A stretch of DNA of 64,000 bases from Acidimicrobiales bacterium (GTDB lineage Bacteria > Actinomycetota > Acidimicrobiia > Acidimicrobiales > MedAcidi-G1): NCBI GenBank assembly GCA_028823445.1, contig JAPKBH010000007.1, positions 1 through 64,000 on the forward strand. The letters are read 5' to 3'. Shown here one piece after another: positions 1-64,000 of this stretch; position 1 is the stretch's first letter; each line of letters begins with the position of its first letter. The notes under the pieces were generated by a model, which was not told the origin of the DNA, did no database searches, and saw only the letters and a program-made list of their open reading frames with translations. A program made the translations under genes and the position numbers.

Positions 1-591
1 CTCAAAAGCCATGTGCTGGACCCTTTAGAAATGTACGACACGGCTTTCGCGGTGCCCGACGAAAAACTTGACCGGTTTGCCGCCTGCTACATGCCGACTC
101 CCGAAGGGGGCGAACCGGTGCTCATAGACAGCGCAGAAACCAGTTCGTTCCGCAACGATGCTTGGTCCAGCGGCGGTGGCGGCATCGTCTCATCCCTAGA
201 GGACTACCACCGGTTCTGTCAAATGCTGCTCAACGGCGGACGCCACAACGGGCAACAAATTATTGGCCCCCGCACCCTGAACCTCATGATGCGCAACCAC
301 TTGCCCGAAAGCCAAGACCTCGAAGAAGTCGGCGACACCCTGTTTGTTAAAGGCTTGTTTACCGGGGTCGGGTTTGGCCTGGGATTCTCGGTGGTGCAAG
401 ATACCGCCGCCGGCCACCTGCTGGCTAGCGAAGGCGAAGCCTCTTGGGGCGGCATGGCCTCCACTGCTTTTTGGGTCGACCCGAAAGAACAAATCAGCGC
501 CATATTTCTTACCCAACTGGTGCCCTCAAGTACCTACATCAACCTTCGGTGGGACCTCCGCACCTTAGTAAACCAAGCCCTTGTCGACTGA
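1..591 (+). CDS. Serine hydrolase, beta-lactamase/EstB family, C-terminal part (5' cut by window edge)
   Basis: The reading frame is open from the first base, so the gene begins left of the window. The visible 196 residues match the C-terminal half of class C beta-lactamase-like hydrolases (PF00144): the PL-x-M-x-DT-type element (PLEMYDT), the SSGGGGIVSSLEDYHRF turn typical of this family, the GFGLGFSV strand, and a WGGMASTAFWVDP segment near the end that precedes the terminal TQ helix. The SxxK and YxN catalytic motifs should lie upstream and cannot be checked. Such proteins are esterases, peptidases or lactonases as often as true beta-lactamases. The 3' end overlaps the next gene by 11 bases, suggesting one transcript. 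Confidence 0.85.
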   Translation, partial: LKSHVLDPLEMYDTAFAVPDEKLDRFAACYMPTPEGGEPVLIDSAETSSFRNDAWSSGGGGIVSSLEDYHRFCQMLLNGGRHNGQQIIGPRTLNLMMRNHLPESQDLEEVGDTLFVKGLFTGVGFGLGFSVVQDTAAGHLLASEGEASWGGMASTAFWVDPKEQISAIFLTQLVPSSTYINLRWDLRTLVNQALVD

Positions 592-1219
592 AGGGTCCGC
601 TGGCCATAAACCAGAAGTCGGGGTAGGGCCCCACCCGCAACCTTGGCCCGACGACCCTAAGTTCGACCCCGAACTTTTGGCCGAAGGCGACCGCCGTAAC
701 GTCACCGACCGCTTTCGCTACTGGCGCCGAGAAGCCATAGTGGAAGAACTCGACCAGCACCGCCACGACTTTCACGTGGCCATAGAAAACTGGGAACACG
801 ACCTCAACATCGGCACCGTGGTGCGCAATGCCAATGCTTTTCTGGCCGCCGGGGTGCACATCGTGGGGAAAAAACGCTGGAACCGCCGGGGCGCCATGGT
901 CACCGACCGTTACCAACACGTCACCCACCACCCAACCATCGAAGACCTCTTGGCTTGGGCGGCTACCGAAAACCTGCCGGTGATTGGTATCGATAATCTG
1001 CCAGGCTGTGTGCCCCTAGAAACAACCGATTTACCAAAACGATGCGTGCTGCTTCTTGGTCAAGAAGGTCCTGGCCTCTCTGAGCCAGCCCGCCAAGCGG
1101 TAACTAAAGTCTGTTCTATTGCCCAATACGGGTCAACGAGGTCTATAAACGCCGGAGTGGCCTCAGGTATCGCCATGCATGCATGGATACGCCAGCACGC
1201 CAACCCACCCATCCATTAA
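581..1219 (+). CDS. TrmH/SpoU family RNA 2'-O-methyltransferase
   Basis: A 212-residue SPOUT methyltransferase that would transfer a methyl group from SAM to a ribose 2'-OH of tRNA or rRNA. All three SpoU motifs are visible: the N-IGTVVRNANAF motif 1 (about residues 76-87), motif 2 LLLGQEGPGLS and motif 3 with SINAGVASGIA near the C terminus, which forms the trefoil-knot cofactor site. The start is a TTG overlapping the preceding stop region; no ATG or GTG lies before the conserved core, so this start is likely but not certain. Whether the target is tRNA (TrmH) or 23S rRNA (RlmB-like) cannot be decided. Confidence 0.88.
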   Translation: MSTEGSAGHKPEVGVGPHPQPWPDDPKFDPELLAEGDRRNVTDRFRYWRREAIVEELDQHRHDFHVAIENWEHDLNIGTVVRNANAFLAAGVHIVGKKRWNRRGAMVTDRYQHVTHHPTIEDLLAWAATENLPVIGIDNLPGCVPLETTDLPKRCVLLLGQEGPGLSEPARQAVTKVCSIAQYGSTRSINAGVASGIAMHAWIRQHANPPIH

Positions 1220-1290
1220 AAACCGACCACGGTGATTGGCCTCCCGGGTCAAACCGACTAGGTTTCAGAGAAACCAAAAACGGAGACAAA

Positions 1291-1794
1291 ATGTCTGAAC
1301 GCGAAGAAATGGATTGGGTTAAATACGGCACGGCCGTGCGGTCTTTAGCCCAGATGGTGGCCGACGACGGTTACCGCCCCGACATGATCCTGGCCATCGT
1401 GCGCGGCGGCATGTTCGTGGCCGGCTCGCTGGGTTACGCCATGGCAGTAAAAAACCTGTACGTCATGAACGTGGAGTACTACTCCGGGGTCGACGAACGC
1501 CACGACTTGCCTATTGTGTTGCCTCCCTACGTGGACTGGGTAGATCTAAAGAAAGCCAAGATTCTCATCGCCGACGACGTAGCCGACACCGGCCATACCT
1601 TGGCTTTGGTGCGTGAAACAGCGTTAGAACAAGTTGCCGAAGTGCGTTCGGCCGTGCTGTACCAAAAATCTCATTCGGTAGTGGACTGCGAATACGTGTG
1701 GAAACACACGGACCAGTGGATCAACTTCCCCTGGTCAACCGAACCGCCGGTAGTGGACCTTGCTGAAGGCGGCCACCAAGCCCTCGACGCTTAA
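1291..1794 (+). CDS. Purine-type phosphoribosyltransferase
   Basis: A 167-residue type I phosphoribosyltransferase. The PRPP-binding loop KILIADDVADTGHTL (residues 90-104) is clear, and AIVRGGMFVAG (about 35-45) is the N-terminal substrate/PPi loop. Size and pattern fit xanthine-guanine or hypoxanthine phosphoribosyltransferases, which salvage free bases to nucleotides, but no residue fixes the base. I chose ATG 1291 because an AGGAG-like ggagac lies 5 bases upstream; the frame is open further upstream without a good start. It lies one gene from a heterocycle catabolic island, so base salvage next to base breakdown is a reasonable inference. Confidence 0.85.
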   Translation: MSEREEMDWVKYGTAVRSLAQMVADDGYRPDMILAIVRGGMFVAGSLGYAMAVKNLYVMNVEYYSGVDERHDLPIVLPPYVDWVDLKKAKILIADDVADTGHTLALVRETALEQVAEVRSAVLYQKSHSVVDCEYVWKHTDQWINFPWSTEPPVVDLAEGGHQALDA

Positions 1795-3236
1795 GCGTGA
1801 ATAGCGGCTCGTCGGGCCGACCAGTTGACGGCCTCTTCAAGTTGAGTGCCTACTGAAATAAGCAAGTCTTCTCGCCCGTAAGCGGCTACTAATTGCACCC
1901 CTATGGGTAAGCCATCGGATTGCCCGGTTGGCAACGTAATAGCCGGCTGACCGGTGGTATTAAAAGGCGAAGTAAACACGGCGTAAGGCAACGAGCGCCG
2001 CGAGGCCCGCACCGGGTCATCTTTGCTGGCGGTCAGTTCGCCGATTTTCGGGGGAGGCGCCGCCGTGGTCGGGGTAAGCAACAAGTCGAAGCCACCTTCC
2101 CACCATGAAAGTACGGCCCGCCGAAAGGTGCCCATGGCGGCTTGCGCTTTGGCGTAATCCACCGCTGAAATGCTTCGCCCTCGGCCACTCAAAGCCCAGT
2201 TGCCGGGTTCGATGTCTTCTTCAGTAATAGGTCGCCCTAATTGTTCGCTGAGGTACTCCAACCCCATAACCGAACCCACCGCCCAGGTGGCGTTAAAAGC
2301 GTCGGCCATGGCGTGCATTTCGTCCAAAGCCTGCGGGTGACTTTCGCTGACCTGATGGCCCATCGACTCGAGCAACTGAGCAGCCTGCAAAGTACCGGCC
2401 GCACAATCGGGGTGCACGGCAGCCATGGAGTGCTCGTTCCAAATGCCGATACGTAGCGGCCCCGGGTTGGCCCCGACTTGTTTGGCATAAGGGCGACCAA
2501 AGTCTGGAGCCACCACCCCGTCGCCCAAGAAAGGAATCGCCGTGGCATCTAAAATGGCCGCCGTGTCACGCATGGTGTGGCTCACCACGTGTTGAATGCT
2601 CAAACCCCATTCTTCTCGCGGCCCCATAGAGATACGACCCCGGGAAGGCTTAAGGCCCACCAAACCGCACATGGCGGCGGGAATACGAATGCTGCCTCCA
2701 CCGTCGCTGGCATTAGCGGCCGGCACCATGCCCGAAGCGACAGCTGCTGCGGCTCCGCCCGACGAGCCACCGGTGCCGTACTCGGGGTTCCAAGGGTTGC
2801 GGGTGGGCCCGTAAGCCAACGGCTCGGTAGTGGCCACCGTGCCCAATTCGGGGGTGTTGGTGCGCCCCACATTGATAAAGCCCGCTTCTTTATAACGCTG
2901 CACCATGTTGGAGTCGTTGCTGCCGGTGAAGTTGGCGTCTTTCAGGGCCTGGGCGCCAAAGTGGTGGGGTTGGCCGGCTTCTTCGGCCCACAGGTCTTTA
3001 AGAAGCATGGGAACGCCCCGAAAAGGCCCATCGGGCAATTCCGGCGATGCCGCCAGTTCAAGCGCTTGTTCGTACTGTTTATGGATAACTGCATTTAGTG
3101 TCTCGTTGTTGGCTTCAATGCGGTCAATGGTGGCTTGAATGCATTCCACCGGGGAAAGATCACCTTGGGCAATGCGTTGGGCCATGCCCACCGCATCAAG
3201 GTGAGCGAGTTCGTCAGGAGCAGGCGTTTCGGTCAT
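1791..3236 (-). CDS. Amidase signature family hydrolase
   Basis: A 481-residue amidase (PF01425) hydrolysing a C-N amide bond. The Ser-cisSer-Lys triad is visible: Lys80 in PMLLKDL, the cis-serine in GGSSGG (about 156-161), and the nucleophile Ser182 in DGGGSIRIPA. Length is normal. ATG 3236 was preferred over an ATG seven codons upstream because the family starts close to this point. The gene follows the HTH_22 regulator on the same strand with 24 bases between, so it forms the leftward arm of the divergent island and probably hydrolyses an amide in the same pathway. The 3' end overlaps the phosphoribosyltransferase by 4 bases, tail to tail. Confidence 0.9.
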   Translation of the reverse strand: MTETPAPDELAHLDAVGMAQRIAQGDLSPVECIQATIDRIEANNETLNAVIHKQYEQALELAASPELPDGPFRGVPMLLKDLWAEEAGQPHHFGAQALKDANFTGSNDSNMVQRYKEAGFINVGRTNTPELGTVATTEPLAYGPTRNPWNPEYGTGGSSGGAAAAVASGMVPAANASDGGGSIRIPAAMCGLVGLKPSRGRISMGPREEWGLSIQHVVSHTMRDTAAILDATAIPFLGDGVVAPDFGRPYAKQVGANPGPLRIGIWNEHSMAAVHPDCAAGTLQAAQLLESMGHQVSESHPQALDEMHAMADAFNATWAVGSVMGLEYLSEQLGRPITEEDIEPGNWALSGRGRSISAVDYAKAQAAMGTFRRAVLSWWEGGFDLLLTPTTAAPPPKIGELTASKDDPVRASRRSLPYAVFTSPFNTTGQPAITLPTGQSDGLPIGVQLVAAYGREDLLISVGTQLEEAVNWSARRAAIHA

Positions 3237-3260
3237 AACCCGACGGTAGCCGGTCAAGGG

Positions 3261-3647
3261 CTAAGAGTTCGCCTCGGCGTGTTCAAGATAGTTGTAGACA
3301 GTAAAACGGCTAACTCCGAGGGCTTCGGCTACTTCTTCGACCGACTTGCGCAAAGTAAAAGCTCCCCACTCGTTTAGTAAAGCCACCGTTTGCTGCTTTT
3401 GGATGCGAGTCATTTCGGAACGACTGGCCCCGATTTCTTGTTCGGCGGCCGTTAAAAGATGCGCTAAGGCTTGGTGAAGGTCTGGGCGCCGCAACCCACC
3501 CACCACCTGGCCCTCCCATTCCAAAGGCAAGTCGCTTTCGGTAAGTTCATCAACAGCAAGCAAACGAGCACCCAAAGCTTCGGCTGCCGGGGCCAGCGCT
3601 TTAAGAAAAGGATGCAGAGGTTCAGACACGTTTCTAGCGTAGCCCAT
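3261..3647 (-). CDS. HTH_22 (DauR/YheO-type) transcriptional regulator, short form
   Basis: A 128-residue protein whose C-terminal 45 residues form the HTH_22 domain seen in DauR and YheO: the helix pair around FTLRKSVEEVAEALGVSR followed by FTVYNYLEHAE. The N-terminal 65 residues are shorter than the usual YheO-like PAS domain and I do not recognise them as such, so ligand sensing is uncertain. It is divergently transcribed from the molybdenum-hydroxylase operon, with only 47 bases between starts, and precedes the amidase on its own strand. It is therefore the obvious candidate regulator of both arms. A GTG at 3629 is an alternative start. Confidence 0.8.
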   Translation of the reverse strand: MGYARNVSEPLHPFLKALAPAAEALGARLLAVDELTESDLPLEWEGQVVGGLRRPDLHQALAHLLTAAEQEIGASRSEMTRIQKQQTVALLNEWGAFTLRKSVEEVAEALGVSRFTVYNYLEHAEANS

Positions 3648-3655
3648 TCTTTAAC

Positions 3656-3675
3656 GTTGACAAAATGTTGAAAAA
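3656..3675. promoter_or_regulatory. Tandem GTTGAnAAA repeat in the divergent promoter (candidate operator)
   Basis: Between the regulator and the operon, GTTGACAAA (3656-3664) and GTTGAAAAA (3667-3675) form a direct repeat at 11-base spacing, about one helical turn. The first copy contains TTGACA at 3657-3662, a perfect -35 hexamer on the plus strand, although no convincing -10 follows at 16-18 bases. Same-face spacing is what a dimeric or side-by-side regulator would need. The role is an inference from position. Confidence 0.4.
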
Positions 3676-3694
3676 CGGGCAGCATGGGAGTCTT

Positions 3695-4549
3695 ATGTCA
3701 ATAACTATCGCCCGATCGCTAGACCACGCTCTAACGACCCTGCACGAAAACCCCGATGCCCTGATTCTGGCCGGCGGAACCGACCTCATGGTGCAAATAA
3801 ACCGTGGCTACCTCAACGAACTTTCTACAGTCATCGCCGTAAACCGCATCCCCGAACTTCAAGGCTGGAAACAACAAGACGACACCTTGGTTTTGGGCGC
3901 TGGCCTGACCTACGCCGAAATGGAAAAAAGCGACTTCGCCGCCGTGGCCCCCGCCCTTGCCCAAGCAGCCCGAACCGTCGGCTCGCCACAAATACGCAAC
4001 GCCGGCACCCTCGGAGGCAACCTGGGCACCGCCTCGCCGGCGGGCGACACCCTTCCCGTGCTGGCCGCCTTAGATGCCGTGATATGCCTGCGCTCGGCCC
4101 AGGGCGCACGCCGCCTGCCCATCCTCGAGTTCATCACCGGAGTAAAAAACAATGCCCGCCAACCCGGGGAACTCATCGAAGAAGTACATATACCTGCCGC
4201 TCAAGGGCATCAAGAGTTCTGCAAAATAGGACCCCGCAACGCCATGGTTATTTCCGTGGCCTCATTGGCTCTGATAGTGGACCAACAAAACAAAAAAGTA
4301 CGCCTCGGCCTCGGCACGGTCGGTCCGGTACCCCTACGCCCCGCCGAAGCCGAAGAACACCTCAGCACCAACGTCAACTGGGCGGCCAACACCGTGTCTG
4401 CCGCCACCCTTGACCAGTTCTCTACCCTGGCTGCCGCCGCCGCTCGACCGATAGACGACCATCGAGGCACCGCCGCCTACCGGCGCCACGCCATCGGCGT
4501 CATGGCTCGCCGCACCGCCGCCCGAGCCTTTACTGAGGAAACAGCATGA
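3695..4549 (+). CDS. Molybdenum hydroxylase FAD-binding subunit (XdhB/CoxM type)
   Basis: A 284-residue FAD_binding_5 plus CO_deh_flav_C protein. It carries the flavin pyrophosphate motifs ALILAGGTDLMVQ (near residue 30) and GTLGGNLGTASPAGDTLP (near 110), as in xanthine dehydrogenase medium subunits. It passes electrons from the 2Fe-2S subunit to NAD or another acceptor. ATG 3695 was chosen because GGGAG sits 4 bases upstream and homology starts here. It is the first gene of an operon whose next genes overlap by ATGA. It is also the only FAD subunit in the window, although two molybdopterin partners are present. Confidence 0.93.
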   Translation: MSITIARSLDHALTTLHENPDALILAGGTDLMVQINRGYLNELSTVIAVNRIPELQGWKQQDDTLVLGAGLTYAEMEKSDFAAVAPALAQAARTVGSPQIRNAGTLGGNLGTASPAGDTLPVLAALDAVICLRSAQGARRLPILEFITGVKNNARQPGELIEEVHIPAAQGHQEFCKIGPRNAMVISVASLALIVDQQNKKVRLGLGTVGPVPLRPAEAEEHLSTNVNWAANTVSAATLDQFSTLAAAAARPIDDHRGTAAYRRHAIGVMARRTAARAFTEETA

Positions 4550-5031
4550 CCACCAATCACTACACCTTGAAGGTCAACGGCAAAGAACACCAAGTGGCTG
4601 ATGCTTGGGCCGGCGAAAGCTTGCTCTGGGTGCTGCGCGAACGCTTAGGTTTACCCGGAGCAAAAAATGCTTGCGAAGAAGGGGAATGCGGCTCGTGTTC
4701 GGTGCGCATCGACGACGAAGTGGTTTGCGGTTGCCTGGTGTTGGCCGCCACCGCTGTGGACTGTGAAATAACCACCATTGAAGGTCTGGCCCCCGAAGGC
4801 GAACTGGTAGACGTACAAGAAGCGTTCATTGAAGCCGGAGCCGTGCAATGCGGGTTCTGCACCCCCGGACTCTTGGTAACTATTGACAAACTGCTGGAAA
4901 CCAACAACCAACCCGATGACCTCACGGTACGCGAAGCCATCAGCGGCAACCTGTGTCGCTGCACCGGTTACGGCCGCATCCTCGAAGCAGTCAACTTGGC
5001 CGCCGCCAAACGGCGAGAAGCCACCTCATGA
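4546..5031 (+). CDS. Molybdenum hydroxylase 2Fe-2S subunit (XdhC/CoxS type)
   Basis: A 161-residue two-cluster ferredoxin subunit. The N-terminal plant-type cluster uses the cysteines in ACEEGECGSCSV plus a later VCGC. The C-terminal helical cluster uses VQCGFCTPGLL and NLCRCTGYGRI. Length and spacing are standard for the xanthine dehydrogenase/CO dehydrogenase family. It links the molybdenum site to FAD. Start and stop overlap both neighbours by 4 bases (ATGA), implying translational coupling and fixed stoichiometry with the FAD and molybdopterin subunits. Confidence 0.95.
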   Translation: MTTNHYTLKVNGKEHQVADAWAGESLLWVLRERLGLPGAKNACEEGECGSCSVRIDDEVVCGCLVLAATAVDCEITTIEGLAPEGELVDVQEAFIEAGAVQCGFCTPGLLVTIDKLLETNNQPDDLTVREAISGNLCRCTGYGRILEAVNLAAAKRREATS

Positions 5032-7307
5032 CCGACATCCAAATCACCTCCCCGGTAAGCGCTCCCCGTATCGGTGAGTCAGCACCCCGCCCCGACGGTG
5101 TCCCTAAAGTCACCGGAACGTTCACTTTTTCTAGCGACCTGTGGCATAACAACATGTTGTGGGGCGGAACCCTGCGTTCTCCGCACCCCTCGGCCAACAT
5201 TAAAAGCATTGACATCAGCGGCGCCTTGGCCATCAACGGGGTCAGCGCCGTACTCACTCACACCGACGTGCCTGGCTCCCTGCTTTACGGCCTTGAACAC
5301 GCCGACCAACCAGTATTGGCCGCCGACGTAGTGCGCTACGAAGGAGAATCAGTAGCCATCGTGGCCGCCGACCACCCCGAAACAGTACGCCGAGCCCTGG
5401 CAGCCATCGTGGTGGACTACCAAGTAACGGCCCCCCTGGTAGACCCCGAGGCCGCCGAACAAGCCGAACCCATCCACCCCGACGGCAACTTGATACGCCG
5501 CCTACGCCTGCGCCACGGCGACCAAAACATACAAGGCGAAATACAAGTCGAAGGCACCTACGAAGTAGGCATGCAGGACCAAGCCTTCTTAGGACCGGAA
5601 TCCGGCTTGGCGCTACCCAGCGAAGACGGTGGGGTAGAACTCTTTGTCTCCACCCAATGGCTGCATTCCGACCGCGACCAGGTAGCCGTTTGTTTGGGGC
5701 TACCTCCTGAAAAAGTTCGTTTTACCCTGTCGGGCGTCGGCGGTGCTTTCGGCGCCCGCGAAGACCTCAGCCTGCACGCCCACCTGTGCCTGCTAGCCCT
5801 CCACACCGGACGGCCAGTAAAAATGGTGTACTCCCGAGAAGAGTCATTTCACGGCCACGTGCATCGCCACCCGGCTCGCATGTGGTACCGCCACCACGCC
5901 GACACCGACGGCAACCTGTTGCGGGTCGAAGCCCGGTTAATCCTCGATGGCGGCGCTTACGCCTCCTCCAGCGGAGCGGTCATCTCTAACGCCACCTGCT
6001 TTGCCGCCGGCCCCTACCTCATCCCCAGCGCCGACATCGACGGGGCAGTGGTGCGCACCAACAACCCACCTTGTGGAGCAATGCGAGGCTTCGGTGCGGT
6101 ACAAACCTGCGTCGGGCACGAAGCCCAAATGGACAAACTGGCCGCCGCTCTCGGCATGGACCCAGTAGAACTCCGGCTAAAAAATGCTTTAAAAAGTGGC
6201 GACAAATTACTCACCGGCCAAACGATCACCGGTGCCGCTCCGGTAGCCGAGGTAATCAAAAGCTGTGTTGACCACCCCTCAACGTTGATACCCAGCGACG
6301 ACATGATGTCGTTGCCCGGAGGCGCCGGCCGCACTGCCGACCCTCACCACATAGTGCGCGGCCAAGCCATGGCCGTGGGCTTCAAAAACCTGCTCTTTTC
6401 TGAAGGCTTCGACGACTACAGTTCGGCCATCTGCCACCTCGTTGATGGCGTAGCCACCATCACCTGCGCCTGTGCAGAAGTTGGCCAAGGGTTCGTCACC
6501 CTGGCCCAACAAATCACCCGAGAAGTTCTCGGCGTTGAAGAAGTCATCTTGGCCCCCGCCGCTACCGCCACCGTGGGGTCCGCCGGGTCAACTTCGGCCA
6601 GTCGACAAACCTGGATGTCTGGGGGAGCAGTGCAAAAAGCCTGCGAAGCGGTGCGCCAACAACTCCTTGAACGCATCGCCGACCAACACCAAGTAAATCT
6701 CGACGACCTGGTGCTGGTAGACGGCCAAATAGTTTCCCTCTCCGGAAACTTCTCGCTAGACCTGGCTACGGCAACCACAGAACCCTTAGAAGCAGACATC
6801 GAATATCACCATGCACCCACTTACCCGGTAGACGAAAACGGCCAAGGTGACGCCCACGTTTCGTTCGCCTTCGCCGCCCACCGTGCAGTAGTAGACGTCG
6901 ACCCAGAGTTGGGTCTGGTCAAAGTAGTTGAATTGACCACCTCCCAAGATGTCGGCCGCCTCTTGAACCCCCTCCAAGCAGTCGGACAACTCGAAGGCGG
7001 CGCCTCACAAGGAGTCGGCCTGGCCGTTATGGAAGAAGTACTGGTCACCGAGGGCCGTATTCGCAACGCCTCGTTCACCGACTATCTCATACCCACCGCA
7101 TTAGATATGCCCCCGGTAGAAATAGCCGCCTTTATTGAACAACCCGAACCCGGAGCACCCTTCGGCGCCAAAGGCATCGGCGAACCCCCATCCATATCTT
7201 CTACCGCAGCCGTGGTAGCCGCCTTACGAGACGCCACCAAACGAGAGTTGCCGCGGGTACCGGTGCGCCCCACCGACATCGTGCAACTAGAAGACGACAC
7301 CCCATGA
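5028..7307 (+). CDS. Molybdenum hydroxylase molybdopterin-binding large subunit (XdhA/CoxL type)
   Basis: A 759-residue catalytic subunit with the aldehyde oxidase/xanthine dehydrogenase a/b hammerhead domain (about 20-130) and the molybdopterin-binding domains behind it. Visible motifs are GVGGAFGARED, the CGAMRGFGA loop and the terminal KGIGEPP, whose glutamate is the general base that activates the Mo-bound hydroxyl. It should hydroxylate a C-H next to a ring nitrogen or an aldehyde. ATG 5028 overlaps the previous stop (ATGA); the frame extends 75 bases upstream only inside the preceding gene. The CoxL-specific VAYRC active-site loop of CO dehydrogenase was not seen, so a heterocycle or aldehyde substrate is more likely than CO. 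Confidence 0.93.
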   Translation: MTDIQITSPVSAPRIGESAPRPDGVPKVTGTFTFSSDLWHNNMLWGGTLRSPHPSANIKSIDISGALAINGVSAVLTHTDVPGSLLYGLEHADQPVLAADVVRYEGESVAIVAADHPETVRRALAAIVVDYQVTAPLVDPEAAEQAEPIHPDGNLIRRLRLRHGDQNIQGEIQVEGTYEVGMQDQAFLGPESGLALPSEDGGVELFVSTQWLHSDRDQVAVCLGLPPEKVRFTLSGVGGAFGAREDLSLHAHLCLLALHTGRPVKMVYSREESFHGHVHRHPARMWYRHHADTDGNLLRVEARLILDGGAYASSSGAVISNATCFAAGPYLIPSADIDGAVVRTNNPPCGAMRGFGAVQTCVGHEAQMDKLAAALGMDPVELRLKNALKSGDKLLTGQTITGAAPVAEVIKSCVDHPSTLIPSDDMMSLPGGAGRTADPHHIVRGQAMAVGFKNLLFSEGFDDYSSAICHLVDGVATITCACAEVGQGFVTLAQQITREVLGVEEVILAPAATATVGSAGSTSASRQTWMSGGAVQKACEAVRQQLLERIADQHQVNLDDLVLVDGQIVSLSGNFSLDLATATTEPLEADIEYHHAPTYPVDENGQGDAHVSFAFAAHRAVVDVDPELGLVKVVELTTSQDVGRLLNPLQAVGQLEGGASQGVGLAVMEEVLVTEGRIRNASFTDYLIPTALDMPPVEIAAFIEQPEPGAPFGAKGIGEPPSISSTAAVVAALRDATKRELPRVPVRPTDIVQLEDDTP

Positions 7308-8560
7308 GCCACCAAGACCTACGCATAAACGAAAACCGCCTCATGCAACGCATCGAGGACCTGGCCGCCATCGGTGCCCTCGGAGAAACCGGCTCATGCC
7401 GCTTGGCGCTCACCGACGAAGACCGAGACGGCCGAGACCTGGTGGTTACCTGGATGCGCGATTTGGGCCTCGAAGTCACCATCGACGGCATCGGCAACGT
7501 GACGGCCACCCGCCCCGGCCGCAACCCCGGCCCCGCCACCATGACCGGCAGCCACATCGACACCGTGGCCACCGGTGGCCGCTACGACGGCAACCTTGGG
7601 GTTCTCGCCGGCCTCGAAGTGCTTGAAACGTTGAGCGAAAACAACAGAGAAACCCAATACGCCATGGGAGTAGCGTTTTTCACCGACGAAGAAGGCGCAC
7701 GCTTTGCCCCCGACATGTTAGGCAGCCTGGTCTACGTGGGCGGCATGGCCCTCGAACAAGCCCTAGACATCGAAGGAATCGACGGCACCATCGTCGGAGA
7801 AGAACTCGACCGCATCGGCTACCGCGGCCCCGGCCCCTGCCCCGGAACACCCCCCCGAGCCTTCGTGGAACTCCACATAGAACAAGGCCCCTTGCTGGAA
7901 GTAGAAAACACCACCATCGGAGCAGTCACCGGTGTGCAAGGCATTTCGTGGACCGAATACACCATCACCGGGCAATCCAACCATGCCGGAACGACCCCCA
8001 TGCACCTCCGCCACGACGCCGGATACGTAGCAGCCAAAATCGCTGTCACCGCCCGAGAACTCGCCGACCGCATGGGCGGCCGCCAAGTCAGCACGGTAGG
8101 GCGCATAAAACTCCACCCCGATTTGGTGAACGTAGTAGCCGGCCAAGCCACCATGACCGTCGACCTCCGCAACACCGACGAAGCCCTCTTAAAATCTGCC
8201 GAAGCAGAAATTGCTGCTTGTGTAGAGCAACTTCAACAAAGCGAAGGGGTAACCATTACCTCGCGCACCTTGGCCCGCTTCGAACCCGTGGTCTTCGACC
8301 CCCAGGTAGTGGCCACCGTAGAAGCAGTCGCCCAACGCCTCGGCCATTCGGCAACCACCATGCCCTCCGGCGCCGGTCACGATGCCCAAATGATGGCCCG
8401 GGTTTGCCCAACCGGCATGGTGTTCGTACCCAGCAAAGACGGCATTAGCCACAACCCGGCCGAACACACCGACCGAAAAGACCTGACCGCCGGCGCCGAC
8501 GTATTGTTACAAACCATGCTGGCCCTTGACGCAACCGACTTCACCGGAGACACCGCATGA
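7304..8560 (+). CDS. M20-family N-carbamoylase / allantoate amidohydrolase-like hydrolase
   Basis: A 418-residue zinc hydrolase of the HyuC/AllC group. Metal ligands can be read: His84 and Asp86 in GSHIDTV, Asp95 in GGRYDGNLGV, and the acidic pair in FTDEEGARF. SGAGHDAQMMA near the C terminus holds the last ligand region, and the family SNHAGTTPM motif is present. These enzymes hydrolyse N-carbamoyl-L-amino acids, allantoate or ureidoglycolate, releasing ammonia and CO2. Coupled by ATGA overlaps to the hydroxylase upstream and to a DCase-like enzyme downstream, it probably processes a ureido intermediate after ring opening. The exact substrate is not fixed by sequence. Confidence 0.9.
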   Translation: MSHQDLRINENRLMQRIEDLAAIGALGETGSCRLALTDEDRDGRDLVVTWMRDLGLEVTIDGIGNVTATRPGRNPGPATMTGSHIDTVATGGRYDGNLGVLAGLEVLETLSENNRETQYAMGVAFFTDEEGARFAPDMLGSLVYVGGMALEQALDIEGIDGTIVGEELDRIGYRGPGPCPGTPPRAFVELHIEQGPLLEVENTTIGAVTGVQGISWTEYTITGQSNHAGTTPMHLRHDAGYVAAKIAVTARELADRMGGRQVSTVGRIKLHPDLVNVVAGQATMTVDLRNTDEALLKSAEAEIAACVEQLQQSEGVTITSRTLARFEPVVFDPQVVATVEAVAQRLGHSATTMPSGAGHDAQMMARVCPTGMVFVPSKDGISHNPAEHTDRKDLTAGADVLLQTMLALDATDFTGDTA

Positions 8561-9507
8561 CCCGCATGGTCACCATCGGGGCCGCTCAAACCGGGCCCAT
8601 CCAACGCAGCGACACCCGAGCCGAAGTAGTAGAACGCCTCATTGCTTTGCTGCGCCAAGGTGCCGAAGCAGGCTGCGACCTGGTGGTGTTTCCTGAACTC
8701 ACCTTGACTACCTTTTTCCCTCGCTGGTTTGTTGAAGACCGCGCCGAGTTTGACCACTTTTTTGAAACAGAAATGCCCGGGCCAGAAACCCAACCCCTCT
8801 TTGACGAAGCGGTACGCCTCCAAGTCGGTTTCCACTTGGGTTACGCAGAACTCACCCCCGACGGCCATCACTACAACACAGCCATTTTGGTAGAGCCCAA
8901 CGGGCAAATCGTGGCCCGCTACCGCAAAGTACATTTGCCGGGCCACGAAGCACACGAACCCTGGCGAGCCTTTCAACACCTCGAGCGCTACTACTTCGAA
9001 GCCGGCCCCAGTTTTGACGTACACCGAGCCTTCGGTGGCCTCATGGGCATGGCCATTTGCAACGACCGCCGCTGGCCCGAAACCTACCGAGTGCTGGGCC
9101 TCCAAGGCTGCGAAATGGCCCTCATCGGCTACAACACCCCCACCCACTACGCCCCCGACCCCAGCCAAGACCGTCTACAAGGTTTCCACAATCATTTGGT
9201 GCTGCAATCCGGGGCTTACCAGAACGGCATGTGGGTAGTAGGGGTAGCCAAAGCAGGCGAAGAAGAAGGCTGCCATCTGTTGGGCGAAAGCGCCATCATT
9301 GCCCCCTCCGGCGAAATCATGGCCGTCTGTGCCACCGACGGCGACGAACTGGTGGTAGCCGAATGCGACCTCGATCTGTGCGCCAACTACAAAGAAACAC
9401 TCTTTGACTTCGATCGGTACCGCCGGCCCGAGGTCTACCGCCGCATCACCGAACAAACCGGTGTCGAAATACCGGCGCATCTGCGTGACCCAAAGGAGAC
9501 ATCATGA
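8557..9507 (+). CDS. Carbon-nitrogen hydrolase, N-carbamoyl-D-amino-acid hydrolase-like
   Basis: A 316-residue nitrilase-superfamily enzyme. The catalytic triad is Glu47 (FPELTL), Lys124 (RYRKVHLPGH) and Cys168 (GMAICNDRRWPE). Spacing and the CNDRRW block agree closely with bacterial N-carbamoyl-D-amino-acid amidohydrolase, in which the same asparagine and arginines bind the carbamoyl group and carboxylate. It should release ammonia and CO2 from a ureido acid. An ATGA overlap links it to the M20 carbamoylase-like gene, so the operon encodes two structurally unrelated carbamoyl hydrolases in a row, perhaps for different stereoisomers or successive intermediates. Confidence 0.92.
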   Translation: MTRMVTIGAAQTGPIQRSDTRAEVVERLIALLRQGAEAGCDLVVFPELTLTTFFPRWFVEDRAEFDHFFETEMPGPETQPLFDEAVRLQVGFHLGYAELTPDGHHYNTAILVEPNGQIVARYRKVHLPGHEAHEPWRAFQHLERYYFEAGPSFDVHRAFGGLMGMAICNDRRWPETYRVLGLQGCEMALIGYNTPTHYAPDPSQDRLQGFHNHLVLQSGAYQNGMWVVGVAKAGEEEGCHLLGESAIIAPSGEIMAVCATDGDELVVAECDLDLCANYKETLFDFDRYRRPEVYRRITEQTGVEIPAHLRDPKETS

Positions 9508-12083
9508 CCACCTTCGATCTCAACGGGCAAGCAGTCGCCACCGGCCCACACGTCAATCTTTTGGCGGCCCTGCGTGACGAACTTAATGTGCTTTCCCCCA
9601 AAGACGGGTGCTCGCCATCTGGGCAGTGTGGTTGCTGCACGGTGCTCATAAACGGCAAAGCCCGGGTGGCCTGCCAAACCTCATTAGAAAAAGTTGAGGG
9701 AGCCACCGTCACCACGTTAGAAGGGCTCGACGACCAAGAACGCCTGCGCTACGCCGAAGCCTTCGCCGCCCACGGTGCTCTACAATGCGGGTTCTGTACC
9801 CCAGGCATCGTCATGCGGGCCAAAGCCCTGATTGACAAAAAAGGCCCCGAACTAACCCGCAACGACGCCCAACGCCACCTCGGTGCGCACCTTTGCCGCT
9901 GCACCGGCTACGTCTCGATTCTTGATGCCGTAGAAACCCTGGCCGCCGGCGAAACCCCGGTAGCGCTGCCCTTAGGAGGCTTAGGAACCAGCGGAGCCAA
10001 ATACGAAGCTGCCGAACTGGCCTTAGGTGATCGCCCATTTATCGATGACCTTTACCCGGAAGGGCTTTTACATGCCGCCCTTCACTTGGCCGCCCATGCC
10101 CGAGCCGACATCTTGGCCATCGACACCACGGCAGCCCAAGCCGTAGCCGGAGTCCAACAAATATTTACGGCAGCCGACGTACCGGGAGACCTCAAAGTAG
10201 GGATTATCTACACCGACTGGCCGGTGTTTATCCCGGTAGGTGGCCGTACTTCGTACCTTGGCGACGTGTTAGCCATGGTGGTCGCCGAGACCCGAGAAAT
10301 AGCTCGCCAAGCCGCCGAACTCATCGAGGTCAACTATCGCCCGCTCCCGGTATTTAACGACCCGGTCTTAGCTTTGGCCTCCGACGAAGATGCCGTGTGG
10401 GGGTTAGACGGCAACACGCTCTCGCATTCGGTCTACGCCCGCGGCGACGTAGAAGTTGCTTTAGAATCCTCCTCCCACGTGGTGGAAGAAATCTTCCAAA
10501 CCCAACGTATTGAACACGCTTTTCTGGAGCCCGAATCCACTTTGGCTGCCCCCACCGGCGACGGCAATTTACATGTGTGGTCCGGCGGGCAAGGAGTATG
10601 GGACGACCGCAACCAAATCGCCGCAGTGCTCAACTTGCCCCACGAAAAAATCACTGTAGAACTGGTCTCTAACGGGGGAGCGTTCGGCGGCAAAGAAGAC
10701 ATGTCGAACCAAGCCCAAACCGCCTTAGCGGCCTGGCTGTTGCAAGCACCCGTGCGCTGCACGTTGTCACGCAACGAATCATTTTTAATGCACGCCAAAC
10801 GCCACCCCATCCGTATGGCCTACCGCGCCGGCTGCGACACCGACGGAAAACTCACCGGCCTTTGGGTACGTATGATCGGCGACTCCGGCCCCTACGCATC
10901 GGTAGGCATGAAGGTGCTGGAACGAGCCGCCGGCCACGCCAGCGGACCCTACGTCGTACCCAACATTGACGTAGAAGCCACCGCCGTACGCACCAACAAC
11001 CCGGTATGCGGCGCCTTCCGAGGGTTCGGCGCCAACCAAGCACAATTCGCCATGGAAGGCGTAATGGATCGCCTGGCCGAAAAAGTAGGTATCAGCGGAT
11101 GGGAAATGCGCAACCGTAACGTAATCAGTCCCGGCGTGGTGTGGGGCCCCGGGCAAATCATGGACGACGGTTGCTTAGGAGCACGAGCCTGCCTCGACGA
11201 AGTAAAAGAGGCCTACCACCAAGCAAAAGCTGACGGAAAACCCGTAGGACTGGGCCTGGGTTTAAAAAACTCCGGCTTGGGCAACGGGTTCAACGAAATC
11301 GCCCGGGCCGTCGTGCGCTTTCGCACCGACGGCCAAGTAGAAGTACGCCACTGCTGGACCGAAATGGGTCAAGGCATTCACACCGTGGCCCGCCAAGTAG
11401 CAGTCGAAGAACTCGGCATCGAATCAAACCGCATCGAAGTCATCGTGGACACCACCCGAGAACTCGGCAACGGGCAAACCACCGGTAGCCGCGGCACCCT
11501 GATGGGCGCCGGCTCAGTGGCCGACGCTTGCCGAATAGCCCTAGCCGACGGTTGCCAAGAGGAAATTGACTACCTCGGCGAATACCGGGTGGATTGGACC
11601 AATGCCCTCGAAGACGGGGTAGAAAACCCCATCTTGCATTCCACCTTCGGATACGCCGCCCAAATGGTTATTTTGGACCCCGAAACCGGCGACGTAGAAC
11701 ATGTAGTCGCCGCCCACGATGTCGGCCGAGCGGTCAACCCATTGCTCTGCCAAGGCCAGGTAGAAGGCGCCGTCCACATGGGATTGGGCTACGCCCTCAC
11801 CGAAGGTTTCCCGGTAGACGAAAACGGTCGACCCACCAACGACACTTTGCGCAAACTAGGCATTTTACGACCCAGCGCAATGCCCACCGTTGACGTGCGC
11901 TTGCTGGAATGCCCCCAACCAGACTCGCCCTACGGCATCAAAGGAGTAGGAGAAATCGGCCTGGTGCCCACCGCCGGAGCAGTAGCGGCCGCCCTACGTT
12001 CATACGATGGACAATGGCGAAACGAATTACCGCTAAACGCCCCCGACCAACGCGACCACTGGGCCCCCTGGGACGGGCGTTAA
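9504..12083 (+). CDS. Fused 2Fe-2S / molybdopterin hydroxylase, XdhD-like
   Basis: A single 859-residue polypeptide joining a two-cluster 2Fe-2S domain (about 1-150: GCSPSGQCGCCTV, LQCGFCTPG, HLCRCTGYV) to a full molybdopterin domain (about 165-859, with GGAFGGKED, CGAFRGFGA and KGVGEIG). It has no FAD domain. The same fusion without FAD occurs in E. coli XdhD, which sits beside ssnA and a separate FAD subunit gene, as this gene sits beside an ssnA-like gene. It would hydroxylate an N-heterocycle and must borrow FAD, probably from the subunit encoded at 3695-4549. Overlaps: ATGA at its start; its TAA directly abuts the next ATG. Confidence 0.93.
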   Translation: MTTFDLNGQAVATGPHVNLLAALRDELNVLSPKDGCSPSGQCGCCTVLINGKARVACQTSLEKVEGATVTTLEGLDDQERLRYAEAFAAHGALQCGFCTPGIVMRAKALIDKKGPELTRNDAQRHLGAHLCRCTGYVSILDAVETLAAGETPVALPLGGLGTSGAKYEAAELALGDRPFIDDLYPEGLLHAALHLAAHARADILAIDTTAAQAVAGVQQIFTAADVPGDLKVGIIYTDWPVFIPVGGRTSYLGDVLAMVVAETREIARQAAELIEVNYRPLPVFNDPVLALASDEDAVWGLDGNTLSHSVYARGDVEVALESSSHVVEEIFQTQRIEHAFLEPESTLAAPTGDGNLHVWSGGQGVWDDRNQIAAVLNLPHEKITVELVSNGGAFGGKEDMSNQAQTALAAWLLQAPVRCTLSRNESFLMHAKRHPIRMAYRAGCDTDGKLTGLWVRMIGDSGPYASVGMKVLERAAGHASGPYVVPNIDVEATAVRTNNPVCGAFRGFGANQAQFAMEGVMDRLAEKVGISGWEMRNRNVISPGVVWGPGQIMDDGCLGARACLDEVKEAYHQAKADGKPVGLGLGLKNSGLGNGFNEIARAVVRFRTDGQVEVRHCWTEMGQGIHTVARQVAVEELGIESNRIEVIVDTTRELGNGQTTGSRGTLMGAGSVADACRIALADGCQEEIDYLGEYRVDWTNALEDGVENPILHSTFGYAAQMVILDPETGDVEHVVAAHDVGRAVNPLLCQGQVEGAVHMGLGYALTEGFPVDENGRPTNDTLRKLGILRPSAMPTVDVRLLECPQPDSPYGIKGVGEIGLVPTAGAVAAALRSYDGQWRNELPLNAPDQRDHWAPWDGR

Positions 12084-13112
12084 ATGAACACCACCCCCGG
12101 CTTGGTCTGTGCCCACCATCACCTTTACTCGACTCTGGCCCGCGGCATGCCCGCCCCGCCACACACGCCCACCAAGTTCTTAGAAATACTTGAACAAATC
12201 TGGTGGCGCCTCGACCTCGCGCTAGACCCCGAAATTATTCGCTGGTCCGCCATGTTGGGGGCCCTCGAAGCATTAGAAAACGGCACCACGGCCGTCATTG
12301 ACCACCACGAATCTCCGCAATCTATTGAAGGTTCACTGTCAATAATTGCCGACGCCTGCGCCGAAGTGGGGGTGCGAGTTAACTGCGCCTACGGGGTCAC
12401 CGACCGCCACGGCAGCGAAGGGGCCGCCCGTGGCTTGGCCGAAAACGACCGCTACCTCAGCGAAGGCGGAAAAGGCATGGTCGGGGTACACGCCGCTTTC
12501 ACCTGCAGCGACGAAACCCTCCAAGCGGCCGCCGACCTGGCCCTCCGCCACCAAGTCGGCGTACACATCCATGTCGGCGAAGGAACCGACGACCACGATG
12601 CCGCCCAGCGTCTGGCCCCCCTGGCCACCGACCAATGGATGATCATCCACGGAGTGCACCTCGAAGACGATCACGGCCTGGCCGGCACGGTGGTGCATAA
12701 CCCGCGGTCCAACATGAACAACAGCGTGGGCTACGCCCGGCCGGCCCGGTTTACTAACCCCATCGCTTTAGGAACCGACGGCATCGGCGCCGACATGGTC
12801 GAAGAATTCCGCTTGGCCTTTGCCTGCCACCGCCAAGACGACGTTACGGCCACCCCGGAAACCTCATGGCAATGGTTGGCCGCCGGATGGGACCTCTTTC
12901 CCGAAGCCATTGACGACCGAGTTACCTGGAACTACGACCCCATGGACGCCTGGCACCTGGCCTACACGCCCGGGGTGCGCCCGGTAGAAGTTGAAATAGG
13001 CGATGAAATAGTTTGGCAAAATGGAGAATCCACTCGAGTGGACGCCGCAGAAATACGGGCCCGAGCCGCCGAACAAGCAAACCGCTTGCACAAAAAATTA
13101 GCAGATCTTTAA
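12084..13112 (+). CDS. SsnA-like amidohydrolase lacking the N-terminal beta-sandwich
   Basis: A 342-residue metal-dependent amidohydrolase. It matches the SsnA family through CAHHHLYS (metal His pair), IWWRLD, VIDHHESP, a GVHIHVGE histidine strand, VHNPRSNMNN and ALGTDGIGADM (metal Asp). SsnA proteins are usually about 440 residues. Here the ATG lies immediately before the HxH motif, so the roughly 60-residue N-terminal beta-sandwich strand block is absent, and the C-terminal part is also shorter. The upstream sequence encodes the XdhD-like C terminus, so no hidden N-terminal exon-like extension exists. Likely a deaminase or ring-opening hydrolase on the product of the neighbouring hydroxylase; a minimal barrel may still be active. 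Confidence 0.85.
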   Translation: MNTTPGLVCAHHHLYSTLARGMPAPPHTPTKFLEILEQIWWRLDLALDPEIIRWSAMLGALEALENGTTAVIDHHESPQSIEGSLSIIADACAEVGVRVNCAYGVTDRHGSEGAARGLAENDRYLSEGGKGMVGVHAAFTCSDETLQAAADLALRHQVGVHIHVGEGTDDHDAAQRLAPLATDQWMIIHGVHLEDDHGLAGTVVHNPRSNMNNSVGYARPARFTNPIALGTDGIGADMVEEFRLAFACHRQDDVTATPETSWQWLAAGWDLFPEAIDDRVTWNYDPMDAWHLAYTPGVRPVEVEIGDEIVWQNGESTRVDAAEIRARAAEQANRLHKKLADL

Positions 13113-13127
13113 CCCAAGGAGAAAAAC

Positions 13128-14129
13128 ATGACCCGTCTCGCAATATACCTCCAAGATGCTCACCCCATAACCGAGGCCATCGAATACGCCCAATACGCCG
13201 AAACTCAAGGGTTCGAAGCGGTATGGCAAGCCGACTCGCGCCTGGTGCGCGACGCCGTAGTGCCCATGGCGGCCTTCGGGGCCTGCACCGAAACCATCAA
13301 AATCGGCTCCGGCGTGGTGGACTGCTGGACCCGCAACCCGGCCCGCTTAGCCTCCACATTTTCTACCCTCGACGACCTGGCCCCCGGCCGCATGATCCTG
13401 GGCATCGGCGCCTGGTGGGACCCCCTAGCCAGCAAAGTAGGGATCGAACGCAAACGCCCCTTAGGAGTCATGCGAGAAATCGTGACCACCGTGCGGGCCC
13501 TACTGGCCGACGAAACGGTGACCTTCCACGGGGATTACGTACACCTCGACGGAGTGGAGTTGGACTACGTCTACCAAGAACGCCGCCCCAAAGATGTACC
13601 CATATACATTGGTGCCACCGGCCCCAAAATGCTAGAATTAACCGGAGAAATCGCTGACGGGGTGGTGCTCAACTATCTGGTGTCTCCTGAATACAACAAA
13701 AAAGCTATGCAGTCTTTAGAAACCGGTGCCGACCGGGCTGGGCGCAGCATGGACGACATTGACCGACCCCAACTGGTGGTGTGTTCAGTAGCCGACACCC
13801 GCAAGGAAGCCCTCGACGGCGCCCGCCTTATGGTCACCCAATACTTGGGTCAACAACCACACATCATGAAGGCCTCCGGGGTACCCGAGTCGCTCTTAGA
13901 AGAAATCGGCCAAGTGTTGACCTGGCCCGCCACCCACGAACAAGTCGAAGCAGCCTCAAAACTGGTGCCCGACGACATTGTGCAAATGATTTGCGCCGCC
14001 GGCACCCCTGACGAAGTACGAGAAAAAGTAGGGCAATACATGCAAGACGGTTGCACCTGCCCCATTTTGTACCCCCTCGGCCCCGACGTAAAGATGATGA
14101 TCGACACCTTCGCCGACTGGACCCCTTAA
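13128..14129 (+). CDS. LLM-class flavin oxidoreductase (F420 or FMN dependent)
   Basis: A 333-residue luciferase-like TIM-barrel protein (PF00296). The pattern [11 protein letters not shown] near residue 25, [26 protein letters not shown] and [21 protein letters not shown] fit the methylene-tetrahydromethanopterin-reductase-like F420 group common in actinobacteria. AAGGAG lies 8 bases before the ATG. In a heterocycle operon such an enzyme could act like RutA, a flavin monooxygenase of this fold that opens the uracil ring, but the sequence alone does not separate FMN monooxygenase from F420 reductase. Its stop overlaps the next start (TAATG). Confidence 0.88.
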
Positions 14130-15421
14130 TGGCCCGGCTGGTTATTCGTGGGGCCCGCTACCCCGGAGACATCGCCATAGAAAACGGGGTCATCGTGGCC
14201 CTCGGCACCGTCGAAGCCCAACCCGACGACCAGACACTGCGCTGCGAAGGTGACATCGTTACTGCTGGCTTAGTCAACACCCACCACCACCTGTATCAAT
14301 GGATGACCCGCGGCCGAGCCACCGGCTGCAACCTTTTCGACTGGCTAGTAGAGCTCTACCCGGTGTGGAACCGGTTAAGCATCGAAGACGTACACGCCGC
14401 CGCCTTAGTAGGTCTCGGCGAGCTGGCCGCCACCGGCTGCACTACCGCCGCCGACCACCACTACCTGGTGCCCGGTGGAGACGACAGTGTTTTTGATGCC
14501 ATCGTAGATGCGGCAAAACAAACCGGTATCCGGCTTTTTCTCTCGCGAGGATCAATGGACCTCGGCGAAAGCCAAGGAGGGCTCCCCCCAGACCGGGTGG
14601 TTGAAGACCGAGACGCCATCTTGGCTTCCACCGAAGCAGTAGCGGCCCGCCACCACGACGGCGACATGGTTCACGTAGTCGTCGCCCCCTGCAGCCCCTT
14701 CTCGGTAACCACCGAACTTATGGTCGAATCAGCAGAACTAGCCCGCCGCCTAGGTTTGCGTCTCCACACCCACCTGTGCGAAACCGCCGAAGAACAACAA
14801 CACTGCTTAGATCGCTTCGGCATGCGCCCGGTAGAAATGCTGGACCAATGGGGATGGGTAGACAACGACGTTTGGTTAGCCCACGGCATACACATTGACG
14901 ATTCAGAAATGCAACGCCTCGGAGCGGCCGGCACCGGTATCGCTCACTGCCCGTCGTCTAACGCTCGGCTAGGAGCCGGCATGTGCCGGGTTACCGACCT
15001 GTTGGCCGCCGGTTGCCCGGTAGGCCTCGGCGTAGACGGAGTGGCCTCTAATGAAGTAGGCGGCTTGTTCCCCGAATTACGCCAAGCGCTCTACACCGCC
15101 CGCTTGCGAGAACTTCGCCCCGACGCCCTAATGCCCGACCAAGTAATAGAACTCGCTACCCACGGAGGGGCGCAATGCCTGGGCTTAGAAAACGTGGGCC
15201 ACCTGGCGCTAGGCCAACAAGCCGACCTAGCCATTTGGCCCGGCAACGACCTCGGCGACATGGCCGACGCCTTGGCTGGCTTAGTGATGGGCCCCGATCG
15301 TCGAGCCCGCCACGTGTTGGTAGGCGGCAAACCGGTGGTCACCGACGGAGAGGTTTTAGGTTTCGACTTAGCCTCCGCCCACCGAAACCTGGCTTCCCGT
15401 GCACAAGAACTCTGGGACTAA
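14129..15421 (+). CDS. 8-oxoguanine deaminase-like amidohydrolase
   Basis: A 430-residue full-length TRZ/ATZ/SsnA-class deaminase. Metal ligands are visible: the HHH of NTHHHLYQ at 52-54 (HxH), the histidine in HTHLCETAEEQ, LAHGIHIDD, and the aspartate in GLGVDGVASNE. These elements, particularly HLCETAEE and VDGVASNE, resemble 8-oxoguanine deaminase and hydroxyatrazine hydrolase families, which remove an amino group from an oxidised purine or triazine. The start overlaps the LLM stop (TAATG). It is the last gene of the tightly coupled block. Deamination of a hydroxylated purine-like ring is the simplest reading. Confidence 0.9.
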   Translation: MARLVIRGARYPGDIAIENGVIVALGTVEAQPDDQTLRCEGDIVTAGLVNTHHHLYQWMTRGRATGCNLFDWLVELYPVWNRLSIEDVHAAALVGLGELAATGCTTAADHHYLVPGGDDSVFDAIVDAAKQTGIRLFLSRGSMDLGESQGGLPPDRVVEDRDAILASTEAVAARHHDGDMVHVVVAPCSPFSVTTELMVESAELARRLGLRLHTHLCETAEEQQHCLDRFGMRPVEMLDQWGWVDNDVWLAHGIHIDDSEMQRLGAAGTGIAHCPSSNARLGAGMCRVTDLLAAGCPVGLGVDGVASNEVGGLFPELRQALYTARLRELRPDALMPDQVIELATHGGAQCLGLENVGHLALGQQADLAIWPGNDLGDMADALAGLVMGPDRRARHVLVGGKPVVTDGEVLGFDLASAHRNLASRAQELWD

Positions 15422-15423
15422 GG

Positions 15424-15453
15424 TAAAGAAAAGTAGACCTTTGGTTTTCTTTA
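15424..15453 (+). terminator. A/T-rich hairpin after the catabolic operon
   Basis: TAAAGAAAA (15424-15432) and TTTTCTTTA (15445-15453) are perfectly complementary arms around a 12-base loop, three bases after the amidohydrolase stop codon. The stem is A/T-rich and therefore weak, and no separate U-tract follows, so it may only attenuate. It separates the catabolic genes from the transporter part. Confidence 0.35.
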
Positions 15454-15468
15454 GGCCATGATGGGTTC

Positions 15469-15699
15469 ATGATCACCGCAGAGTTCACCATTGAACCGTT
15501 CGTAGATGGCGACCCGGGCCCCCACGTGCAAGAAGCTATTGAGGCCATCGAAGCAACCGGGCTAACCGTAGAAGTCGGCCCTTTTGGTACCGCCATAACC
15601 GGCGACCAAGCGGCCGTGCTGCCGGCTATTGAGGCCATGTTGCAAGCAGCAGTAAACAACGGAGCGACCCGAGTTTCGCTCCAACTCGAGATGAACTAA
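15469..15699 (+). CDS. Thiamine-binding (MTH1187/YkoF-type) small protein
   Basis: A 76-residue single-domain protein of the DUF77/thiamine-binding family. The ferredoxin-like pattern is clear: an N-terminal strand TAEFTIEPF, helix HVQEAIEAIEATG, strand LTVEVGPFGTAITGD, a helix, and a final strand RVSLQLEMN. Family members bind thiamine or related pyrimidines, or act as small soluble sensors. It lies between the catabolic operon and the BMP transporter. It could bind a pathway heterocycle rather than thiamine, which is speculation. Confidence 0.8.
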   Translation: MITAEFTIEPFVDGDPGPHVQEAIEAIEATGLTVEVGPFGTAITGDQAAVLPAIEAMLQAAVNNGATRVSLQLEMN

Positions 15700-15787
15700 A
15701 GGGCCAGTTCAAGTACAAACAAGAAGTTTGTCCGGTAAATGCTTCCCGTACAGAATGTAAAATGGGTCAAAAGCCCGCAAAGTAACG

Positions 15788-15799
15788 CGCGGCGCCGCG
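15788..15799. promoter_or_regulatory. 12-bp perfect palindrome upstream of the transporter operon
   Basis: CGCGGCGCCGCG is self-complementary and lies 87 bases before the substrate-binding-protein ATG, in the 186-base gap 15700-15885 that must hold the promoter. TGTAAAAT at about 15756-15763 could serve as a -10 element just upstream, which would place the palindrome near the transcription start as an operator. No regulator can be assigned; GC-rich palindromes also occur by chance. Confidence 0.3.
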
Positions 15800-15885
15800 A
15801 AATGTGGAAAGATAACCCTTGGTCAACATGGGCCGTCGGGGGACCTAAAAACCCCCACCCAGTTGACGTATTAGAGGAGAAAATA

Positions 15886-16968
15886 ATGCGACGTCGTCTG
15901 TTTAGTTTGCTGGCGGTTGTTCTCGCTTTTGGAGCTATAGCCTCCGCTTGCGGGTCCGACGACAGCAGCAACGAAGTTAAAGCAGCTTTCATTTATGTAG
16001 GTCCCCCTGGTGATGCCGGATGGACCTGGGCCCACGACCAAGGTCGAGTAGCGGCCGCCGAAGCCACCGGAGTGGAAACCGCTTTTGTAGAGTCCGTGCC
16101 AGAAGGCACTGCCGACTTTGCCAACCACGCACGTGACTTCATTGACCAGGGCTTCAACGTCATCGTTGGTACCTCGTTCGGTTACATGGACGACATGCTC
16201 GCCCTAGCCGAGGAATACCCCGACGTTGTCTTCGAACACGTGTCGGGTTACAAAAACAACGATACGAACTTCGGTAACTCGTTCGGACGCATGTACGAAC
16301 CTCGTTATCTCTCCGGCATGGTGGCCGGCGCAATGACCGAAAGCAACTTGCTTGGTTACGTTGCCGCTTTCCCCATCCCTGAAGTAATTCGCGGCATTAA
16401 CGCCTTCACCTTGGGCGCACAAGCCACCAACCCCGACGTGCTCGTTGAGGTTGTTTGGACCAGTACCTGGTTCGACCCGGCCGTTGAAGGTGACTCCGCT
16501 CAGGCGCTCCTCGACAAGGGTGCCGACGTGATCGCCATGCATCAGGACTCCACCGCAGCAGGCGAAAAAGCCGAGGCAGCAGGCGCCCGCTGGGTTTCTT
16601 ACAACTCTGACATGAGCGCTTTCGCACCCACCGCTTTCCTGACCGCACCGGTCTGGAACTGGGGCCCGCGTTACATCGACACCATTACCCAGGCACAAGA
16701 AGGCACCTACACCGGTGGCTCCTACTGGGGCTCTATGGCTGACGGCATAGTTGATCTCGCTCCGATCGCTTCGGACGTTCCCGGCGATGTAGTAGCAGAA
16801 GTCGCCGATGCCAAACAAGCCATCATTGACGGAGAACTCCATGTCTTTGCTGGCCCAATCACTGCCCAAGACGGCAGCGTCATGGTTGCTGCTGGAGAAA
16901 CCATGGACGACGGCTCCATGCTCGGTATGGGTGCTTTCGTTGAAGGTGTAATCGGTTCAACCGGCTGA
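15886..16968 (+). CDS. BMP-family ABC transporter substrate-binding lipoprotein
   Basis: A 360-residue PnrA/Med-type lipoprotein. The signal peptide ends in IASAC with the lipidated Cys22. The mature part has FIYVGPPGDAGWTWAHDQGR, a standard BMP start for nucleoside-binding proteins, then VIVGTSFGYMDDMLALAEEYPDV and FGRMYEPRYLSGMVAGAMT, which line the ligand cleft. BMP proteins mostly bind purine nucleosides; some bind bases or other ligands. ATG 15886 has a strong GAGGAG site 6 bases upstream; the frame extends upstream without a plausible start. It is separated from the ATPase gene by a strong hairpin, consistent with high expression of the binding protein. Confidence 0.93.
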   Translation: MRRRLFSLLAVVLAFGAIASACGSDDSSNEVKAAFIYVGPPGDAGWTWAHDQGRVAAAEATGVETAFVESVPEGTADFANHARDFIDQGFNVIVGTSFGYMDDMLALAEEYPDVVFEHVSGYKNNDTNFGNSFGRMYEPRYLSGMVAGAMTESNLLGYVAAFPIPEVIRGINAFTLGAQATNPDVLVEVVWTSTWFDPAVEGDSAQALLDKGADVIAMHQDSTAAGEKAEAAGARWVSYNSDMSAFAPTAFLTAPVWNWGPRYIDTITQAQEGTYTGGSYWGSMADGIVDLAPIASDVPGDVVAEVADAKQAIIDGELHVFAGPITAQDGSVMVAAGETMDDGSMLGMGAFVEGVIGSTG

Positions 16969-16990
16969 TTAATTGCTCATTGACTCGGTA

Positions 16991-17024
16991 GACGGCGCTA
17001 ACGGAAAGATTCGTTAGCGCCGTC
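16991..17024 (+). terminator. 13-bp perfect hairpin between binding protein and ABC ATPase (attenuator)
   Basis: GACGGCGCTAACG (16991-17003) and CGTTAGCGCCGTC (17012-17024) are perfect complements with an 8-base loop. The stem is GC-rich, but only ACCGCGTTTAAT follows, not a proper U-tract. It fits a partial terminator or RNA-stabilising stem-loop at the 3' end of the binding-protein message, common where the binding protein is needed in excess over the permease. Confidence 0.75.
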
Positions 17025-17053
17025 ACCGCGTTTAATAAGAAACAATCCTCTTT

Positions 17054-18568
17054 ATGACCCCCGCATCCACCGCCGCCGTTGACCTGGTGAATATCTGGAA
17101 ACGTTTTCCGGGTGTTATCGCCAACGCAGGTGCATCGCTTCAAATAAAAACTGGGTCTATACATGCCGTCCTCGGAGAAAATGGTGCCGGTAAATCAACG
17201 CTCATGAACGTTTTGTCAGGGGTTTACCGACCCGACGAGGGCCAGGTACTTATCGATGGAGAAGCTCATCAATTCCGGTCTCCGTCCGATGCTTTAAACG
17301 CCGGCATCGGCATGGTCCATCAAGAATTTCGGCTCGTACCCTCATTCACCGTGGCAGAAAATGTGGTGCTGGGCGCTTCAGACCGGCTTGTGCGCCGCAC
17401 CGCAGTAGAAAAAGAGGTAGGCGAGTTGGCTGAACGCTTTGGTTTAGCGACCGACCCCAGTCGACCCATTTGGCAACTCTCAATGGGCGAGCGTCAACGC
17501 GTTGAAATACTTAAAGCCTTGTGGCGCAACGCCCGCATTTTGATTTTAGATGAACCCACCGCGGTGCTTACCCCTTCCGAAGCGGACGAACTCGGCCGGG
17601 TGCTTCGCACTATGGCTGATGACGGCCGATCAATAATTTTTATTAGCCACAAACTGCATGAAGTAACTGGGTTCTGCGACGAAGCCACCGTATTACGTGG
17701 AGGAAAAACGGTGGCCGCTTCGCTTCAAGTGGCAGACACCAACGCCCACGAATTAGCTGGCCTCATGGTGGGATCCTCCCCGATCATTAGCGAACGCCCC
17801 CCGGCCCGCCAAGCAGGTGAAATCCTGTTGGAAATAAAAAACCTTGAAGCACAAAGTGACCGTAGCCTGCCCGTTTTACATGGTCTCAGCCTGCAAGTAC
17901 GCAGCGGAGAAATTGTGGGCATCGCCGGGGTCTCCGGCAACGGCCAACGCGAAATGGCGCAAGTCGTTGCCGGGTTACGCCCCGCCACCGCTGGTTCGGT
18001 AAGCATCGCCGGGCAAGAGGTCACTGCTACACCTCCGGCCGCCCGCTTTAAAGCCGGCCTCGGGTACGTACCCGAAGATCGACTGGGCGTCGGGTTGGCT
18101 CCGCGTCTGACGGTGACCGAAAACGCCATACTGCGCAACTACCGCAGCCTCCGCAAAGGCCCATTCTTGGACAGCGACCAGGCCGATGAGCATTGCCAAG
18201 ACCTCGTTGAACGTTTTGGTGTAAAGACCGGCCCGATGCACGAACCCATCGCCGGTTTATCCGGCGGAAACTTGCAAAGACTCTTAGTGGGGAGAGAACT
18301 TAGTGGCGGCCCAAAAGTCTTGGTGGCGGCCCAACCCACCCGAGGTCTTGACGTCAAAGGCGTAAAAGCTATTCAAGATTTGTTAATTGCCGAACGAGAC
18401 GCCGGAGTGGCCGTCTTGCTGGTGTCTGAAGACCTCGACGAACTCTTTACCCTCTCTGATCGACTTCTGGTTATCCACGATGGCCAGATTGTGGGCGAAT
18501 TCAACCCTGAAACGGCACAACGCCACCAAGTAGGGGCCGCCATGGCCGGAGAAGTGGTAACCCAATGA
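17054..18568 (+). CDS. BMP-type ABC transporter ATP-binding protein (two nucleotide-binding domains)
   Basis: A 504-residue double ABC ATPase like YufO/RbsA. The first domain has Walker A GENGAGKST (41-49), signature LSMGERQRVE and Walker B ILILDEPTAVLTP. The second domain has a degenerate Walker A (GVSGNGQRE), signature LSGGNLQR and Walker B with VLVAAQPTRGLD, where the usual catalytic Glu position is Gln, as commonly seen in this subfamily. One active and one degenerate site is normal for it. It drives import with the two permeases encoded next; the 3' end overlaps the first permease by ATGA. Confidence 0.93.
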   Translation: MTPASTAAVDLVNIWKRFPGVIANAGASLQIKTGSIHAVLGENGAGKSTLMNVLSGVYRPDEGQVLIDGEAHQFRSPSDALNAGIGMVHQEFRLVPSFTVAENVVLGASDRLVRRTAVEKEVGELAERFGLATDPSRPIWQLSMGERQRVEILKALWRNARILILDEPTAVLTPSEADELGRVLRTMADDGRSIIFISHKLHEVTGFCDEATVLRGGKTVAASLQVADTNAHELAGLMVGSSPIISERPPARQAGEILLEIKNLEAQSDRSLPVLHGLSLQVRSGEIVGIAGVSGNGQREMAQVVAGLRPATAGSVSIAGQEVTATPPAARFKAGLGYVPEDRLGVGLAPRLTVTENAILRNYRSLRKGPFLDSDQADEHCQDLVERFGVKTGPMHEPIAGLSGGNLQRLLVGRELSGGPKVLVAAQPTRGLDVKGVKAIQDLLIAERDAGVAVLLVSEDLDELFTLSDRLLVIHDGQIVGEFNPETAQRHQVGAAMAGEVVTQ

Positions 18569-19641
18569 CACGACTCGTGCTGGTACGTCGCGAACAAGTA
18601 TTAAAAGGCGGCCAACCGCTGGCCTTTTTGATCGGGCTGGTTTTTGCCATGCTGATCGGGGTGGTGCTTCTTTTAATTTCTGGCCACGACCCGCTAGCCA
18701 TTTACGGGCGCATGGTAGAGGCATCGCTGGGGAGCCCGAGAGCATGGTCGATCACGTTAAATAGGGCAGTCCCCTTGGGTCTCGCCGGTTTAGCAGTAGC
18801 GGTCGCTGGAAGTATGGGCCTTTGGAACATCGGTGCCGAAGGGCAAATCTTAGCCGGAGCCATGATGGCCGCTTGGGTAGCTCGTCTCGGCGAAGGATGG
18901 GCTAGCCCCCTGCTTATTACCGCCATGTTGGTGGCCGCAGTGGTTGGGGGAGCGTTGTTGGCTTCTGGACCGGCGGTTGCCCGGGCGCAAATCGGGGTCA
19001 ACGAAATCATTACCACCTTGATGCTGAACGAAGTGGCCTTGCGCTTACTTCAATGGCTTATCCATGGCTCGTGGAAAGACCCCGAATCGCGTGGTTTCCC
19101 GCTGGCCCCTATGTTGCCTGACGAAGCGCGCTTGCCGGGCCTCTTTGAACGAGCCCACTGGGGCGCAGTTATCGCCCTCGGCGTGATTGCCTTATTTGGT
19201 CTGGTGGCCAGTCGCACAGCCTGGGGCTACGAACTTCGGGTAGCCGGGTCTTCGGGAGCCACGGCACGCTATGCCGGCATTTCTCTTAAACGAAAAATTA
19301 CTACCGTCCTGATATTAAGCGGCGGAATCGCTGGCCTGGCGGGCGGCATTGAACTTTCCGGAAACGCCGACCGGATCACCGAAGGCATCTCTGCCGGTTA
19401 CGGTTTTGCCGGCATTATTGTGGCCGCCCTTGCTTTGCTTCGGCCCTCTGGTGTAGCGGCCGTGGCCTTGCTGTTCGGTGCAGTACAAGTAGGCGGGTTG
19501 AGCATCCAAACCATGGGTGTCTCGTCTTCGGTGTCAACAATATTGCAAGCCTTCATTCTCTTTGGGGCGATTGGGGCGGGCGTGTTCAGCCGCTACGCCG
19601 TACGCCGAGTAAACAACGACAAAACAAGCAGCGAATCATGA
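18565..19641 (+). CDS. BMP-type ABC transporter permease 1 (YufP-like)
   Basis: A 358-residue BPD_transp_2 family permease with about eight to nine hydrophobic segments. The conserved central stretch GLWNIGAEGQILAGAM is the nucleoside/branched-chain permease signature, and GVNEIITTLMLNEVAL is the expected second block. The N terminus up to about residue 20 is cytoplasmic. It forms the channel with the 310-residue permease that follows; both overlaps are ATGA, so the three membrane-complex genes are translationally coupled. Confidence 0.92.
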   Translation: MTRLVLVRREQVLKGGQPLAFLIGLVFAMLIGVVLLLISGHDPLAIYGRMVEASLGSPRAWSITLNRAVPLGLAGLAVAVAGSMGLWNIGAEGQILAGAMMAAWVARLGEGWASPLLITAMLVAAVVGGALLASGPAVARAQIGVNEIITTLMLNEVALRLLQWLIHGSWKDPESRGFPLAPMLPDEARLPGLFERAHWGAVIALGVIALFGLVASRTAWGYELRVAGSSGATARYAGISLKRKITTVLILSGGIAGLAGGIELSGNADRITEGISAGYGFAGIIVAALALLRPSGVAAVALLFGAVQVGGLSIQTMGVSSSVSTILQAFILFGAIGAGVFSRYAVRRVNNDKTSSES

Positions 19642-20570
19642 CCGAGGCATCAATGATTGGGCTATTGAGCGCCACCGTTTCTTTCGGCGCACTGCTTTAC
19701 CTGGCGGCCCTCGGTGAACTCATTACCGAAAAATCGGGCATCTTAAACTTAGGTGTCGAAGGCATGATGGCCATTGGGGCAGTAACCGGTTTCATGGTGG
19801 CCTTAGAGACAAACAACCCGTGGATAGCGTTCCTGGCCGCCATCGTAGCAACCGCAGTTTTCGCTCTTCTGCATGGGCTCTTTACGGTAGTCCTGGGCGC
19901 TGAGCAAGTGGTTTCTGGTTTATCGCTCACCATTTTAGGCGTCGGCCTCGCAGCCTTTTTGGGTAAAGGTGCCGTTGGTCGTCCTCCCGGAGCAGTATTG
20001 GCGCCCGTAGATTGGGGCCCGCTTTCTGATATTCCTTGGGTAGGAACAATATTTTTTAGCCAATCACCGGTGGTGTATTTTGCAGTGTTGGCCGGCATCG
20101 CAGTGTCGCTTCTTTTAACGCACACCAGCGTTGGTTTGGCCCTACGAGGAGCCGGAGAATCTGCGTCAACGGTCGATGCTGCTGGTTATTCGGTAACCGC
20201 TATTCGCCTCGCCGCCGTGGCCTTTGGTGGAGCAATGGCTGGCGCTTCGGGGGCCTACCTCACCCTCAGCCTTACCCCGCAATGGGCCGAAGGCCTTACG
20301 GCCGGTCGAGGCTGGATAGCGGTAGCGCTGGTTATTTTTGGGGCATGGCGCCCCGGAAGAGCCGCCGTAGGAGCGATCTTGTTCGGGGGGCTTCTTGCGC
20401 TTAAAACCCGGCTCCAAACTTTCGGCGTTGACCTCTCGCCCATATTGCTTTCAATGCTGCCTTATTTGCTGACCATCGCCGTCTTGATTGTGATATCCAT
20501 CCGGGCTCGTAATCGCCCTTCGGCTGCTCCGGCCGCTTTAGGCCAGGCCTACCGTCGAGAAGAGCGCTAG
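19638..20570 (+). CDS. BMP-type ABC transporter permease 2 (YufQ-like)
   Basis: A 310-residue BPD_transp_2 permease, the partner of the preceding gene. The family element EKSGILNLGVEGMMAIGA is near residue 35, followed by about nine hydrophobic segments and a basic C-terminal tail. A two-permease, one-double-ATPase, one-BMP-lipoprotein set is the standard nucleoside importer arrangement (YufNOPQ). The stop overlaps the stop of the convergent PLP gene by 4 bases, leaving no separate terminator. Confidence 0.92.
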   Translation: MTEASMIGLLSATVSFGALLYLAALGELITEKSGILNLGVEGMMAIGAVTGFMVALETNNPWIAFLAAIVATAVFALLHGLFTVVLGAEQVVSGLSLTILGVGLAAFLGKGAVGRPPGAVLAPVDWGPLSDIPWVGTIFFSQSPVVYFAVLAGIAVSLLLTHTSVGLALRGAGESASTVDAAGYSVTAIRLAAVAFGGAMAGASGAYLTLSLTPQWAEGLTAGRGWIAVALVIFGAWRPGRAAVGAILFGGLLALKTRLQTFGVDLSPILLSMLPYLLTIAVLIVISIRARNRPSAAPAALGQAYRREER

Positions 20571-21760
20571 CGGGTTACCCCAGAAAACAAGACGGCAGCG
20601 GAAGCATTCGGGTCAAGTGTTCCGCTGGCGTGAGCGGTTAACAAGCCAGCCAAGCCAGCGGTGCCGGTGGCGTCGGCGTCGATGCCGGTATGGGCGTGGG
20701 CCAGGCGATGGGCTTCGACAATGTCGGCTTCTGGGGACACCACCGGTTGGTTATTTTGTTGCTGCAACGCCCAAACCAAGGGTTTCCAGTCGTAGGTGAC
20801 GTCATCTAAAATACCACTGGCCGACGATGCAGGGTCAGGCCACGGTTCCATAACCTGCGGGGATTCCAGAGGTTCAGCGGCGGTGCTGGCTGCTACTTTT
20901 TGAAAAGCTTGATCAAGCGGTGCGCAGCCTGCTGCTTGCACGGCCATAAGGCGAGGCAGCGTAGACAAAGCCCCGAAGTATTTGGCGTCAACTAAGGCTT
21001 GCACCGTTGAAGAGGCCAAGGCCCCGCCGCCCACTTGAATAAAAAGATGATCTGGTACGGACTGTTGGTTAACCCAAGAGGCGGCCAGTTCAAAACCTAA
21101 CGTGCGGCCGCCATCCAGAGTGAAAATGTTGTCGGGGCCTTGGCAACCAAAAGCAATCGCTCCTTGGCGCACCGCTTCTCGAGATCGCAGCACGCAAGGG
21201 TCGCCGTCTTCGTCGGGGTGGCGTTCGCAAACACGCACTTGAGCGCCCAAATCGTCCAGTCGATCTAAAACGTTGGGGTCAGCCCAAGTAGGCACATGCA
21301 CCGCTAAAGGGCGCCCGGTGGCTTGAGCAACAACGGCCGCCGCTAAGGCAGCATTTCCGCAAGAGGCAATGGCCAAGGGCGTAGATACTGGTACTTGGTC
21401 AACCTCTAAATGAAGAGCCAAGCCGAACAAATGGCGGGCCTTGTGGCTGCCCGACACGTTGTTGGTTTCGTCTTTTACCCAAAGGGCGCCGGTGCGACCT
21501 AAGGACTCATTTAGCTCAGCAGCCAAACCCAACGGGGTAGGGCGAAAACCGGTGCCATCAACTTCAGTTACCGCTTGGTCGAGGCGCTCCACCATGGCCA
21601 TAAATTTTTGATCAGACCAACCAGCGTCCATGGCCTTGGAGTACGACCAAAGGAGCGACCGAAACTGCAAAAACGGGTTTTCGGTGGCCGAGGAAACGCT
21701 CGGCCAAGTCGCTCCCGGAGGAGAACCCAACCAGCCTTGTTCCCGAGTAAGGGGAGCCAT
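20567..21760 (-). CDS. Fold-type II PLP enzyme (threonine synthase/dehydratase-like)
   Basis: A 397-residue PLP-dependent enzyme of the tryptophan-synthase-beta superfamily. FRPTPLGLAAEL and KDETNNVSGSHKARHL (Schiff-base Lys in GSHKAR) open the fold; SCGNAALAAA is the phosphate- and carboxylate-binding loop; IQVGGGALASS is the phosphate cradle. Substrate specificity is not evident: threonine synthase-, dehydratase- or diaminopropionate-lyase-like chemistry are all possible. ATG 21760 overlaps the stop of the upstream PLP gene (TAATG), so the two form an operon. They converge on the importer of the catabolic island and may feed from it, but this is positional inference only. Confidence 0.85.
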   Translation of the reverse strand: MAPLTREQGWLGSPPGATWPSVSSATENPFLQFRSLLWSYSKAMDAGWSDQKFMAMVERLDQAVTEVDGTGFRPTPLGLAAELNESLGRTGALWVKDETNNVSGSHKARHLFGLALHLEVDQVPVSTPLAIASCGNAALAAAVVAQATGRPLAVHVPTWADPNVLDRLDDLGAQVRVCERHPDEDGDPCVLRSREAVRQGAIAFGCQGPDNIFTLDGGRTLGFELAASWVNQQSVPDHLFIQVGGGALASSTVQALVDAKYFGALSTLPRLMAVQAAGCAPLDQAFQKVAASTAAEPLESPQVMEPWPDPASSASGILDDVTYDWKPLVWALQQQNNQPVVSPEADIVEAHRLAHAHTGIDADATGTAGLAGLLTAHASGTLDPNASAAVLFSGVTR

Positions 21761-23325
21761 TAGTCGGCCAACACCCCGGTGCGGTCGTTGAACTCGTTGA
21801 TCATCTCGTCCCAACCAGGGGCCAACCCTTGCAGGTATTCCCAGAAACCTTGTTGGCGACGGATTTCGAAATCGGGGAAATCGATGCCTTGTTGCTCAAC
21901 CCAGGTGTAATAACCCAAGTTGAAGATGCGGTTACGGCCAGCCTCATCAAGGATCTCAACGTTGCTGGTATCGCAACCCTTAAGGTGTTCTTCCGTAGCG
22001 GCGGCCGCTTCAGTGAGACCAAAACCGGAGGCGTAGCGGCCAGCAGCCATGGACTCCCGTTCGCTGCCGTACATTTCGGCGCCATCGGTGGCCACCGTCA
22101 CGATGGCTTGGTCGGCCCCTAAGTTGAGTTCTTTCGCCAACTTTATAGAAGCCAACACGTTGCAAATGCTCGACAGCCCAAAATGACCGAGGGCATCAAC
22201 GATGTCTGCGGGCACCCCTTGGTCCAAAAGGTGGGCATGGCCAACCTCGGTGTTGAAGACCATGCCAAGTTCGTCACAAGCCCGGTCACTGACAGCAATT
22301 ACCGCATCGGTGTTCGCCACATTGTGAATAAACGGAATGTGTTTATCGCCGATGCCTTGAATGTTGTGTTCGCCGAACCCATTGTTCAACATGGTGGGGC
22401 ATTCCAAAGCCTCCACGGCCACAATGCGTGCCCCATGATCAGCCTTGAGGCGTTCGCCGGCGGCCAGTGTGCCGGCCGATCCAGAAGCGGCCACAAAAGC
22501 GGCCAACTTCAAACCAGGGTTGCGTTCAGCCAAATTGAGGTAAAGGTGTTCTAAGGCCCGGCCAGTTACCTCATGGTGACCAACGTGGTTAGCGAACTCC
22601 GAGAATTGGTTCAAAATAAAGTTGCTGGGGTCTTTTGAAAGTTCGTGGCAAGCATCGTAAATTTCTTTTACGTTGCTTTCTGAGCCGGTGGTGCGAATCA
22701 CATCGTCGGGGTTGGTGATCCATTCATCGAGCCATTCGAAACGCTCCCGGCTCATGTTTTCTGGCAACACGGCCACCCCACGGCACCCCATGAGGCGAGA
22801 AATAGCTACCCCGCCGCGGGCGTAGTTGCCGGTTGAAGGCCAGATCGCTCGATGCTCGGTGGGGTCATATTGCCCGGTAACTACCCGAGGAACCAGACAA
22901 GCGTAAGCGGCTAATACTTTGTGGGCGGCAATCATGGGGAAGCGATTGCCGAAAGCCACAATGATCGGAGCATCCACCCCAGTGATTTCACTGGTTAACA
23001 CCACATGGTCGGGCAGGTCAACTTGCCCACCTTCGAGATCGTTGTACCAATGTACTCGGTAAAGGTTGCGGGGGTCGGCAGCATCGCGATCCACGCCGGC
23101 CAATGATGCCTGTACTTTGGCTGGGATTAGCGACGGGTCGCCGAGTTGAGCAAAAGTAGGGAGGGCAATGTTTTGTTGTCGAAAGCGATCCACGCTTCGT
23201 TGGTAGCGCTCGGGGTCGACTACCTCATTTATGATGCCGAAACGCTCCGGATCAAAGGTAGCAAGGTCAAATTTGGGGGCATCAAAGGATCCCACGCCGT
23301 CAGCGGTAAAGTTTTGGTTATCCAT
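21760..23325 (-). CDS. Fold-type II PLP enzyme, long cysteine-synthase-like form
   Basis: A 521-residue PLP enzyme, longer than the usual 300-400 residue cysteine synthases. The probable Schiff-base Lys is in NRFPMIAAHKVLAAYA, and STGNYARGGVAISRLMG is the substrate loop. AASGSAGTLAAGERLK is the phosphate-binding glycine-rich turn. An N-terminal extension of about 85 residues and a C-terminal extension after residue 430 have no recognised domain. It is annotated only at superfamily level in my judgement. Upstream (23326-23418) lies a short divergent promoter region shared with a secreted-protein gene. Confidence 0.85.
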   Translation of the reverse strand: MDNQNFTADGVGSFDAPKFDLATFDPERFGIINEVVDPERYQRSVDRFRQQNIALPTFAQLGDPSLIPAKVQASLAGVDRDAADPRNLYRVHWYNDLEGGQVDLPDHVVLTSEITGVDAPIIVAFGNRFPMIAAHKVLAAYACLVPRVVTGQYDPTEHRAIWPSTGNYARGGVAISRLMGCRGVAVLPENMSRERFEWLDEWITNPDDVIRTTGSESNVKEIYDACHELSKDPSNFILNQFSEFANHVGHHEVTGRALEHLYLNLAERNPGLKLAAFVAASGSAGTLAAGERLKADHGARIVAVEALECPTMLNNGFGEHNIQGIGDKHIPFIHNVANTDAVIAVSDRACDELGMVFNTEVGHAHLLDQGVPADIVDALGHFGLSSICNVLASIKLAKELNLGADQAIVTVATDGAEMYGSERESMAAGRYASGFGLTEAAAATEEHLKGCDTSNVEILDEAGRNRIFNLGYYTWVEQQGIDFPDFEIRRQQGFWEYLQGLAPGWDEMINEFNDRTGVLAD

Positions 23326-23418
23326 GTACTGAAGGTTATCGGGTTCGCCTTCAAGGGCGGATCAAAGTTCCCGGCAGCGTGACATGGAATCCATCAGAAA
23401 AGGTGTAAGACTGTAAGT

Positions 23419-24084
23419 ATGATTCGGTGGATCTCACAGGTTGCAGCCAGCCTGTTCTTTGCTGCGGTAATCGGCGTGCTTATTTCGGGTACCGCCGGGC
23501 ACTCTGGCGACCCCCTCGTTACCCAAGTAGTTCTGGCCACTACTACGACTGTTGCCCCTACTTCTACCGAAACTCCTTCCACCACCGAAGCGGCTACCAC
23601 TACAGCACCAACCACTACCGAAGCGCCAGCAGAGGTCACGACGTCAACTACCAGCGAGGCGCCCACCACTACCGCGGCACCAACCACTACCACGGAGCCC
23701 GTTAACGAAGAAGAGGTGCTTGCCGCTTCTTACCCTTGGGGCCCCAGTGCCGAAGCAGCGGTGCTACAAACCGTTTTGGGTATTGGCGTCGATGGTTGGT
23801 ACGGAGCGGGAACCCGAGCCGCCCACCTCGCCGAGTTGGCGGCCCGAGGCATGAGCGAAAACAATGTGCCTCCGGTGCCCACCACAACCGCTCCACCAGC
23901 AACTACCCCTCCGCCGACCACCACCGTGGATTCGGGCTACCCAGATTTAACCCACTTGCCGCAAAGCACTCTCGATGCAGCGGCCACCTTGCTTGGTGAA
24001 TGTGTTCGAGACGGCGACCTTTCAGACTGTTCACAAAGTGTTCTCGATCAAATAGAGGCAGTCCTGGCCATGCTCGGGGCGTAA
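23419..24084 (+). CDS. Secreted protein with Thr/Pro-rich linkers and a peptidoglycan-binding-like segment
   Basis: A 221-residue exported protein. Residues 1-25 are a signal peptide or anchor (SLFFAAVIGVLISG). A low-complexity Thr/Ala/Pro/Glu linker spans about 35-95. A compact segment, AEAAVLQTVLGIGVDGWYGAGTR, resembles the core of peptidoglycan-binding domain 1 (helix, then DGxYGxxT). A second TTT/PPP linker follows, and the C-terminal 50 residues contain a cysteine pair (GECVRDGDLSDC) probably forming a disulfide. Function unknown; cell-wall association is likely. Similar Thr linkers occur in the VanW protein at 36 kb. Confidence 0.75.
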   Translation: MIRWISQVAASLFFAAVIGVLISGTAGHSGDPLVTQVVLATTTTVAPTSTETPSTTEAATTTAPTTTEAPAEVTTSTTSEAPTTTAAPTTTTEPVNEEEVLAASYPWGPSAEAAVLQTVLGIGVDGWYGAGTRAAHLAELAARGMSENNVPPVPTTTAPPATTPPPTTTVDSGYPDLTHLPQSTLDAAATLLGECVRDGDLSDCSQSVLDQIEAVLAMLGA

Positions 24085-24130
24085 GTGATTCCCAATTCTT
24101 TTCCAAACGGCAGGTAAGTACGGTTTGCCT

Positions 24131-24509
24131 ATGACCCCTACCGAAGTAGTCGACGCATTTATCTCGGCCATTGAGCGTCAAGACATTGAAGGAGCAAGTG
24201 AGCCTGCTCGCCCCTGAGGTTTCGTACGAAAACATGCCTATGGCACCCTTGGTGGGCCCCGAAGCGGTCAAACAAACCTTAGAAATGTTTTTAGCCCCGG
24301 CCACTAAAGTGCTCTGGCCAGTTCTGCGCCAGGTGGAAGTGGGCGACATGGTGTTTAACGAACGCCTTGATCGTTTCAAAATTGGTGAAGGCTGGCTCGA
24401 ACTCCCCATTGCTGGAGTCTTCGAAGTTCATAATGGCAAAATTACTCTGTGGCGCGACTACTTTGATATGGACACCTACAGCACCCAAATGGCGGAGTTA
24501 ACCAAATAA
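24131..24509 (+). pseudogene. Limonene-1,2-epoxide hydrolase-like (SnoaL-fold) gene with a +1 frameshift
   Basis: ATG 24131 starts MTPTEVVDAFISAIERQDIEGA, the typical first helix of the limonene-epoxide-hydrolase family, but this frame stops at 24215-24217. Dropping one base near 24197 continues straight into SLLAPEVSYENMPMAPLVGPEAV, then LRQVEVGDMVFNERLDRF and WRDYFDMDTY, the rest of the family, ending at 24509. The second frame alone would need a TTG at 24171 and would lack the first helix. So a single inserted A, real or an assembly error, splits the gene. An intact protein would be about 125 residues. Its end overlaps the next gene by TAATG. Confidence 0.8.
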
Positions 24510-24916
24510 TGACCCTTGTGACACCTCCTGAAGGCAGTTATCCATTGGCAGAGTTTTTCGGTATTGAACCGGTCCACGACCAAGATCGGATGGGTTGTCG
24601 GATCACCATCAACGAAAATCATCTCAACCCCCATGGCGTAGTACACGGTGGGGTGTTGTTCACCATGGTTGACCAAGCCATGGGCATGGCCGCTTATCAG
24701 CATCTTGCCCCGAACCAAATTTGCACTACTTTAGAAATTCATATTCGCTACCTCAAACCAGTAAGCGAGGGCGTAATTGAGGTATTGACTACGATGCTTA
24801 ACCAGGGTCGCCGTATTGTGCAACTAGAAGCCAAAGCCACCGCCGGCGGGCGGGTAGTGGGGGCAGCCACCGGTTCTTTTGTAGTACTTACCTTGCCCGA
24901 GACACCAGCGCCTTAA
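24509..24916 (+). CDS. PaaI-type hotdog thioesterase
   Basis: A 135-residue single hotdog domain. LNPHGVVHGGVLFTMVDQAMG carries the conserved HG-VHGG and the Asp/Glu position of PaaI-like acyl-CoA thioesterases; TTLEIHIRYLKPV is the core strand. It hydrolyses an acyl- or aryl-CoA thioester. It overlaps the frameshifted upstream gene by TAATG, so both were translated from one message. Confidence 0.9.
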   Translation: MTLVTPPEGSYPLAEFFGIEPVHDQDRMGCRITINENHLNPHGVVHGGVLFTMVDQAMGMAAYQHLAPNQICTTLEIHIRYLKPVSEGVIEVLTTMLNQGRRIVQLEAKATAGGRVVGAATGSFVVLTLPETPAP

Positions 24917-24970
24917 CATAAAAACAAAAATAAGCACCAACTTGCGCAGGTAATCCACCACACTTAGACC

Positions 24971-26206
24971 ATGTTGTTGGTTCTGCGCCGCCGCCGAGGC
25001 AAAAAAGAGAGGTCCACCTGGGGCCCCTCGGGCGATGCCCGGCAGCGCTTTGCCGCTTTATCGCTGGGGGTCATTGCGGCAACCTTTGGCGGATTGGTGC
25101 TGGCCTCCGCCGATCAAACCTTGGCCAACCTCCCCGGTTTATTGATGCTGATACCAGGAGCAATTGCTCTCCGGGGCAACATTTTTGGAGCCATGGGCAG
25201 TCGTTTAGGTACCTCCGTACATACCGGTACTTTTCGTTTGAACTTTCGCCGAGATGGCGTGGTGGGGCAAAACCTGCTGGCTGCCGTGGTACTTTCTTTC
25301 GCCTTAAGCGTGGCGTTAGCGGTAATGGGCCGTGGTGCAGCCAATATTTTTGGGGTGGCCCCCACCTTGTCGCTGGCCGATTTTATTGTTGTCTCCACCG
25401 TCGGCGGGGTATTGGCATCAGTTTTGGTAGGAGCGGTCACCGTGGCCTTAGTGGCCGGGTCAGTGCGTTTCGGTTGGGACCTCGACAACGTGACCTCGCC
25501 GCTTGTCACGGCCCTCGGTGACCTCATAACCGTGCCCGCTTTGGTGCTAGCCGCCGGTTTGATAGGCATGACCACATTGGTCAACACGCTGGCTGTAGTG
25601 CTTGTTTTTGTTACGGTGTTGGGTCTACTGGCTGTAGCAAAGTTTGGTCAAGTAGAGCTCAAACTGATGGTCAGCCAATCGGCTTCAATTCTTTTGTTGG
25701 CGGCTTTTATAGACCTCTTAGCCGGAGTAACCGTAGAAAAACGTCTTGACGAATTATTGAGCGTAAAAGCGGTGCTCATTATGTTGCCAGCATTCCTGGC
25801 CACCGCGGGCGCTTTAGGGGGCATCTTAAGTAGCCGGCTCTCCACCCAATTTCACCTTGGTCTTGATGATGCTTCGCCTATCCCCAGTCGAGCCAGCCTG
25901 CGCGACATTCGTTCGGTAGTGGCTTTGGCCGCCCCGATCTTTGTGGCCGTGGCCGTAGCGGCTCACGTGTTGGCCTCGCTGGCCAGCCAGACATCACCGG
26001 GTTTAGGGCAACTGATGCTGGTAGCGCTATTGGGTGGAGGCCTCGCCACGGTGCTGGTCGTCTTGGTGGCTTACTACACCACCATGAGCGCTTTTCGTTT
26101 CGGGCTGGACCCCGACACCTTTGGCATCCCCATGGTTACTTCCACCCTCGACTTGGTCGGCGCCTCGGCGCTCATTTTGGCCATCGGGGTGGTGGGGGTG
26201 GTATGA
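24971..26206 (+). CDS. MgtE/SLC41-like divalent cation transporter
   Basis: A 411-residue membrane protein with two MgtE transmembrane domains in tandem (about 25-205 and 215-411), like the eukaryotic SLC41 and archaeal forms, and without the cytosolic N and CBS domains of classical MgtE. Each half has the conserved entry and exit motifs: PGLLMLIPGAIALRGNIFG and WDLDNVTSPLVTALGD in the first, and LDPDTFGIPMVTSTLDLVG in the second. It likely carries Mg2+ or a similar cation. The missing CBS domains make the next gene, a PhoU/TrkA-C protein, a plausible gating partner. Confidence 0.88.
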   Translation: MLLVLRRRRGKKERSTWGPSGDARQRFAALSLGVIAATFGGLVLASADQTLANLPGLLMLIPGAIALRGNIFGAMGSRLGTSVHTGTFRLNFRRDGVVGQNLLAAVVLSFALSVALAVMGRGAANIFGVAPTLSLADFIVVSTVGGVLASVLVGAVTVALVAGSVRFGWDLDNVTSPLVTALGDLITVPALVLAAGLIGMTTLVNTLAVVLVFVTVLGLLAVAKFGQVELKLMVSQSASILLLAAFIDLLAGVTVEKRLDELLSVKAVLIMLPAFLATAGALGGILSSRLSTQFHLGLDDASPIPSRASLRDIRSVVALAAPIFVAVAVAAHVLASLASQTSPGLGQLMLVALLGGGLATVLVVLVAYYTTMSAFRFGLDPDTFGIPMVTSTLDLVGASALILAIGVVGVV

Positions 26207-26217
26207 ACTTTTTCTTT

Positions 26218-26235
26218 CCTTGGCGCTGTCCAAGG
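26218..26235 (+). other. Short hairpin between cation transporter and PhoU/TrkA-C gene
   Basis: CCTTGG (26218-26223) and CCAAGG (26230-26235) pair around a 6-base loop in the 64-base gap, followed by TTTAT. Six base pairs make only a weak stem. It may tune readthrough between the transporter and its likely partner or be incidental. Confidence 0.3.
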
Positions 26236-26270
26236 TTTATCCTTAACCAACAACCTCAAGTGAGGAACTA

Positions 26271-27488
26271 ATGGAAGATCGACCCCGCACACTGCGGGCC
26301 ATGCTGGCCGAAGCAAAAGACACTTCGGAATTAATGGTGGACTTGGCTTACGCCTCGGTTTACTTCAATGACCCAGACATGGCCGAAGAAGTAGAAGAAC
26401 TCGAAGGCCATATGAGCGACCTGGTGCACGACATGCGCGCCGTGTGTGTTTTAGCGGCTCGTAGCGCTCGCGAGGCCGAAGGCATGTCGTCGGTGCTGCA
26501 GGTGGTTTCTGCCATCGAACGCATGGGCAACGATGCGGTAGACATTGCCCATATCGTGACCAAAAAATTGGGAATACCACACCAACTGGTGGCCGACCTC
26601 TCGGACGCCGAAGAAGTTTCGCATCGCGTACTAGTCAGTGAAGGCTCGCACATGGCACACCGTCCTCTCTCCGCTTTGGAATTAACGGTACAAGCCGGCA
26701 TGAGCGTGATGGCTATTCACAGAGGCCGCAACTGGATTACCGATATTGATGGCGACACGGTGCTGGTCCCCGATGATGTGTTGTTTTTGCGTGGGTCGCC
26801 AGAAGGCATTACCCGGCTTCGCGAGTTGGCGGCCGCCCCAGTGTGGGAACCACCGCGAGCAGAGGATGGCCCCGCAGTCACTGACTTGGACCGAGCAGTT
26901 GACGTGCTGGTCGAGATGAAAAACCTTTCGGAGGCGGCGGTTGGTTTGGCCTACAGCGCTTTGGTGCTGGCCGACCGTGGTTTAGCCGCCGAGGTATGCC
27001 ACCTTGAGGATCGTCTCGACGAGATGAAAGAAAATCTTGAACTGTGGGTGCTGCGCTCGGCGGGCGACAACATTGACCCAGCAGCACTGCGTGGGTTGCT
27101 GCACCTTGCGGAAGCTGCTGAAGACTTAGGCGACCAAGCACAAGCCATGGTGTGGCTTATTGAAAAAGAAGAAGAACTCCACCCAATCTTAGGCATTGCT
27201 CTTGGGGAAGCCGATGAGGTGGTGGTGCGCTACCCCATAGCGGCCGGGTCGGCTGCTGAGGAGTCCACACTGTCGGACTTGCAATGGAACGTTGAGCCAG
27301 GATTCACGGTGCTGGCTATTCGCCGCGGCGGCCGATACGTCTACCGGCCGCGAGGGAAGAACCGTTTGCTGGTGGGCGACGAGATCATCGCCAGCGGCCC
27401 CGATGAAGGCTGCCCCATGCTGGCTCGCATGTGCGGATGGAACCTAGTGGTCGACGAAGACGGCGACAACCAACTCGAACCCGCCTAA
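26271..27488 (+). CDS. PhoU-TrkA_C duplicated regulatory protein
   Basis: A 405-residue soluble protein with an internal duplication: a PhoU-like helical block (about 5-90), a TrkA_C/RCK-C domain (about 115-195, ending in DDVLFLRGSPEGI), a second PhoU-like block (about 205-295) and a second TrkA_C domain (about 310-395). The paired elements GMSVMAIHRGRNWI and GFTVLAIRRGGRYV show the repeat. Such proteins are found next to potassium or SLC41-type transporters and are thought to bind ligands that gate them. The AGGAA site 5 bases upstream supports ATG 26271. Function as regulator of the adjacent MgtE-like protein is inferred. Confidence 0.85.
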   Translation: MEDRPRTLRAMLAEAKDTSELMVDLAYASVYFNDPDMAEEVEELEGHMSDLVHDMRAVCVLAARSAREAEGMSSVLQVVSAIERMGNDAVDIAHIVTKKLGIPHQLVADLSDAEEVSHRVLVSEGSHMAHRPLSALELTVQAGMSVMAIHRGRNWITDIDGDTVLVPDDVLFLRGSPEGITRLRELAAAPVWEPPRAEDGPAVTDLDRAVDVLVEMKNLSEAAVGLAYSALVLADRGLAAEVCHLEDRLDEMKENLELWVLRSAGDNIDPAALRGLLHLAEAAEDLGDQAQAMVWLIEKEEELHPILGIALGEADEVVVRYPIAAGSAAEESTLSDLQWNVEPGFTVLAIRRGGRYVYRPRGKNRLLVGDEIIASGPDEGCPMLARMCGWNLVVDEDGDNQLEPA

Positions 27489-27528
27489 CTCCGTTACATG
27501 GGGACAGTCCCCATGTAACGGAGTTAGG
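27484..27528. repeat. 45-bp palindrome (22+1+22), probable bidirectional terminator or REP-like element
   Basis: Arms 27484-27505 and 27507-27528 are perfect complements around one central A. The core is ATGGGGACAGTCCCCAT. It overlaps the stop codon of the PhoU/TrkA-C gene and lies between two convergent genes, 16 bases before the end of the SPFH gene. An RNA copy would fold into a very stable stem. Two other single-centre palindromes occur in the window (44416-44448 and 52326-52354), and this one shares the GGGG(A/T)C-N-G(A/T)CCCC core with the first of them. Confidence 0.85.
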
Positions 27529-27543
27529 CAAGTGGTTGGCGAA

Positions 27544-28491
27544 TTATTCGGCGGGGTCTTCGCCGGTAAAGAGTTCGGCAATGGCGCCTAAGGAGCCCAT
27601 AGTGGAGCTCAACTCAGCAGGCAAGAAAATCTTGGTGGCCTGGCCATCGGCAATAGTGCCCAACGCCTCAAGGTACTTGATGGCTAACAAATCTGGCGTG
27701 GGGTTGCCCTCATGAATGGCTCCATAAACGCTGCGAATAGCTTGCGCCTCACCCTGAGCCACTGTGTCTTGGCGGTAGCGCTCGGCATCAGCCACCGCTT
27801 CAATGGCTTGTGCCTGACCTTCCGCTCGAAGAATTTCCTGCTGCTTTACCCCTTCTGCGGTGAGGATGGCTGATTGTTTCTCGCCTTCCGCCCGGGTAAT
27901 CTCGGCTTCCTTTACCCCATCGGCTTCTAGTACCACCGCTCGACGGGTTCGCTCGGCTTTCATTTGCTCGTGCATGGCGTGCATAACGTCGGCCGGTGGG
28001 TCGATGCGCTGGATCTCTACTCGTACTACTCGCACCCCCCATTTGTCGGTAGCGTCATCAAGCACTTCGCGTAAAGCCACGTTGACGGTGTCTCGAGAAG
28101 TTAACGCTGAATCAAGCGACATGTCACCAATTACGTTACGTAAGTTTGTTTGCGCCAACTTGGTGATGGCTAAAACAAAGTTAGCTACGTTATAAATCAA
28201 CCGTTGAGCATCGGTTGGTTCGTAATAAATAACCGCATCAACGGTCACCGTCACGTTGTCTTTCGTAATGACCTCTTGTGGCGGTACGTCAATGACCCGT
28301 TCACGCATATCAATTTTGGTCATGGACTGAATAACTGGGACGATCAACTTTAAGCCGGGCTCAACGGTGCCCTTATAACGCCCCAGTTGCTCAATGACCC
28401 CTTTTTGATAGGGACGGACAATCTTGATTCCCGCGGCCATCCAAATAAACAAGACGAACGCAAAAACACCGAGGAAAATTACTGCTGCCAT
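27544..28491 (-). CDS. SPFH/stomatin-family membrane protein (QmcA-like)
   Basis: A 315-residue protein with one N-terminal membrane segment (about 2-22), an SPFH/band-7 domain (IVRPYQKGVIEQLGRYKGTV onward, to about 190) and a coiled-coil C-terminal part rich in Glu/Ala/Gln with repeated AEGxxQ units. It belongs to the slipin/QmcA group, which assembles into large membrane microdomain cages. The NfeD gene lies 12 bases upstream on the same strand; this pairing is conserved across bacteria and supports the call. Confidence 0.92.
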   Translation of the reverse strand: MAAVIFLGVFAFVLFIWMAAGIKIVRPYQKGVIEQLGRYKGTVEPGLKLIVPVIQSMTKIDMRERVIDVPPQEVITKDNVTVTVDAVIYYEPTDAQRLIYNVANFVLAITKLAQTNLRNVIGDMSLDSALTSRDTVNVALREVLDDATDKWGVRVVRVEIQRIDPPADVMHAMHEQMKAERTRRAVVLEADGVKEAEITRAEGEKQSAILTAEGVKQQEILRAEGQAQAIEAVADAERYRQDTVAQGEAQAIRSVYGAIHEGNPTPDLLAIKYLEALGTIADGQATKIFLPAELSSTMGSLGAIAELFTGEDPAE

Positions 28492-28503
28492 AAAAACTCC
28501 TAA

Positions 28504-28956
28504 TTAGTTGTTGACTGTTTGCACTATCGCTCGAGTGCCTTGAATTTCAAGTACTTTAATACGACTGCCGGAAACAATGGGCTGCCTATCCGCAGATTGG
28601 GCTGGCCATTCCTCGCGACCAATACGCACTGTCCCCAATTTTTCTGCTGTGGGGTCAAGGTCGGTGATTACTACACCGGTCTCACCGATAAGGCGGTCAG
28701 CGCCCACCCCAGCGGGGTTGTTGCCTTGGTTGAGCCTCTTTACCAGCGGACGCACCGCCGCAAAAGAAGCTAAAGAAACCCCGGCAAAGGCCAGCCATTG
28801 CCAAAAATCAGAAGCTCCAGCAAAAGCCAAAACGGCCGCGGCCGCTGCGCCCACCGCAAAAGGAAGAATAAAAAAAGAAGCCCCGGTGATGATTTCTCCC
28901 ACCACGAAAGTTGCGGCAGCCACTAACCAAATCCAACGCCATACCTCGGGATCCAT
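28504..28956 (-). CDS. NfeD-family membrane protein
   Basis: A 150-residue short NfeD protein: three to four hydrophobic segments in residues 8-75 (IWLVAAATFVVGEIITGASFF, a glycine/alanine-rich pair) and a C-terminal OB-fold (about 85-148) with DRLIGETGVVITDLDP and GTVRIGREEWPAQS. The OB domain is the hallmark of NfeD partners of SPFH proteins. First gene of the leftward NfeD-SPFH operon; divergent from the Mca-like gene with about 100 bases between. Confidence 0.9.
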   Translation of the reverse strand: MDPEVWRWIWLVAAATFVVGEIITGASFFILPFAVGAAAAAVLAFAGASDFWQWLAFAGVSLASFAAVRPLVKRLNQGNNPAGVGADRLIGETGVVITDLDPTAEKLGTVRIGREEWPAQSADRQPIVSGSRIKVLEIQGTRAIVQTVNN

Positions 28957-29057
28957 GCATTCCTCCTCGGAAGCTCTTCCTCAGGTTAACCCAAAGAATG
29001 CCGTTACGTCCCGCGTATCAACCGAGATGGGCTGAGAGGCCGCTACCGTGGCCGCTC

Positions 29058-29945
29058 ATGAGTAGTCTCCCGTCGTTACGCCTGTTGAGTGTCCATGCCC
29101 ATCCCGATGATGAAGCCTCAAAAGGCGCTTCCACGGTGGCTCGCTATCAGGAAGAAGGTGCTCGCTCGGTCTTGGTGTGTTGCACCGGGGGAGAAGCGGG
29201 CGACATCCTCAATCCGGCCATGGACCGCCCAGAGGTAATCGAAAACCTGAAGGCCGTGCGCGCCGAAGAACTCGCGGCCTCAGCCAAAATAATCGGCTAC
29301 GACGAGGTGGTCATGCTGGGTTACCGTGACTCAGGCATGACCGACAGCGAAGACAACGCTCGGCCCGAAGCCTTTGCCAACGCTCCTCTAGAAGAGTCAG
29401 TTGGACGACTGGTAGCTATTATTCGCCGCGAACGTCCCCAAGTCATCATCACCTACCCCGATGAGCGCAAGGGCTACAACCATCCCGACCACCTCATGGT
29501 GCACGACATTACTTTGCCGGCCTTTGAGGCAGCCGGCGACCCAGAGCAATACCCCGAAGCTGGCGAACCTTGGCAGCCCTCAAAATTGTATTTCACAGTG
29601 TGGTCGCGTGCCCGCATGGAAGCACTTCACGCCAAATTCATCGAACTCGGGTTGGAATCCCCTTACGACGAATGGTGGTTCAAAAAACGAGAATCCCGCG
29701 ATCACCTGATTACCACCCAAATAGATATCGGCCCTTGGTGGGAAGTACGCGGCGAAGCTTTGCGAGCCCACGCCACACAGATAGACCCCGCTTCTTCCTT
29801 TTGGTTTGGCCTGCCCGACGAACACGCCCGAACCGTTCACCCTTACGACGAATATGTGTTAGTGCAGTCAAAACTGGGCGAAATAAAACAAGGAATTTAT
29901 GAAGATGATTTGTTCGCCGGGCTACGCAACATTGAGGGCAACTAA
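29058..29945 (+). CDS. mca: LmbE/PIG-L amidase, mycothiol S-conjugate amidase-like
   Basis: A 295-residue zinc amidohydrolase. AHPDDE (14-19) and NHPDHLMVHD carry the metal ligands. GEAGDILNPAMDRPE and MLGYRDSGM resemble Mca more than MshB. Mca cleaves mycothiol S-conjugates to release a mercapturate and GlcN-Ins, a detoxification step in mycothiol-using actinobacteria. ATG 29058 was chosen over upstream starts because the family begins a few residues before the HPDD motif. TAATG overlap with the SCP2 gene suggests one operon. Other LmbE activities remain possible. Confidence 0.8.
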   Translation: MSSLPSLRLLSVHAHPDDEASKGASTVARYQEEGARSVLVCCTGGEAGDILNPAMDRPEVIENLKAVRAEELAASAKIIGYDEVVMLGYRDSGMTDSEDNARPEAFANAPLEESVGRLVAIIRRERPQVIITYPDERKGYNHPDHLMVHDITLPAFEAAGDPEQYPEAGEPWQPSKLYFTVWSRARMEALHAKFIELGLESPYDEWWFKKRESRDHLITTQIDIGPWWEVRGEALRAHATQIDPASSFWFGLPDEHARTVHPYDEYVLVQSKLGEIKQGIYEDDLFAGLRNIEGN

Positions 29946-30340
29946 TGGCGTCGTTTCTTTCTGAACCATGGGTTCAAGAACTCGGGCCAACCCTCAACGA
30001 CCTTCCTGAACAACAAGAGGTAACCGGCAGTATCCGCTTTGCCGTAACCAGCACCCCGCACGGCAAAGTGCAATTCCGGTTAATGATTGTTGATGGGCAG
30101 GTAAAAGAAGTAATACCGGGCCGCGAAGGCGAAGCAGACGTCATTGCTACCTTTAAGTACCCCGATGCGGTGGCCTGGTTTCAAGGCCAACTCGATACCG
30201 ACTATGCCTACATGATGGGTTTAGTAAAATTTGAAGGCGACTACTCGGCGTTTGTTTACCGCCTTCGGCCCGTATGGGCCAGTGAAGCCTGGGTGCAAGC
30301 TCTCGCGGGGTTAGCCCAAAACACACAGTTTGAAGATTAG
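29945..30340 (+). CDS. SCP2 sterol-transfer-like domain protein
   Basis: A 131-residue single SCP-2 domain: a helix followed by strands SIRFAVTSTPHGKVQFRLMIVDGQVKEV, and ADVIATFKYPDAVAWFQGQ with the KFEGDYSAF segment near the end. These bind lipids or acyl chains in a hydrophobic tunnel. It is translationally coupled to the Mca-like amidase (TAATG), a pairing that could reflect mycothiol-dependent chemistry, since mycothiol maleylpyruvate isomerase relatives also carry SCP2-like modules; this is inference. Convergent with the next gene, ends overlapping by 4 bases. Confidence 0.82.
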   Translation: MASFLSEPWVQELGPTLNDLPEQQEVTGSIRFAVTSTPHGKVQFRLMIVDGQVKEVIPGREGEADVIATFKYPDAVAWFQGQLDTDYAYMMGLVKFEGDYSAFVYRLRPVWASEAWVQALAGLAQNTQFED

Positions 30341-31167
30341 CTACCTCGTTGGGCATCTCGTATCTGTGCCCAAGTAACCATTATTATCTCGTGTTTATTC
30401 AGCGAATCAACCAGCGAGGATTCTCCGGTAAGCAATGCCGCGTGATTAACCCGTTGTTCCCAGCCAGCGCATAAATGGCGAAGCTCTGGAGTGTCAATGG
30501 CCGGTTGCATCGCTACTTCGGTGGCCCCTGGAGCCAGATTTTCTAAGACCTCCAATAATTGAGCGGTGCTGGCTAACAGCAGTCGGCGATGGTGATCAAC
30601 AGAAAGTACCCCTTCGTCGGCCGCTAAAGAACGAAAAGGAAAACCGGCAGCCAACTCAAACTCTGGGCTCTCTAGCCGAAGCGGCAGGTTGAAGTCCACG
30701 GCTAAATCAAGCATGACATCAAAAAACTCCGGACGGTCTTGCAGAGCCCCCAAGTGGCTGCTGAGATGGGTGACATCAAAACCCCATAAAATAGCTCGTT
30801 CAAGTTGCGCACGGCACTCTCGGCGAGTTTCGTCAAGGTCGGCGTGGTCCCACAAGTCAATGGTGGTGCGGGGAAAGCCTCCGTCGCCGTCCAACAAGCT
30901 GGGGGCTTGAGTGATTGGTCGCCACCGGTAGCAATCCAACTCAGCGTTAAGCGTTAAATGCACCCCGACAGGTTCGCCCCGGTAAAGGGAAGCGGCGTGA
31001 CGAGCCCAAGGACCCGGCACCATAAGCCCGGCTCCGGTCGCCGGCCCCTGGCGGATGCTTTGGTAAACCCCCATGTTGCTGGCGTGACACATGCCAAGTT
31101 GGTCAGCGGTCAAAATCAGTAGCCGCTGGTCAGTTGGGTATCCCAAGAGGTTGTTGAGGGTGTTCAC
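30337..31167 (-). CDS. ChbG/YdjC-family carbohydrate deacetylase-like protein
   Basis: A protein of about 276 residues with the YdjC/HpnK fold (PF04794). Homologous elements are LLILTADQLGMCHASN, VGVHLTLN, and DVTHLSSHLGALQDRPEF, which hold the metal histidines. The usual ADD motif reads ADQ here, so one acidic residue is replaced by Gln. GTG 31167 was chosen as start because homology begins at once after it; a TTG at 31218 would extend it by 17 residues and overlap the nuclease stop. Family members remove acetyl groups from diacetylchitobiose-like sugars. With the ADQ change, activity is uncertain. Confidence 0.8.
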   Translation of the reverse strand: MNTLNNLLGYPTDQRLLILTADQLGMCHASNMGVYQSIRQGPATGAGLMVPGPWARHAASLYRGEPVGVHLTLNAELDCYRWRPITQAPSLLDGDGGFPRTTIDLWDHADLDETRRECRAQLERAILWGFDVTHLSSHLGALQDRPEFFDVMLDLAVDFNLPLRLESPEFELAAGFPFRSLAADEGVLSVDHHRRLLLASTAQLLEVLENLAPGATEVAMQPAIDTPELRHLCAGWEQRVNHAALLTGESSLVDSLNKHEIIMVTWAQIRDAQRGS

Positions 31168-31210
31168 CCCCGAAACCGTATCGGACCAAAGCCTTGAGGT
31201 AAACCACGGG

Positions 31211-31729
31211 TCACCCAAATCCTTCTAAAGGCACATGGTTCCCGCCACAAACTGCCCATAGGCCACGCTGATCCGCTCGGGCACGACTCTCCGCTGCCTC
31301 AAGATCGCGGCGCATCCCATCGTTGGGATCAATATGAAGCGAGGCAGCAAAGCCTTGCTCCACCAATACCAAATTAATGTTGAGCCCATCGTTGAGACGC
31401 TCAAGGTAAGCCAACAACCGACCATAACGATCGCGTGGTTCGACGTCTCGATGCAAGAGCACAGCGGTGCCCGGTGGAAGCAATAAGGCAAGCCGAGCAG
31501 AGGCTTCTTTGCCGAAACATTCGGGAGGCCGATCAGGGTGCACCGTCTCTGGAGTATCGATACCCAAAAGGCGAACAGATTCGGTGGTGTCACCTAAGGC
31601 CACAGCCACCGTGTCCCCATCAATAACCCCAACGACCGTACCCAGCCCAGCAGGCGAAGGATTTTGCCCACAGGAAGAAAGAACAATAATCGTGACTGCC
31701 ACCACGAGGCCAATAAAAAAGGTTTTCAT
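31211..31729 (-). CDS. Thermonuclease-family (SNase) lipoprotein
   Basis: A 172-residue staphylococcal-nuclease-like lipoprotein. The signal peptide ends in the lipobox LSSC (Cys20). The nuclease core has VIDGDTV, VRLLGIDTPET (Arg and the Asp/Glu around the calcium site), EARKEASARL-like FGKEASARL and DRYGRLLAY (second catalytic Arg). It is anchored outside the cytoplasmic membrane and likely degrades extracellular nucleic acid. Second gene of a leftward group with a small basic protein upstream and the deacetylase downstream. Confidence 0.9.
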   Translation of the reverse strand: MKTFFIGLVVAVTIIVLSSCGQNPSPAGLGTVVGVIDGDTVAVALGDTTESVRLLGIDTPETVHPDRPPECFGKEASARLALLLPPGTAVLLHRDVEPRDRYGRLLAYLERLNDGLNINLVLVEQGFAASLHIDPNDGMRRDLEAAESRARADQRGLWAVCGGNHVPLEGFG

Positions 31730-31732
31730 GCT

Positions 31733-31912
31733 TTATAAAGCTTTCGGTTCTTCAGACTGTTTGGGGGGAAACCGGTCGGCTTCTGGATGGGGGTGTCGGC
31801 GTAGCTCGGCTCGAGCTCGAGCGACCCCCGCCAAACCAATGGCCCGGGTGCGTTTGTCAATACGGCCCCAACGGGAAGAAGAGAGCGGTGAAAAATGGAG
31901 TTGTTCATTCAT
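31733..31912 (-). CDS. Small basic protein of unknown function
   Basis: A 59-residue frame starting MNEQLHFSPL and running through a basic helix-like stretch (KRTRAIGLAGVARARAEL) to a Pro-rich tail, stopping 3 bases before the nuclease ATG. A GGAGG site (31914-31918, minus strand) lies one base before this ATG, too close, but 5 bases before another ATG at 31908 in a different frame that gives a less protein-like 60-residue product. I prefer the 31912 frame on amino-acid composition. Short basic proteins of this kind occur in actinobacteria; function unknown. Confidence 0.5.
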   Translation of the reverse strand: MNEQLHFSPLSSSRWGRIDKRTRAIGLAGVARARAELRRHPHPEADRFPPKQSEEPKAL

Positions 31913-31997
31913 ACCTCCATTATGAACGAGGGGTGTGACAATTAAGAAAAAACGTTCATAAAGTGGCAAAAACCCTTAAAGAAGGCATCATCAACCG

Positions 31998-32795
31998 ATG
32001 CAACGCCGCCCCTATCTTAATGAACAGCTCCAACGCTCCGCTAAGCAAAACCACTGGACGCTCCCGCTCACCCAAGACGAATGTTCAAGTGGCGGCAACC
32101 TCTTTGGCGGGACCGGCTTAGCGGCCGCAGTGCGCGTGCTGGAGTCTGCCGCTGGACGTCCGCTGGTGTGGATTACCGGACAATTCGTTTCTCACGCCAG
32201 CGCTGGCGATGTGCTTGACCTGCAAGCAGACCTCACCGCAGTTGGCCATAAATCTACCCAAGCTCGGGTAACGGGCCGGGTTGAAGGACGAGAAGTTATT
32301 TCTGCTTTCGCCACCCTGGGCCGACGAGACGTTGATAAGTCCGGAGTGTGGGCCACCCCCATTGATGCACCAGATCCCATGGACTGTCTGGTGTTTCCCC
32401 AACGGGTTGATGTGCGATCGGTTTCTAACAATCTTGAGCGACGCATAGTACGTGGCCGTATCAAACCCGGCGATCCGGCCATGGATGACGGGCGAGTCGC
32501 CATGTGGGTACGAGTACCCGATCACCTTGAAGTAGACCCCGCTTTTCTTGCCGTACTCGGCGACTACGTAACCTGGGGAGGCCGAGACGCCGTGGGCGGC
32601 GGCCTCGGTGGCGGCCGCAGCCTCGACAACACTCTGCGAGTGGTTCACCCAGTACCCACCGAATGGATACTGGTAGATGTACGCATCGGCAGCCTGACCC
32701 ACGGGTACGCCCACGGCACCGTGCACCTGTGGTCACAAGATCGAGAACTCTTGGCTACGGCAAGCCAAACCTGTCAATACCGCCGCCTCGACTAA
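31998..32795 (+). CDS. Acyl-CoA thioesterase-like (TesB-type double hotdog) protein
   Basis: A 265-residue protein with two hotdog repeats. The first half shows NLFGGTGLAAAVRVLES, the TesB-like FGG entry, and the strand LVWITGQFVSHASAGDVLDLQ. The second half includes MWVRVPDHL and a region ending RIGSLTHGYAHGTVHLWSQDRELLATASQ that carries the usual strand before the terminal Gln. It likely hydrolyses acyl-CoA thioesters. No clear ribosome site is visible before ATG 31998. It stands alone between divergent and tandem genes. Confidence 0.78.
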   Translation: MQRRPYLNEQLQRSAKQNHWTLPLTQDECSSGGNLFGGTGLAAAVRVLESAAGRPLVWITGQFVSHASAGDVLDLQADLTAVGHKSTQARVTGRVEGREVISAFATLGRRDVDKSGVWATPIDAPDPMDCLVFPQRVDVRSVSNNLERRIVRGRIKPGDPAMDDGRVAMWVRVPDHLEVDPAFLAVLGDYVTWGGRDAVGGGLGGGRSLDNTLRVVHPVPTEWILVDVRIGSLTHGYAHGTVHLWSQDRELLATASQTCQYRRLD

Positions 32796-32824
32796 CCGCA
32801 ACCCCTCGTGGCGTGACAAGATAT

Positions 32825-32842
32825 GTAGACCTCATTGTCTAC
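32825..32842. promoter_or_regulatory. Inverted repeat GTAGAC-n6-GTCTAC before the LLM gene
   Basis: Perfect 6-base arms (32825-32830 and 32837-32842) separated by CTCATT lie 14 bases before the ATG of the LLM oxidoreductase. Position fits a repressor site over the transcription or translation start. Six-base arms can arise by chance, so this is weak. Confidence 0.25.
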
Positions 32843-32855
32843 TGTTTGGAAAACC

Positions 32856-33818
32856 ATGTCTCCCTACGGCATCACCATCCCGTTACCCGGCCCGCTCCAC
32901 AGCCAGCAAGCGCTGTACCGAGAGTTAGTTGACCTTGGCTACACCGACGTGTGGTCCGCTGAATCGAACGGTGCTGACGGTTTGACCCCCCTCGCCTTGG
33001 CCGCCGCTTGGGCCCCCGAGTTGCGTCTGGGAACCGCTATTTTGCCGGCCTACACCCGAAGCCCCGCCCTGATGGCCCAAAGCGCAGCCACCCTGGCTGA
33101 TGCCGCCCCAGGCCGAGTGGCCTTCGGTATTGGGTCGTCGTCTAACGTGATTGTCGAAAACTGGAATAGCGTGCCCTTCGAAGCGCCCTACCAACGGGTA
33201 CGCGACACGGTGCGTTTTCTTAAAGCAGCGCTGACCGGCGAAAAAGTCACCGAAGAATACGACTCGTTTAATATCAAGGGTTTCCGTTTAGCGATAACCC
33301 CCGAACAACAACCCACTTTGCTGATAGCAGCCCTGCGTGAAGGCATGCTCCGTTTGGCTGGCCGTGAATCTGACGGAGCTATCGTCAACTGGCTTTCGCC
33401 GGGAGACGCAGCCAAAGTTTCGGCCATTGTGAACGAACAAGGACCCGACCGTGAAGTAGTGGCCCGCATATTTGTGTGCCCCAGCGAAGACCGAGAAGCA
33501 GTAATGGCCGGAGCGCGCTACCTCATCGCTGCCTACTTGAACGTTCCGGTTTATAAAGCCTTTCACCAATGGATGGGGCGAGGCGACGAAATGGGCAGCC
33601 ACTGGGAACGATGGGATGCCGGCGACCGTAAGGGGGCGTTAGCGGAAATCCCCGAGTCGGTCGTTGACGACCTCGTGGTGCACGGAACGCCAGATCAATG
33701 CCGAGCCCGCATCGCAGAATACATGGACAACGGAATAACCACCCCGGCATTAGCCATCGTGCCTTTTGGCGGCATCGACCCTCTTGAGGCCATGCGTTCT
33801 CTGGCTCCTCAAAAGTAA
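32856..33818 (+). CDS. LLM-class F420-dependent oxidoreductase
   Basis: A 320-residue luciferase-like protein. YTDVWSAESNGADGLTPLALAAAW, LRLGTAILPAYTRSPALMAQ and GRVAFGIGSSS follow the pattern of F420-dependent LLM enzymes in actinobacteria (TIGR family with the VWSxE and GIGSS elements). It reduces or oxidises an unknown substrate with F420H2/F420. ATG 32856 is preferred over a TTG seven codons upstream because the family starts close to it. It is distinct from the LLM gene at 13.1 kb in sequence and context. Confidence 0.85.
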   Translation: MSPYGITIPLPGPLHSQQALYRELVDLGYTDVWSAESNGADGLTPLALAAAWAPELRLGTAILPAYTRSPALMAQSAATLADAAPGRVAFGIGSSSNVIVENWNSVPFEAPYQRVRDTVRFLKAALTGEKVTEEYDSFNIKGFRLAITPEQQPTLLIAALREGMLRLAGRESDGAIVNWLSPGDAAKVSAIVNEQGPDREVVARIFVCPSEDREAVMAGARYLIAAYLNVPVYKAFHQWMGRGDEMGSHWERWDAGDRKGALAEIPESVVDDLVVHGTPDQCRARIAEYMDNGITTPALAIVPFGGIDPLEAMRSLAPQK

Positions 33819-33907
33819 AAAGACCTTTCTTGGATAACTGAGCGCGCGTTGCCCCTCTGGTGGTCTATGGTGAACTCAGAACAGGAACCCAACCAAGAGG
33901 AGTTGAC

Positions 33908-34099
33908 ATGACCGAAACATTAGATGCGGTAACCATCGACGAACTCAAAGCAGTCATTGATCGTGGCTTGGGTACCACCAAAAGTCGAGAGCTTATGGCT
34001 ACTTCCGAAGTGGCAGACCTTTTGCTTGATCTTCGACTTTTGCTCGCTACCACCGAAGCGGACATCGAAGCAGATATTGAAGCTTCACCGCTGAACTAA
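33908..34099 (+). CDS. Small acidic protein of unknown function
   Basis: A 63-residue protein with a strong GAGGAG ribosome site 7 bases before ATG 33908. It is mostly helical and acidic, with DELKAVIDRGLG and a Leu-rich amphipathic stretch (VADLLLDLRLLLATTEADIEAD). No cysteine, signal peptide or known domain is visible. I do not recognise it. It ends 20 bases before the convergent PAP2 gene. The good translation start makes it more likely real than its length suggests. Confidence 0.65.
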   Translation: MTETLDAVTIDELKAVIDRGLGTTKSRELMATSEVADLLLDLRLLLATTEADIEADIEASPLN

Positions 34100-34119
34100 A
34101 AACGAGACCTCGGCCTGAC

Positions 34120-34719
34120 TTAACGGCGAGGCATCAGAGTTTTGATGATCTTTCCAAGGGTCAAGCCGATGCCGGCGCCTACCAGCACGTCGCTGGCGTG
34201 GTGAATGCGCACATGAAGGCGAGAAACTGCCACCACGGCTGCTGCGCCAAACCATAAAGGTTTAGTTTTCGAACGTTCGCTCAACAAGGTGGCCGCCATA
34301 AAAGCCGCCGAAGCATGCCCCGAAGGAAAACTGCTGGTCAAAGGCTGACGCAAATTATGGGGGCGCTCTTCTTCATGCACCGGGCGTTCACGGTGAAACA
34401 TGGACTTAATGGCCCCGTTAACCAGCGCTGACTCAGCACCTAAGGCCAGGGCGAGTCGCACAGTACTCCGGTGGCCGTTGCGGCGGGTAAGCCCCTGCGA
34501 AAGACCGGCAATATGCCAAAGGAGACTAAAGTCGCCCAACTCGCTGGCCGTATAAAAAACCCGATCCAAGGTGGGGTTTCCTCTTAACGGCTCCCAAAGG
34601 CGATCTACCGCCTTATCTAAAGCATCACCAACCGGCCCCAAAGGGTGACCAACGGAGGATTCCACTGGTTCGAACTCGTCTGCCGGGTCAGCAGGAAACA
34701 TTTGGTGCACTTCAGCCAT
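34120..34719 (-). CDS. PAP2-family phosphatase
   Basis: A 199-residue type 2 phosphatidic acid phosphatase. The three catalytic blocks are K-x6-RP (KSMFHRERP), PSGH (SFPSGHASAAF) and SRxxxxxHxxxD (SRLHVRIHHASD), all intact. Hydrophobic segments around them place it in the membrane. It may dephosphorylate undecaprenyl pyrophosphate, phosphatidate or a prenyl phosphate. It follows a geranylgeranyl-reductase-like gene on the same strand with 40 bases between, so a prenyl-lipid role is possible. Confidence 0.9.
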   Translation of the reverse strand: MAEVHQMFPADPADEFEPVESSVGHPLGPVGDALDKAVDRLWEPLRGNPTLDRVFYTASELGDFSLLWHIAGLSQGLTRRNGHRSTVRLALALGAESALVNGAIKSMFHRERPVHEEERPHNLRQPLTSSFPSGHASAAFMAATLLSERSKTKPLWFGAAAVVAVSRLHVRIHHASDVLVGAGIGLTLGKIIKTLMPRR

Positions 34720-34759
34720 TTCATAAGCGTACGAGCCGAAAGCACCAAAGGCGAGTTTT

Positions 34760-35959
34760 CTAACTCCGGTAAGCCCCGGGAGCCGAAAAAGCCCCCGGCC
34801 GCCAGCGCCGAGGAGTAGCTAACAAAGCCCGCGGGTAGTCCTCAAACATCCAGCGGGCAAAATTTCTTCTCGTCCATGCGGTAGAGCCCACTAACCCCAA
34901 GAGGTTCCGGGTGGCCATCGGCGAGGTTATCAAGCGCTGCAAAGCGATCGACATCCGGTGATCTGCTGCCAGATGTTGACGTACCGTGTTTTGGTAAGCC
35001 AGAGCAATTTCGGAGCGTTCCTGATGCGCCACGATGCTTTCGGCGGCGAGTATGCCGGTGAGCAACGCTTGGCCGATGCCTTCTCCGGTGAGAGCATCGG
35101 TGGCTTTGGCTGCATCGCCGACAAAAAGTACTGGGCCATGCGAGAGCACGGCGGTAGTGATTCGGGCCGGAATAGGCCAAGCAGTTCGCCGGTCTTCTGG
35201 TATCGCTTGGTCCCCGAGGACCGAACGAATAGAAGGGCGATCCATGAGTTGTTCCCAAAGGCGACCCGAGTCTCCTACCGATACACGACCGCCGCGTAAA
35301 ATACCAAAACCAACGTTGGCTCGCTGGTTGGGCAAGGGAAAACTCCAGGCGTAGCCCGGCAGAAGGTCGGGTTCAAACCAAATATGCAAATCCCGCGCTG
35401 CCGGGCCGACCTGGCTTACATACTGGCGAAAACCATGCGAATCTCCACGATAATTTTTCTCACCCAAATCAAGCAAACGACGGGTGGCTGACCACATGCC
35501 GTCAGCGGCAATAACCGACGTTGCTGCAATGGGGTCAAGGCCATCAACGGTCAACACCGCACCGTTATTGTCAAGCGAAAGAGCAGTGAGTGAATGGCCC
35601 TCTTTAACCGTCGCTCCTGCCCTTTTAGCTAAATTAAGTAAGGCATGGTCGTATTCGGACCGAGGGACCGCTGCGGCAAACTGCCCACTATTTTGAGGAA
35701 GCGGACAATTAGCGGTGCGGTCGTCAGCCCAATGCAAAATAGCCCGATCTACAGTTTGCCAGTTGCTTAAGGTGGCGGGGTCAAGGCCGAGTTGTTCGCT
35801 GAGGCGCAGCGCTAAGGCAGTGAGGCCATCACCGCAGCATTTGTCTCGGGGTGAAATGGCCTTATCGATCAGCAAAACCGACCGACCGGCTTGAGCCAAG
35901 GTGATAGCGGCCGCCGACCCGGCGGGCCCACCACCCACAATTGCTACATCAACCTGCAT
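34760..35959 (-). CDS. FAD-dependent geranylgeranyl reductase-family oxidoreductase
   Basis: A 399-residue flavoprotein. The N-terminal Rossmann motif VGGGPAGSAAA (8-18) binds ADP; CCGDGLTALAL (about 41-51) and GPVLFVGDAAKATDALTGEGIG (about 270) are the family CxxG-like and FAD-ribityl motifs. It belongs to the GGR/menaquinone-reductase group that saturates prenyl chains or reduces polyenes. Length is standard. It sits between the VanW-protein gene and the PAP2 gene on the same strand. Confidence 0.88.
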   Translation of the reverse strand: MQVDVAIVGGGPAGSAAAITLAQAGRSVLLIDKAISPRDKCCGDGLTALALRLSEQLGLDPATLSNWQTVDRAILHWADDRTANCPLPQNSGQFAAAVPRSEYDHALLNLAKRAGATVKEGHSLTALSLDNNGAVLTVDGLDPIAATSVIAADGMWSATRRLLDLGEKNYRGDSHGFRQYVSQVGPAARDLHIWFEPDLLPGYAWSFPLPNQRANVGFGILRGGRVSVGDSGRLWEQLMDRPSIRSVLGDQAIPEDRRTAWPIPARITTAVLSHGPVLFVGDAAKATDALTGEGIGQALLTGILAAESIVAHQERSEIALAYQNTVRQHLAADHRMSIALQRLITSPMATRNLLGLVGSTAWTRRNFARWMFEDYPRALLATPRRWRPGAFSAPGAYRS

Positions 35960-35986
35960 GGCGAGGAGGGTAATCCTTTTGAGCGA

Positions 35987-37399
35987 CTACTCCGCCGGCA
36001 ATTCAGTAGTAGGGGTGGCCGGGGGTTCGGTTGTCGTCGTGGTGGTAGTCGTCGTCGTGGTGGTAGTCGTCGTGGTGGTTGTGGTGGTGGAGAGGTCGTA
36101 GTTTGGGCAACGGGGGTCAAGTTCTACCGGGGCCTCCGGGTCAAATAAGCAAGCCTCTGGGTCAGAGAGTGTCCCATCGCAGTTCAACCCTTCCGGCCGG
36201 TACTTGGCCGTGACATGATCAATGGTGATCGCACCAGTTTCTTGCCAAGTGCGGGAGCGTTCGGTTGTCACCTTGGTGCATTCCACACCAACCGAGGTTG
36301 ACCACTGAGCAGTTTGTTGGCCAGTTACCCAAGGCTGAGAATACAACTGAACGGTTACTGAATCAGGGGTAACTGATGTCCAGATAATTACCGGGTAGGG
36401 GGTGATGTTTTTAAACTTTAGGTCTGGCCAACCCCACGAAATGGTGGCCTCACGTCCGTAGGGGTAGCGGCGAAAATAAATGGAGTGACTTTGGTAGGAC
36501 TCAAATTCTAGACCAGCAAAAAAGGCCGCATTAAACATGGTGGTGGCGAATTGAGAAATGCCGCCGCCTACTGCTTGAACCATCACGCCGTAAACGATGG
36601 AACCGTCTGCAACAAAACCATTTTCAATTGTCCGCCGGCCAACATGGTCGTTTAGCGAGAAAGAGTCACCGGGCTCAACCACGGTGTAGCGGGTGAGTTC
36701 TGCAATGCGATGAATGTTGGTGACTCGTGGGCGACCCGCCGGGTAGTAAGTGGTGAACTCGCCAATGAGGTGGGTAGAGCCAGTTTGGGCAACCCATTCT
36801 GGGCTGTAGTGACGGTCTTCTTGACGTAAATCCACCGTCCCGTAACTGAGGCCATCAAAAAGGTGACCGGCCACTTGGCCTGCCATATCCGGGTGGCAAC
36901 AGACCTGGTCAGGCTTGCTAAGCGATGTCTCAAGAGAACCATCTTCTGTCGCGGAAAGCCAAACGTCGTTACCGGTGACGAAAACATCCGCAAAAGATTG
37001 TTCAAGAAAAGCAGAAACAAGAGAAACATCAACTTGTAAAACGAGGCCATCAAGGCTCAGCCAAGAACGCACTTCTTCCGCCGAAACCATCTGGGCACCG
37101 GCCTCGCTAAGCACTAAAAAACCGTTGGCGGCCAAGGCTTCAAGACCTTCTTGGGCCTTTTGTATTTCAAGGGCAGAGAGGGTGGTGGTCGGCGCAACGG
37201 TGGTGGTGGTAGTGGTGGTTGAGGTAGAGGTCGTGGTGGTCGTAGCGGGAACAGAAAGAATCTCTGGTGCCGGTTCGTTACGTAAAAGAAAAAGACCACC
37301 GGCCAGAGCCATGACTAAAGCCGTGGCACCGACAAAAAAGCCGGTACGCCGCCCGAAGCCTGGCGAAGAGGCCCAGCGTTGGCCCTGACGTCTAATCAC
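35987..37399 (-). CDS. VanW-family surface protein with a 20-residue threonine run
   Basis: A 470-residue membrane-anchored protein. One transmembrane segment (about 20-39) is followed by a Thr/Ser linker (about 50-72), an N-terminal domain of the PG_binding_4 kind (about 75-200), and the VanW domain (about 225-360) with FTTYYP, VVEPGDSFSLNDHVG and GGGISQFATTMFNAAFFAGLE. VanW lies near peptidoglycan and glycopeptide-resistance genes in some bacteria; the biochemical role is unsettled. The C-terminal tail is a run of 20 threonines followed by a short Pro/Glu-rich end, probably a glycosylated or wall-spanning stalk. Confidence 0.9.
   Translation of the reverse strand: MIRRQGQRWASSPGFGRRTGFFVGATALVMALAGGLFLLRNEPAPEILSVPATTTTTSTSTTTTTTTVAPTTTLSALEIQKAQEGLEALAANGFLVLSEAGAQMVSAEEVRSWLSLDGLVLQVDVSLVSAFLEQSFADVFVTGNDVWLSATEDGSLETSLSKPDQVCCHPDMAGQVAGHLFDGLSYGTVDLRQEDRHYSPEWVAQTGSTHLIGEFTTYYPAGRPRVTNIHRIAELTRYTVVEPGDSFSLNDHVGRRTIENGFVADGSIVYGVMVQAVGGGISQFATTMFNAAFFAGLEFESYQSHSIYFRRYPYGREATISWGWPDLKFKNITPYPVIIWTSVTPDSVTVQLYSQPWVTGQQTAQWSTSVGVECTKVTTERSRTWQETGAITIDHVTAKYRPEGLNCDGTLSDPEACLFDPEAPVELDPRCPNYDLSTTTTTTTTTTTTTTTTTTTTEPPATPTTELPAE
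36029..36088 (-). repeat. 60-bp threonine-codon repeat in the VanW gene
   Basis: Twenty consecutive threonine codons, using ACC, ACG, ACT and ACA in a pattern that repeats a 15-18 base unit (GGTGGTAGTCGTCGT on the plus strand) twice. Mixed codon use argues that the run has been kept as protein while the DNA diverged. The region is prone to slippage, so length may vary between strains. Confidence 0.9.
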
Positions 37400-37436
37400 C
37401 TAACCGACCGTAGTGGCTAGACAGGGAAGCGAGTGG

Positions 37437-38096
37437 TCAGAACAGTTTGAGCACGTCAGATTCCATGCCCCGCAACTCGTCGTAATCCACCACTACCCAG
37501 TCGATGCCGCGATCTTCGGCCAACACTTTGGCTTGAGGCTTAATCTCTTGAGCCACATAAATACCGCGAACCGGGGCCAAGGTAGGGTCACGATTCAAAA
37601 AATCAAGATACCGAGTGAGTTGTTCAACCCCATCGATTTCTCCTCGCCGCTTCACCTCAATAGCAACAGCGTTTCCTTCAGCGTCGCGGCACAACAAATC
37701 CACCGGGCCTATTTCTGTAGGAAACTCGCGACGCACCAAGCGCAAACCTTCGGCCATGGTGGTGGGGTCAGCGGCCAACAACTCTTGCAAATGGGCCTCC
37801 ACGCCATCTTTTTGCAAGCCAGGGTCAACACCAAGATCATGCTTGGTGTCGCTCAAAATCTCATGCAAAGTAATGATGAGCGTTTCAGCCTTCGGGTTGG
37901 TAACCCGCCAAAAACCATCCTCTTCGGTAAGACGATTCGGGGCATTCATCCAATTCAACGGCTTAAAAGCCCCACCGTCAGCATGAATAGCCACACACCC
38001 ATCGGCTTTGACCATGATCAGACGCACCGCCTCGGGAAGGTGAGCGTTGAGACGGCCTTGGTAATCAACGGTGCAACGAGCAATAACAAGACGCAC
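37437..38096 (-). CDS. nucS: NucS (EndoMS) mismatch-specific endonuclease
   Basis: A 219-residue NucS. It cuts both strands at mismatches in the non-canonical mismatch repair used by actinobacteria and some archaea instead of MutS/MutL. The N-terminal domain starts [16 protein letters not shown]. The nuclease motif is in GPVDLLCRD...AIEVKRRG (Asp, then E-x-K), and the C terminus SDVLKLF is a beta-clamp-binding tail. GTG 38096 is chosen over an upstream ATG because it has GGAG 5 bases before it and matches the family N terminus exactly. It follows cysQ with 2 bases between. Confidence 0.93.
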
Positions 38097-38098
38097 AG

Positions 38099-38869
38099 TT
38101 ACTCCTGGTGCTCGGCCAAAACCGCTAAAGCAGTTGGTGCCAGTTCGGTACGGCAAATAAGCAGGTCAGGAAGCCACGGGTCGGGGTGGTTATAAGTCAA
38201 CGGCGAACCATCAAGGCGAGAAACATGCAACCCAGCGGCCAAAGCCACGGCGGCCGGAGCACAGTTATCCCATTCGTATTGGCCACCGGCATGCACATAC
38301 AAGTCAACTTCGCCGCGTACCACAGCCATGGCTTTAGCCCCCGCCGAGCCCATCTCAACGAGCTCACCGTTTAAAGCTTCGGCTACGGCGAGCGCCACGG
38401 CGGGCGGGCGAGATCTACTTACTACCACCCGAGGGGCCGCCGGCACCGGGCCGAAAGGTTCAAGGGGCAGCGGTGTAGCGGTAGACAAGGTAAGACCCAA
38501 AGCCGGCAAGGCCACAGCGCCTACAACCGGTTGGCCATTAACGGCGAGAGCCACGTGAACGGCCCAGTCGGTACGCAACGCTTCGCTGTACTCACGGGTC
38601 CCATCCACCGGGTCAATGATCCACACTCGCTCGCAATCCTCTCGCTGCGGGTGCACCGAATGAGCGGAACCCTCTTCAGAAAGCACCCCATCGGAGGGGC
38701 GATTTTGCGCTAAAGCCTCCATCAAAAAATCGTGCGAGCGTTGGTCCCCCTGGTCTTTAATAACCTGGGTTTCTTGGCCCGCCAACTCTTGGCGCACCTC
38801 AATAAGAAGATCCCCAGCACTGGCCGCTAGCTCTGCAGCAAAAATATGGTCATCAGTAAAATCCATCAT
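38099..38869 (-). CDS. cysQ: CysQ-like 3'(2'),5'-bisphosphate nucleotidase
   Basis: A 256-residue inositol-monophosphatase-fold enzyme. Metal ligands are in EEGSAH (Glu near residue 67) and [12 protein letters not shown] (the DPxDGT motif), with [14 protein letters not shown] near the C terminus. CysQ converts PAP (3'-phosphoadenosine 5'-phosphate) to AMP, removing an inhibitor formed when PAPS is used. Divergent from cysD-cysN-cysC, which make APS and PAPS, so the two arms form one sulfate-activation locus. An inositol monophosphatase activity is an alternative. Confidence 0.88.
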
Positions 38870-38938
38870 GGGTGATCATGGCAGATAAAACGGCCTAACC
38901 TGTGGAGGAGCGCTGGCAATTTAGAGAAAACTAACTTT

Positions 38939-39853
38939 ATGACTATCACCACATACGAACTCAGCCATCTTGATCAACTTGAGGCAGAGTCAGTTCACAT
39001 CTTTCGAGAAGTAGCAGCAGAGTTTGAACGACCCTGCTTGCTTTTTTCCGGTGGAAAAGATTCCATCGTCATGTTGCACCTGGCACAAAAAGCCTTTTGG
39101 CCCGCCCGCTTGCCTTTTCCATTAATGCACGTAGATACCGGACACAACTTCCCCGAGGTTTTGGAGTACCGCGACCGCCGGATAGAAGAAACCGGTGCCC
39201 GCCTCGTGGTGGCCTCGGTACAACAAGCCATAGACGATGGTCGGGTCGCCGAAGAAACCGGCCCCCGAGCCAGCCGCAACCGTTTACAAACCACCACCTT
39301 GCTTGACGCCATTGAGGAACATCGTTTTGATGCGTTGTTCGGTGGTGCCCGCCGCGACGAAGAAAAAGCCCGAGCTAAAGAAAGGGTGTACTCGTTTCGC
39401 GACGACTTCGGCCAATGGGACCCAAAAAATCAGCGGCCAGAACTTTGGAACCTTTATAACGGTCGCTTAAACCAAGGCGAACACATTCGAGTGTTCCCTA
39501 TATCTAACTGGACAGAACTTGATATTTGGCAGTACATCCAGCGAGAAAACATCGAGATACCCAGTGTGTATTTTGCTCACCAACGCCCAGTGTTTTCTCG
39601 CGACAATATGTGGCTGTCTGAGTCGCCCTATGTGACTCGCAGCGACCAAGAAGAAGTAGCGACCCGCATGGTGCGCTACCGCACCGTCGGCGACATGAGT
39701 TGCACCGGAGCAGTGGAATCCGAAGCACAAACCATAGAAGAGATCATTGAAGAAGTTTCCGCAACTCGCATAACCGAACGGGGAGCCACCCGAGCCGACG
39801 ACCGAGTTTCTGAAGCGGCCATGGAAGACCGCAAAAAGGAGGGTTACTTCTAA
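38939..39853 (+). CDS. cysD: Sulfate adenylyltransferase subunit 2 (CysD)
   Basis: A 304-residue PAPS-reductase-like fold protein that adenylates sulfate to APS with GTP hydrolysis by CysN. LLFSGGKDSIVMLHLA is the PP-loop (residues about 36-51); the C-terminal RERGATRADDR and KKEGYF tail is typical of CysD. Length is standard. TAATG overlap with cysN implies coupling of the heterodimer subunits. The start is 69 bases from the divergent cysQ start, so a shared control region lies at 38870-38938. Confidence 0.96.
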   Translation: MTITTYELSHLDQLEAESVHIFREVAAEFERPCLLFSGGKDSIVMLHLAQKAFWPARLPFPLMHVDTGHNFPEVLEYRDRRIEETGARLVVASVQQAIDDGRVAEETGPRASRNRLQTTTLLDAIEEHRFDALFGGARRDEEKARAKERVYSFRDDFGQWDPKNQRPELWNLYNGRLNQGEHIRVFPISNWTELDIWQYIQRENIEIPSVYFAHQRPVFSRDNMWLSESPYVTRSDQEEVATRMVRYRTVGDMSCTGAVESEAQTIEEIIEEVSATRITERGATRADDRVSEAAMEDRKKEGYF

Positions 39854-41109
39854 TGGAATTTCTCCGTTTTGCCACCGCAGGCAGCGTCGATGACGGCAAG
39901 TCCACTTTGATTGGACGCTTGTTGTACGACACAAAATCTATTTTCCAAGACCAAATGGAAGCCATCGAAGCCACCTCAAAACAGATGGGCAACGAACAAG
40001 TCAATTTGGCTTTATTGACCGACGGTTTGCGTGCCGAACGTGAGCAAGGCATCACTATCGACGTGGCCTACCGTTATTTCGCCACCCCGAAACGCAAGTT
40101 CATAATTGCCGACACCCCTGGCCATACTCAGTACACCCGCAACATGATCACCGGGGCCTCCACCGCCGACCTGGCTTTGGTGCTCATTGATGCCCGCCAT
40201 GGGGTAGTAGAACAATCCCGACGCCACGCTTTTTTAGCGTCGCTGCTGCGTATTCCTCACTTGGTGGTCTGTATAAACAAAATGGATTTGGTGGACTACG
40301 ACGAAAAAGCCTTCGAAACGGTAAAAGAAGAGTTCCGCAACTTCGCTATGAAACTTGACGTCACCGACCTGACCTTCATCCCCATGTCGGCCCTACACGG
40401 CGACAACGTGGTGGACCGGTCAGAAAACATGCCCTGGTACCAAGGGTCGCCACTATTGCACCACCTTGAACAAGTGCATATTTCTAGCGACCGCAACCAC
40501 GTTGATGCTCGATTCCCTGTGCAATACGTGATTCGCCCTCAAACCAACGAACACCACGATTACCGGGGTTATGCCGGCACGGTGGCTGGGGGCGTATTCA
40601 AACCCGGGGACGAAGTCGTGGTGCTACCCAGCGGTTTTACTTCCACGGTGGCTTCCATTGACACCTTCAACGGCCCAGTCGATGAAGCATTCGGGCCCAT
40701 GTCGGTAACCCTCCGCTTAACCGACAACATTGATATTTCGCGCGGCGACATGATTTGTCGACCCAACAACCAACCCCATGCTGGGCAAGACTTGCAAGCC
40801 ATGGTGTGTTGGATGTCCGATACCAAACCTTTGACCCCCCGTATGAAGTTGGCCATAAAACACACCACCCGTACCGCTCGGGTCATGGTCACCGACTTGC
40901 AATACCAATTAGATGTAAACACTCTGCACCGGCAGATGGCTCCAGGATCGTTAGGCCTCAATGAAATAGGCCGCGTAACTCTCCGCAGCACACAACCGCT
41001 GTTCTTTGACGAATACCGACGCAACCGCAACACCGGTTCTTTCGTGTTGATTGACGAAGCCAGCAACGACACAGTGGCCGCCGGCATGATCGTCGGCAGC
41101 GGAGTTTAA
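39853..41109 (+). CDS. cysN: Sulfate adenylyltransferase subunit 1 (CysN), GTPase
   Basis: A 418-residue EF-Tu-like GTPase. G motifs are [10 protein letters not shown] (residues about 10-19), [12 protein letters not shown] (G3) and NKMD (G4). Domains 2 and 3 follow. It lacks the fused CysC kinase domain found in many actinobacterial CysNC proteins; the kinase is a separate gene one base further on. GTP hydrolysis here drives APS formation by CysD. Confidence 0.96.
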
Positions 41110-41110
41110 G

Positions 41111-41707
41111 GTGAACCAACACAGTCCTGGCGTGGTTTGGCACGCAGGTAGCTTTGGCCGAGAAGAACGCCAAAACGCCTTAGGGATCGCCGGTGCCACC
41201 GTGTGGTTTACCGGCCTCTCTGGATCAGGAAAATCTACGGTAGCGGTGGCCTGCGAACGATTATTGATAGCGGCCGGACGGCCCGCCTACCTGCTCGATG
41301 GCGACAACCTGCGCCACGGACTAAACGGCGATCTTGGATTTTCCGACCAAGACCGTACCGAGAACGTGCGGCGAGTTGCTGAAGTAGCCCGGCTCATGGG
41401 CGACGCTGGCTTGGTCTCACTGGTGCCGGTAATTAGCCCATTTCGCTCCGGTCGCCAAAAGGCACGTGAGCTCCACCAAGCAGCCGGAGTGCCGTTTTTT
41501 GAAGTATTCGTTGACACCCCGCTCGAAGTATGCGAACAACGGGACCCCAAAGGTCTTTACGCCAAAGTACGGGCCGGCGAACTCACCGGATTTACTGGTA
41601 TCGACGCCCCCTACGAGGCCCCAGAAAACCCTGACCTGGTGTTAACCCCGGCTGATGGCGCCCCAGTGGCCGCCGCTACGCAAGTGTTGGCGCTAATCGC
41701 CGGCTGA
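41111..41707 (+). CDS. cysC: Adenylylsulfate kinase (CysC)
   Basis: A 198-residue APS kinase. Walker [10 protein letters not shown] (35-43), [17 protein letters not shown] and the [15 protein letters not shown] substrate loop are intact. It phosphorylates APS to PAPS. Translation starts at GTG 41111, one base after the cysN stop. No PAPS or APS reductase or sulfotransferase is seen in the window, so whether PAPS serves assimilation or sulfation is open. Its end overlaps the convergent membrane-protein gene by 15 bases. Confidence 0.95.
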
Positions 41708-42043
41708 CTGGCGACCTAAATCCACAGCATCACGCACTAAATTTCGTACCGGCGTTTCTTCGACTCCCGCCGCCACCAAACGTTCAACTTGCGCTTCCAC
41801 CTCGACGGCCAATGCCTCATTCAAAGACGCCGCCGACTCTATGGCCGGCACCAAAGCGCCGACTAAAAGTAGAGCCAACGCACCGGTAGCACCCAGCAGG
41901 CCAAACGAGATGGCTGCCGAAATGTCATCAGCAATTGAGGTAACGATCATGCCAGCAATGCCGGCCACACAAAGTAAGAGTGCAACACCTCGAATGACCT
42001 GAGGGGCCAAAATGAGGGTACGAGCATCAACGGCGGCCATCAT
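41693..42043 (-). CDS. Small membrane protein of unknown function
   Basis: A 116-residue protein with two adjacent hydrophobic segments (about 16-34 and 42-65) and a helical, acidic C-terminal tail ([23 protein letters not shown]). No family recognised. ATG 42043 overlaps the stop of the ABC-F gene (ATGA), so it is translated from the ABC-F message. A longer frame upstream lies entirely inside the ABC-F gene and was not used. It may be a non-conserved partner of the ribosome-associated ATPase; there is no direct evidence. Confidence 0.65.
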
Positions 42044-43743
42044 CAACCTCGAGAAAGGGGCTTGTATTTCATGCGGGTAGGAGTGGATTCGCTGCCCAAC
42101 TCTTTCTTGCGTGCGGTCTCGTATTCGCTGAAGTTCCCTTCGAACCAACGCACCTGCGAGTTCCCTTCGAAGGCCAACACGTGGGTAGCCACTCGATCCA
42201 GAAACCAGCGATCATGGCTAATGATTACCGCGCAACCCGGGTAAGACTCCAAGCCGCTTTCTAAAGCTCGCAGAGTATCTACATCTAAATCGTTGGTGGG
42301 TTCGTCAAGCAGCAACAGATTGGCTCCGCTTTTGAGCACTTTGGCCAAATGAACCCGGTTGCGCTCCCCGCCAGAAAGGTCACCAACATTTTTCTGCTGG
42401 TCAGACCCTTTGAAGTTGAACGAAGCCACGTAGGCCCGTCCGTTCATCTCGCGTTTCCCCACCTGGATAAAATCGTGATCATCGGTGATCTCTTGATACA
42501 CGGTGCGTTCGGGGTCCAAGGACTCTCGTGACTGGTCGACGTAACCCATTTCTACGGTGGTGCCGACTTGGATTTCTCCACTGTCGGGGTTAACTGCCGG
42601 GTCGGCATCGCCGGTGCTGGCTGCGGTAAGCATGCGGAACAAAGTTGTTTTTCCGGCTCCGTTGCCGCCGATAACCCCCACAATGCCCGCCGGCGGCAAG
42701 GTAAACGACAAGTTGTCGATAAGTAACTGGTCGCCGAAGCCTTTAGACAAGTTGGTTACCTCAATGATCTGGTCGCCTAAACGCTGGTTAGCCGGGATGG
42801 TTATTTGCAGGGCATTGTCGCGTTGATCGGCTTCGGCAGCCTCAACAACCAGACGGTCATAAGCCGCTAAGCGGGCTTTGCCTTTTGCTTGACGAGCCTT
42901 GGGAGCCATCCGGACCCACTCCAACTCACGTTCCAAGGTACGCCGTCGTGAGGAGTCGGTTTTTTCTTCGGCCACCAAACGGTCGGTTTTTTGTTCAAGC
43001 CAACCAGAATAATTGCCTTCAAAAGGCAAGCCTCGCCCGTGGTCCATCTCTAAAATCCAACTAGCTACGTTGTCAAGGAAGTAGCGATCATGGGTGATGG
43101 CCATGACGGTGCCGGTGTAGTCACGCAAAGTGCGCTCAAGCCAAGCCACCGACTCGGCGTCCAAATGGTTGGTGGGTTCATCAAGCAGCAAAAGGTCAGG
43201 GTGAGAAAGCAGCAAACGGCATAAAGCCACCCGGCGGCGTTCGCCACCGGAGAGGTGCTCTACGGAAGCATCTCCCGGCGGAAGGCGAAGGGCATCCATG
43301 GCGATCTCAATGGTGCGCTGTAGGTCCCAGGCACCGGCTGCCTCAATTTTCCGTTCCAACGCTGCTTGGTCTTCACCGAGTTTTTCGTAGTCGGCTTCGG
43401 GGTCGGCCCAAGCGGCCAACACCTCGTCGTAACGAGAAAGCAAGGTAGCGACCTCGCCCACCCCATCCATGACGTTACCCATGACGTCTTTACTCTCGTC
43501 AAGGTGGGGCTCTTGTTCAAGAAGGCCCACCGTGAAACCATCGGTTAAACGAGCTTCGCCGGTGAACCCATCGTCAAGCCCGGCCATGATTTTCAGCAAA
43601 GACGATTTGCCGGAACCGTTCGATCCCAGTACACCAATTTTGGCTCCAGGGTAGAAAGCCAAGGTGATGTCTTTGAGTACGTCGCGATCCGGTGGGTAGT
43701 ACCGACTGACTTTTTGCATGGTGTAAATAAATTGTGCGCTCAC
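42043..43743 (-). CDS. ettA: ABC-F translation factor, EttA-like
   Basis: A 566-residue ABC-F protein with two ATPase domains and no membrane part. First Walker A GSNGSGKSSL, signature LSGGERRRVAL and Walker B LLLLDEPTNHLD; second Walker A GGNGAGKTTLF, signature LSGGERNRVHL and Walker B LLLLDEPTNDLD. The inter-domain arm and linker (about 245-310) and start MSAQFIYTMQKVSRYYPP match EttA, which gates the ribosomal E site according to energy state. GTG 43743 was chosen because EttA proteins start here; an ATG 33 bases upstream adds unconserved residues. Confidence 0.93.
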   Translation of the reverse strand: MSAQFIYTMQKVSRYYPPDRDVLKDITLAFYPGAKIGVLGSNGSGKSSLLKIMAGLDDGFTGEARLTDGFTVGLLEQEPHLDESKDVMGNVMDGVGEVATLLSRYDEVLAAWADPEADYEKLGEDQAALERKIEAAGAWDLQRTIEIAMDALRLPPGDASVEHLSGGERRRVALCRLLLSHPDLLLLDEPTNHLDAESVAWLERTLRDYTGTVMAITHDRYFLDNVASWILEMDHGRGLPFEGNYSGWLEQKTDRLVAEEKTDSSRRRTLERELEWVRMAPKARQAKGKARLAAYDRLVVEAAEADQRDNALQITIPANQRLGDQIIEVTNLSKGFGDQLLIDNLSFTLPPAGIVGVIGGNGAGKTTLFRMLTAASTGDADPAVNPDSGEIQVGTTVEMGYVDQSRESLDPERTVYQEITDDHDFIQVGKREMNGRAYVASFNFKGSDQQKNVGDLSGGERNRVHLAKVLKSGANLLLLDEPTNDLDVDTLRALESGLESYPGCAVIISHDRWFLDRVATHVLAFEGNSQVRWFEGNFSEYETARKKELGSESTPTRMKYKPLSRG

Positions 43744-43784
43744 GACCGCTGAGGCTACCTGCTGATGGTCTAGCATTTCGTTTC

Positions 43785-44408
43785 ATGATAAAAGCAGTGT
43801 TATTTGACTTCGGTGGGGTGATCTTGACCAGCCCCTTTGACGCCTTCGCCCTTTACGAAAACGAGGCCGGGCTACCACCAGACACGGTGCGTTTCATCAA
43901 CACGCAAAACCCCGACGGCAACGCTTGGGCATTAATGGAACGCAACGAGGTAGACGAGGCAGGGTTTTGCGAACTCTTCGAAGCTGAAGCGTTGGCTTTA
44001 GGCATTGAGATTAGCGCCCGACGAGTGTTGGATTGTTTGCAAGGCGAGTTACGGCCCGAGATGGTAGCAGCTTTACGTATCATCAAAACTCGTTTGCCTC
44101 TGGCTTTGTTGACCAACAACACGGTGTCTATGTCTAAAACTCATCACGGTGGGGAACAAGCCGAGGTGTTGGCACTTTTTGATTTGGTGGTGGAATCTAG
44201 TGTGGTAGGGGTGCGTAAGCCGGAACCAGAGTTTTATGAAATTGCTTGCCGTGGTCTGGGAGTTCTGCCCGAAGAATGTGTATTTCTCGATGATCTGGGG
44301 GTCAATCTTAAGCCCGCTCGAGCCATGGGCATGACCACCATAAAGGTCACCGACCCCGCTTCAGCCCTCAAAGAACTGACCACCGCCCTCAACTTCTCCC
44401 TCCAATAA
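43785..44408 (+). CDS. HAD-family (class IA) hydrolase
   Basis: A 207-residue haloacid-dehalogenase-like phosphatase. Motif I FDFGGVILT (Asp nucleophile at about residue 8-10), motif II LLTNNT, motif III Lys in GVRKPEPEFYE and motif IV VFLDDLGVNLKPA are in order, with a helical cap between I and II. It resembles the epoxide-hydrolase N-terminal-domain subgroup of HAD proteins. Substrate unknown. ATG 43785 directly begins the strand of motif I. A palindrome follows 7 bases after its stop. Confidence 0.87.
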   Translation: MIKAVLFDFGGVILTSPFDAFALYENEAGLPPDTVRFINTQNPDGNAWALMERNEVDEAGFCELFEAEALALGIEISARRVLDCLQGELRPEMVAALRIIKTRLPLALLTNNTVSMSKTHHGGEQAEVLALFDLVVESSVVGVRKPEPEFYEIACRGLGVLPEECVFLDDLGVNLKPARAMGMTTIKVTDPASALKELTTALNFSLQ

Positions 44409-44415
44409 CCCCAAA

Positions 44416-44448
44416 CCTCACACCTGGGGTCTGACCCCAGGTGTGAGG
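44416..44448. repeat. 33-bp palindrome (16+1+16) after the HAD gene
   Basis: Arms 44416-44431 and 44433-44448 are perfect complements around one T; the core is CCTGGGGTCTGACCCCAGG. An outer extension, CAAACC (412-417) against GGTTTG (453-458), could lengthen the stem with a small bulge. It lies 7 bases after the HAD stop and 36 bases before the exonuclease start. It shares the GGGG(A/T)C-N-G(A/T)CCCC core with 27484-27528. Likely a terminator or mobile REP-like element. Confidence 0.85.
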
Positions 44449-44483
44449 TGGAGGTTTGTTGGTAGTTGGGGTAGGTTTTGTTT

Positions 44484-45266
44484 ATGCGCATCGTTACCTG
44501 GAACGTCAACTCGTTAAAAGCCCGGCTGGGGCGAGTAGAAGCATGGATCCAGGCTGTGCAACCCGACGTGCTGTGCATCCAAGAAACCAAAATGACCGAA
44601 GAAGCGTTTCCTCATGAAGCCTTCACCGCCCTTGGCTATGAATCTGCTCACAACGGCGAAGGCCGGTGGAATGGGGTAGCCATTATCTCCAAAGTTGGGC
44701 TCGATGACGTACGAGCCGGGTTCCTCGACGGCCGCTCCGACCCCGACCCTGATGCTCGTATTTTGTGGGCCACCTGCGGGGGAGTGCGGGTAGCGACCTG
44801 TTACGTGCCCAACGGCCGAGAAGTGGGTCACGACCACTACCACTACAAACTGGATTGGCTCACTCGTCTACACGATGACCTCGGGGCCAACACCAACCCA
44901 GAAACCGACCCCATCGCCATCGTGGGGGATTTCAACGTGGCGCCCGATGATCGAGATATTTGGAGCGCCGCCGCACTCGAAGGGCTCACTCATGTCACCC
45001 CGCCAGAACGTCAAGCCATAGAGAGGCTGATCGACCTAGGTCTCGTTGACGTTTTCCGGCAGAAATACGATCAACCCGGGTTGTTCTCGTGGTGGGATTA
45101 TCGGGGCGGGGCCTTCTACAAGAAACACGGAATGCGCATTGACTTAGTTTTAGCCTCAGCCTCACTGGCCACAAAAATGGATTTCGTAGTAGTGGACCGC
45201 AATGAACGCAAAGGCGAAAAACCTTCGGACCATGCCCCGGTGGTCGCAGATTTCTTGGTGGCTTGA
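44484..45266 (+). CDS. xth: Exodeoxyribonuclease III (XthA-type AP endonuclease)
   Basis: A 260-residue ExoIII. MRIVTWNVNSLKAR begins the fold; QETKM holds the metal Glu; GDFNVAPDDRDI and SDHAPVVADF hold the catalytic Asp/Asn and His. It cleaves at abasic sites and degrades 3' ends in base excision repair. ATG 44484 is used rather than an upstream TTG. Followed after 3 bases by a YjbR-like gene. Confidence 0.95.
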   Translation: MRIVTWNVNSLKARLGRVEAWIQAVQPDVLCIQETKMTEEAFPHEAFTALGYESAHNGEGRWNGVAIISKVGLDDVRAGFLDGRSDPDPDARILWATCGGVRVATCYVPNGREVGHDHYHYKLDWLTRLHDDLGANTNPETDPIAIVGDFNVAPDDRDIWSAAALEGLTHVTPPERQAIERLIDLGLVDVFRQKYDQPGLFSWWDYRGGAFYKKHGMRIDLVLASASLATKMDFVVVDRNERKGEKPSDHAPVVADFLVA

Positions 45267-45269
45267 CCG

Positions 45270-45650
45270 GTGGGGCACCCCAGCAGATCTCCTGATGACC
45301 TTTACCTCGTTGAGTTGCGGAAAATTTGCTTAGCGCTGCCGGAAGTCGATGAACGCATCAATCACGGCATGCCAACCTTTGGGGTGACCTCACGTACCGC
45401 TTTTGTAAATTTACACGACCACCCCAAAGACGGTCGCCCCACCTTGTGGTTTAAAGCAGCGCCAGGGGTACAAGCCGAGTTAGTGGATCAAGAACCGGAA
45501 AGATTTTTTGTACCGCCTTACCTCGGCCCCAGCGGATGGATCGGTTTACGTCTCGACGTGGAGTTGGACTGGTCAGAAGTAGCAGAAATCGTAGAAGCCG
45601 CTTGGCGTTTAGTTGCTACCAAACGAGCCATAAAAACCTTCGAAGGTTAG
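45270..45650 (+). CDS. MmcQ/YjbR-family protein
   Basis: A 126-residue protein of the MmcQ/YjbR fold. LYLVELRKICLALPEVDERINHGMPTFGV is the typical helix and hinge, and LWFKAAPGVQAELVDQEPERFFVPPYLGPSGWIGLRL follows the family pattern (F-PPY-GP-GW). The fold resembles a DNA-binding domain, but the activity is unknown. GTG start 3 bases after the xth stop suggests one operon. Convergent with the helicase gene by a 4-base overlap. Confidence 0.85.
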   Translation: MGHPSRSPDDLYLVELRKICLALPEVDERINHGMPTFGVTSRTAFVNLHDHPKDGRPTLWFKAAPGVQAELVDQEPERFFVPPYLGPSGWIGLRLDVELDWSEVAEIVEAAWRLVATKRAIKTFEG

Positions 45651-47938
45651 GGCTGTTGAGCTAAAAAACTCAGCAAAGCCTCACCGAAACGAGCTACCTT
45701 GGCTGGCCCGATACCCGTTATAGCCAAGAGTTCTTCTTCAGTAGTTGGCCGATGAGTCACCAGTTGATCTAGCGAAGCATTAGTAAATACGGTGAAAGCC
45801 GGTTTGCCGGCCGCTTGGTCCATGCGCCATTTTTTTAATGCTGAAGCAAGATCAGGGTTTGTTTGTGCGGCGGGTGGAGCAGCTTTTTTCTTGGCCGCCG
45901 GCGCTGAAGGTGCGGGAATATTTGGCCGTTCAAAGCGGCCCAGAATGTCAAGTAACGCCTTCCCGTGGCGGTCGGCTTTAAAGGGCCCAATACCCGAAAC
46001 GGCCACCAACTGTTCTTGCTCGGTGGGCCAAAGCGCCACCAAAGCCTCCAACGTGGCGTTATTAAACACTTTCCAAGGGTCAACATCGTTGGCGCGAGCC
46101 AAGTCATTTCGCCAAGTTTTTAAAGTATCCAATACCGGTGAATCGGTTTCTTGTTTTCGACTCACTTGTTGGCGCACTTGTTTTACTCGTTGAGCTTGCT
46201 GTGCTTTTTCGAGCGGTTGATCCAAGTTCAATATGGCGAACTCGACATCTTCTAACCATGGAGAGGGTTGACGACGAGACATTTTTTCGCCAAAGCGTCG
46301 TTCGGCGGCCCACGAAATATGTAAATGGTCTTTGGCCCGGCTTAAGGCCACATAAAGCAAGCGGCGTTCTTCGGCCCGTGATCTTGTGTCTCGTGCGTGA
46401 CCAATAGGGACCAATCCTTGTTCTACTCCCGCCACGTGCACAATGGGCCATTCCAAACCTTTGGCCGCGTGGAAGGTAGCGATCTCCACCGCATCAATCG
46501 AATCGTCCTGATGGGTACGGGCTTGTTCACGGGCCCACTTAACAAAACCGGCACCGGTGCCGCCAGGATCAAGCGACAGGTACTCGTGCGCCAAGTGCTG
46601 TAATTCGGCAAAGGCGTTTGCTCGTTCGGAGTCTCGTGCGCTCTCAATTTCTTGAGCATCGTTAAGGTCAGCCGGCAGGTCACCGGAGCGCAGATCGCCG
46701 AGGTGTTCGTTAAGTGGCCGTTTGCTGCGCCCCACCATGGTGAGTGTGCCTTTGATGTCTGCTCGGTCCATTAGGCCACTGCCGGCTCGGGTGCGTATCG
46801 GGATTTGTGCTTGACGGAGTGCGGTGGCCATGGTTTCGGCTTGAGCGTTGGTCCGCACCAGTACCGCTTGGTGGGCCCACCGACCGGTCGGGCCTTTACT
46901 ATCGCGGGCCGATTGGGCAATGGCGCGTGCTTCGGCTTGGTCGTCGGCATGAACGGTAACCGTGGGGGTGGAGCCGCTGGGTCGATTTGCTAATAAAGGG
47001 GGTCGCCCTACCAGGGCAGATGCTGCCGTGCGTAAAATTTGTGGGGTGCTGCGGTAGTTCTGATGTAAATCAATGACCTGACCGTCGGGAAAGTGGGTGG
47101 TGAAGCGTACTAAATGGTCGGCTTCGGCACCGTTCCAACCGTAGATGGCTTGGTCAGGGTCTCCCACTACGCACAGATCGTTACTGCCCCCCAGCCAAGC
47201 GGTTAGTAAAGCCATCTGTAAGGGGTTCACGTCTTGAAATTCGTCAACGTAGAAGTGGCGGAAGCGCCAGCGTTGAGCGTTGCCGAATGCCTTGTCGCCG
47301 CGGATCGCTTTGGCGCAGTTTTCAAGCAAGTCATCAAAGTCCACTAAGGACCGTTTTGTTTTGAGTTCTTCGTATTCGTGGTAAATGCTGGCAATGATGG
47401 CTGGTGCCATACGGGTGTTGCGGCTTGTTTCTTCGGCCAGCGAGGCATAAGCCTCGGGGCGGATGCGCCGCGCTTTAGCCCATTCAATTTCGGTGGTGAC
47501 GTCAAGGGCGTCGGTGGTTCGGCGATCACGAGGCAGCAAAGGAGCAATAAAGCCAATTTTTCTGGTAAGCAACTCGGGTTCTTTTTGCCCGTTGTCTTGC
47601 CACCAGTTGCGTAGTTGAGCGAAGGCAATGGCGTGGAAGGTGCCAGCGGCTACTTGGTCGCGTAGCCCCAAGCGGCGTAAACGGTGACGTAACTCGGCTG
47701 CTGCTTTACGAGTGAAGGTAAGGGCCATGACCCGGCGAGGGTCTTCTCGCCCGGTTTCGGCGCGCCAAGCAATGCGATGGGTGAGTACCCGAGTTTTACC
47801 TGAGCCAGCACCGGCGTGGATAGCTAGTGGCGTGGCATCGGTGGTGACCGCTAAGTGTTGTTCCTCGTTGAGGCCCACCAAAAGGGCGTCGGCGTTTGAC
47901 GATTCGTCAAGGTGCAAGGTGTTCTCGTCCGGTGCCAT
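45647..47938 (-). CDS. UvrD2-like superfamily 1 helicase with two HRDC domains
   Basis: A 763-residue UvrD/PcrA-type ATP-dependent DNA helicase. Motif I GAGSGKTRVL (about 43-52), Ia LTFTRKAAAEL, motif II DEFQDVNP, QNYRST (motif IV) and a motif V/VI stretch (VALSRAKDHLHI) are complete. The last 170 residues hold two HRDC domains in tandem (about 600-670 and 700-763), sharing the W-P-x-EEL-x-I-x-GIG pattern. Mycobacterial UvrD2 has one HRDC and a tetracysteine motif; here HRDC is doubled and no tetracysteine is seen. Expected in repair or replication restart. Confidence 0.92.
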   Translation of the reverse strand: MAPDENTLHLDESSNADALLVGLNEEQHLAVTTDATPLAIHAGAGSGKTRVLTHRIAWRAETGREDPRRVMALTFTRKAAAELRHRLRRLGLRDQVAAGTFHAIAFAQLRNWWQDNGQKEPELLTRKIGFIAPLLPRDRRTTDALDVTTEIEWAKARRIRPEAYASLAEETSRNTRMAPAIIASIYHEYEELKTKRSLVDFDDLLENCAKAIRGDKAFGNAQRWRFRHFYVDEFQDVNPLQMALLTAWLGGSNDLCVVGDPDQAIYGWNGAEADHLVRFTTHFPDGQVIDLHQNYRSTPQILRTAASALVGRPPLLANRPSGSTPTVTVHADDQAEARAIAQSARDSKGPTGRWAHQAVLVRTNAQAETMATALRQAQIPIRTRAGSGLMDRADIKGTLTMVGRSKRPLNEHLGDLRSGDLPADLNDAQEIESARDSERANAFAELQHLAHEYLSLDPGGTGAGFVKWAREQARTHQDDSIDAVEIATFHAAKGLEWPIVHVAGVEQGLVPIGHARDTRSRAEERRLLYVALSRAKDHLHISWAAERRFGEKMSRRQPSPWLEDVEFAILNLDQPLEKAQQAQRVKQVRQQVSRKQETDSPVLDTLKTWRNDLARANDVDPWKVFNNATLEALVALWPTEQEQLVAVSGIGPFKADRHGKALLDILGRFERPNIPAPSAPAAKKKAAPPAAQTNPDLASALKKWRMDQAAGKPAFTVFTNASLDQLVTHRPTTEEELLAITGIGPAKVARFGEALLSFLAQQP

Positions 47939-47984
47939 GAAAGCACCTTACCTAGGGGGAGTGACAGCCTCAGCGGTTCAGCGA

Positions 47985-48338
47985 TTAAAGGCGCTTTAAA
48001 GCCATCGGTATATGAGGTATCCCATCTACCTCGTTGAAGACCTCGCCGGCGGCTTCGTACCCTAAAGAAACATACCAATCTGCTAAATAGGCTTGCGCTT
48101 TGAGGGTCAACGACCCGCTGGTGGTGGCCGCTACGTGGTTAACCAACAGTGCAGCTAAACCTTTGCCTCGGGCTTGGGGGGCGGTCACTACCCGCCCGAT
48201 GCAGTGACCGTTAGGGCCATCGGCCAGCACGCGAAGGTAGGCCACTATTTGACTTTGCTCTTCAAGCCAAAGGTGGCGGGTTTCTGGTTCGAGGTCACGG
48301 CTGTCGGTATCTAAATAGAACGACTGCTGTTCGAGCAC
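47985..48338 (-). CDS. ElaA-like GNAT acetyltransferase (N-terminal start uncertain)
   Basis: A GNAT protein resembling E. coli ElaA: CIGRVVTAPQARGKGLAALL is the acetyl-CoA loop and LKAQAYLADWYVSLGYEAAG and GIPHIPM the C-terminal signature. The first canonical start (GTG 48338) gives 117 residues, but family homology continues upstream in frame through IEIFDQPFSAL and TLYGLLRLRFEVFVLEQQ to about 48419, where the codon is ATC. The frame is closed above that by a stop. The true gene probably begins near 48419; a changed start codon, sequencing error or unusual start are the options. Acetyl acceptor unknown. Confidence 0.75.
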   Translation of the reverse strand: MLEQQSFYLDTDSRDLEPETRHLWLEEQSQIVAYLRVLADGPNGHCIGRVVTAPQARGKGLAALLVNHVAATTSGSLTLKAQAYLADWYVSLGYEAAGEVFNEVDGIPHIPMALKRL

Positions 48339-48477
48339 AAATACTTCAAAACGCAGGCGTAGTAGACCGTAAAGCGTGGTGGTGCTGAGCGCCGAAAAAG
48401 GTTGGTCAAATATCTCGATACCCCGACGCTACCCGGCCCGGTTTGCTGTGGGGGGTGTTTTCCTCGGATGATGGGGT

Positions 48478-49323
48478 ATGCCTTTCGCTCAAGTAAGCCC
48501 CGACGTAAAAATTTGTTACGAACTTTTCGGCAACTCCGAAGACCCCACCCTGGTTTTGTTGCATGGTTTAGGTAGCCAGTTGCTGTTGTGGGAGGAAGGG
48601 TTCTGTATTGGTTTGGCCGCTCAGGGTTTTCAGGTGGTTCGTTTTGATTCTCGAGACAGTGGTCTCTCAACACAACTTTCGGAAGGCTCGGCGTACACCT
48701 TGTCTAATATGGCCGTCGATGTTGTCGGGTTGCTTGACCACCTTGAAGTAGGGGACGCTCACATCGTTGGGTTTTCTCTTGGCGGCATGGTGGCTCAAAC
48801 GGTGGCGGTTGATCACCCCGAGCGGTGTCGGAGTTTGGTGTCTATGGGTTCCAATACGGGGAACCGTGAGTTTGGTCAGCCCAGCGGTGAAACCATGGCC
48901 GCCATGATGGCTACGGTTCCTGAGGGCCCTGCCGCTCGCCTCGAAAAAGATCTCGCCGATCGTCGTTTGTGGGCCAGCCCAGCCTGGCATGACGATGAGC
49001 TGGCGTTGGCCACTTTTGCTGCTTATGCCGAACGTTTTCCGCAGCCTCAAGAGGCTTTTGAACGCCAATATGGGGCGGCGGTAGTGGGCGGCGATCGAGA
49101 AAAACAGTTGGCAGCTATCACCGTGCCGACCCGGGTGGTCCATGGTGGCGCCGACACGTTGATAGATCAAAGCGGTGGGCGCCGCACGGCAGAGGTTGTT
49201 CCCGGCGCCGACTTTGTGCTCATCGACGGGTGGGGTCATGATTTGCCTCCTGGCGCTTGGCCGTTTTTGATTGAAGCGATTTCTGAGCATGCGCTGCGTT
49301 GCGACGCCCAGCGAGTTGACTAG
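48478..49323 (+). CDS. Alpha/beta-fold hydrolase
   Basis: A 281-residue alpha/beta hydrolase. The oxyanion segment is LLHGLGSQL; the nucleophile elbow is GFSLGG (Ser near residue 100); the acid lies in a GADT-like segment after strand 7, and the His in GWGHDLP near 260. The arrangement resembles aclacinomycin-methylesterase or haloperoxidase-like esterases. Substrate unknown. ATG follows a 139-base gap from the acetyltransferase on the other strand, so a divergent promoter lies there. A CoA-transferase gene follows after 15 bases, which suggests a shared message. Confidence 0.88.
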   Translation: MPFAQVSPDVKICYELFGNSEDPTLVLLHGLGSQLLLWEEGFCIGLAAQGFQVVRFDSRDSGLSTQLSEGSAYTLSNMAVDVVGLLDHLEVGDAHIVGFSLGGMVAQTVAVDHPERCRSLVSMGSNTGNREFGQPSGETMAAMMATVPEGPAARLEKDLADRRLWASPAWHDDELALATFAAYAERFPQPQEAFERQYGAAVVGGDREKQLAAITVPTRVVHGGADTLIDQSGGRRTAEVVPGADFVLIDGWGHDLPPGAWPFLIEAISEHALRCDAQRVD

Positions 49324-49338
49324 AGACAAGGAGGCAAC

Positions 49339-50472
49339 ATGGGTGCTTTAGATGGGGTGCGAGTAATTGAACTAGCGGGTATCGGCCCGGGGCCTTTTTG
49401 CGGGATGATGCTTTCCGACATGGGTGCCGAGGTGATCCGTATTGATCGAGTCGGCGCAGTAAAAGGCGGCGACCCTGATCAGCCGCCCGTTGGGGTGATC
49501 GAGCGGGGCCGTCGCAGCATTGGGGTAGATCTCAAATCGCCGGAAGGCATTGAGGTGGTGTTGGCTTTGGTAGAAGGCGCCGACATGATTTTTGAAGGCT
49601 TTCGCCCCGGGGTAGCGGAACGCTTGGGGGTGGGCCCTGAAGAGTGCCTAGCTCGTAACCCGGCGCTGGTTTATGGCCGCATGACCGGGTGGGGGCAAGA
49701 AGGCCCGTACGCCTCGGCGGCTGGCCATGATATTAATTACATTGCTTTGGCCGGGGCTTTGGCCCACATGGGGCGGGCTGACTCTGGCCCGGTGCCGCCC
49801 TTGAATTTGGTGGGCGATTTCGGCGGGGGAGGCATGTACCTCGCTTTTGGCATGGTGTGTGCTTTATTGAGTGCACGCACTACCGGTCAGGGTCAGGTGG
49901 TAGATGCCGCCATGGTCGATGGGGCAGCTAGTCTTATGGGCTTCTTTCACGGGTTTTTAGCGACCGGTTTTCATAAACCAGAGCGAGGGGTAAATACTCT
50001 CGATACAGGTGCCCATTTTTACGATGTGTATCAATGTCTTGATGGTTCGTATATTTCGTTGGGGTCTATCGAGCCGCATTTTTATGCCGAGATGGTAGAA
50101 AAGTTGGGGCTTGACCCGGAGCGTTTTGCACCACAGTTTGATCAAACGCAGTGGCCGGCGTTGAAAGCAGAAATAGCTACCGTGGTTGCTGCTAAGACCC
50201 GTGACCAGTGGGACACTATTTTGGCGGGCAGCGATGTTTGTTACGCCCCGGTGCTGACCATTGATGAAGCGGTTACTCACCCCCACAATGTGGAGCGGGG
50301 GACTTTTGTTGAGTCGGCGGGTTTAATCCAGCCGGGCCCGGCCCCTCGTTTTAGCGAAACCCCGGGGGCTATTTCTCGGCCACCGGCCCACCCCGGTCAG
50401 CACACTGATGAGATCTTGGCTGAGGTGGGTTTAGATGCGGCGGCCTTGCGGGCTTCGGGAGTGGTGGCTTAA
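49339..50472 (+). CDS. CaiB/BaiF-type CoA-transferase family, alpha-methylacyl-CoA racemase-like
   Basis: A 377-residue family III CoA-transferase fold protein. LDGVRVIELAGIGPGPFCGMMLSDMGAEVIRID is the start typical of alpha-methylacyl-CoA racemase (AMACR/Mcr), and GHDINYIALAGAL holds the catalytic GHDxNY Asp. RGRRSIGVDLKSPEG and YDVYQCLDGSYISLG follow. AMACR epimerises 2-methyl branched acyl-CoAs, for example in methyl-branched lipid or sterol side-chain breakdown. An AAGGAGG site lies 5 bases before ATG 49339. The PIG-L gene starts 2 bases after its stop. Confidence 0.92.
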   Translation: MGALDGVRVIELAGIGPGPFCGMMLSDMGAEVIRIDRVGAVKGGDPDQPPVGVIERGRRSIGVDLKSPEGIEVVLALVEGADMIFEGFRPGVAERLGVGPEECLARNPALVYGRMTGWGQEGPYASAAGHDINYIALAGALAHMGRADSGPVPPLNLVGDFGGGGMYLAFGMVCALLSARTTGQGQVVDAAMVDGAASLMGFFHGFLATGFHKPERGVNTLDTGAHFYDVYQCLDGSYISLGSIEPHFYAEMVEKLGLDPERFAPQFDQTQWPALKAEIATVVAAKTRDQWDTILAGSDVCYAPVLTIDEAVTHPHNVERGTFVESAGLIQPGPAPRFSETPGAISRPPAHPGQHTDEILAEVGLDAAALRASGVVA

Positions 50473-50474
50473 CC

Positions 50475-51293
50475 GTGGCTACCGTGGTGTTTTTTCATGC
50501 CCACCCCGATGATGAGGCTTTGGCCACGGCGGGGACCATGATCAAAATGTCTGCGGCGGGTCACCGAGTGTTGTTGGTGCTGGCTACACGCGGCGAAGAA
50601 GGCGAGCCGGTGCCGGGGGTGTTGAGCGACGGCGAAGAACTAGGGGAGCGTAGGTCGCAAGAGGTGCAGGCGGCAGCGGATTTGCTTGGGGTAGCCCGTG
50701 TGGCTTTTTTGGATTACCGAGACAGCGGCATGATTGGGTCGTCCAGTAGTGAGAACCCGGCGTGTTTTTGGCAGGCCGATGAGAGCGAAGCGGTTGGCCG
50801 CCTTGATGCTTTGTTGGCTGATGAGGCGGTGGATTTGTTGGTGGCTTACGATCCACATGGGGGCTACGGCCACCCGGACCATATTCAGGTGCATCGGGTG
50901 GGCACCCGTTGGGCGGCCGAACATGGGGTGCGTTTGCGTTGGGTGACCATGAACCGTGACATTGTGCGATCGGTGGTGGCCGAAGCCATGGGTGAGGTCA
51001 GCGAAGTGGGGCAAGAACCGGACGCTGACTTAGCGAAGCGCAGCGAGCGTTTAACCGACGATTTGTTTGGTCTGCCTGACGCCGAAATTACTCACGGCAT
51101 TGTGGTGACCGAGGTGCTGGAGCGCAAGCGGGCGGCTATTGCGGCTCACGCCAGTCAGGTTGCTCCGGATTCTTTTTTCTTGGCTCCGCTGGATGCCCGT
51201 TACGAAGCAGCTTTTGGCACGGAGTGGTTTGTCGACCCCGGGCGCCCTCGGATTGCTGGGGAACCGCACCGCACCGATTTGTTGTTGAACTAG
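50475..51293 (+). CDS. PIG-L/LmbE family deacetylase (MshB-like)
   Basis: A 272-residue zinc deacetylase. AHPDDEALATAG (residues 8-19) and HPDHIQVHRVG hold the metal ligands; FLDYRDSGM matches the family. In mycothiol makers such enzymes deacetylate GlcNAc-Ins (MshB) or act on related conjugates (Mca). The Mca-like paralogue at 29 kb shares the same fold; which one serves mycothiol synthesis is not clear, and no mshA/mshC is seen here. The start is GTG 50475, with the upstream stop 2 bases away. Confidence 0.85.
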   Translation: MATVVFFHAHPDDEALATAGTMIKMSAAGHRVLLVLATRGEEGEPVPGVLSDGEELGERRSQEVQAAADLLGVARVAFLDYRDSGMIGSSSSENPACFWQADESEAVGRLDALLADEAVDLLVAYDPHGGYGHPDHIQVHRVGTRWAAEHGVRLRWVTMNRDIVRSVVAEAMGEVSEVGQEPDADLAKRSERLTDDLFGLPDAEITHGIVVTEVLERKRAAIAAHASQVAPDSFFLAPLDARYEAAFGTEWFVDPGRPRIAGEPHRTDLLLN

Positions 51294-51768
51294 TTGAGCC
51301 AACCCTCGGGTACGCCTTGTTGGCCGGTGTTAAAATAGTTGGTCCCGTCAATATTGATGGTGAAAATTGTTCCGAGTATTTCGTCGGTACCGGAAACGTC
51401 TTCATTGTAGAAAACGAGAGAGCGCCCGTCGGGGGACCAATGGGGGGACAGTTCCGTGTCGGGGTTTTCGGTGAGTTGTTTTAGGTTGCGGCCGTCGGCA
51501 TCAATGATGAATATTTCTGATGGCCCAAACGAGGGGGAAAAACGAAGAAAGGCAATGTGTTGGCCATCGGGGTTCATTGTTTTGGCATGCCAGACCGTGC
51601 GGTCGTGCCCACCGAAGAGGATTTTTTCTTCGTCTAAGGGGAGGATGGAACTAGCGGGAGGCAAGGTTGTAGTCGGCGGAGAAGTAGCGCTGGTTGAAAT
51701 TGCGGGTTTGTCGGAACCACACCCCGCGAAAAACAAAAAGAGTAAACCTATTGTGCAGATTTTTTCAT
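51290..51768 (-). CDS. TolB-like beta-propeller lipoprotein with a frame break in the signal peptide
   Basis: The uninterrupted part encodes about 148 residues: FFAGC lipobox, Thr/Pro linker, then two PD40/WD40-like repeats (NPDGQHIAFL, SPHWSPDGRSLVFYN). The natural ATG at 51768, with an AAGG site upstream, gives MKKSAQ and then a stop. Adding one A to the run of six A's makes MKKICTIGLLFLFFAGC, a complete lipoprotein signal peptide in frame with the rest. The gene is thus a lipoprotein whose A6 tract has lost one base, through assembly error, mutation or phase-variable slippage. TTG 51736 is the only in-frame start otherwise. Function unknown. Confidence 0.7.
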
Positions 51769-51860
51769 GAGCGGACCTTCTCTCGCGTGCCTCGGTTGAG
51801 TTCTAGTGCCTTGGTTAAGGAAAAAGCGGACTGGGCAAAAAAATGAGGCATGCTAAGGGC

Positions 51861-52247
51861 ATGGATTCTTTTTTATTGTTGGGCTCACTGCGAGATGTTC
51901 ACGAGGCGTTTGCTTGGATCATGGTTATCGGTAACGGTTTGGCTGGGTTGTGGGCCTTGGCTGCTCACCGGGTGGAGTCTTTGCGTGGTCGAGCCTTGTG
52001 GTGGTTTGTGGGTTTGGTGCAACTATCGGTAGCGATCCAGGTCACGCTTGGTGTGGGTTTGGTGGCTGGCCAAGATATCGAGCCTCCCCAGTTTCATTTG
52101 TTCTACGGTTTTGTGGCGTTGATAACCGTGGGCATTGTTTACAGTTACCGCCAGTCCATGCGCCCCTACCGGCATTTGTTGTACGGCGGGGCCGGGTTGT
52201 TCCTCATGGGCTTGGGCATTCGCGCCATGCTGGTAGGCGCTGTCTAA
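51861..52247 (+). CDS. Four-TM membrane protein of unknown function
   Basis: About 128 residues with four hydrophobic segments (FAWIMVIGNGLAGLWALA; ALWWFVGLVQLSVAIQVTLGVGLVA; FHLFYGFVALITVGIVYSY; HLLYGGAGLFLMGLGIRAML) and His residues at several membrane edges, including FHLFYG. I do not recognise a family name; the His-bearing helices recall small heme-binding membrane proteins, but no firm motif is present. ATG 51861 is preferred for its AAGG site; ATG 51843 would add six residues. A 145-base gap with a palindrome separates it from the convergent PEPCK gene. Confidence 0.7.
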   Translation: MDSFLLLGSLRDVHEAFAWIMVIGNGLAGLWALAAHRVESLRGRALWWFVGLVQLSVAIQVTLGVGLVAGQDIEPPQFHLFYGFVALITVGIVYSYRQSMRPYRHLLYGGAGLFLMGLGIRAMLVGAV

Positions 52248-52325
52248 ATCAACCACGCTCTGCGTCCAGAAAAACCCACCCCAAAAATCTGGCCACCTTT
52301 CTGACCTCGCCTTTTACCTGTCTTC

Positions 52326-52354
52326 CGTCATGTCGCCTCTGAGGCGACATGACG
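52326..52354. repeat. 29-bp palindrome (14+1+14) between convergent genes
   Basis: Arms 52326-52339 and 52341-52354 are perfect complements around a central T; the core is TGTCGCCTCTGAGGCGACA. It lies in the 145-base gap between the membrane-protein gene and the PEPCK gene, both ending here, so it fits a bidirectional terminator. Its arm sequence differs from the two GGGG-core palindromes, but the single-base centre and post-stop location are the same. Apart from this element the gap shows nothing else. Confidence 0.85.
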
Positions 52355-52392
52355 CGGTTTGGGGGACGGAGGGTGGTTAAAAAAGGAAAGAG

Positions 52393-54192
52393 CTAGGCCT
52401 GCTGGTTGAGGCGGGTGCGAAGATCTTCGAGCTCGGCCAGCATGGCTTGGGGCAAGCGTTCGCCGATGAAAGCGAAGTGGTCTTCGATCAAAGACACTTC
52501 GCGAGCCCAATCTTCGGGGTCAACGGAGAGCAACTCGGCGAGGTCATCGTCACCAATGTCTAGGCCACTTAAGTCCAAGTCGGCGGCGGTGGGCACGTTG
52601 CCGATAGGGGTTTCGGTGGCGCCACCTGTGCCGTCAATGCGCTCCAGTACCCATTTCAGTACTCGGCTGTTTTCGCTAAAGCCCGGCCATAAAAAGCTGC
52701 CGTCGGCATCTTTGCGAAACCAGTTGACCCAAAACATGCGGGGTAGTTTTTCTGGGTCTGCTTGGGCGCCGATGCTCAGCCAGTGGTTGATGTAGTCGCC
52801 CACGTTGTAGCCCATAAAGGGCAACATGGCGAAAGGATCGAACCGTACTTCGCCCACGGTGCCGGCGGCGGCTGCTGTTTTTTCTGAACTCATAGCCGAG
52901 CCTAAAAATACGCCGTGGTCCCAGTTGCGGGCTTCGGTGACCAACGGAACGTTCGAAGCGCGACGCCCCCCAAACAAAATGGCCGAAATGGGTACCCCGG
53001 CGGGGTCTTCCCACTCAGGGGCAATAGATGGGCATTGGGCGGCTGGAGCAGTAAAACGAGCGTTGGGGTGAGCGGCTGGTGTAGAGGAATCTGGGGTCCA
53101 TGGTTGGCCTCTCCAGTCGGTCAGGTGGGCCGGAGTTTCCTCGGTCATGTTTTCCCACCAGACGTCACCCTCGGGGGTGCGTGCCACATTGGTAAAAATC
53201 GAGTTGCTGGCGATGGATGCCATAGCGTTGGCGTTGGTCTCGTTTGAGGTGCCGGGAGCCACTCCGAAAAAACCTGCTTCAGGGTTAATGGCGTACAACT
53301 GACCGTCATCGCCGAACTTCATCCACGCAATATCGTCGCCAATGGTTTCTACTTTCCACCCAGGCAAGGAGGGCACCAGCATGGCCATGTTGGTTTTGCC
53401 GCAAGCCGAGGGGAAAGCAGCCGCGATATAGCGCTTTACGCCTTGGGGCGAGGTCACCGACAAAATAAGCATGTGTTCGGCGAGCCAGCCACCGTCACGG
53501 GCCATGGTCGAAGCGATACGCAAGGCGAAACATTTTTTGCCCAGCAAAGCGTTGCCGCCGTAGCCCGAACCGTAAGACCAGATTTCACGGGTAGCGGGGA
53601 AATGTGAAATGTATTTGTTGTCAGCGTCGCAAGGCCAGGGCACATCAGTGTCGCCTTCGGCTAGGGGGGCGCCTACGGAATGCAAGCAGGGCACGAAGTC
53701 GCCGTCGCCCAACACGTCAAGCACCGGTTGACCCATGCGGGTCATGATGCGCATGTTGACTACCACGTAAGGCGAGTCAGTCAACTGCACGCCGATATGG
53801 GCGATGGGGGAGCCCAGCGGCCCCATAGAGAAAGGCACTACGTACATGGTGCGCCCGCTCATGGATCCTTGGTAGAGCCCCAGCATTTCTTCTTTAAGTT
53901 CGTCGGGTTGGCGCCAGTTGTTGGTGGGGCCCGCATCGATTTCTTCCGGAGAAGAAATATATGTACGGTCCTCAACTCGAGCTACGTCGTCGGGGTCAGA
54001 AAGAGCGAGGTAACTGTTGGGGCGTAGTTCGTCGTTGAGGCGTTCAAAAGTGCCAGATTCAACAAGTAAGTTGGCTAAGCGATCTGCTTCTTCGGGTGTG
54101 CCATCGCACCAGTGGATATCGGTGGGGCCAAAAATTTCGGCCCAATGGGCTACCCATTCAAGAAGTTTTTGATTTTCAGTAGGTGAAGTCAT
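52393..54192 (-). CDS. pckG: Phosphoenolpyruvate carboxykinase (GTP)
   Basis: A 599-residue GTP-dependent PEPCK, converting oxaloacetate and GTP to PEP and CO2. [12 protein letters not shown] is the P-loop with the reactive Cys; [16 protein letters not shown] and [15 protein letters not shown] are the PEPCK signature blocks with catalytic Arg and Lys; [25 protein letters not shown] is the guanine-binding and C-terminal part. GTP-type PEPCK is the usual gluconeogenic form in actinobacteria. ATG 54192 is preferred; another ATG lies seven codons upstream. Confidence 0.97.
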
Positions 54193-54261
54193 CGCCCTAT
54201 TCCTAGTCGCCAAAAAGCGGGTTGGCGCGCATCGAAGGGTGTGACTTCTGGCCTATGTGGG

Positions 54262-54486
54262 CTAGAGGTTCTCCGGAGTAGCCATGTCGCCTTCAGAGCC
54301 AAAAGATAAACCGGTGGCTTGCTGAGCTTCGTTTAAAGAAAAAACCACTCGTTGTCCGGGGCGCAACATGCGAAAAATCGACCCCTCTAGAGCGTTGTCG
54401 GCCAAGTCAAACTCGGCGAAATCTGTTTGGTTGATGACGATGCCATCACCAGTGCCTGGGTCGTAAGACTTGATTACCCCTTGCAT
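54262..54486 (-). CDS. Cold-shock-domain-like small protein
   Basis: A 74-residue protein with the length and strand order of a cold-shock domain: GVIKSYDPGTGDGIVI is the strand 1-2 region, where CspA proteins have KGFGFI, and GQRVVFSLNEAQQATGLSF the C-terminal strands. The aromatic RNP1 residues are mostly absent, so nucleic-acid binding may be altered. Leftward; rpmB starts 24 bases upstream in transcription and could be cotranscribed. Confidence 0.72.
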   Translation of the reverse strand: MQGVIKSYDPGTGDGIVINQTDFAEFDLADNALEGSIFRMLRPGQRVVFSLNEAQQATGLSFGSEGDMATPENL

Positions 54487-54510
54487 GGTTGCTCCTCGTC
54501 CTCAGGTGAG

Positions 54511-54705
54511 TTAACGGGTAGCTTTTTGTATTTTTCCGGCTTTTAAACAACCGGTGCACACGTTTACCCGACGGGTCGATTTACCGACGACCGCCCGTAC
54601 TCGTTGGATGTTGGGGTTCCAGCGTCGGCTAGTACGCCGATGAGAGTGACTCACCTGCTTGCCGAACCACGGTTTCTTGCCACAAATTTCACACACGGAT
54701 GCCAT
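54511..54705 (-). CDS. rpmB: 50S ribosomal protein L28
   Basis: A 64-residue L28: [22 protein letters not shown], then [14 protein letters not shown] and [11 protein letters not shown]. It is the zinc-binding form with CEIC and CTGC pairs. A GAGG site lies 8 bases before the ATG. Its 5' leader on the minus strand carries a hairpin followed by four U's about 18 bases before the start and a plausible promoter. Divergent from the fakA/yloV gene, an arrangement common across bacteria. Confidence 0.96.
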
Positions 54706-54723
54706 GTCGTTACCTCGTTAAAA

Positions 54724-54745
54724 GGGCAACGAAGGTTCGCTGCCC
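54724..54745 (-). terminator. Hairpin plus U-run in the rpmB leader (possible attenuator)
   Basis: On the minus strand GGGCAGCGAA and TTCGTTGCCC (one G-U pair) form a 10-bp stem, followed directly by TTTT and then the rpmB ribosome site. No gene precedes it on this strand, since the neighbour is divergent, so a terminator here can only act on the rpmB leader. Autogenous or attenuation control of L28 is a possible reading. Confidence 0.5.
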
Positions 54746-54763
54746 GGATGCGTTCAAAAGACA

Positions 54764-54791
54764 AGGCTACAGGGTCCTGCCGAGGCATCAA
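54764..54791 (-). promoter_or_regulatory. Candidate rpmB promoter
   Basis: On the minus strand TTGATG (54791-54786) and TAGCCT (54769-54764) are separated by 16 bases, a fair match to the housekeeping consensus. Transcription would start near 54757, giving a leader of about 50 bases that contains the hairpin. Identified by eye only. Confidence 0.35.
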
Positions 54792-54841
54792 CCTGTAAGT
54801 GGTCAATGCGACAATCCCTTTACCTGACTACGCTCTACCTT

Positions 54842-56479
54842 GTGACCGTTCTTACCGTCCTTGACGCCTCTGCTCTTCGTGTTCTGATGAAGGGTTTCGC
54901 TGATGCTTTGGTGGCCCACCGTGAGGCTCTCAACTTGCTCAACGTCTACCCAGTGCCCGATGGTGACACCGGGACCAACATGTCGATGACGGCAAAGTCG
55001 GTGGTAGAAGCGCTCGAAAATTTAGCCGACGACGCACCGCTTGAAGAAGTAACCGCCACCATTGCTCACGGATCACTGATGGGTGCTCGTGGCAATTCGG
55101 GGGTTATTTTGTCGCAAATATTGCGGGCCTTGTCGGCAGAAATCGGCAATGCCGGCCGTCTTGATGCCCCAGTGTTGGCGCAAGGTTTGGTAGCAGCATC
55201 GGCCGCTGCTTACGGGGCGGTAGGCACGCCGGTGGAGGGCACCATTTTGACGGTGGTTCGTGAAGCCTCCGAAGCGGCCGCTGAGGTGAGTCAAGAAAGT
55301 TTGCTTACCGTTGCGGAGGCTGCGTTAACTCAAGGCCAAGATGCTTTGGCCCGCACCCCAGAGATGTTGCCCGTTTTGGCCGAAGCCGGGGTGGTAGATG
55401 CCGGTGGTTGCGGGTTGTTGTTGTTGTTTGATGCTTTGCTTCATGTAGTTGATGGACGCCCTTTGCCGGAAGCCCCCGACACCCCAGTGGCGGCCGCCCC
55501 CGACCCCGCGGCCGCCGGCCATCACGGAGCATCTTTGGCTGGCCCCCGCTATGAGGTGATGTATTTCTTGGATGCTCCCGATGAATCAGTGGAATCGTTC
55601 AAAGCGGCATGGGATGCTTTAGGTGATTCCATTGTGGTGGTGGGCGGTGACGGCACATGGAACTGTCATGTGCATACCGATGACATAGGCGGCGCAGTTG
55701 AAGCGGGTATTGAGGTAGGCCGTCCGTACCGCATTCGGGTTTCTGACCTTTTTGAAGAAGCCGAAGAACAAGCATGGGTACGTGAACAAATAGCCGATGG
55801 CGTAGACCAACCGGTGGGCGACCCGGTGCCTTGTGCGGTGGTCGCCGTAGCGAATGGTTTAGGCATTATTGAAATCTTCCGGTCCATGGGGGTGCGTCGG
55901 GTAGTGGCCGGCGGGCAATCCATGAACCCTTCGACCGAGCAGCTTTTGGCGGCCGTCGAAGCGGTACCGGCCCAGGAAGTAATTATTTTGCCCAACAACG
56001 GCAACATTGTCGCCGTGGCCGAACAAGTAGATGCCCAGACCGAAAAAACGGTGCGGGTTATTCGCACCAAAGGCATTACCGAAGGGTTCGCTTCGCTCTT
56101 GGAATACGACCCTCAAGGCACCGCCGAAGCTAACCATGCCGGGATGACCGCTGCGGCTTCTGCAGTGGTGGCGGCTGAAGTCACCGTGGCGGTGCGTGAC
56201 ACCGGGAGCGATGTCGGAGACATCACCGAAGGTGATTACCTTGGCCTCACTGGAGGCAAAGTGAAGGTGGTGGCCGATTCGTTATTTGCTGCCACCACCC
56301 AAATAATCGACCACCTGGTCGACGACCACGAGTTGGTGACGTTGATCGTGGGCGAAGATGCTGATGAAGGAACCACCTCAACCATTGCCGCTTGGATAGA
56401 AACCGAACACCCTGATCTTGAACTTGAAATCCACCAAGGTGGCCAACCGTTGTACCACTACTTCTTGGGTATTGAGTAA
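54842..56479 (+). CDS. DAK2-domain fatty acid kinase-like protein (FakA/YloV)
   Basis: About 545 residues. The N-terminal DhaL/DAK2 domain (about 10-200) has NVYPVPDGDTGTNMSMT, the ADP/Mg Asp motif, and ARGNSGVILSQILR. The central and C-terminal parts (about 240-545) follow FakA, with GDGTWNCHVHTDDIG and PNNGNIVAVAEQV. FakA phosphorylates fatty acids bound to FakB (DegV family); no FakB gene is in the window. GTG 54842 is preferred: TACGCT lies 7 bases upstream, as in leaderless mRNAs. ATG 54806 would add 12 unconserved residues. The rpmB-yloV-recG order is widely conserved. Confidence 0.87.
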   Translation: MTVLTVLDASALRVLMKGFADALVAHREALNLLNVYPVPDGDTGTNMSMTAKSVVEALENLADDAPLEEVTATIAHGSLMGARGNSGVILSQILRALSAEIGNAGRLDAPVLAQGLVAASAAAYGAVGTPVEGTILTVVREASEAAAEVSQESLLTVAEAALTQGQDALARTPEMLPVLAEAGVVDAGGCGLLLLFDALLHVVDGRPLPEAPDTPVAAAPDPAAAGHHGASLAGPRYEVMYFLDAPDESVESFKAAWDALGDSIVVVGGDGTWNCHVHTDDIGGAVEAGIEVGRPYRIRVSDLFEEAEEQAWVREQIADGVDQPVGDPVPCAVVAVANGLGIIEIFRSMGVRRVVAGGQSMNPSTEQLLAAVEAVPAQEVIILPNNGNIVAVAEQVDAQTEKTVRVIRTKGITEGFASLLEYDPQGTAEANHAGMTAAASAVVAAEVTVAVRDTGSDVGDITEGDYLGLTGGKVKVVADSLFAATTQIIDHLVDDHELVTLIVGEDADEGTTSTIAAWIETEHPDLELEIHQGGQPLYHYFLGIE

Positions 56480-56488
56480 GGAGGGCCG

Positions 56489-58615
56489 GTGACCGAACCC
56501 GGCTTAACCCTGCGAGAACTCGACCAACGTTTGGTCACCGACCTTAAAGGGGTTGGTGAAAAGCGTACGGCGGCGTTGGCCAAAATTGAGATACGCACTG
56601 TATTGGACCTGCTCTTCACCTATCCGCGTAAGTATCTTGACCGTACCCGGCAAGCCACCATCAACGAGTTGCCGGTGGGCGAAGAAGCCATGTTGCTGGT
56701 GGAGGTCACAAAAGTATCGGCCCGGCGCACTCGCAACGGGCGTTCGCTGGTGGAGGTAGCGGTTACCGATGGCACGGGGAGCCTGAGCCTTACCTTTTTT
56801 AACCAAGGCTGGCGGGAGCAACAACTGAGCCCCGGCGATGAATTGGTAGTTTTTGGGCGCCTTGACCAATATCAGGGGCGCCCTCAGATGACCAGTCCGA
56901 TAGTTGACTTGGTAGGTAACCGCACTGGCCGGGTGGTGCCGGTTTATCCGCAGTCAGAAACCGCTGGGGTGCACACTTGGGAACTCGACACCATGATTGG
57001 CGAAGCCTTGCGACGGGTCATGATGGTGAAAGGGTTTAGCGACCCGGTGCCGTCTGATGTACGTGCCCGCTACCGGTTTGTAGACCGCTCCACGGCCATT
57101 AATCAGATTCATCATCCGGAGTCCATGGCTCAGGTGGCGGAGGCTCGCCGGCGGTTAGTTTTTGATGAGCTGTTGCGTATCCAGTTGGAGTTGGTGCAAC
57201 GCAAGGTGGCTTTAGAACAGTCGGCTAAAGGCATCGCTCATCAGGTAGGTGGGTCTCTGGTGACTGCTTTTCACGACAATTTAGGTTTTGATCTCACCGG
57301 GGCGCAACTGCGGGTAATTCAAGAAATAAACGCCGACCTTAAAGAGCCGCGTCCTATGCATCGGCTGCTCCAAGGTGATGTGGGTTCAGGAAAAACCGTG
57401 GTGGCGGTAAGTGCTTTGCTGGCCGCAGTGCAAGGAGGCCACCAGGGGGCGTTGATGGCCCCCACCGAAGTGTTGGCGGGCCAGCATTACCTCGGCATAG
57501 CGGCCTTGTTGCGCAACATGACGGTACCCGACCCGGCAACGTTGCTTGGTGAACGCCCGTTGCAAGTGGACTTGTTGACCGGCAGCACCCCGGCGGCGGA
57601 GCGTCGACGCATCACTGTGGGGCTGGCCACCGGAGGGGTTGATGTGATTATCGGTACCCACGCTTTGATTCAAGAAAGTGTGGCTTTTGTTTCGTTGGGC
57701 ATGGTGGTCGTTGATGAGCAACACCGTTTTGGGGTAGAGCAGCGGGCTGCTTTGCGAGAAAAAAACTCCGACGATTCGGTGCCCGATGTGCTGGTAATGA
57801 CAGCTACGCCGATCCCTCGCACGGCGGCCATGACCGTTTATGGAGACTTAGATGTTTCGGTGCTCGACGAGATGCCACCAGGTCGCACCCCCATAACTAC
57901 TGAATGGGTTAAAGAAGAAGCACCGGCTTGGGATGCGGTGCGTCGTGAAGTAGCGGCGGGGCATCAGGTGTATGTGGTGTGCCCGTTGATTGAAGAATCC
58001 GATGCTTTAGAGGTGCGGTCGGCAGAAGAAACGTTGACCCGGTTGCAAGAAACTGAACTGGAGGGCTTGTCAATCGAACTGCTTCACGGTCGCTTTTCTT
58101 CGGACGAAAAAAAAGCAGCCATGGCGGCTTTTCGTGCAGGTGAAACCTCGGTACTGGTAGCCACCACGGTGATAGAGGTCGGGGTAGATGTTCCCAACGC
58201 CACGGTAATGGTGATTTTAGATGCCGATCGCTTTGGCATTGCGCAGCTCCATCAGTTGCGAGGCCGGGTAGGCCGAGGGGCGGCAGAAAGCTTTTGCTAT
58301 TTGGTGGGGGAGGCCACCACCCCGGACGGCGAAGAACGCCTCCGAGCGTTGGTGCGCACTACCGATGGTTTTGAGTTGGCTGAGGTAGATCTTGATTTAC
58401 GTGGGGAGGGAACCATCATGGGGCAACGTCAGAAGGGCCGCAACGATTTACGGTTGGCTTCGTTGCGTCGCGATCGTGAATGGGTAGAGGCGGCCCGTGA
58501 GGTGGCGATAAACCTTGTAGGCGATGGAACAGGGCTCAAGAATCATCCGGAGTTGGCTGATGAAATCTCCGTGTTCCTTGGCGACGAAGAAACCGATTAT
58601 CTTTTTCGGTCATGA
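56489..58615 (+). CDS. recG: ATP-dependent DNA helicase RecG
   Basis: A 708-residue RecG. The wedge/OB domain (about 60-150) precedes the helicase: LLQGDVGSGKTVVAVSALL (Walker A), MAPTEVLAGQHY, VVDEQHRFGVEQR (DEQH motif II), MTATPIPRTAAMT (motif III), and QLRGRVGRGAAES (motif VI). It remodels stalled forks and Holliday junctions. GTG start with a GGAGGG site just upstream. The stop overlaps the next gene by ATGA. Confidence 0.97.
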   Translation: MTEPGLTLRELDQRLVTDLKGVGEKRTAALAKIEIRTVLDLLFTYPRKYLDRTRQATINELPVGEEAMLLVEVTKVSARRTRNGRSLVEVAVTDGTGSLSLTFFNQGWREQQLSPGDELVVFGRLDQYQGRPQMTSPIVDLVGNRTGRVVPVYPQSETAGVHTWELDTMIGEALRRVMMVKGFSDPVPSDVRARYRFVDRSTAINQIHHPESMAQVAEARRRLVFDELLRIQLELVQRKVALEQSAKGIAHQVGGSLVTAFHDNLGFDLTGAQLRVIQEINADLKEPRPMHRLLQGDVGSGKTVVAVSALLAAVQGGHQGALMAPTEVLAGQHYLGIAALLRNMTVPDPATLLGERPLQVDLLTGSTPAAERRRITVGLATGGVDVIIGTHALIQESVAFVSLGMVVVDEQHRFGVEQRAALREKNSDDSVPDVLVMTATPIPRTAAMTVYGDLDVSVLDEMPPGRTPITTEWVKEEAPAWDAVRREVAAGHQVYVVCPLIEESDALEVRSAEETLTRLQETELEGLSIELLHGRFSSDEKKAAMAAFRAGETSVLVATTVIEVGVDVPNATVMVILDADRFGIAQLHQLRGRVGRGAAESFCYLVGEATTPDGEERLRALVRTTDGFELAEVDLDLRGEGTIMGQRQKGRNDLRLASLRRDREWVEAAREVAINLVGDGTGLKNHPELADEISVFLGDEETDYLFRS

Positions 58616-59205
58616 CTAATTATCTTCCGACGGCCGAACCAGAACAAATACCCGATGCAGTAGCTGTCTTGTCGGTGGCTTTTGCTCACGACCCGGTGCT
58701 TTCTTTTTTGTTTCCTGACCCGGTGGCTCGACCGGGTTTGTTGGCCACCTTTTTTGCCGCCCGCTTAGCAGCGGGGGTGGGTATGGATCGTCTCTACCTC
58801 AGTGAACAAAATGAGTCGGCGTCTCTTTGGTTGCCGCCGTTAAAAGAAGGTGACCCTGAACTATCGTGGGATGCTGTGTTGGCGGCCACCATCGCTTTGA
58901 TGGGCGAAGAGGAAACCATGAAACGCTTTGCTGCGTTGGAACCCATGGTTGAAGCAAAGCCGAAAGCCCCGCACTGGTATTTGGCGTTTGTAGGAACCCG
59001 CAGCGAAAGCCGCGGAAAAGGCCTTGGGTCGGCGTTGATAAAAGCAGTCACCGACCGGTGCGACGCAGAGGGCATACCGGCGGCTTTAGAGTCCAGCGAC
59101 CCGGCCAATGTTCCGCTTTACGAGCGCCACGGATTTCGGGTTACTCAGGTGGTGGAGATTCAAAATGGGCCACCTATCCCCATGATGTGGCGAGACCCGG
59201 CTTAG
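58612..59205 (+). CDS. GNAT-family N-acetyltransferase
   Basis: A 197-residue acetyltransferase: AVAVLSVAFAHDPVLSFLFPDP opens the fold, and WYLAFVGTRSESRGKGLGSALIKAV is the acetyl-CoA-binding motif A (R-G-K-G-L-G). PLYERHGFR near the end is typical. Substrate unknown. ATGA overlap with recG. Its 3' end overlaps the antiparallel zinc-ribbon gene. Confidence 0.88.
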   Translation: MTNYLPTAEPEQIPDAVAVLSVAFAHDPVLSFLFPDPVARPGLLATFFAARLAAGVGMDRLYLSEQNESASLWLPPLKEGDPELSWDAVLAATIALMGEEETMKRFAALEPMVEAKPKAPHWYLAFVGTRSESRGKGLGSALIKAVTDRCDAEGIPAALESSDPANVPLYERHGFRVTQVVEIQNGPPIPMMWRDPA

Positions 59206-59381
59206 TAAACTTGGTCGCCTGCACCGTCGTCTTCGTCGGGCATCACTAAGTCCCAACGGTCAAGACAATCTGCGCAGCGGTAGGCCACGTTGTCGCCGGG
59301 GCCGAATTCTGTTTCGTGGTGGGCCAGCAAATGGCAGGTCCCCCCGCAGTCCACACAAATGATTGTTGTCGCAGCGCGCAT
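59202..59381 (-). CDS. 59-residue zinc-ribbon protein
   Basis: A small leftward gene read directly from the sequence: it starts MRAATTIICVDCGG, has a first knuckle CVDC-GGTCH and a second CADC-LDRWD (CxxC twice), and ends in a very acidic tail (MPDEDDGAGDQVY). The two CxxC pairs make a zinc ribbon. It is divergent from rsmD with 20 bases between starts, and its stop overlaps the preceding GNAT gene. Short size explains why it is easily missed. Function unknown; small acidic zinc ribbons often bind nucleic acid or partner proteins. Confidence 0.75.
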   Translation of the reverse strand: MRAATTIICVDCGGTCHLLAHHETEFGPGDNVAYRCADCLDRWDLVMPDEDDGAGDQVY

Positions 59382-59401
59382 AGAAGCACCATACTAAGGC
59401 C

Positions 59402-59962
59402 ATGCGTGTTATTGCCGGAACCGCCCGAGGGCGTCGTCTCAAATCTCCACAAGATGATTCGGCGCGTCCCACCACCGATCGAGTTCGCGAAGCTGTTTTC
59501 AATGCCCTCTTTAGTTTGGGGGCTATTGAAGATGCTGTGGTGCTCGACCTTTTCGCCGGCTCTGGGGCTCTGGCCATTGAGGCGCTTTCTCGAGGAGCAA
59601 AACGGGCGGTGCTGGTAGAGAAATCTTCGCGCCATACAGAACTGATTAAAGAAAATTTGACTCTCTGTGATTTTGACGAGCAAGCTGAGGTGCATCGCGC
59701 CGACGCTTTTACCTGGCTCTCTACTCATCAAGAAACTTGGGACCTGGCCTTTTTGGACCCGCCCTATGACTTTGATGATTGGGAAAAACTCTTAAAAAAT
59801 GTGAAGGCAAACCTGTTGGTTTTAGAGTCAAATCGTGAAATTGACCCCGGTCCGCAGTGGGATGTACTCAGGAGTCGCCGCTATGGGGCTACCGTGGTGG
59901 TTGTGGCCGCCGCAGGGTCACCTGAAAATAATGTCCAAAAAGAAGGGAGTTCGGTCTCATGA
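59402..59962 (+). CDS. rsmD: 16S rRNA (guanine(966)-N2)-methyltransferase RsmD
   Basis: A 186-residue Rossmann methyltransferase: MRVIAGTARGRRLKSP, PTTDRVREAVFNALF, the SAM motif VLDLFAGSGALAIEALSRGA and the catalytic DPPYDFDD. These are diagnostic of RsmD. ATGA overlap with coaD; the rsmD-coaD pair is widespread. Confidence 0.96.
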   Translation: MRVIAGTARGRRLKSPQDDSARPTTDRVREAVFNALFSLGAIEDAVVLDLFAGSGALAIEALSRGAKRAVLVEKSSRHTELIKENLTLCDFDEQAEVHRADAFTWLSTHQETWDLAFLDPPYDFDDWEKLLKNVKANLLVLESNREIDPGPQWDVLRSRRYGATVVVVAAAGSPENNVQKEGSSVS

Positions 59963-60438
59963 CCTGTGTTTTGTACCCCGGTTCGTTTGATCCGGTACAT
60001 AACGGCCATATCGAAATGGTCCAAACCGCAGCATCGCTCTTTAGCGAAGTAGTGGTGGGGACGCTCATGAACCCCTCGAAAGGCGGCGGGCTCTTTACTT
60101 TAGAAGAGCGCATGGCCTTGCTTGACGAATGTTTCGCTCACCTGCCCAACGTGCGCACCACCATGTTTGACGGCTTGGTCGTCAACCTGGCCAAAGATGT
60201 AGGCGCAGACTTCATTATTAAAGGCCTACGGGCTGTGTCAGATTTTGAATCCGAACTCCAAATGGCGCAAACCAATCAAGCTATTTCTGGCATGCACACG
60301 CTCTTTTTGCCCACCGCTTCGCGGCGGTCCTTTTTAGCTTCGGGGCTTATCCGCGAGGTGGCTCGCCTCGGGGGAGACGTCAGCGACATGGTGCCGGCCC
60401 CTGTGTTTCGTGAACTGCAAAAAAAGAGTGTTTCGTGA
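59959..60438 (+). CDS. coaD: Pantetheine-phosphate adenylyltransferase CoaD
   Basis: A 159-residue PPAT: PGSFDPVHNGHIEMV (HxGH nucleotidyl-transfer motif), LVVNLAKDVGADFIIKGLRAVSDFESELQMAQTN and STASRRSFLASGLIREVARLGGDV-like FLPTASRRSFLASGLIREVA. It makes dephospho-CoA from phosphopantetheine. The GTG of the next gene overlaps its stop. Confidence 0.96.
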   Translation: MTCVLYPGSFDPVHNGHIEMVQTAASLFSEVVVGTLMNPSKGGGLFTLEERMALLDECFAHLPNVRTTMFDGLVVNLAKDVGADFIIKGLRAVSDFESELQMAQTNQAISGMHTLFLPTASRRSFLASGLIREVARLGGDVSDMVPAPVFRELQKKSVS

Positions 60439-61055
60439 ACGACGAACTTTCGCCCGAGCTTCCGCCTTCTCGCGAGACGGACCCTTACCGCCCGCCTCAG
60501 GTTGAAGCGATCTTGCGGCAGGCTCGCGATCTTGTTGATTCTGCTCGGCCTATGCCACTGTCTGCATCATCAATGATCAACAAAGAAGAACTTTTAAGCC
60601 TGCTGGACGAAGCCATGGGACGACTGCCAGAAGATTTGCGAGCCGCCCGTTGGTTGCTTAAAGAACGCGAAGAGTTCTTAGTTAAAGTTCGGCGCGAAGG
60701 TGATGAAATACTTGAGTTGGCTCGGTCTCGTGCCGAACGTTTAGTGCAACGTACCGAGGTGGTGCGTACTGCCGAACAAAGGGCCCGCCAGTTGGTAGAA
60801 ACAGCGCGAGACGAAACCCGCCGCATGCGAAGAGAAACCGAAGACTACTGCGATCAAAAATTGCAAAGTTTTGAATCCCTTTTAGGGTCGGCCCGCGACA
60901 CTATTTCGGCCGGCCGCCGCAAATTACAAGAAACTGTTTTAGACCGAGAACGCCAAAAGCAGCCCCCGGCTGAACTTCTTGATTCCGAAGACCAGCCCCG
61001 ACCGGGGGTAGCGATGTTTGACCAGGACGATGCCGCCGGTGAATACCCCCGTTGA
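60435..61055 (+). CDS. Coiled-coil DivIVA-like protein
   Basis: A 206-residue mostly helical protein with a Pro-rich start, then long heptad-like Arg/Glu-rich stretches (about 45-170: REEFLVKVRREGDEILELARSR, VRTAEQRARQLVETARDE). It resembles the coiled-coil part of DivIVA/Wag31-like or ATP synthase b-like proteins seen next to coaD in actinobacteria. No signal peptide or membrane segment. A scaffold role is inferred. GTG start 4 bases inside the coaD stop; the end overlaps yceD by 26 bases. Confidence 0.75.
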   Translation: MNDELSPELPPSRETDPYRPPQVEAILRQARDLVDSARPMPLSASSMINKEELLSLLDEAMGRLPEDLRAARWLLKEREEFLVKVRREGDEILELARSRAERLVQRTEVVRTAEQRARQLVETARDETRRMRRETEDYCDQKLQSFESLLGSARDTISAGRRKLQETVLDRERQKQPPAELLDSEDQPRPGVAMFDQDDAAGEYPR

Positions 61056-61629
61056 CCAACCCGCCGACAACATATTGGTGCTTTCGCTGGCTTCTTTACG
61101 GCGCCGCTCCGATGTGGTGCGACGAATCCAGCGAACGGCTTGTCTTGATGACCTCGCAACCTCGGTAGCGCATGTGCCTCAAGGAGAGGTACAACTCGAC
61201 TTATCGGTTGAAGTGCGAGGTCTCGATGTGGTGGTTTCTGGCCAAATAGAAACGCAATGGCAAGCCGAATGCCGCCGGTGCCTCGAGGAAGTAACCGGAA
61301 AAATTAAGCTCAGCGTTACCGAAGTGTTTCGGTCTGTTAACCCTGAGGCTCCCGACCAAGACCTTGGCGACACTTTTCTTTTTGACGGAACGCCCGGTGA
61401 CGAAATGGTTAGCGTGGAAGCCGTAGTACGTGACGCAGTGTTGCTGGCCCTTCCTTTGGCCCCACTTTGTCAAGAAAATTGCCAAGGCCCGGCGCCGGAA
61501 CGATTCCCTGCGCACACCGAAAACGAACCGATTGAACAAGAGGCGGCTCCGCTAAAAGACCCTCGATGGGCGGCTTTAGATGGGTTGCGTATTGATGATG
61601 AAATTTCCCCACCCGATTCGGTGGTTTAA
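61030..61629 (+). CDS. DUF177/YceD-family protein
   Basis: A 199-residue protein of the YceD (DUF177) family: QLDLSVEVRGLDVVVSGQIETQWQAECRRCLEEVTGKIKLSVTEVF is the conserved core with the C-x-x-C-like CRRC, and LPLAPLCQENCQGPAP the second Cys cluster, so a metal site is possible. YceD lies before rpmF across bacteria and is linked to 23S rRNA accumulation. ATG 61030 was chosen; TTG 61018 or GTG 61039 are alternatives. rpmF follows after 87 bases. Confidence 0.85.
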   Translation: MPPVNTPVDQPADNILVLSLASLRRRSDVVRRIQRTACLDDLATSVAHVPQGEVQLDLSVEVRGLDVVVSGQIETQWQAECRRCLEEVTGKIKLSVTEVFRSVNPEAPDQDLGDTFLFDGTPGDEMVSVEAVVRDAVLLALPLAPLCQENCQGPAPERFPAHTENEPIEQEAAPLKDPRWAALDGLRIDDEISPPDSVV

Positions 61630-61716
61630 ACGCTTGTTCTCCCGCTACCATTGCGGGGTCGCCAGACTGCCGATCAGTTTGCCGTAATAATTTTCACCGG
61701 GCCTAAGGAAAAAACG

Positions 61717-61896
61717 ATGGCTGTCCCTAAGAAAAAAACTTCTAAAGCTAAAGTTCGAAGCCGTCGTGCTTCGAACTGGACCCTTGGCGTGGCTCCTCGG
61801 AGCTCATGCCCGCGTTGTGCGGCGATTAAACGCCCTCACCGGATATGTGGCAACTGTGGCTGGTACGCCGGCCGTCAAGCCGTAAACGTTGATTAA
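61717..61896 (+). CDS. rpmF: 50S ribosomal protein L32
   Basis: A 59-residue L32: MAVPKKKTSKAKVRSRRA start, then CPRCAAIKRPHRICGNCGWY, the four-cysteine zinc form. AAGGA lies upstream of the ATG. Position between yceD and plsX is the canonical order of the fatty acid synthesis cluster. Confidence 0.96.
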   Translation: MAVPKKKTSKAKVRSRRASNWTLGVAPRSSCPRCAAIKRPHRICGNCGWYAGRQAVNVD

Positions 61897-61902
61897 TTTT
61901 TC

Positions 61903-62889
61903 ATGACCGCTTCGCTACCTATCGCTGTTGATGCGATGGGAGGCGACCGTGCACCCAGCGAGATAGTGGCTGGGGCGCGCTTGGCAAAAGAAAACCACGG
62001 CATAGACGTGGTGCTGGTCGGCCGTTCAGAAGAACTCACCGACCGCGGCGACCTTGAGGTTATTGAAGCCTCGGAAGTTATTGCTATGGATGCCGAACCT
62101 GGTTCGAGCGTTCGTCGCTTGAAAGACTCCTCGCTGGTACGCGCCGCCGAGGCTGTTCGAGATGGGCGAGCTTCGGCCATGGTGAGTGCCGGCAACACCG
62201 GGGCAACCATGGCGAGTGCTCTTTTACGCATGGGGCGCATCAAAGGCGTGTCTCGCCCGGCTATCGCCACGCTGCTTCCCGCACCGGGGACGACCCCCAC
62301 CGTGCTGCTCGATGCAGGAGCAAACGCTGAATGTAAGCCTGAATGGTTGGCCCAGTTCGGGCAAATGGGTGCAGTGTTCGCCCAAGACCGTTTAAACATC
62401 CCAGCCCCCCGGGTGGGGCTGCTTTCTATCGGTGAAGAACCCGGCAAGGGCAGCCCGTTAGTTAAAGAAACCTACGCAGAAATGCAAACAGTGAACTGGG
62501 GTGCGGCTGAGTTCATCGGCAACGTCGAAGGAAGAGACCTCCTCACTGACGAAGTGGACGTAGTGGTAACCGATGGGTTTACCGGAAACGTTGCTTTAAA
62601 AACCCTCGAGGGTGCATTAAAAAACTTAATGCTGGCGCTCTTTAGTGCTATGGGGGAACGCCCAGAAGCTGCTGAAGCGGCCGCCCAACTGGGCCCAGAG
62701 TTCGACCAGATTTACCGTTTTTTTCATCCTGATACCTACGGCGGTGCCATGCTGCTAGGGGTAAAAGGGGTGTGTGTCATTAGCCACGGCTCTTCGGGGG
62801 CACAAGCGATGGAAAATGCCATCAAGGTGGCGGCTGAAATGGTGGAAGCCAAAGTGGTAGAACACCTCACTGAAGCTATTGCTGGTTAA
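61903..62889 (+). CDS. plsX: Phosphate acyltransferase PlsX
   Basis: A 328-residue PlsX, making acyl phosphate from acyl-ACP for phospholipid synthesis. AVDAMGGDRAPSEIVAGA, VSAGNTGATMASALL, LLSIGEEPGKGSPLVKET and VVTDGFTGNVALKTLEG are the family blocks. ATG starts 6 bases after rpmF. The following 93 bases lack a gene and probably carry the acpP promoter. Confidence 0.96.
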   Translation: MTASLPIAVDAMGGDRAPSEIVAGARLAKENHGIDVVLVGRSEELTDRGDLEVIEASEVIAMDAEPGSSVRRLKDSSLVRAAEAVRDGRASAMVSAGNTGATMASALLRMGRIKGVSRPAIATLLPAPGTTPTVLLDAGANAECKPEWLAQFGQMGAVFAQDRLNIPAPRVGLLSIGEEPGKGSPLVKETYAEMQTVNWGAAEFIGNVEGRDLLTDEVDVVVTDGFTGNVALKTLEGALKNLMLALFSAMGERPEAAEAAAQLGPEFDQIYRFFHPDTYGGAMLLGVKGVCVISHGSSGAQAMENAIKVAAEMVEAKVVEHLTEAIAG

Positions 62890-62944
62890 CTTTTAACACA
62901 TTTCAGCCCATTTTCGTCCCTGCTGAGCAAGTTCTTCCATCCGC

Positions 62945-62950
62945 TAGGAT
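62945..62950 (+). promoter_or_regulatory. Candidate -10 hexamer upstream of acpP
   Basis: TAGGAT lies 33 bases before the acpP ATG in the 93-base gap 62890-62982. No convincing -35 is visible at 16-18 bases upstream, so it is only a candidate. A separate promoter would let acyl carrier protein be made in excess over PlsX. Confidence 0.3.
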
Positions 62951-62982
62951 GAGGCCTCACCAGCGACGAAAGCAGAAAAGCC

Positions 62983-63273
62983 ATGCCTGCAGAAACCCAT
63001 GTAGAAGGTTCCCCTATCGGGCGGCCAGAAATATTGACTCTGGTTAAAGAGCGTTTGGCCGACATTTTAGAAATCGATGTTACTGAAGTTGGCGAAGGCG
63101 ACTCTTTTGCTGACGATCTTGATGCCGACTCTTTAGCGCTTATCGAATTAGTAGAAGCAATTGAAGAAGAGCTCAGCGAACGAACCGTGGGTTTCCGTTT
63201 CGAAGACGAAGACCTCGAAGATCTCCGTACCGTGCGCGATGCTGTTGACTATGTCGTCTCTCGCCTCGGTTAG
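62983..63273 (+). CDS. acpP: Acyl carrier protein
   Basis: A 96-residue ACP. DLDADSLALIELVEAIEEEL carries the phosphopantetheine Ser in DSL. It has an N-terminal extension of about 15 residues (MPAETHVEGSPIGRP) beyond the usual 77-residue ACP. Charge and helix pattern are typical. The gene overlaps rnc by 23 bases. Confidence 0.95.
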   Translation: MPAETHVEGSPIGRPEILTLVKERLADILEIDVTEVGEGDSFADDLDADSLALIELVEAIEEELSERTVGFRFEDEDLEDLRTVRDAVDYVVSRLG

Positions 63274-64000
63274 CCTCGTCGACGCTCCAGAAACCCACTC
63301 GGCCGGCCAGGTCTTGGCGGAGGATTTGGGGTACCGGTTCAACGACTCGTCGCTCCTTTCTGGGGCGCTTACTCATCGTTCCTGGTGTGCAGAGTTCGGC
63401 GGCCCTTCAAACGAGCGCTTGGAATTTCTTGGTGATGCGGTGCTGAGCATGGCGGTTACCCAACTAATTTATCGGGCCTACCCTGAACTCCCAGAAGGCC
63501 AGTTGGCCAAAATCCGGTCGGGTGTAGTGAGTGCCAACGCTTTAGCAAAAACCGCTCGTCAAATAAACTTAGGAGCGGCACTTTACTTAGGTAAGGGCGA
63601 ACAAGCCTCCGGCGGACGAGACAAAAGTTCCATCCTCGCTGATGCTTTTGAAGCTGTTCTCGGGGCCGTTTATCTCGACGGTGGACTTTCGTCGGCCATC
63701 GATGTAATAGAAAATCTCATGGGCCAAGACATCGATCAAACAGCTATGTCCCCCGGTTTTCATGATTTCAAAACCCGCTTGCAAGAACTTTCGGCGCAAC
63801 GCTTTCGTTCTGCCCCAGTTTATGAAATGACTGCAGAAGGCCCCGACCATGACCGGCGTTTTTCGGCCCTGGTTTCGGTGGACGGCCAGATTTTTGGCCC
63901 CGGCACGGGAACCTCAAAAAAGCGGGCTGAACAAGACGCTGCCCACATGGCCTGGCAATTTCTCGAAAACCCTCTCAACCCTCAACCCTCTCCGAAGGAC
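63251..64000 (+). CDS. rnc: Ribonuclease III, 3' end cut by window edge
   Basis: Open to the last base with no stop, so the gene runs beyond the window; 250 codons are visible. The RNase III signature NERLEFLGDAVLSMAV (metal Glu/Asp) is near residue 50, DAFEAVLGAVYLDGG holds the second metal site, and FHDFKTRLQELSAQRF to SKKRAEQDAAHMAWQFL is the double-stranded RNA-binding domain, almost complete. ATG 63251 overlaps acpP by 23 bases, implying coupled translation. It matures rRNA and degrades dsRNA. Confidence 0.93.
   Translation, partial: MSSLASVSLVDAPETHSAGQVLAEDLGYRFNDSSLLSGALTHRSWCAEFGGPSNERLEFLGDAVLSMAVTQLIYRAYPELPEGQLAKIRSGVVSANALAKTARQINLGAALYLGKGEQASGGRDKSSILADAFEAVLGAVYLDGGLSSAIDVIENLMGQDIDQTAMSPGFHDFKTRLQELSAQRFRSAPVYEMTAEGPDHDRRFSALVSVDGQIFGPGTGTSKKRAEQDAAHMAWQFLENPLNPQPSPKD

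Follow-up and report, generated by a model that had tools for sequence, protein, structure and literature searches.

Three long palindromes stand at gene ends in the 64,000-nucleotide stretch of contig JAPKBH010000007.1 that was analyzed here (the window), and the question they raise is whether they are terminators or members of a repeat family moved by a transposase encoded elsewhere, both of which had been proposed from the sequence alone (the original prediction). All three are present and built around a single base as predicted, far beyond what chance would give (Table 1). The extent given beforehand for the third (52326-52354) was right, and those for the other two (27484-27528 and 44416-44448) were each one base short per side. 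When the whole window was scanned for arms of at least 14 bases with loops of 0 to 10, these three palindromes only were returned; among 20 windows simulated under a first-order Markov model the longest arm was at most 11 bases, with means per window of 2.2, 0.35, and 0.05 for arms of 9, 10, and 11 bases, respectively. A one-base centre was found in 9 of the 15 strong hairpin rows (two of which are one hairpin) in 384 kb comprising the window and two further contigs, and strong hairpins with such a centre were absent from two simulations. A chance origin is ruled out by the Markov simulations together with a reversed-pattern control given below. A known structured RNA was rejected, as no Rfam match lies within the window, as was a plasmid origin, since a plasmid collection gave just one partial match, to palindrome 2. 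The sole other strong inverted repeat within the window is a hairpin at 16991-17024 whose 13-base arms are perfect and enclose an 8-base loop; it does not belong to the palindrome family.

Table 1. Single-base-centre palindromes of the window
Feature	Position	Strand	Arm length (bases)	Centre	Core	Arm
Palindrome 1	27483..27529	.	23	A	GGGGAC-A-GTCCCC	TCCGTTACAT
Palindrome 2	44415..44449	.	17	T	GGGGTC-T-GACCCC	CCTCACACCT
Palindrome 3	52326..52354	.	14	T	CGCCTC-T-GAGGCG	CGTCATGT

Palindrome 1 lies in the gap where a TrkA_C/PhoU-domain gene and a Band_7 gene converge and overlaps the stop codon of the open reading frame at 26271-27488, on the TrkA_C/PhoU side. Palindrome 2 lies between two plus-strand genes (HAD hydrolase and Exo_endo_phos) and starts 6 bases after a stop codon, and palindrome 3 lies in a convergent gap adjoining a PEPCK gene and starts 78 bases after a stop codon. 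The outermost arm of palindrome 1 (GCCTAA/TTAGGC) may have been copied in inverted orientation from the end of the gene, although both genes that flank this site end in similar codons in the sister species G096. The predicted core GGGG(A/T)C-N-G(A/T)CCCC is common to palindromes 1 and 2, whereas that of palindrome 3 differs, and no second copy of the palindrome 3 type (up to 2 mismatches) was found elsewhere in this genome. In G096 the palindrome 3 type is kept at the orthologous site and is present at one further site.

The original prediction had called for a genome-wide count and had named a lack of further copies among the results that would speak against it; further copies do exist. Across the 1.93 Mb of this genome GGGGWCNGWCCCC, the core common to palindromes 1 and 2, was found at 25 places, compared with 0 for the reversed pattern. 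Copies at 24 of these places look genuine; one (L015) was dropped and counted as chance, as it lies in a coding frame and has no arms. Among the 24, L020 has poor arms, and a tandem second core at L021 was not counted as a site. From about position 2355 of L021 a tandem repeat with a TTTCTGAAGTTTGGG-like unit adjoins the palindrome, and its alignment with the G096 region (L132) suggests unlike tandem copy numbers in the two species. The core is constant across the family and the arms, of which the longest perfect ones have 24 bases, fall into groups that include TCCGTTACAT, TTCGTGAGGT, TTCGTGCTGT, CCTCACACCT, CAAGACACGT, and AACCGAACCT. As judged from simple longest-ORF calls, 12 of the 25 places are in convergent gaps, 9 in tandem gaps, and 0 in divergent gaps, with 3 inside a called ORF and 1 at a contig edge; the background of gaps of at least 30 bases in the 384 kb is 20 convergent, 80 tandem, and 46 divergent.

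Two genes with a Y1_Tnp domain are encoded in the genome, on contigs C37 and C68. The C37 gene bears out the expectation of a RAYT-class Y1 transposase encoded elsewhere, and palindromes of this kind flank the gene itself, with one family member just upstream and a damaged one, reading AGGGTCAG, over the stop codon. Both have the arm CTGCTTACCT, which none of the dispersed copies carries, and the inverted repeat around the gene (L074) scores 20, with the motif GGGGWSAS included. The protein has 292 amino acids and matches Pfam Y1_Tnp above the cut-off, whereas its match to NCBIfam REP_Tyr_transpos is below the cut-off (49.6 of 80 bits). It has the HuH pair and the Y---NP motif of class 2 Y1 transposases; across 42 aligned relatives H60-Y-H62 and Y119 are invariant, and N123 and P124 are conserved in at least 90%. 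The best PDB match of the predicted structure (mean pLDDT, 88.5) is the REP-bound RAYT 4er8 (E value, 7.5e-7), and the C-terminal part of the model matches DnaA domain IV (1j1v; TMt, 0.86). HTH_23 was below its cut-off against the single protein and no Pfam HTH cut-off was reached; the C-terminal HTH or DnaA-like domain is instead identified by this model match and by the family profile, which matched DnaA chains with an E value of 3.5e-12. The C68 gene (L025, 41-697) is a second Y1 transposase with REP-like ends of the GTAG type (GTAGGGGAGCTGCTTGCCGCTCC and GGGCGCAGCAAGCGGCGCCCCTAC), and it was rejected as the source of the palindromes because these ends are unlike them. Two distinct RAYT-class systems therefore share this genome. 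A GTAG sequence similar to the C68 ends adjoins a palindrome in G096 (L160).

The palindromes fit self-complementary terminal inverted repeats (TIRs) of the kind that belong to a TIRYT, meaning a Y1 transposase of the RAYT class whose end resembles DnaA. Both the name and the GGGGWSAS motif are taken from Di Nocera et al. 2013 (PMC3733652), and most TIRYTs fall in TnpA_REP subclass 2.1, which was present in 14.9% of the strains surveyed by Quentin et al. 2018 (PMC6006769). Of the REP reading in the original prediction, the genome-wide family and the RAYT-class Y1 gene stand, but the palindromes lack what defines a REP. A GTAG REP has an unpaired GTAG at one foot and a short stem with a loop of 2 to 3 bases, whereas no such tag is seen in the flanks shown, the centre is one base, and arms reach 24 bases. 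In a CGTC REP the CGTC at one end is unpaired; palindrome 3 starts with CGTC, but these bases are paired within the stem. What is found is a gene flanked by terminal inverted repeats together with dispersed copies of such repeats, and this kind of system is already known, as TIRYT/TIRtron repeats, from 2013 and 2018. The likeness, as far as the accessible parts of the two papers go, includes a RAYT-like Y1 gene whose product has HuH and Y---NP and ends in a DnaA/HTH-like part, flanking inverted repeats with ends of the GGGGWSAS type, some TIRs that are self-complementary, and moderately abundant dispersed copies, some of them paired. The copies studied here differ in that almost every one is a single perfect palindrome, its centre one base long and its arms interchangeable. 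GTAG REPs and REPINs with their RAYTs resemble them in being palindromes that follow genes and are associated with a Y1 transposase, but here there is no GTAG tag, the centre is one base, the perfect arms are longer, and the dispersed sites stay in place as the arms of the occupant change.

The link between gene and repeat was examined in 397 genomes of the order, with homologues accepted at an E value of 1e-12 or better. A TIRYT homologue was found in 36 genomes, of which 21 had at least 10 cores, compared with 3 of the 361 genomes without one (Fisher P = 2e-22; the 3 of 361 and the family tallies were read off a table by eye). The 21 genomes are spread over eight families, with 12 from a single family, so that the Fisher test overstates independence. 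The three high-count genomes without a homologue are G002 (11 cores), G123 (23 cores), and G049 (10 cores, with 10 also in its reversed control); in G123 the gene has perhaps been lost or has diverged beyond the threshold. Fewer than 10 cores were found in 15 of the 36 genomes with a homologue, including three with none at all (G134, G139, and G273). As at least one core is present in 277 of the 397 genomes, small core numbers represent background. Within the genus, two of the eight genomes have Y1 genes and 25 and 18 cores, and the others, several of them incomplete, have 0, 0, 0, 0, 0, and 1. A strong association of this kind contrasts with the 2013 paper, the accessible part of which reports no obvious correlation (PMC3733652).

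Self-palindromes on both sides of the gene were rejected as a general rule, as they were found in just 3 of 63 uncut relatives (among 80), and a broader inverted-repeat test was used for this reason. Flanking inverted repeats scored at least 12 in 68 of 99 TIRYT relatives; among 99 mismatched pairs used as the control, 11 did so, and the highest score was 19. In this test 106 relatives had been entered, 99 were usable, and L190, L204, L215, and L220 of the 80 named relatives were left out. The exact GGGGWSAS motif is present in 17 of these 68 repeats, and many start with GGGGTCA. In G134, a genome without any GGGGWCNGWCCCC, two one-base-centre palindromes (L079, 1149-1181 and 2060-2090) flank the TIRYT homologue; their core, GTCTC-A-GAGAC with the arm CCGGACGGTTT, recalls palindrome 3 of the window.

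To follow individual sites, the genome was compared with G096, which has 74 to 94% identity at the compared flanks (mean, 85%) and is a sister species. A palindrome is also present in G096 at 22 of the 24 dispersed sites (20 found by script and two, L006 and L022, by eye). The copy at L006 is swapped and broken by indels, only a remnant is left at L007, and L020 is a bare core in both species; the arm statistics for 22 pairs omit these three and include the palindrome upstream of the TIRYT gene. In the other direction, no palindrome was found here at three G096 sites (L136, L129, and L124, the first and last with one flank aligned), a degenerate one was found at a fourth (L128), and L134 was dropped and counted as chance, as it lies in a coding frame. 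Across the stretch of G096 that is syntenic with the window, one-base-centre palindromes are present at exactly the three window sites. The palindrome 1 gap holds another palindrome in G096, with the arm GTGTTTACCC and the core CGGGTC-T-GACCCC, elsewhere in the gap. At the palindrome 2 site the core is the same and the arm is TTCCGAACCT, compared with CCTCACACCT here. The G096 palindrome at this site (L125, 1507) appears to provide the gene upstream with its stop codon (GTC-TGA), and the end of that gene is rewritten compared with this genome.

Changed arms are common across the shared sites. At L005, for example, GGGGAC with TTCGTGAGGT here corresponds to the palindrome 3 type in G096, and at L014 AACCGAACCT corresponds to a GGTGAAA type with a GGCC core. 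Mean arm identity was at most 7.5 of 10 at 11 of the 22 pairs, usually with both sides differing, and 8 of these 11 changed pairs gave P values of <0.05 at an assumed identity of 85% per base. In the changed pairs, the arm of the sister species matched an arm at another site at 8 or more of 10 bases in 9 of 11 cases, and the arm of this genome did so in 10 of 11, whereas after shuffling of the arm letters the mean for the sister arms was 0.08 of 11 (maximum, 2 in 2,000 trials). The agreement of arms, of a possible 10, was 8.9 and 9.0 within a copy, 7.4 at the same site between species, and 5.1 between nonorthologous sites; arms agreed better within a copy than between species at 13 of the 22 pairs and less well at 4 (P = 0.006). 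At the 11 sites with mostly kept arms, the 176 position pairs included 9 compensated changes, 10 one-sided changes, and 1 two-sided change left unpaired, and at some sites of the same type the centre base differs (A or T). Two sites (L016 and L017) are hybrids in which a single arm is of a foreign type, the outer part of L018 still holds a remnant of the sister-species type, and at L021 a second palindrome lies beside the shared one. From these comparisons the sites appear to have a fixed address, a mostly constant centre, and arms that change yet match each other, a pattern suggesting that sequence is exchanged at the core or close to it and that one arm is then corrected against the other.

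Two genomes of another genus, G392 and G196, were also inspected (for G392, regions in or near which all 28 listed places lie except C124 and C246; for G196, only those listed except C36 and C45). The core is often paired there, with 57 or about 100 bases between cores, and the arms are of one or two species-specific types. In one case (L280/L305), a site after the same stop codon is shared, with the core in the same place and each species having its own arms.

We consider it probable that the palindromes are dispersed, self-complementary TIR copies of a TIRYT system that have spread to gene 3' ends, where the sites are kept and the arms turn over. If they were instead bidirectional terminators, under selection for a hairpin at the gene end, the arms could drift as long as they paired. 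This explanation, which we regard as unlikely, is consistent with the absence of divergent gaps among the occupied sites and the excess of convergent ones, with the very stable RNA hairpins (z scores of -10.2, -6.8, and -5.3), and with the run of four T or four A residues found on at least one side at 12 of the 24 sites genome-wide (on both sides at 5). For the copies in the window the predicted terminator function is not supported, however, as none of the three has such a run at a distance of 13 to 30 bases from its centre, and no terminator-like site was called in the palindrome 1 region (27300-27700). Moreover, the L005 palindrome adjoins a separate GC-rich stem with a T run (sequence read by eye), and drift would neither match new arms to other copies, as the sister arms do, nor tie copy number to TIRYT genes. 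We read the gene-end placement as tolerance of a mobile element, for which effects on termination or mRNA are possible and not required.

The change of arms could also be produced without exchange at old sites, if unlike family members had inserted independently after the species split into the same gene-end hot spots. Insertion and loss differences between the species do exist, the second palindrome at L021 is of the kind expected, and the shifted position in the palindrome 1 gap would fit independent insertion equally well. Centres that coincide within about 10 bases at several changed sites (for example, L009, L014, L016, L018, L019b, and L024) are difficult to reconcile with it, as are the hybrids at L016 and L017 and the outer remnant at L018, which fresh insertions would not be expected to leave, and the plainly vertical copies at other sites, making this account improbable as well. 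Least likely of all is that template-switch mutation inside each palindrome explains every arm change, with no exchange between copies. Template switching is known to bring the two arms into agreement, and the centre can be inverted by it (PMC8794818), with arm homogenization and loop inversion both described (PMC8604942; PMC8794818), and the compensated pair changes and A/T differences of the centre at some same-type sites are as it would predict. It copies arm onto arm and imports no new arm from another locus, however, whereas 9 of 11 sister arms match another site; it is therefore already insufficient alone for the strong arm changes, and is probably part of the process. Compensatory stem changes are also known in REPINs (PMC3116915). 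The nearest published idea to the arm change, in the accessible text, is the "orthoswitch," in which one REP class gives way to another at a RAYT gene (Nunvar et al. 2013, PMC3686654).

Under the preferred reading, that of dispersed TIRYT repeats, the C37 Y1 (HuH) transposase most likely recognizes the GGGGTCA end motif when this forms a hairpin in single-stranded DNA and would carry the short elements to the 3' ends of genes, places at which their presence is nearly harmless. An occupied site would usually be kept while its arms turn over. Since one-armed hybrids are seen, arm sequence may be exchanged between members of the family by way of their common core, and since compensated pair changes are seen, hairpin-templated correction may then make both arms match again. 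Sequence comparison shows the family, its link to the gene, the sharing of sites, and the concerted change of arms; we infer which enzyme moves or exchanges the palindromes and that they are largely selfish rather than required terminators. A bolder version, which we advance as no better than a tentative possibility, is that the sites are lasting docking places, with the core GGGGTC-N-GACCCC as the address at which the TIRYT would swap hairpins or arms in place, the arms then being rematched.

In the literature searched, which most subscription papers fall outside, no account was found of this core family or of arms that change while the sites stay fixed, and such change is not described for TIRYTs or TIRtrons in the accessible parts of PMC3733652 and PMC6006769. 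The turnover of arms at kept sites is thus the part of the system not found in that literature, in which TIRYTs are seldom named despite the 14.9% of strains (PMC6006769). With its strong link between the gene and the number of palindromes, and with shared sites whose hairpins differ between two sister species while each matches itself, this family would make the spread of such repeats and the concerted evolution of their arms directly testable.
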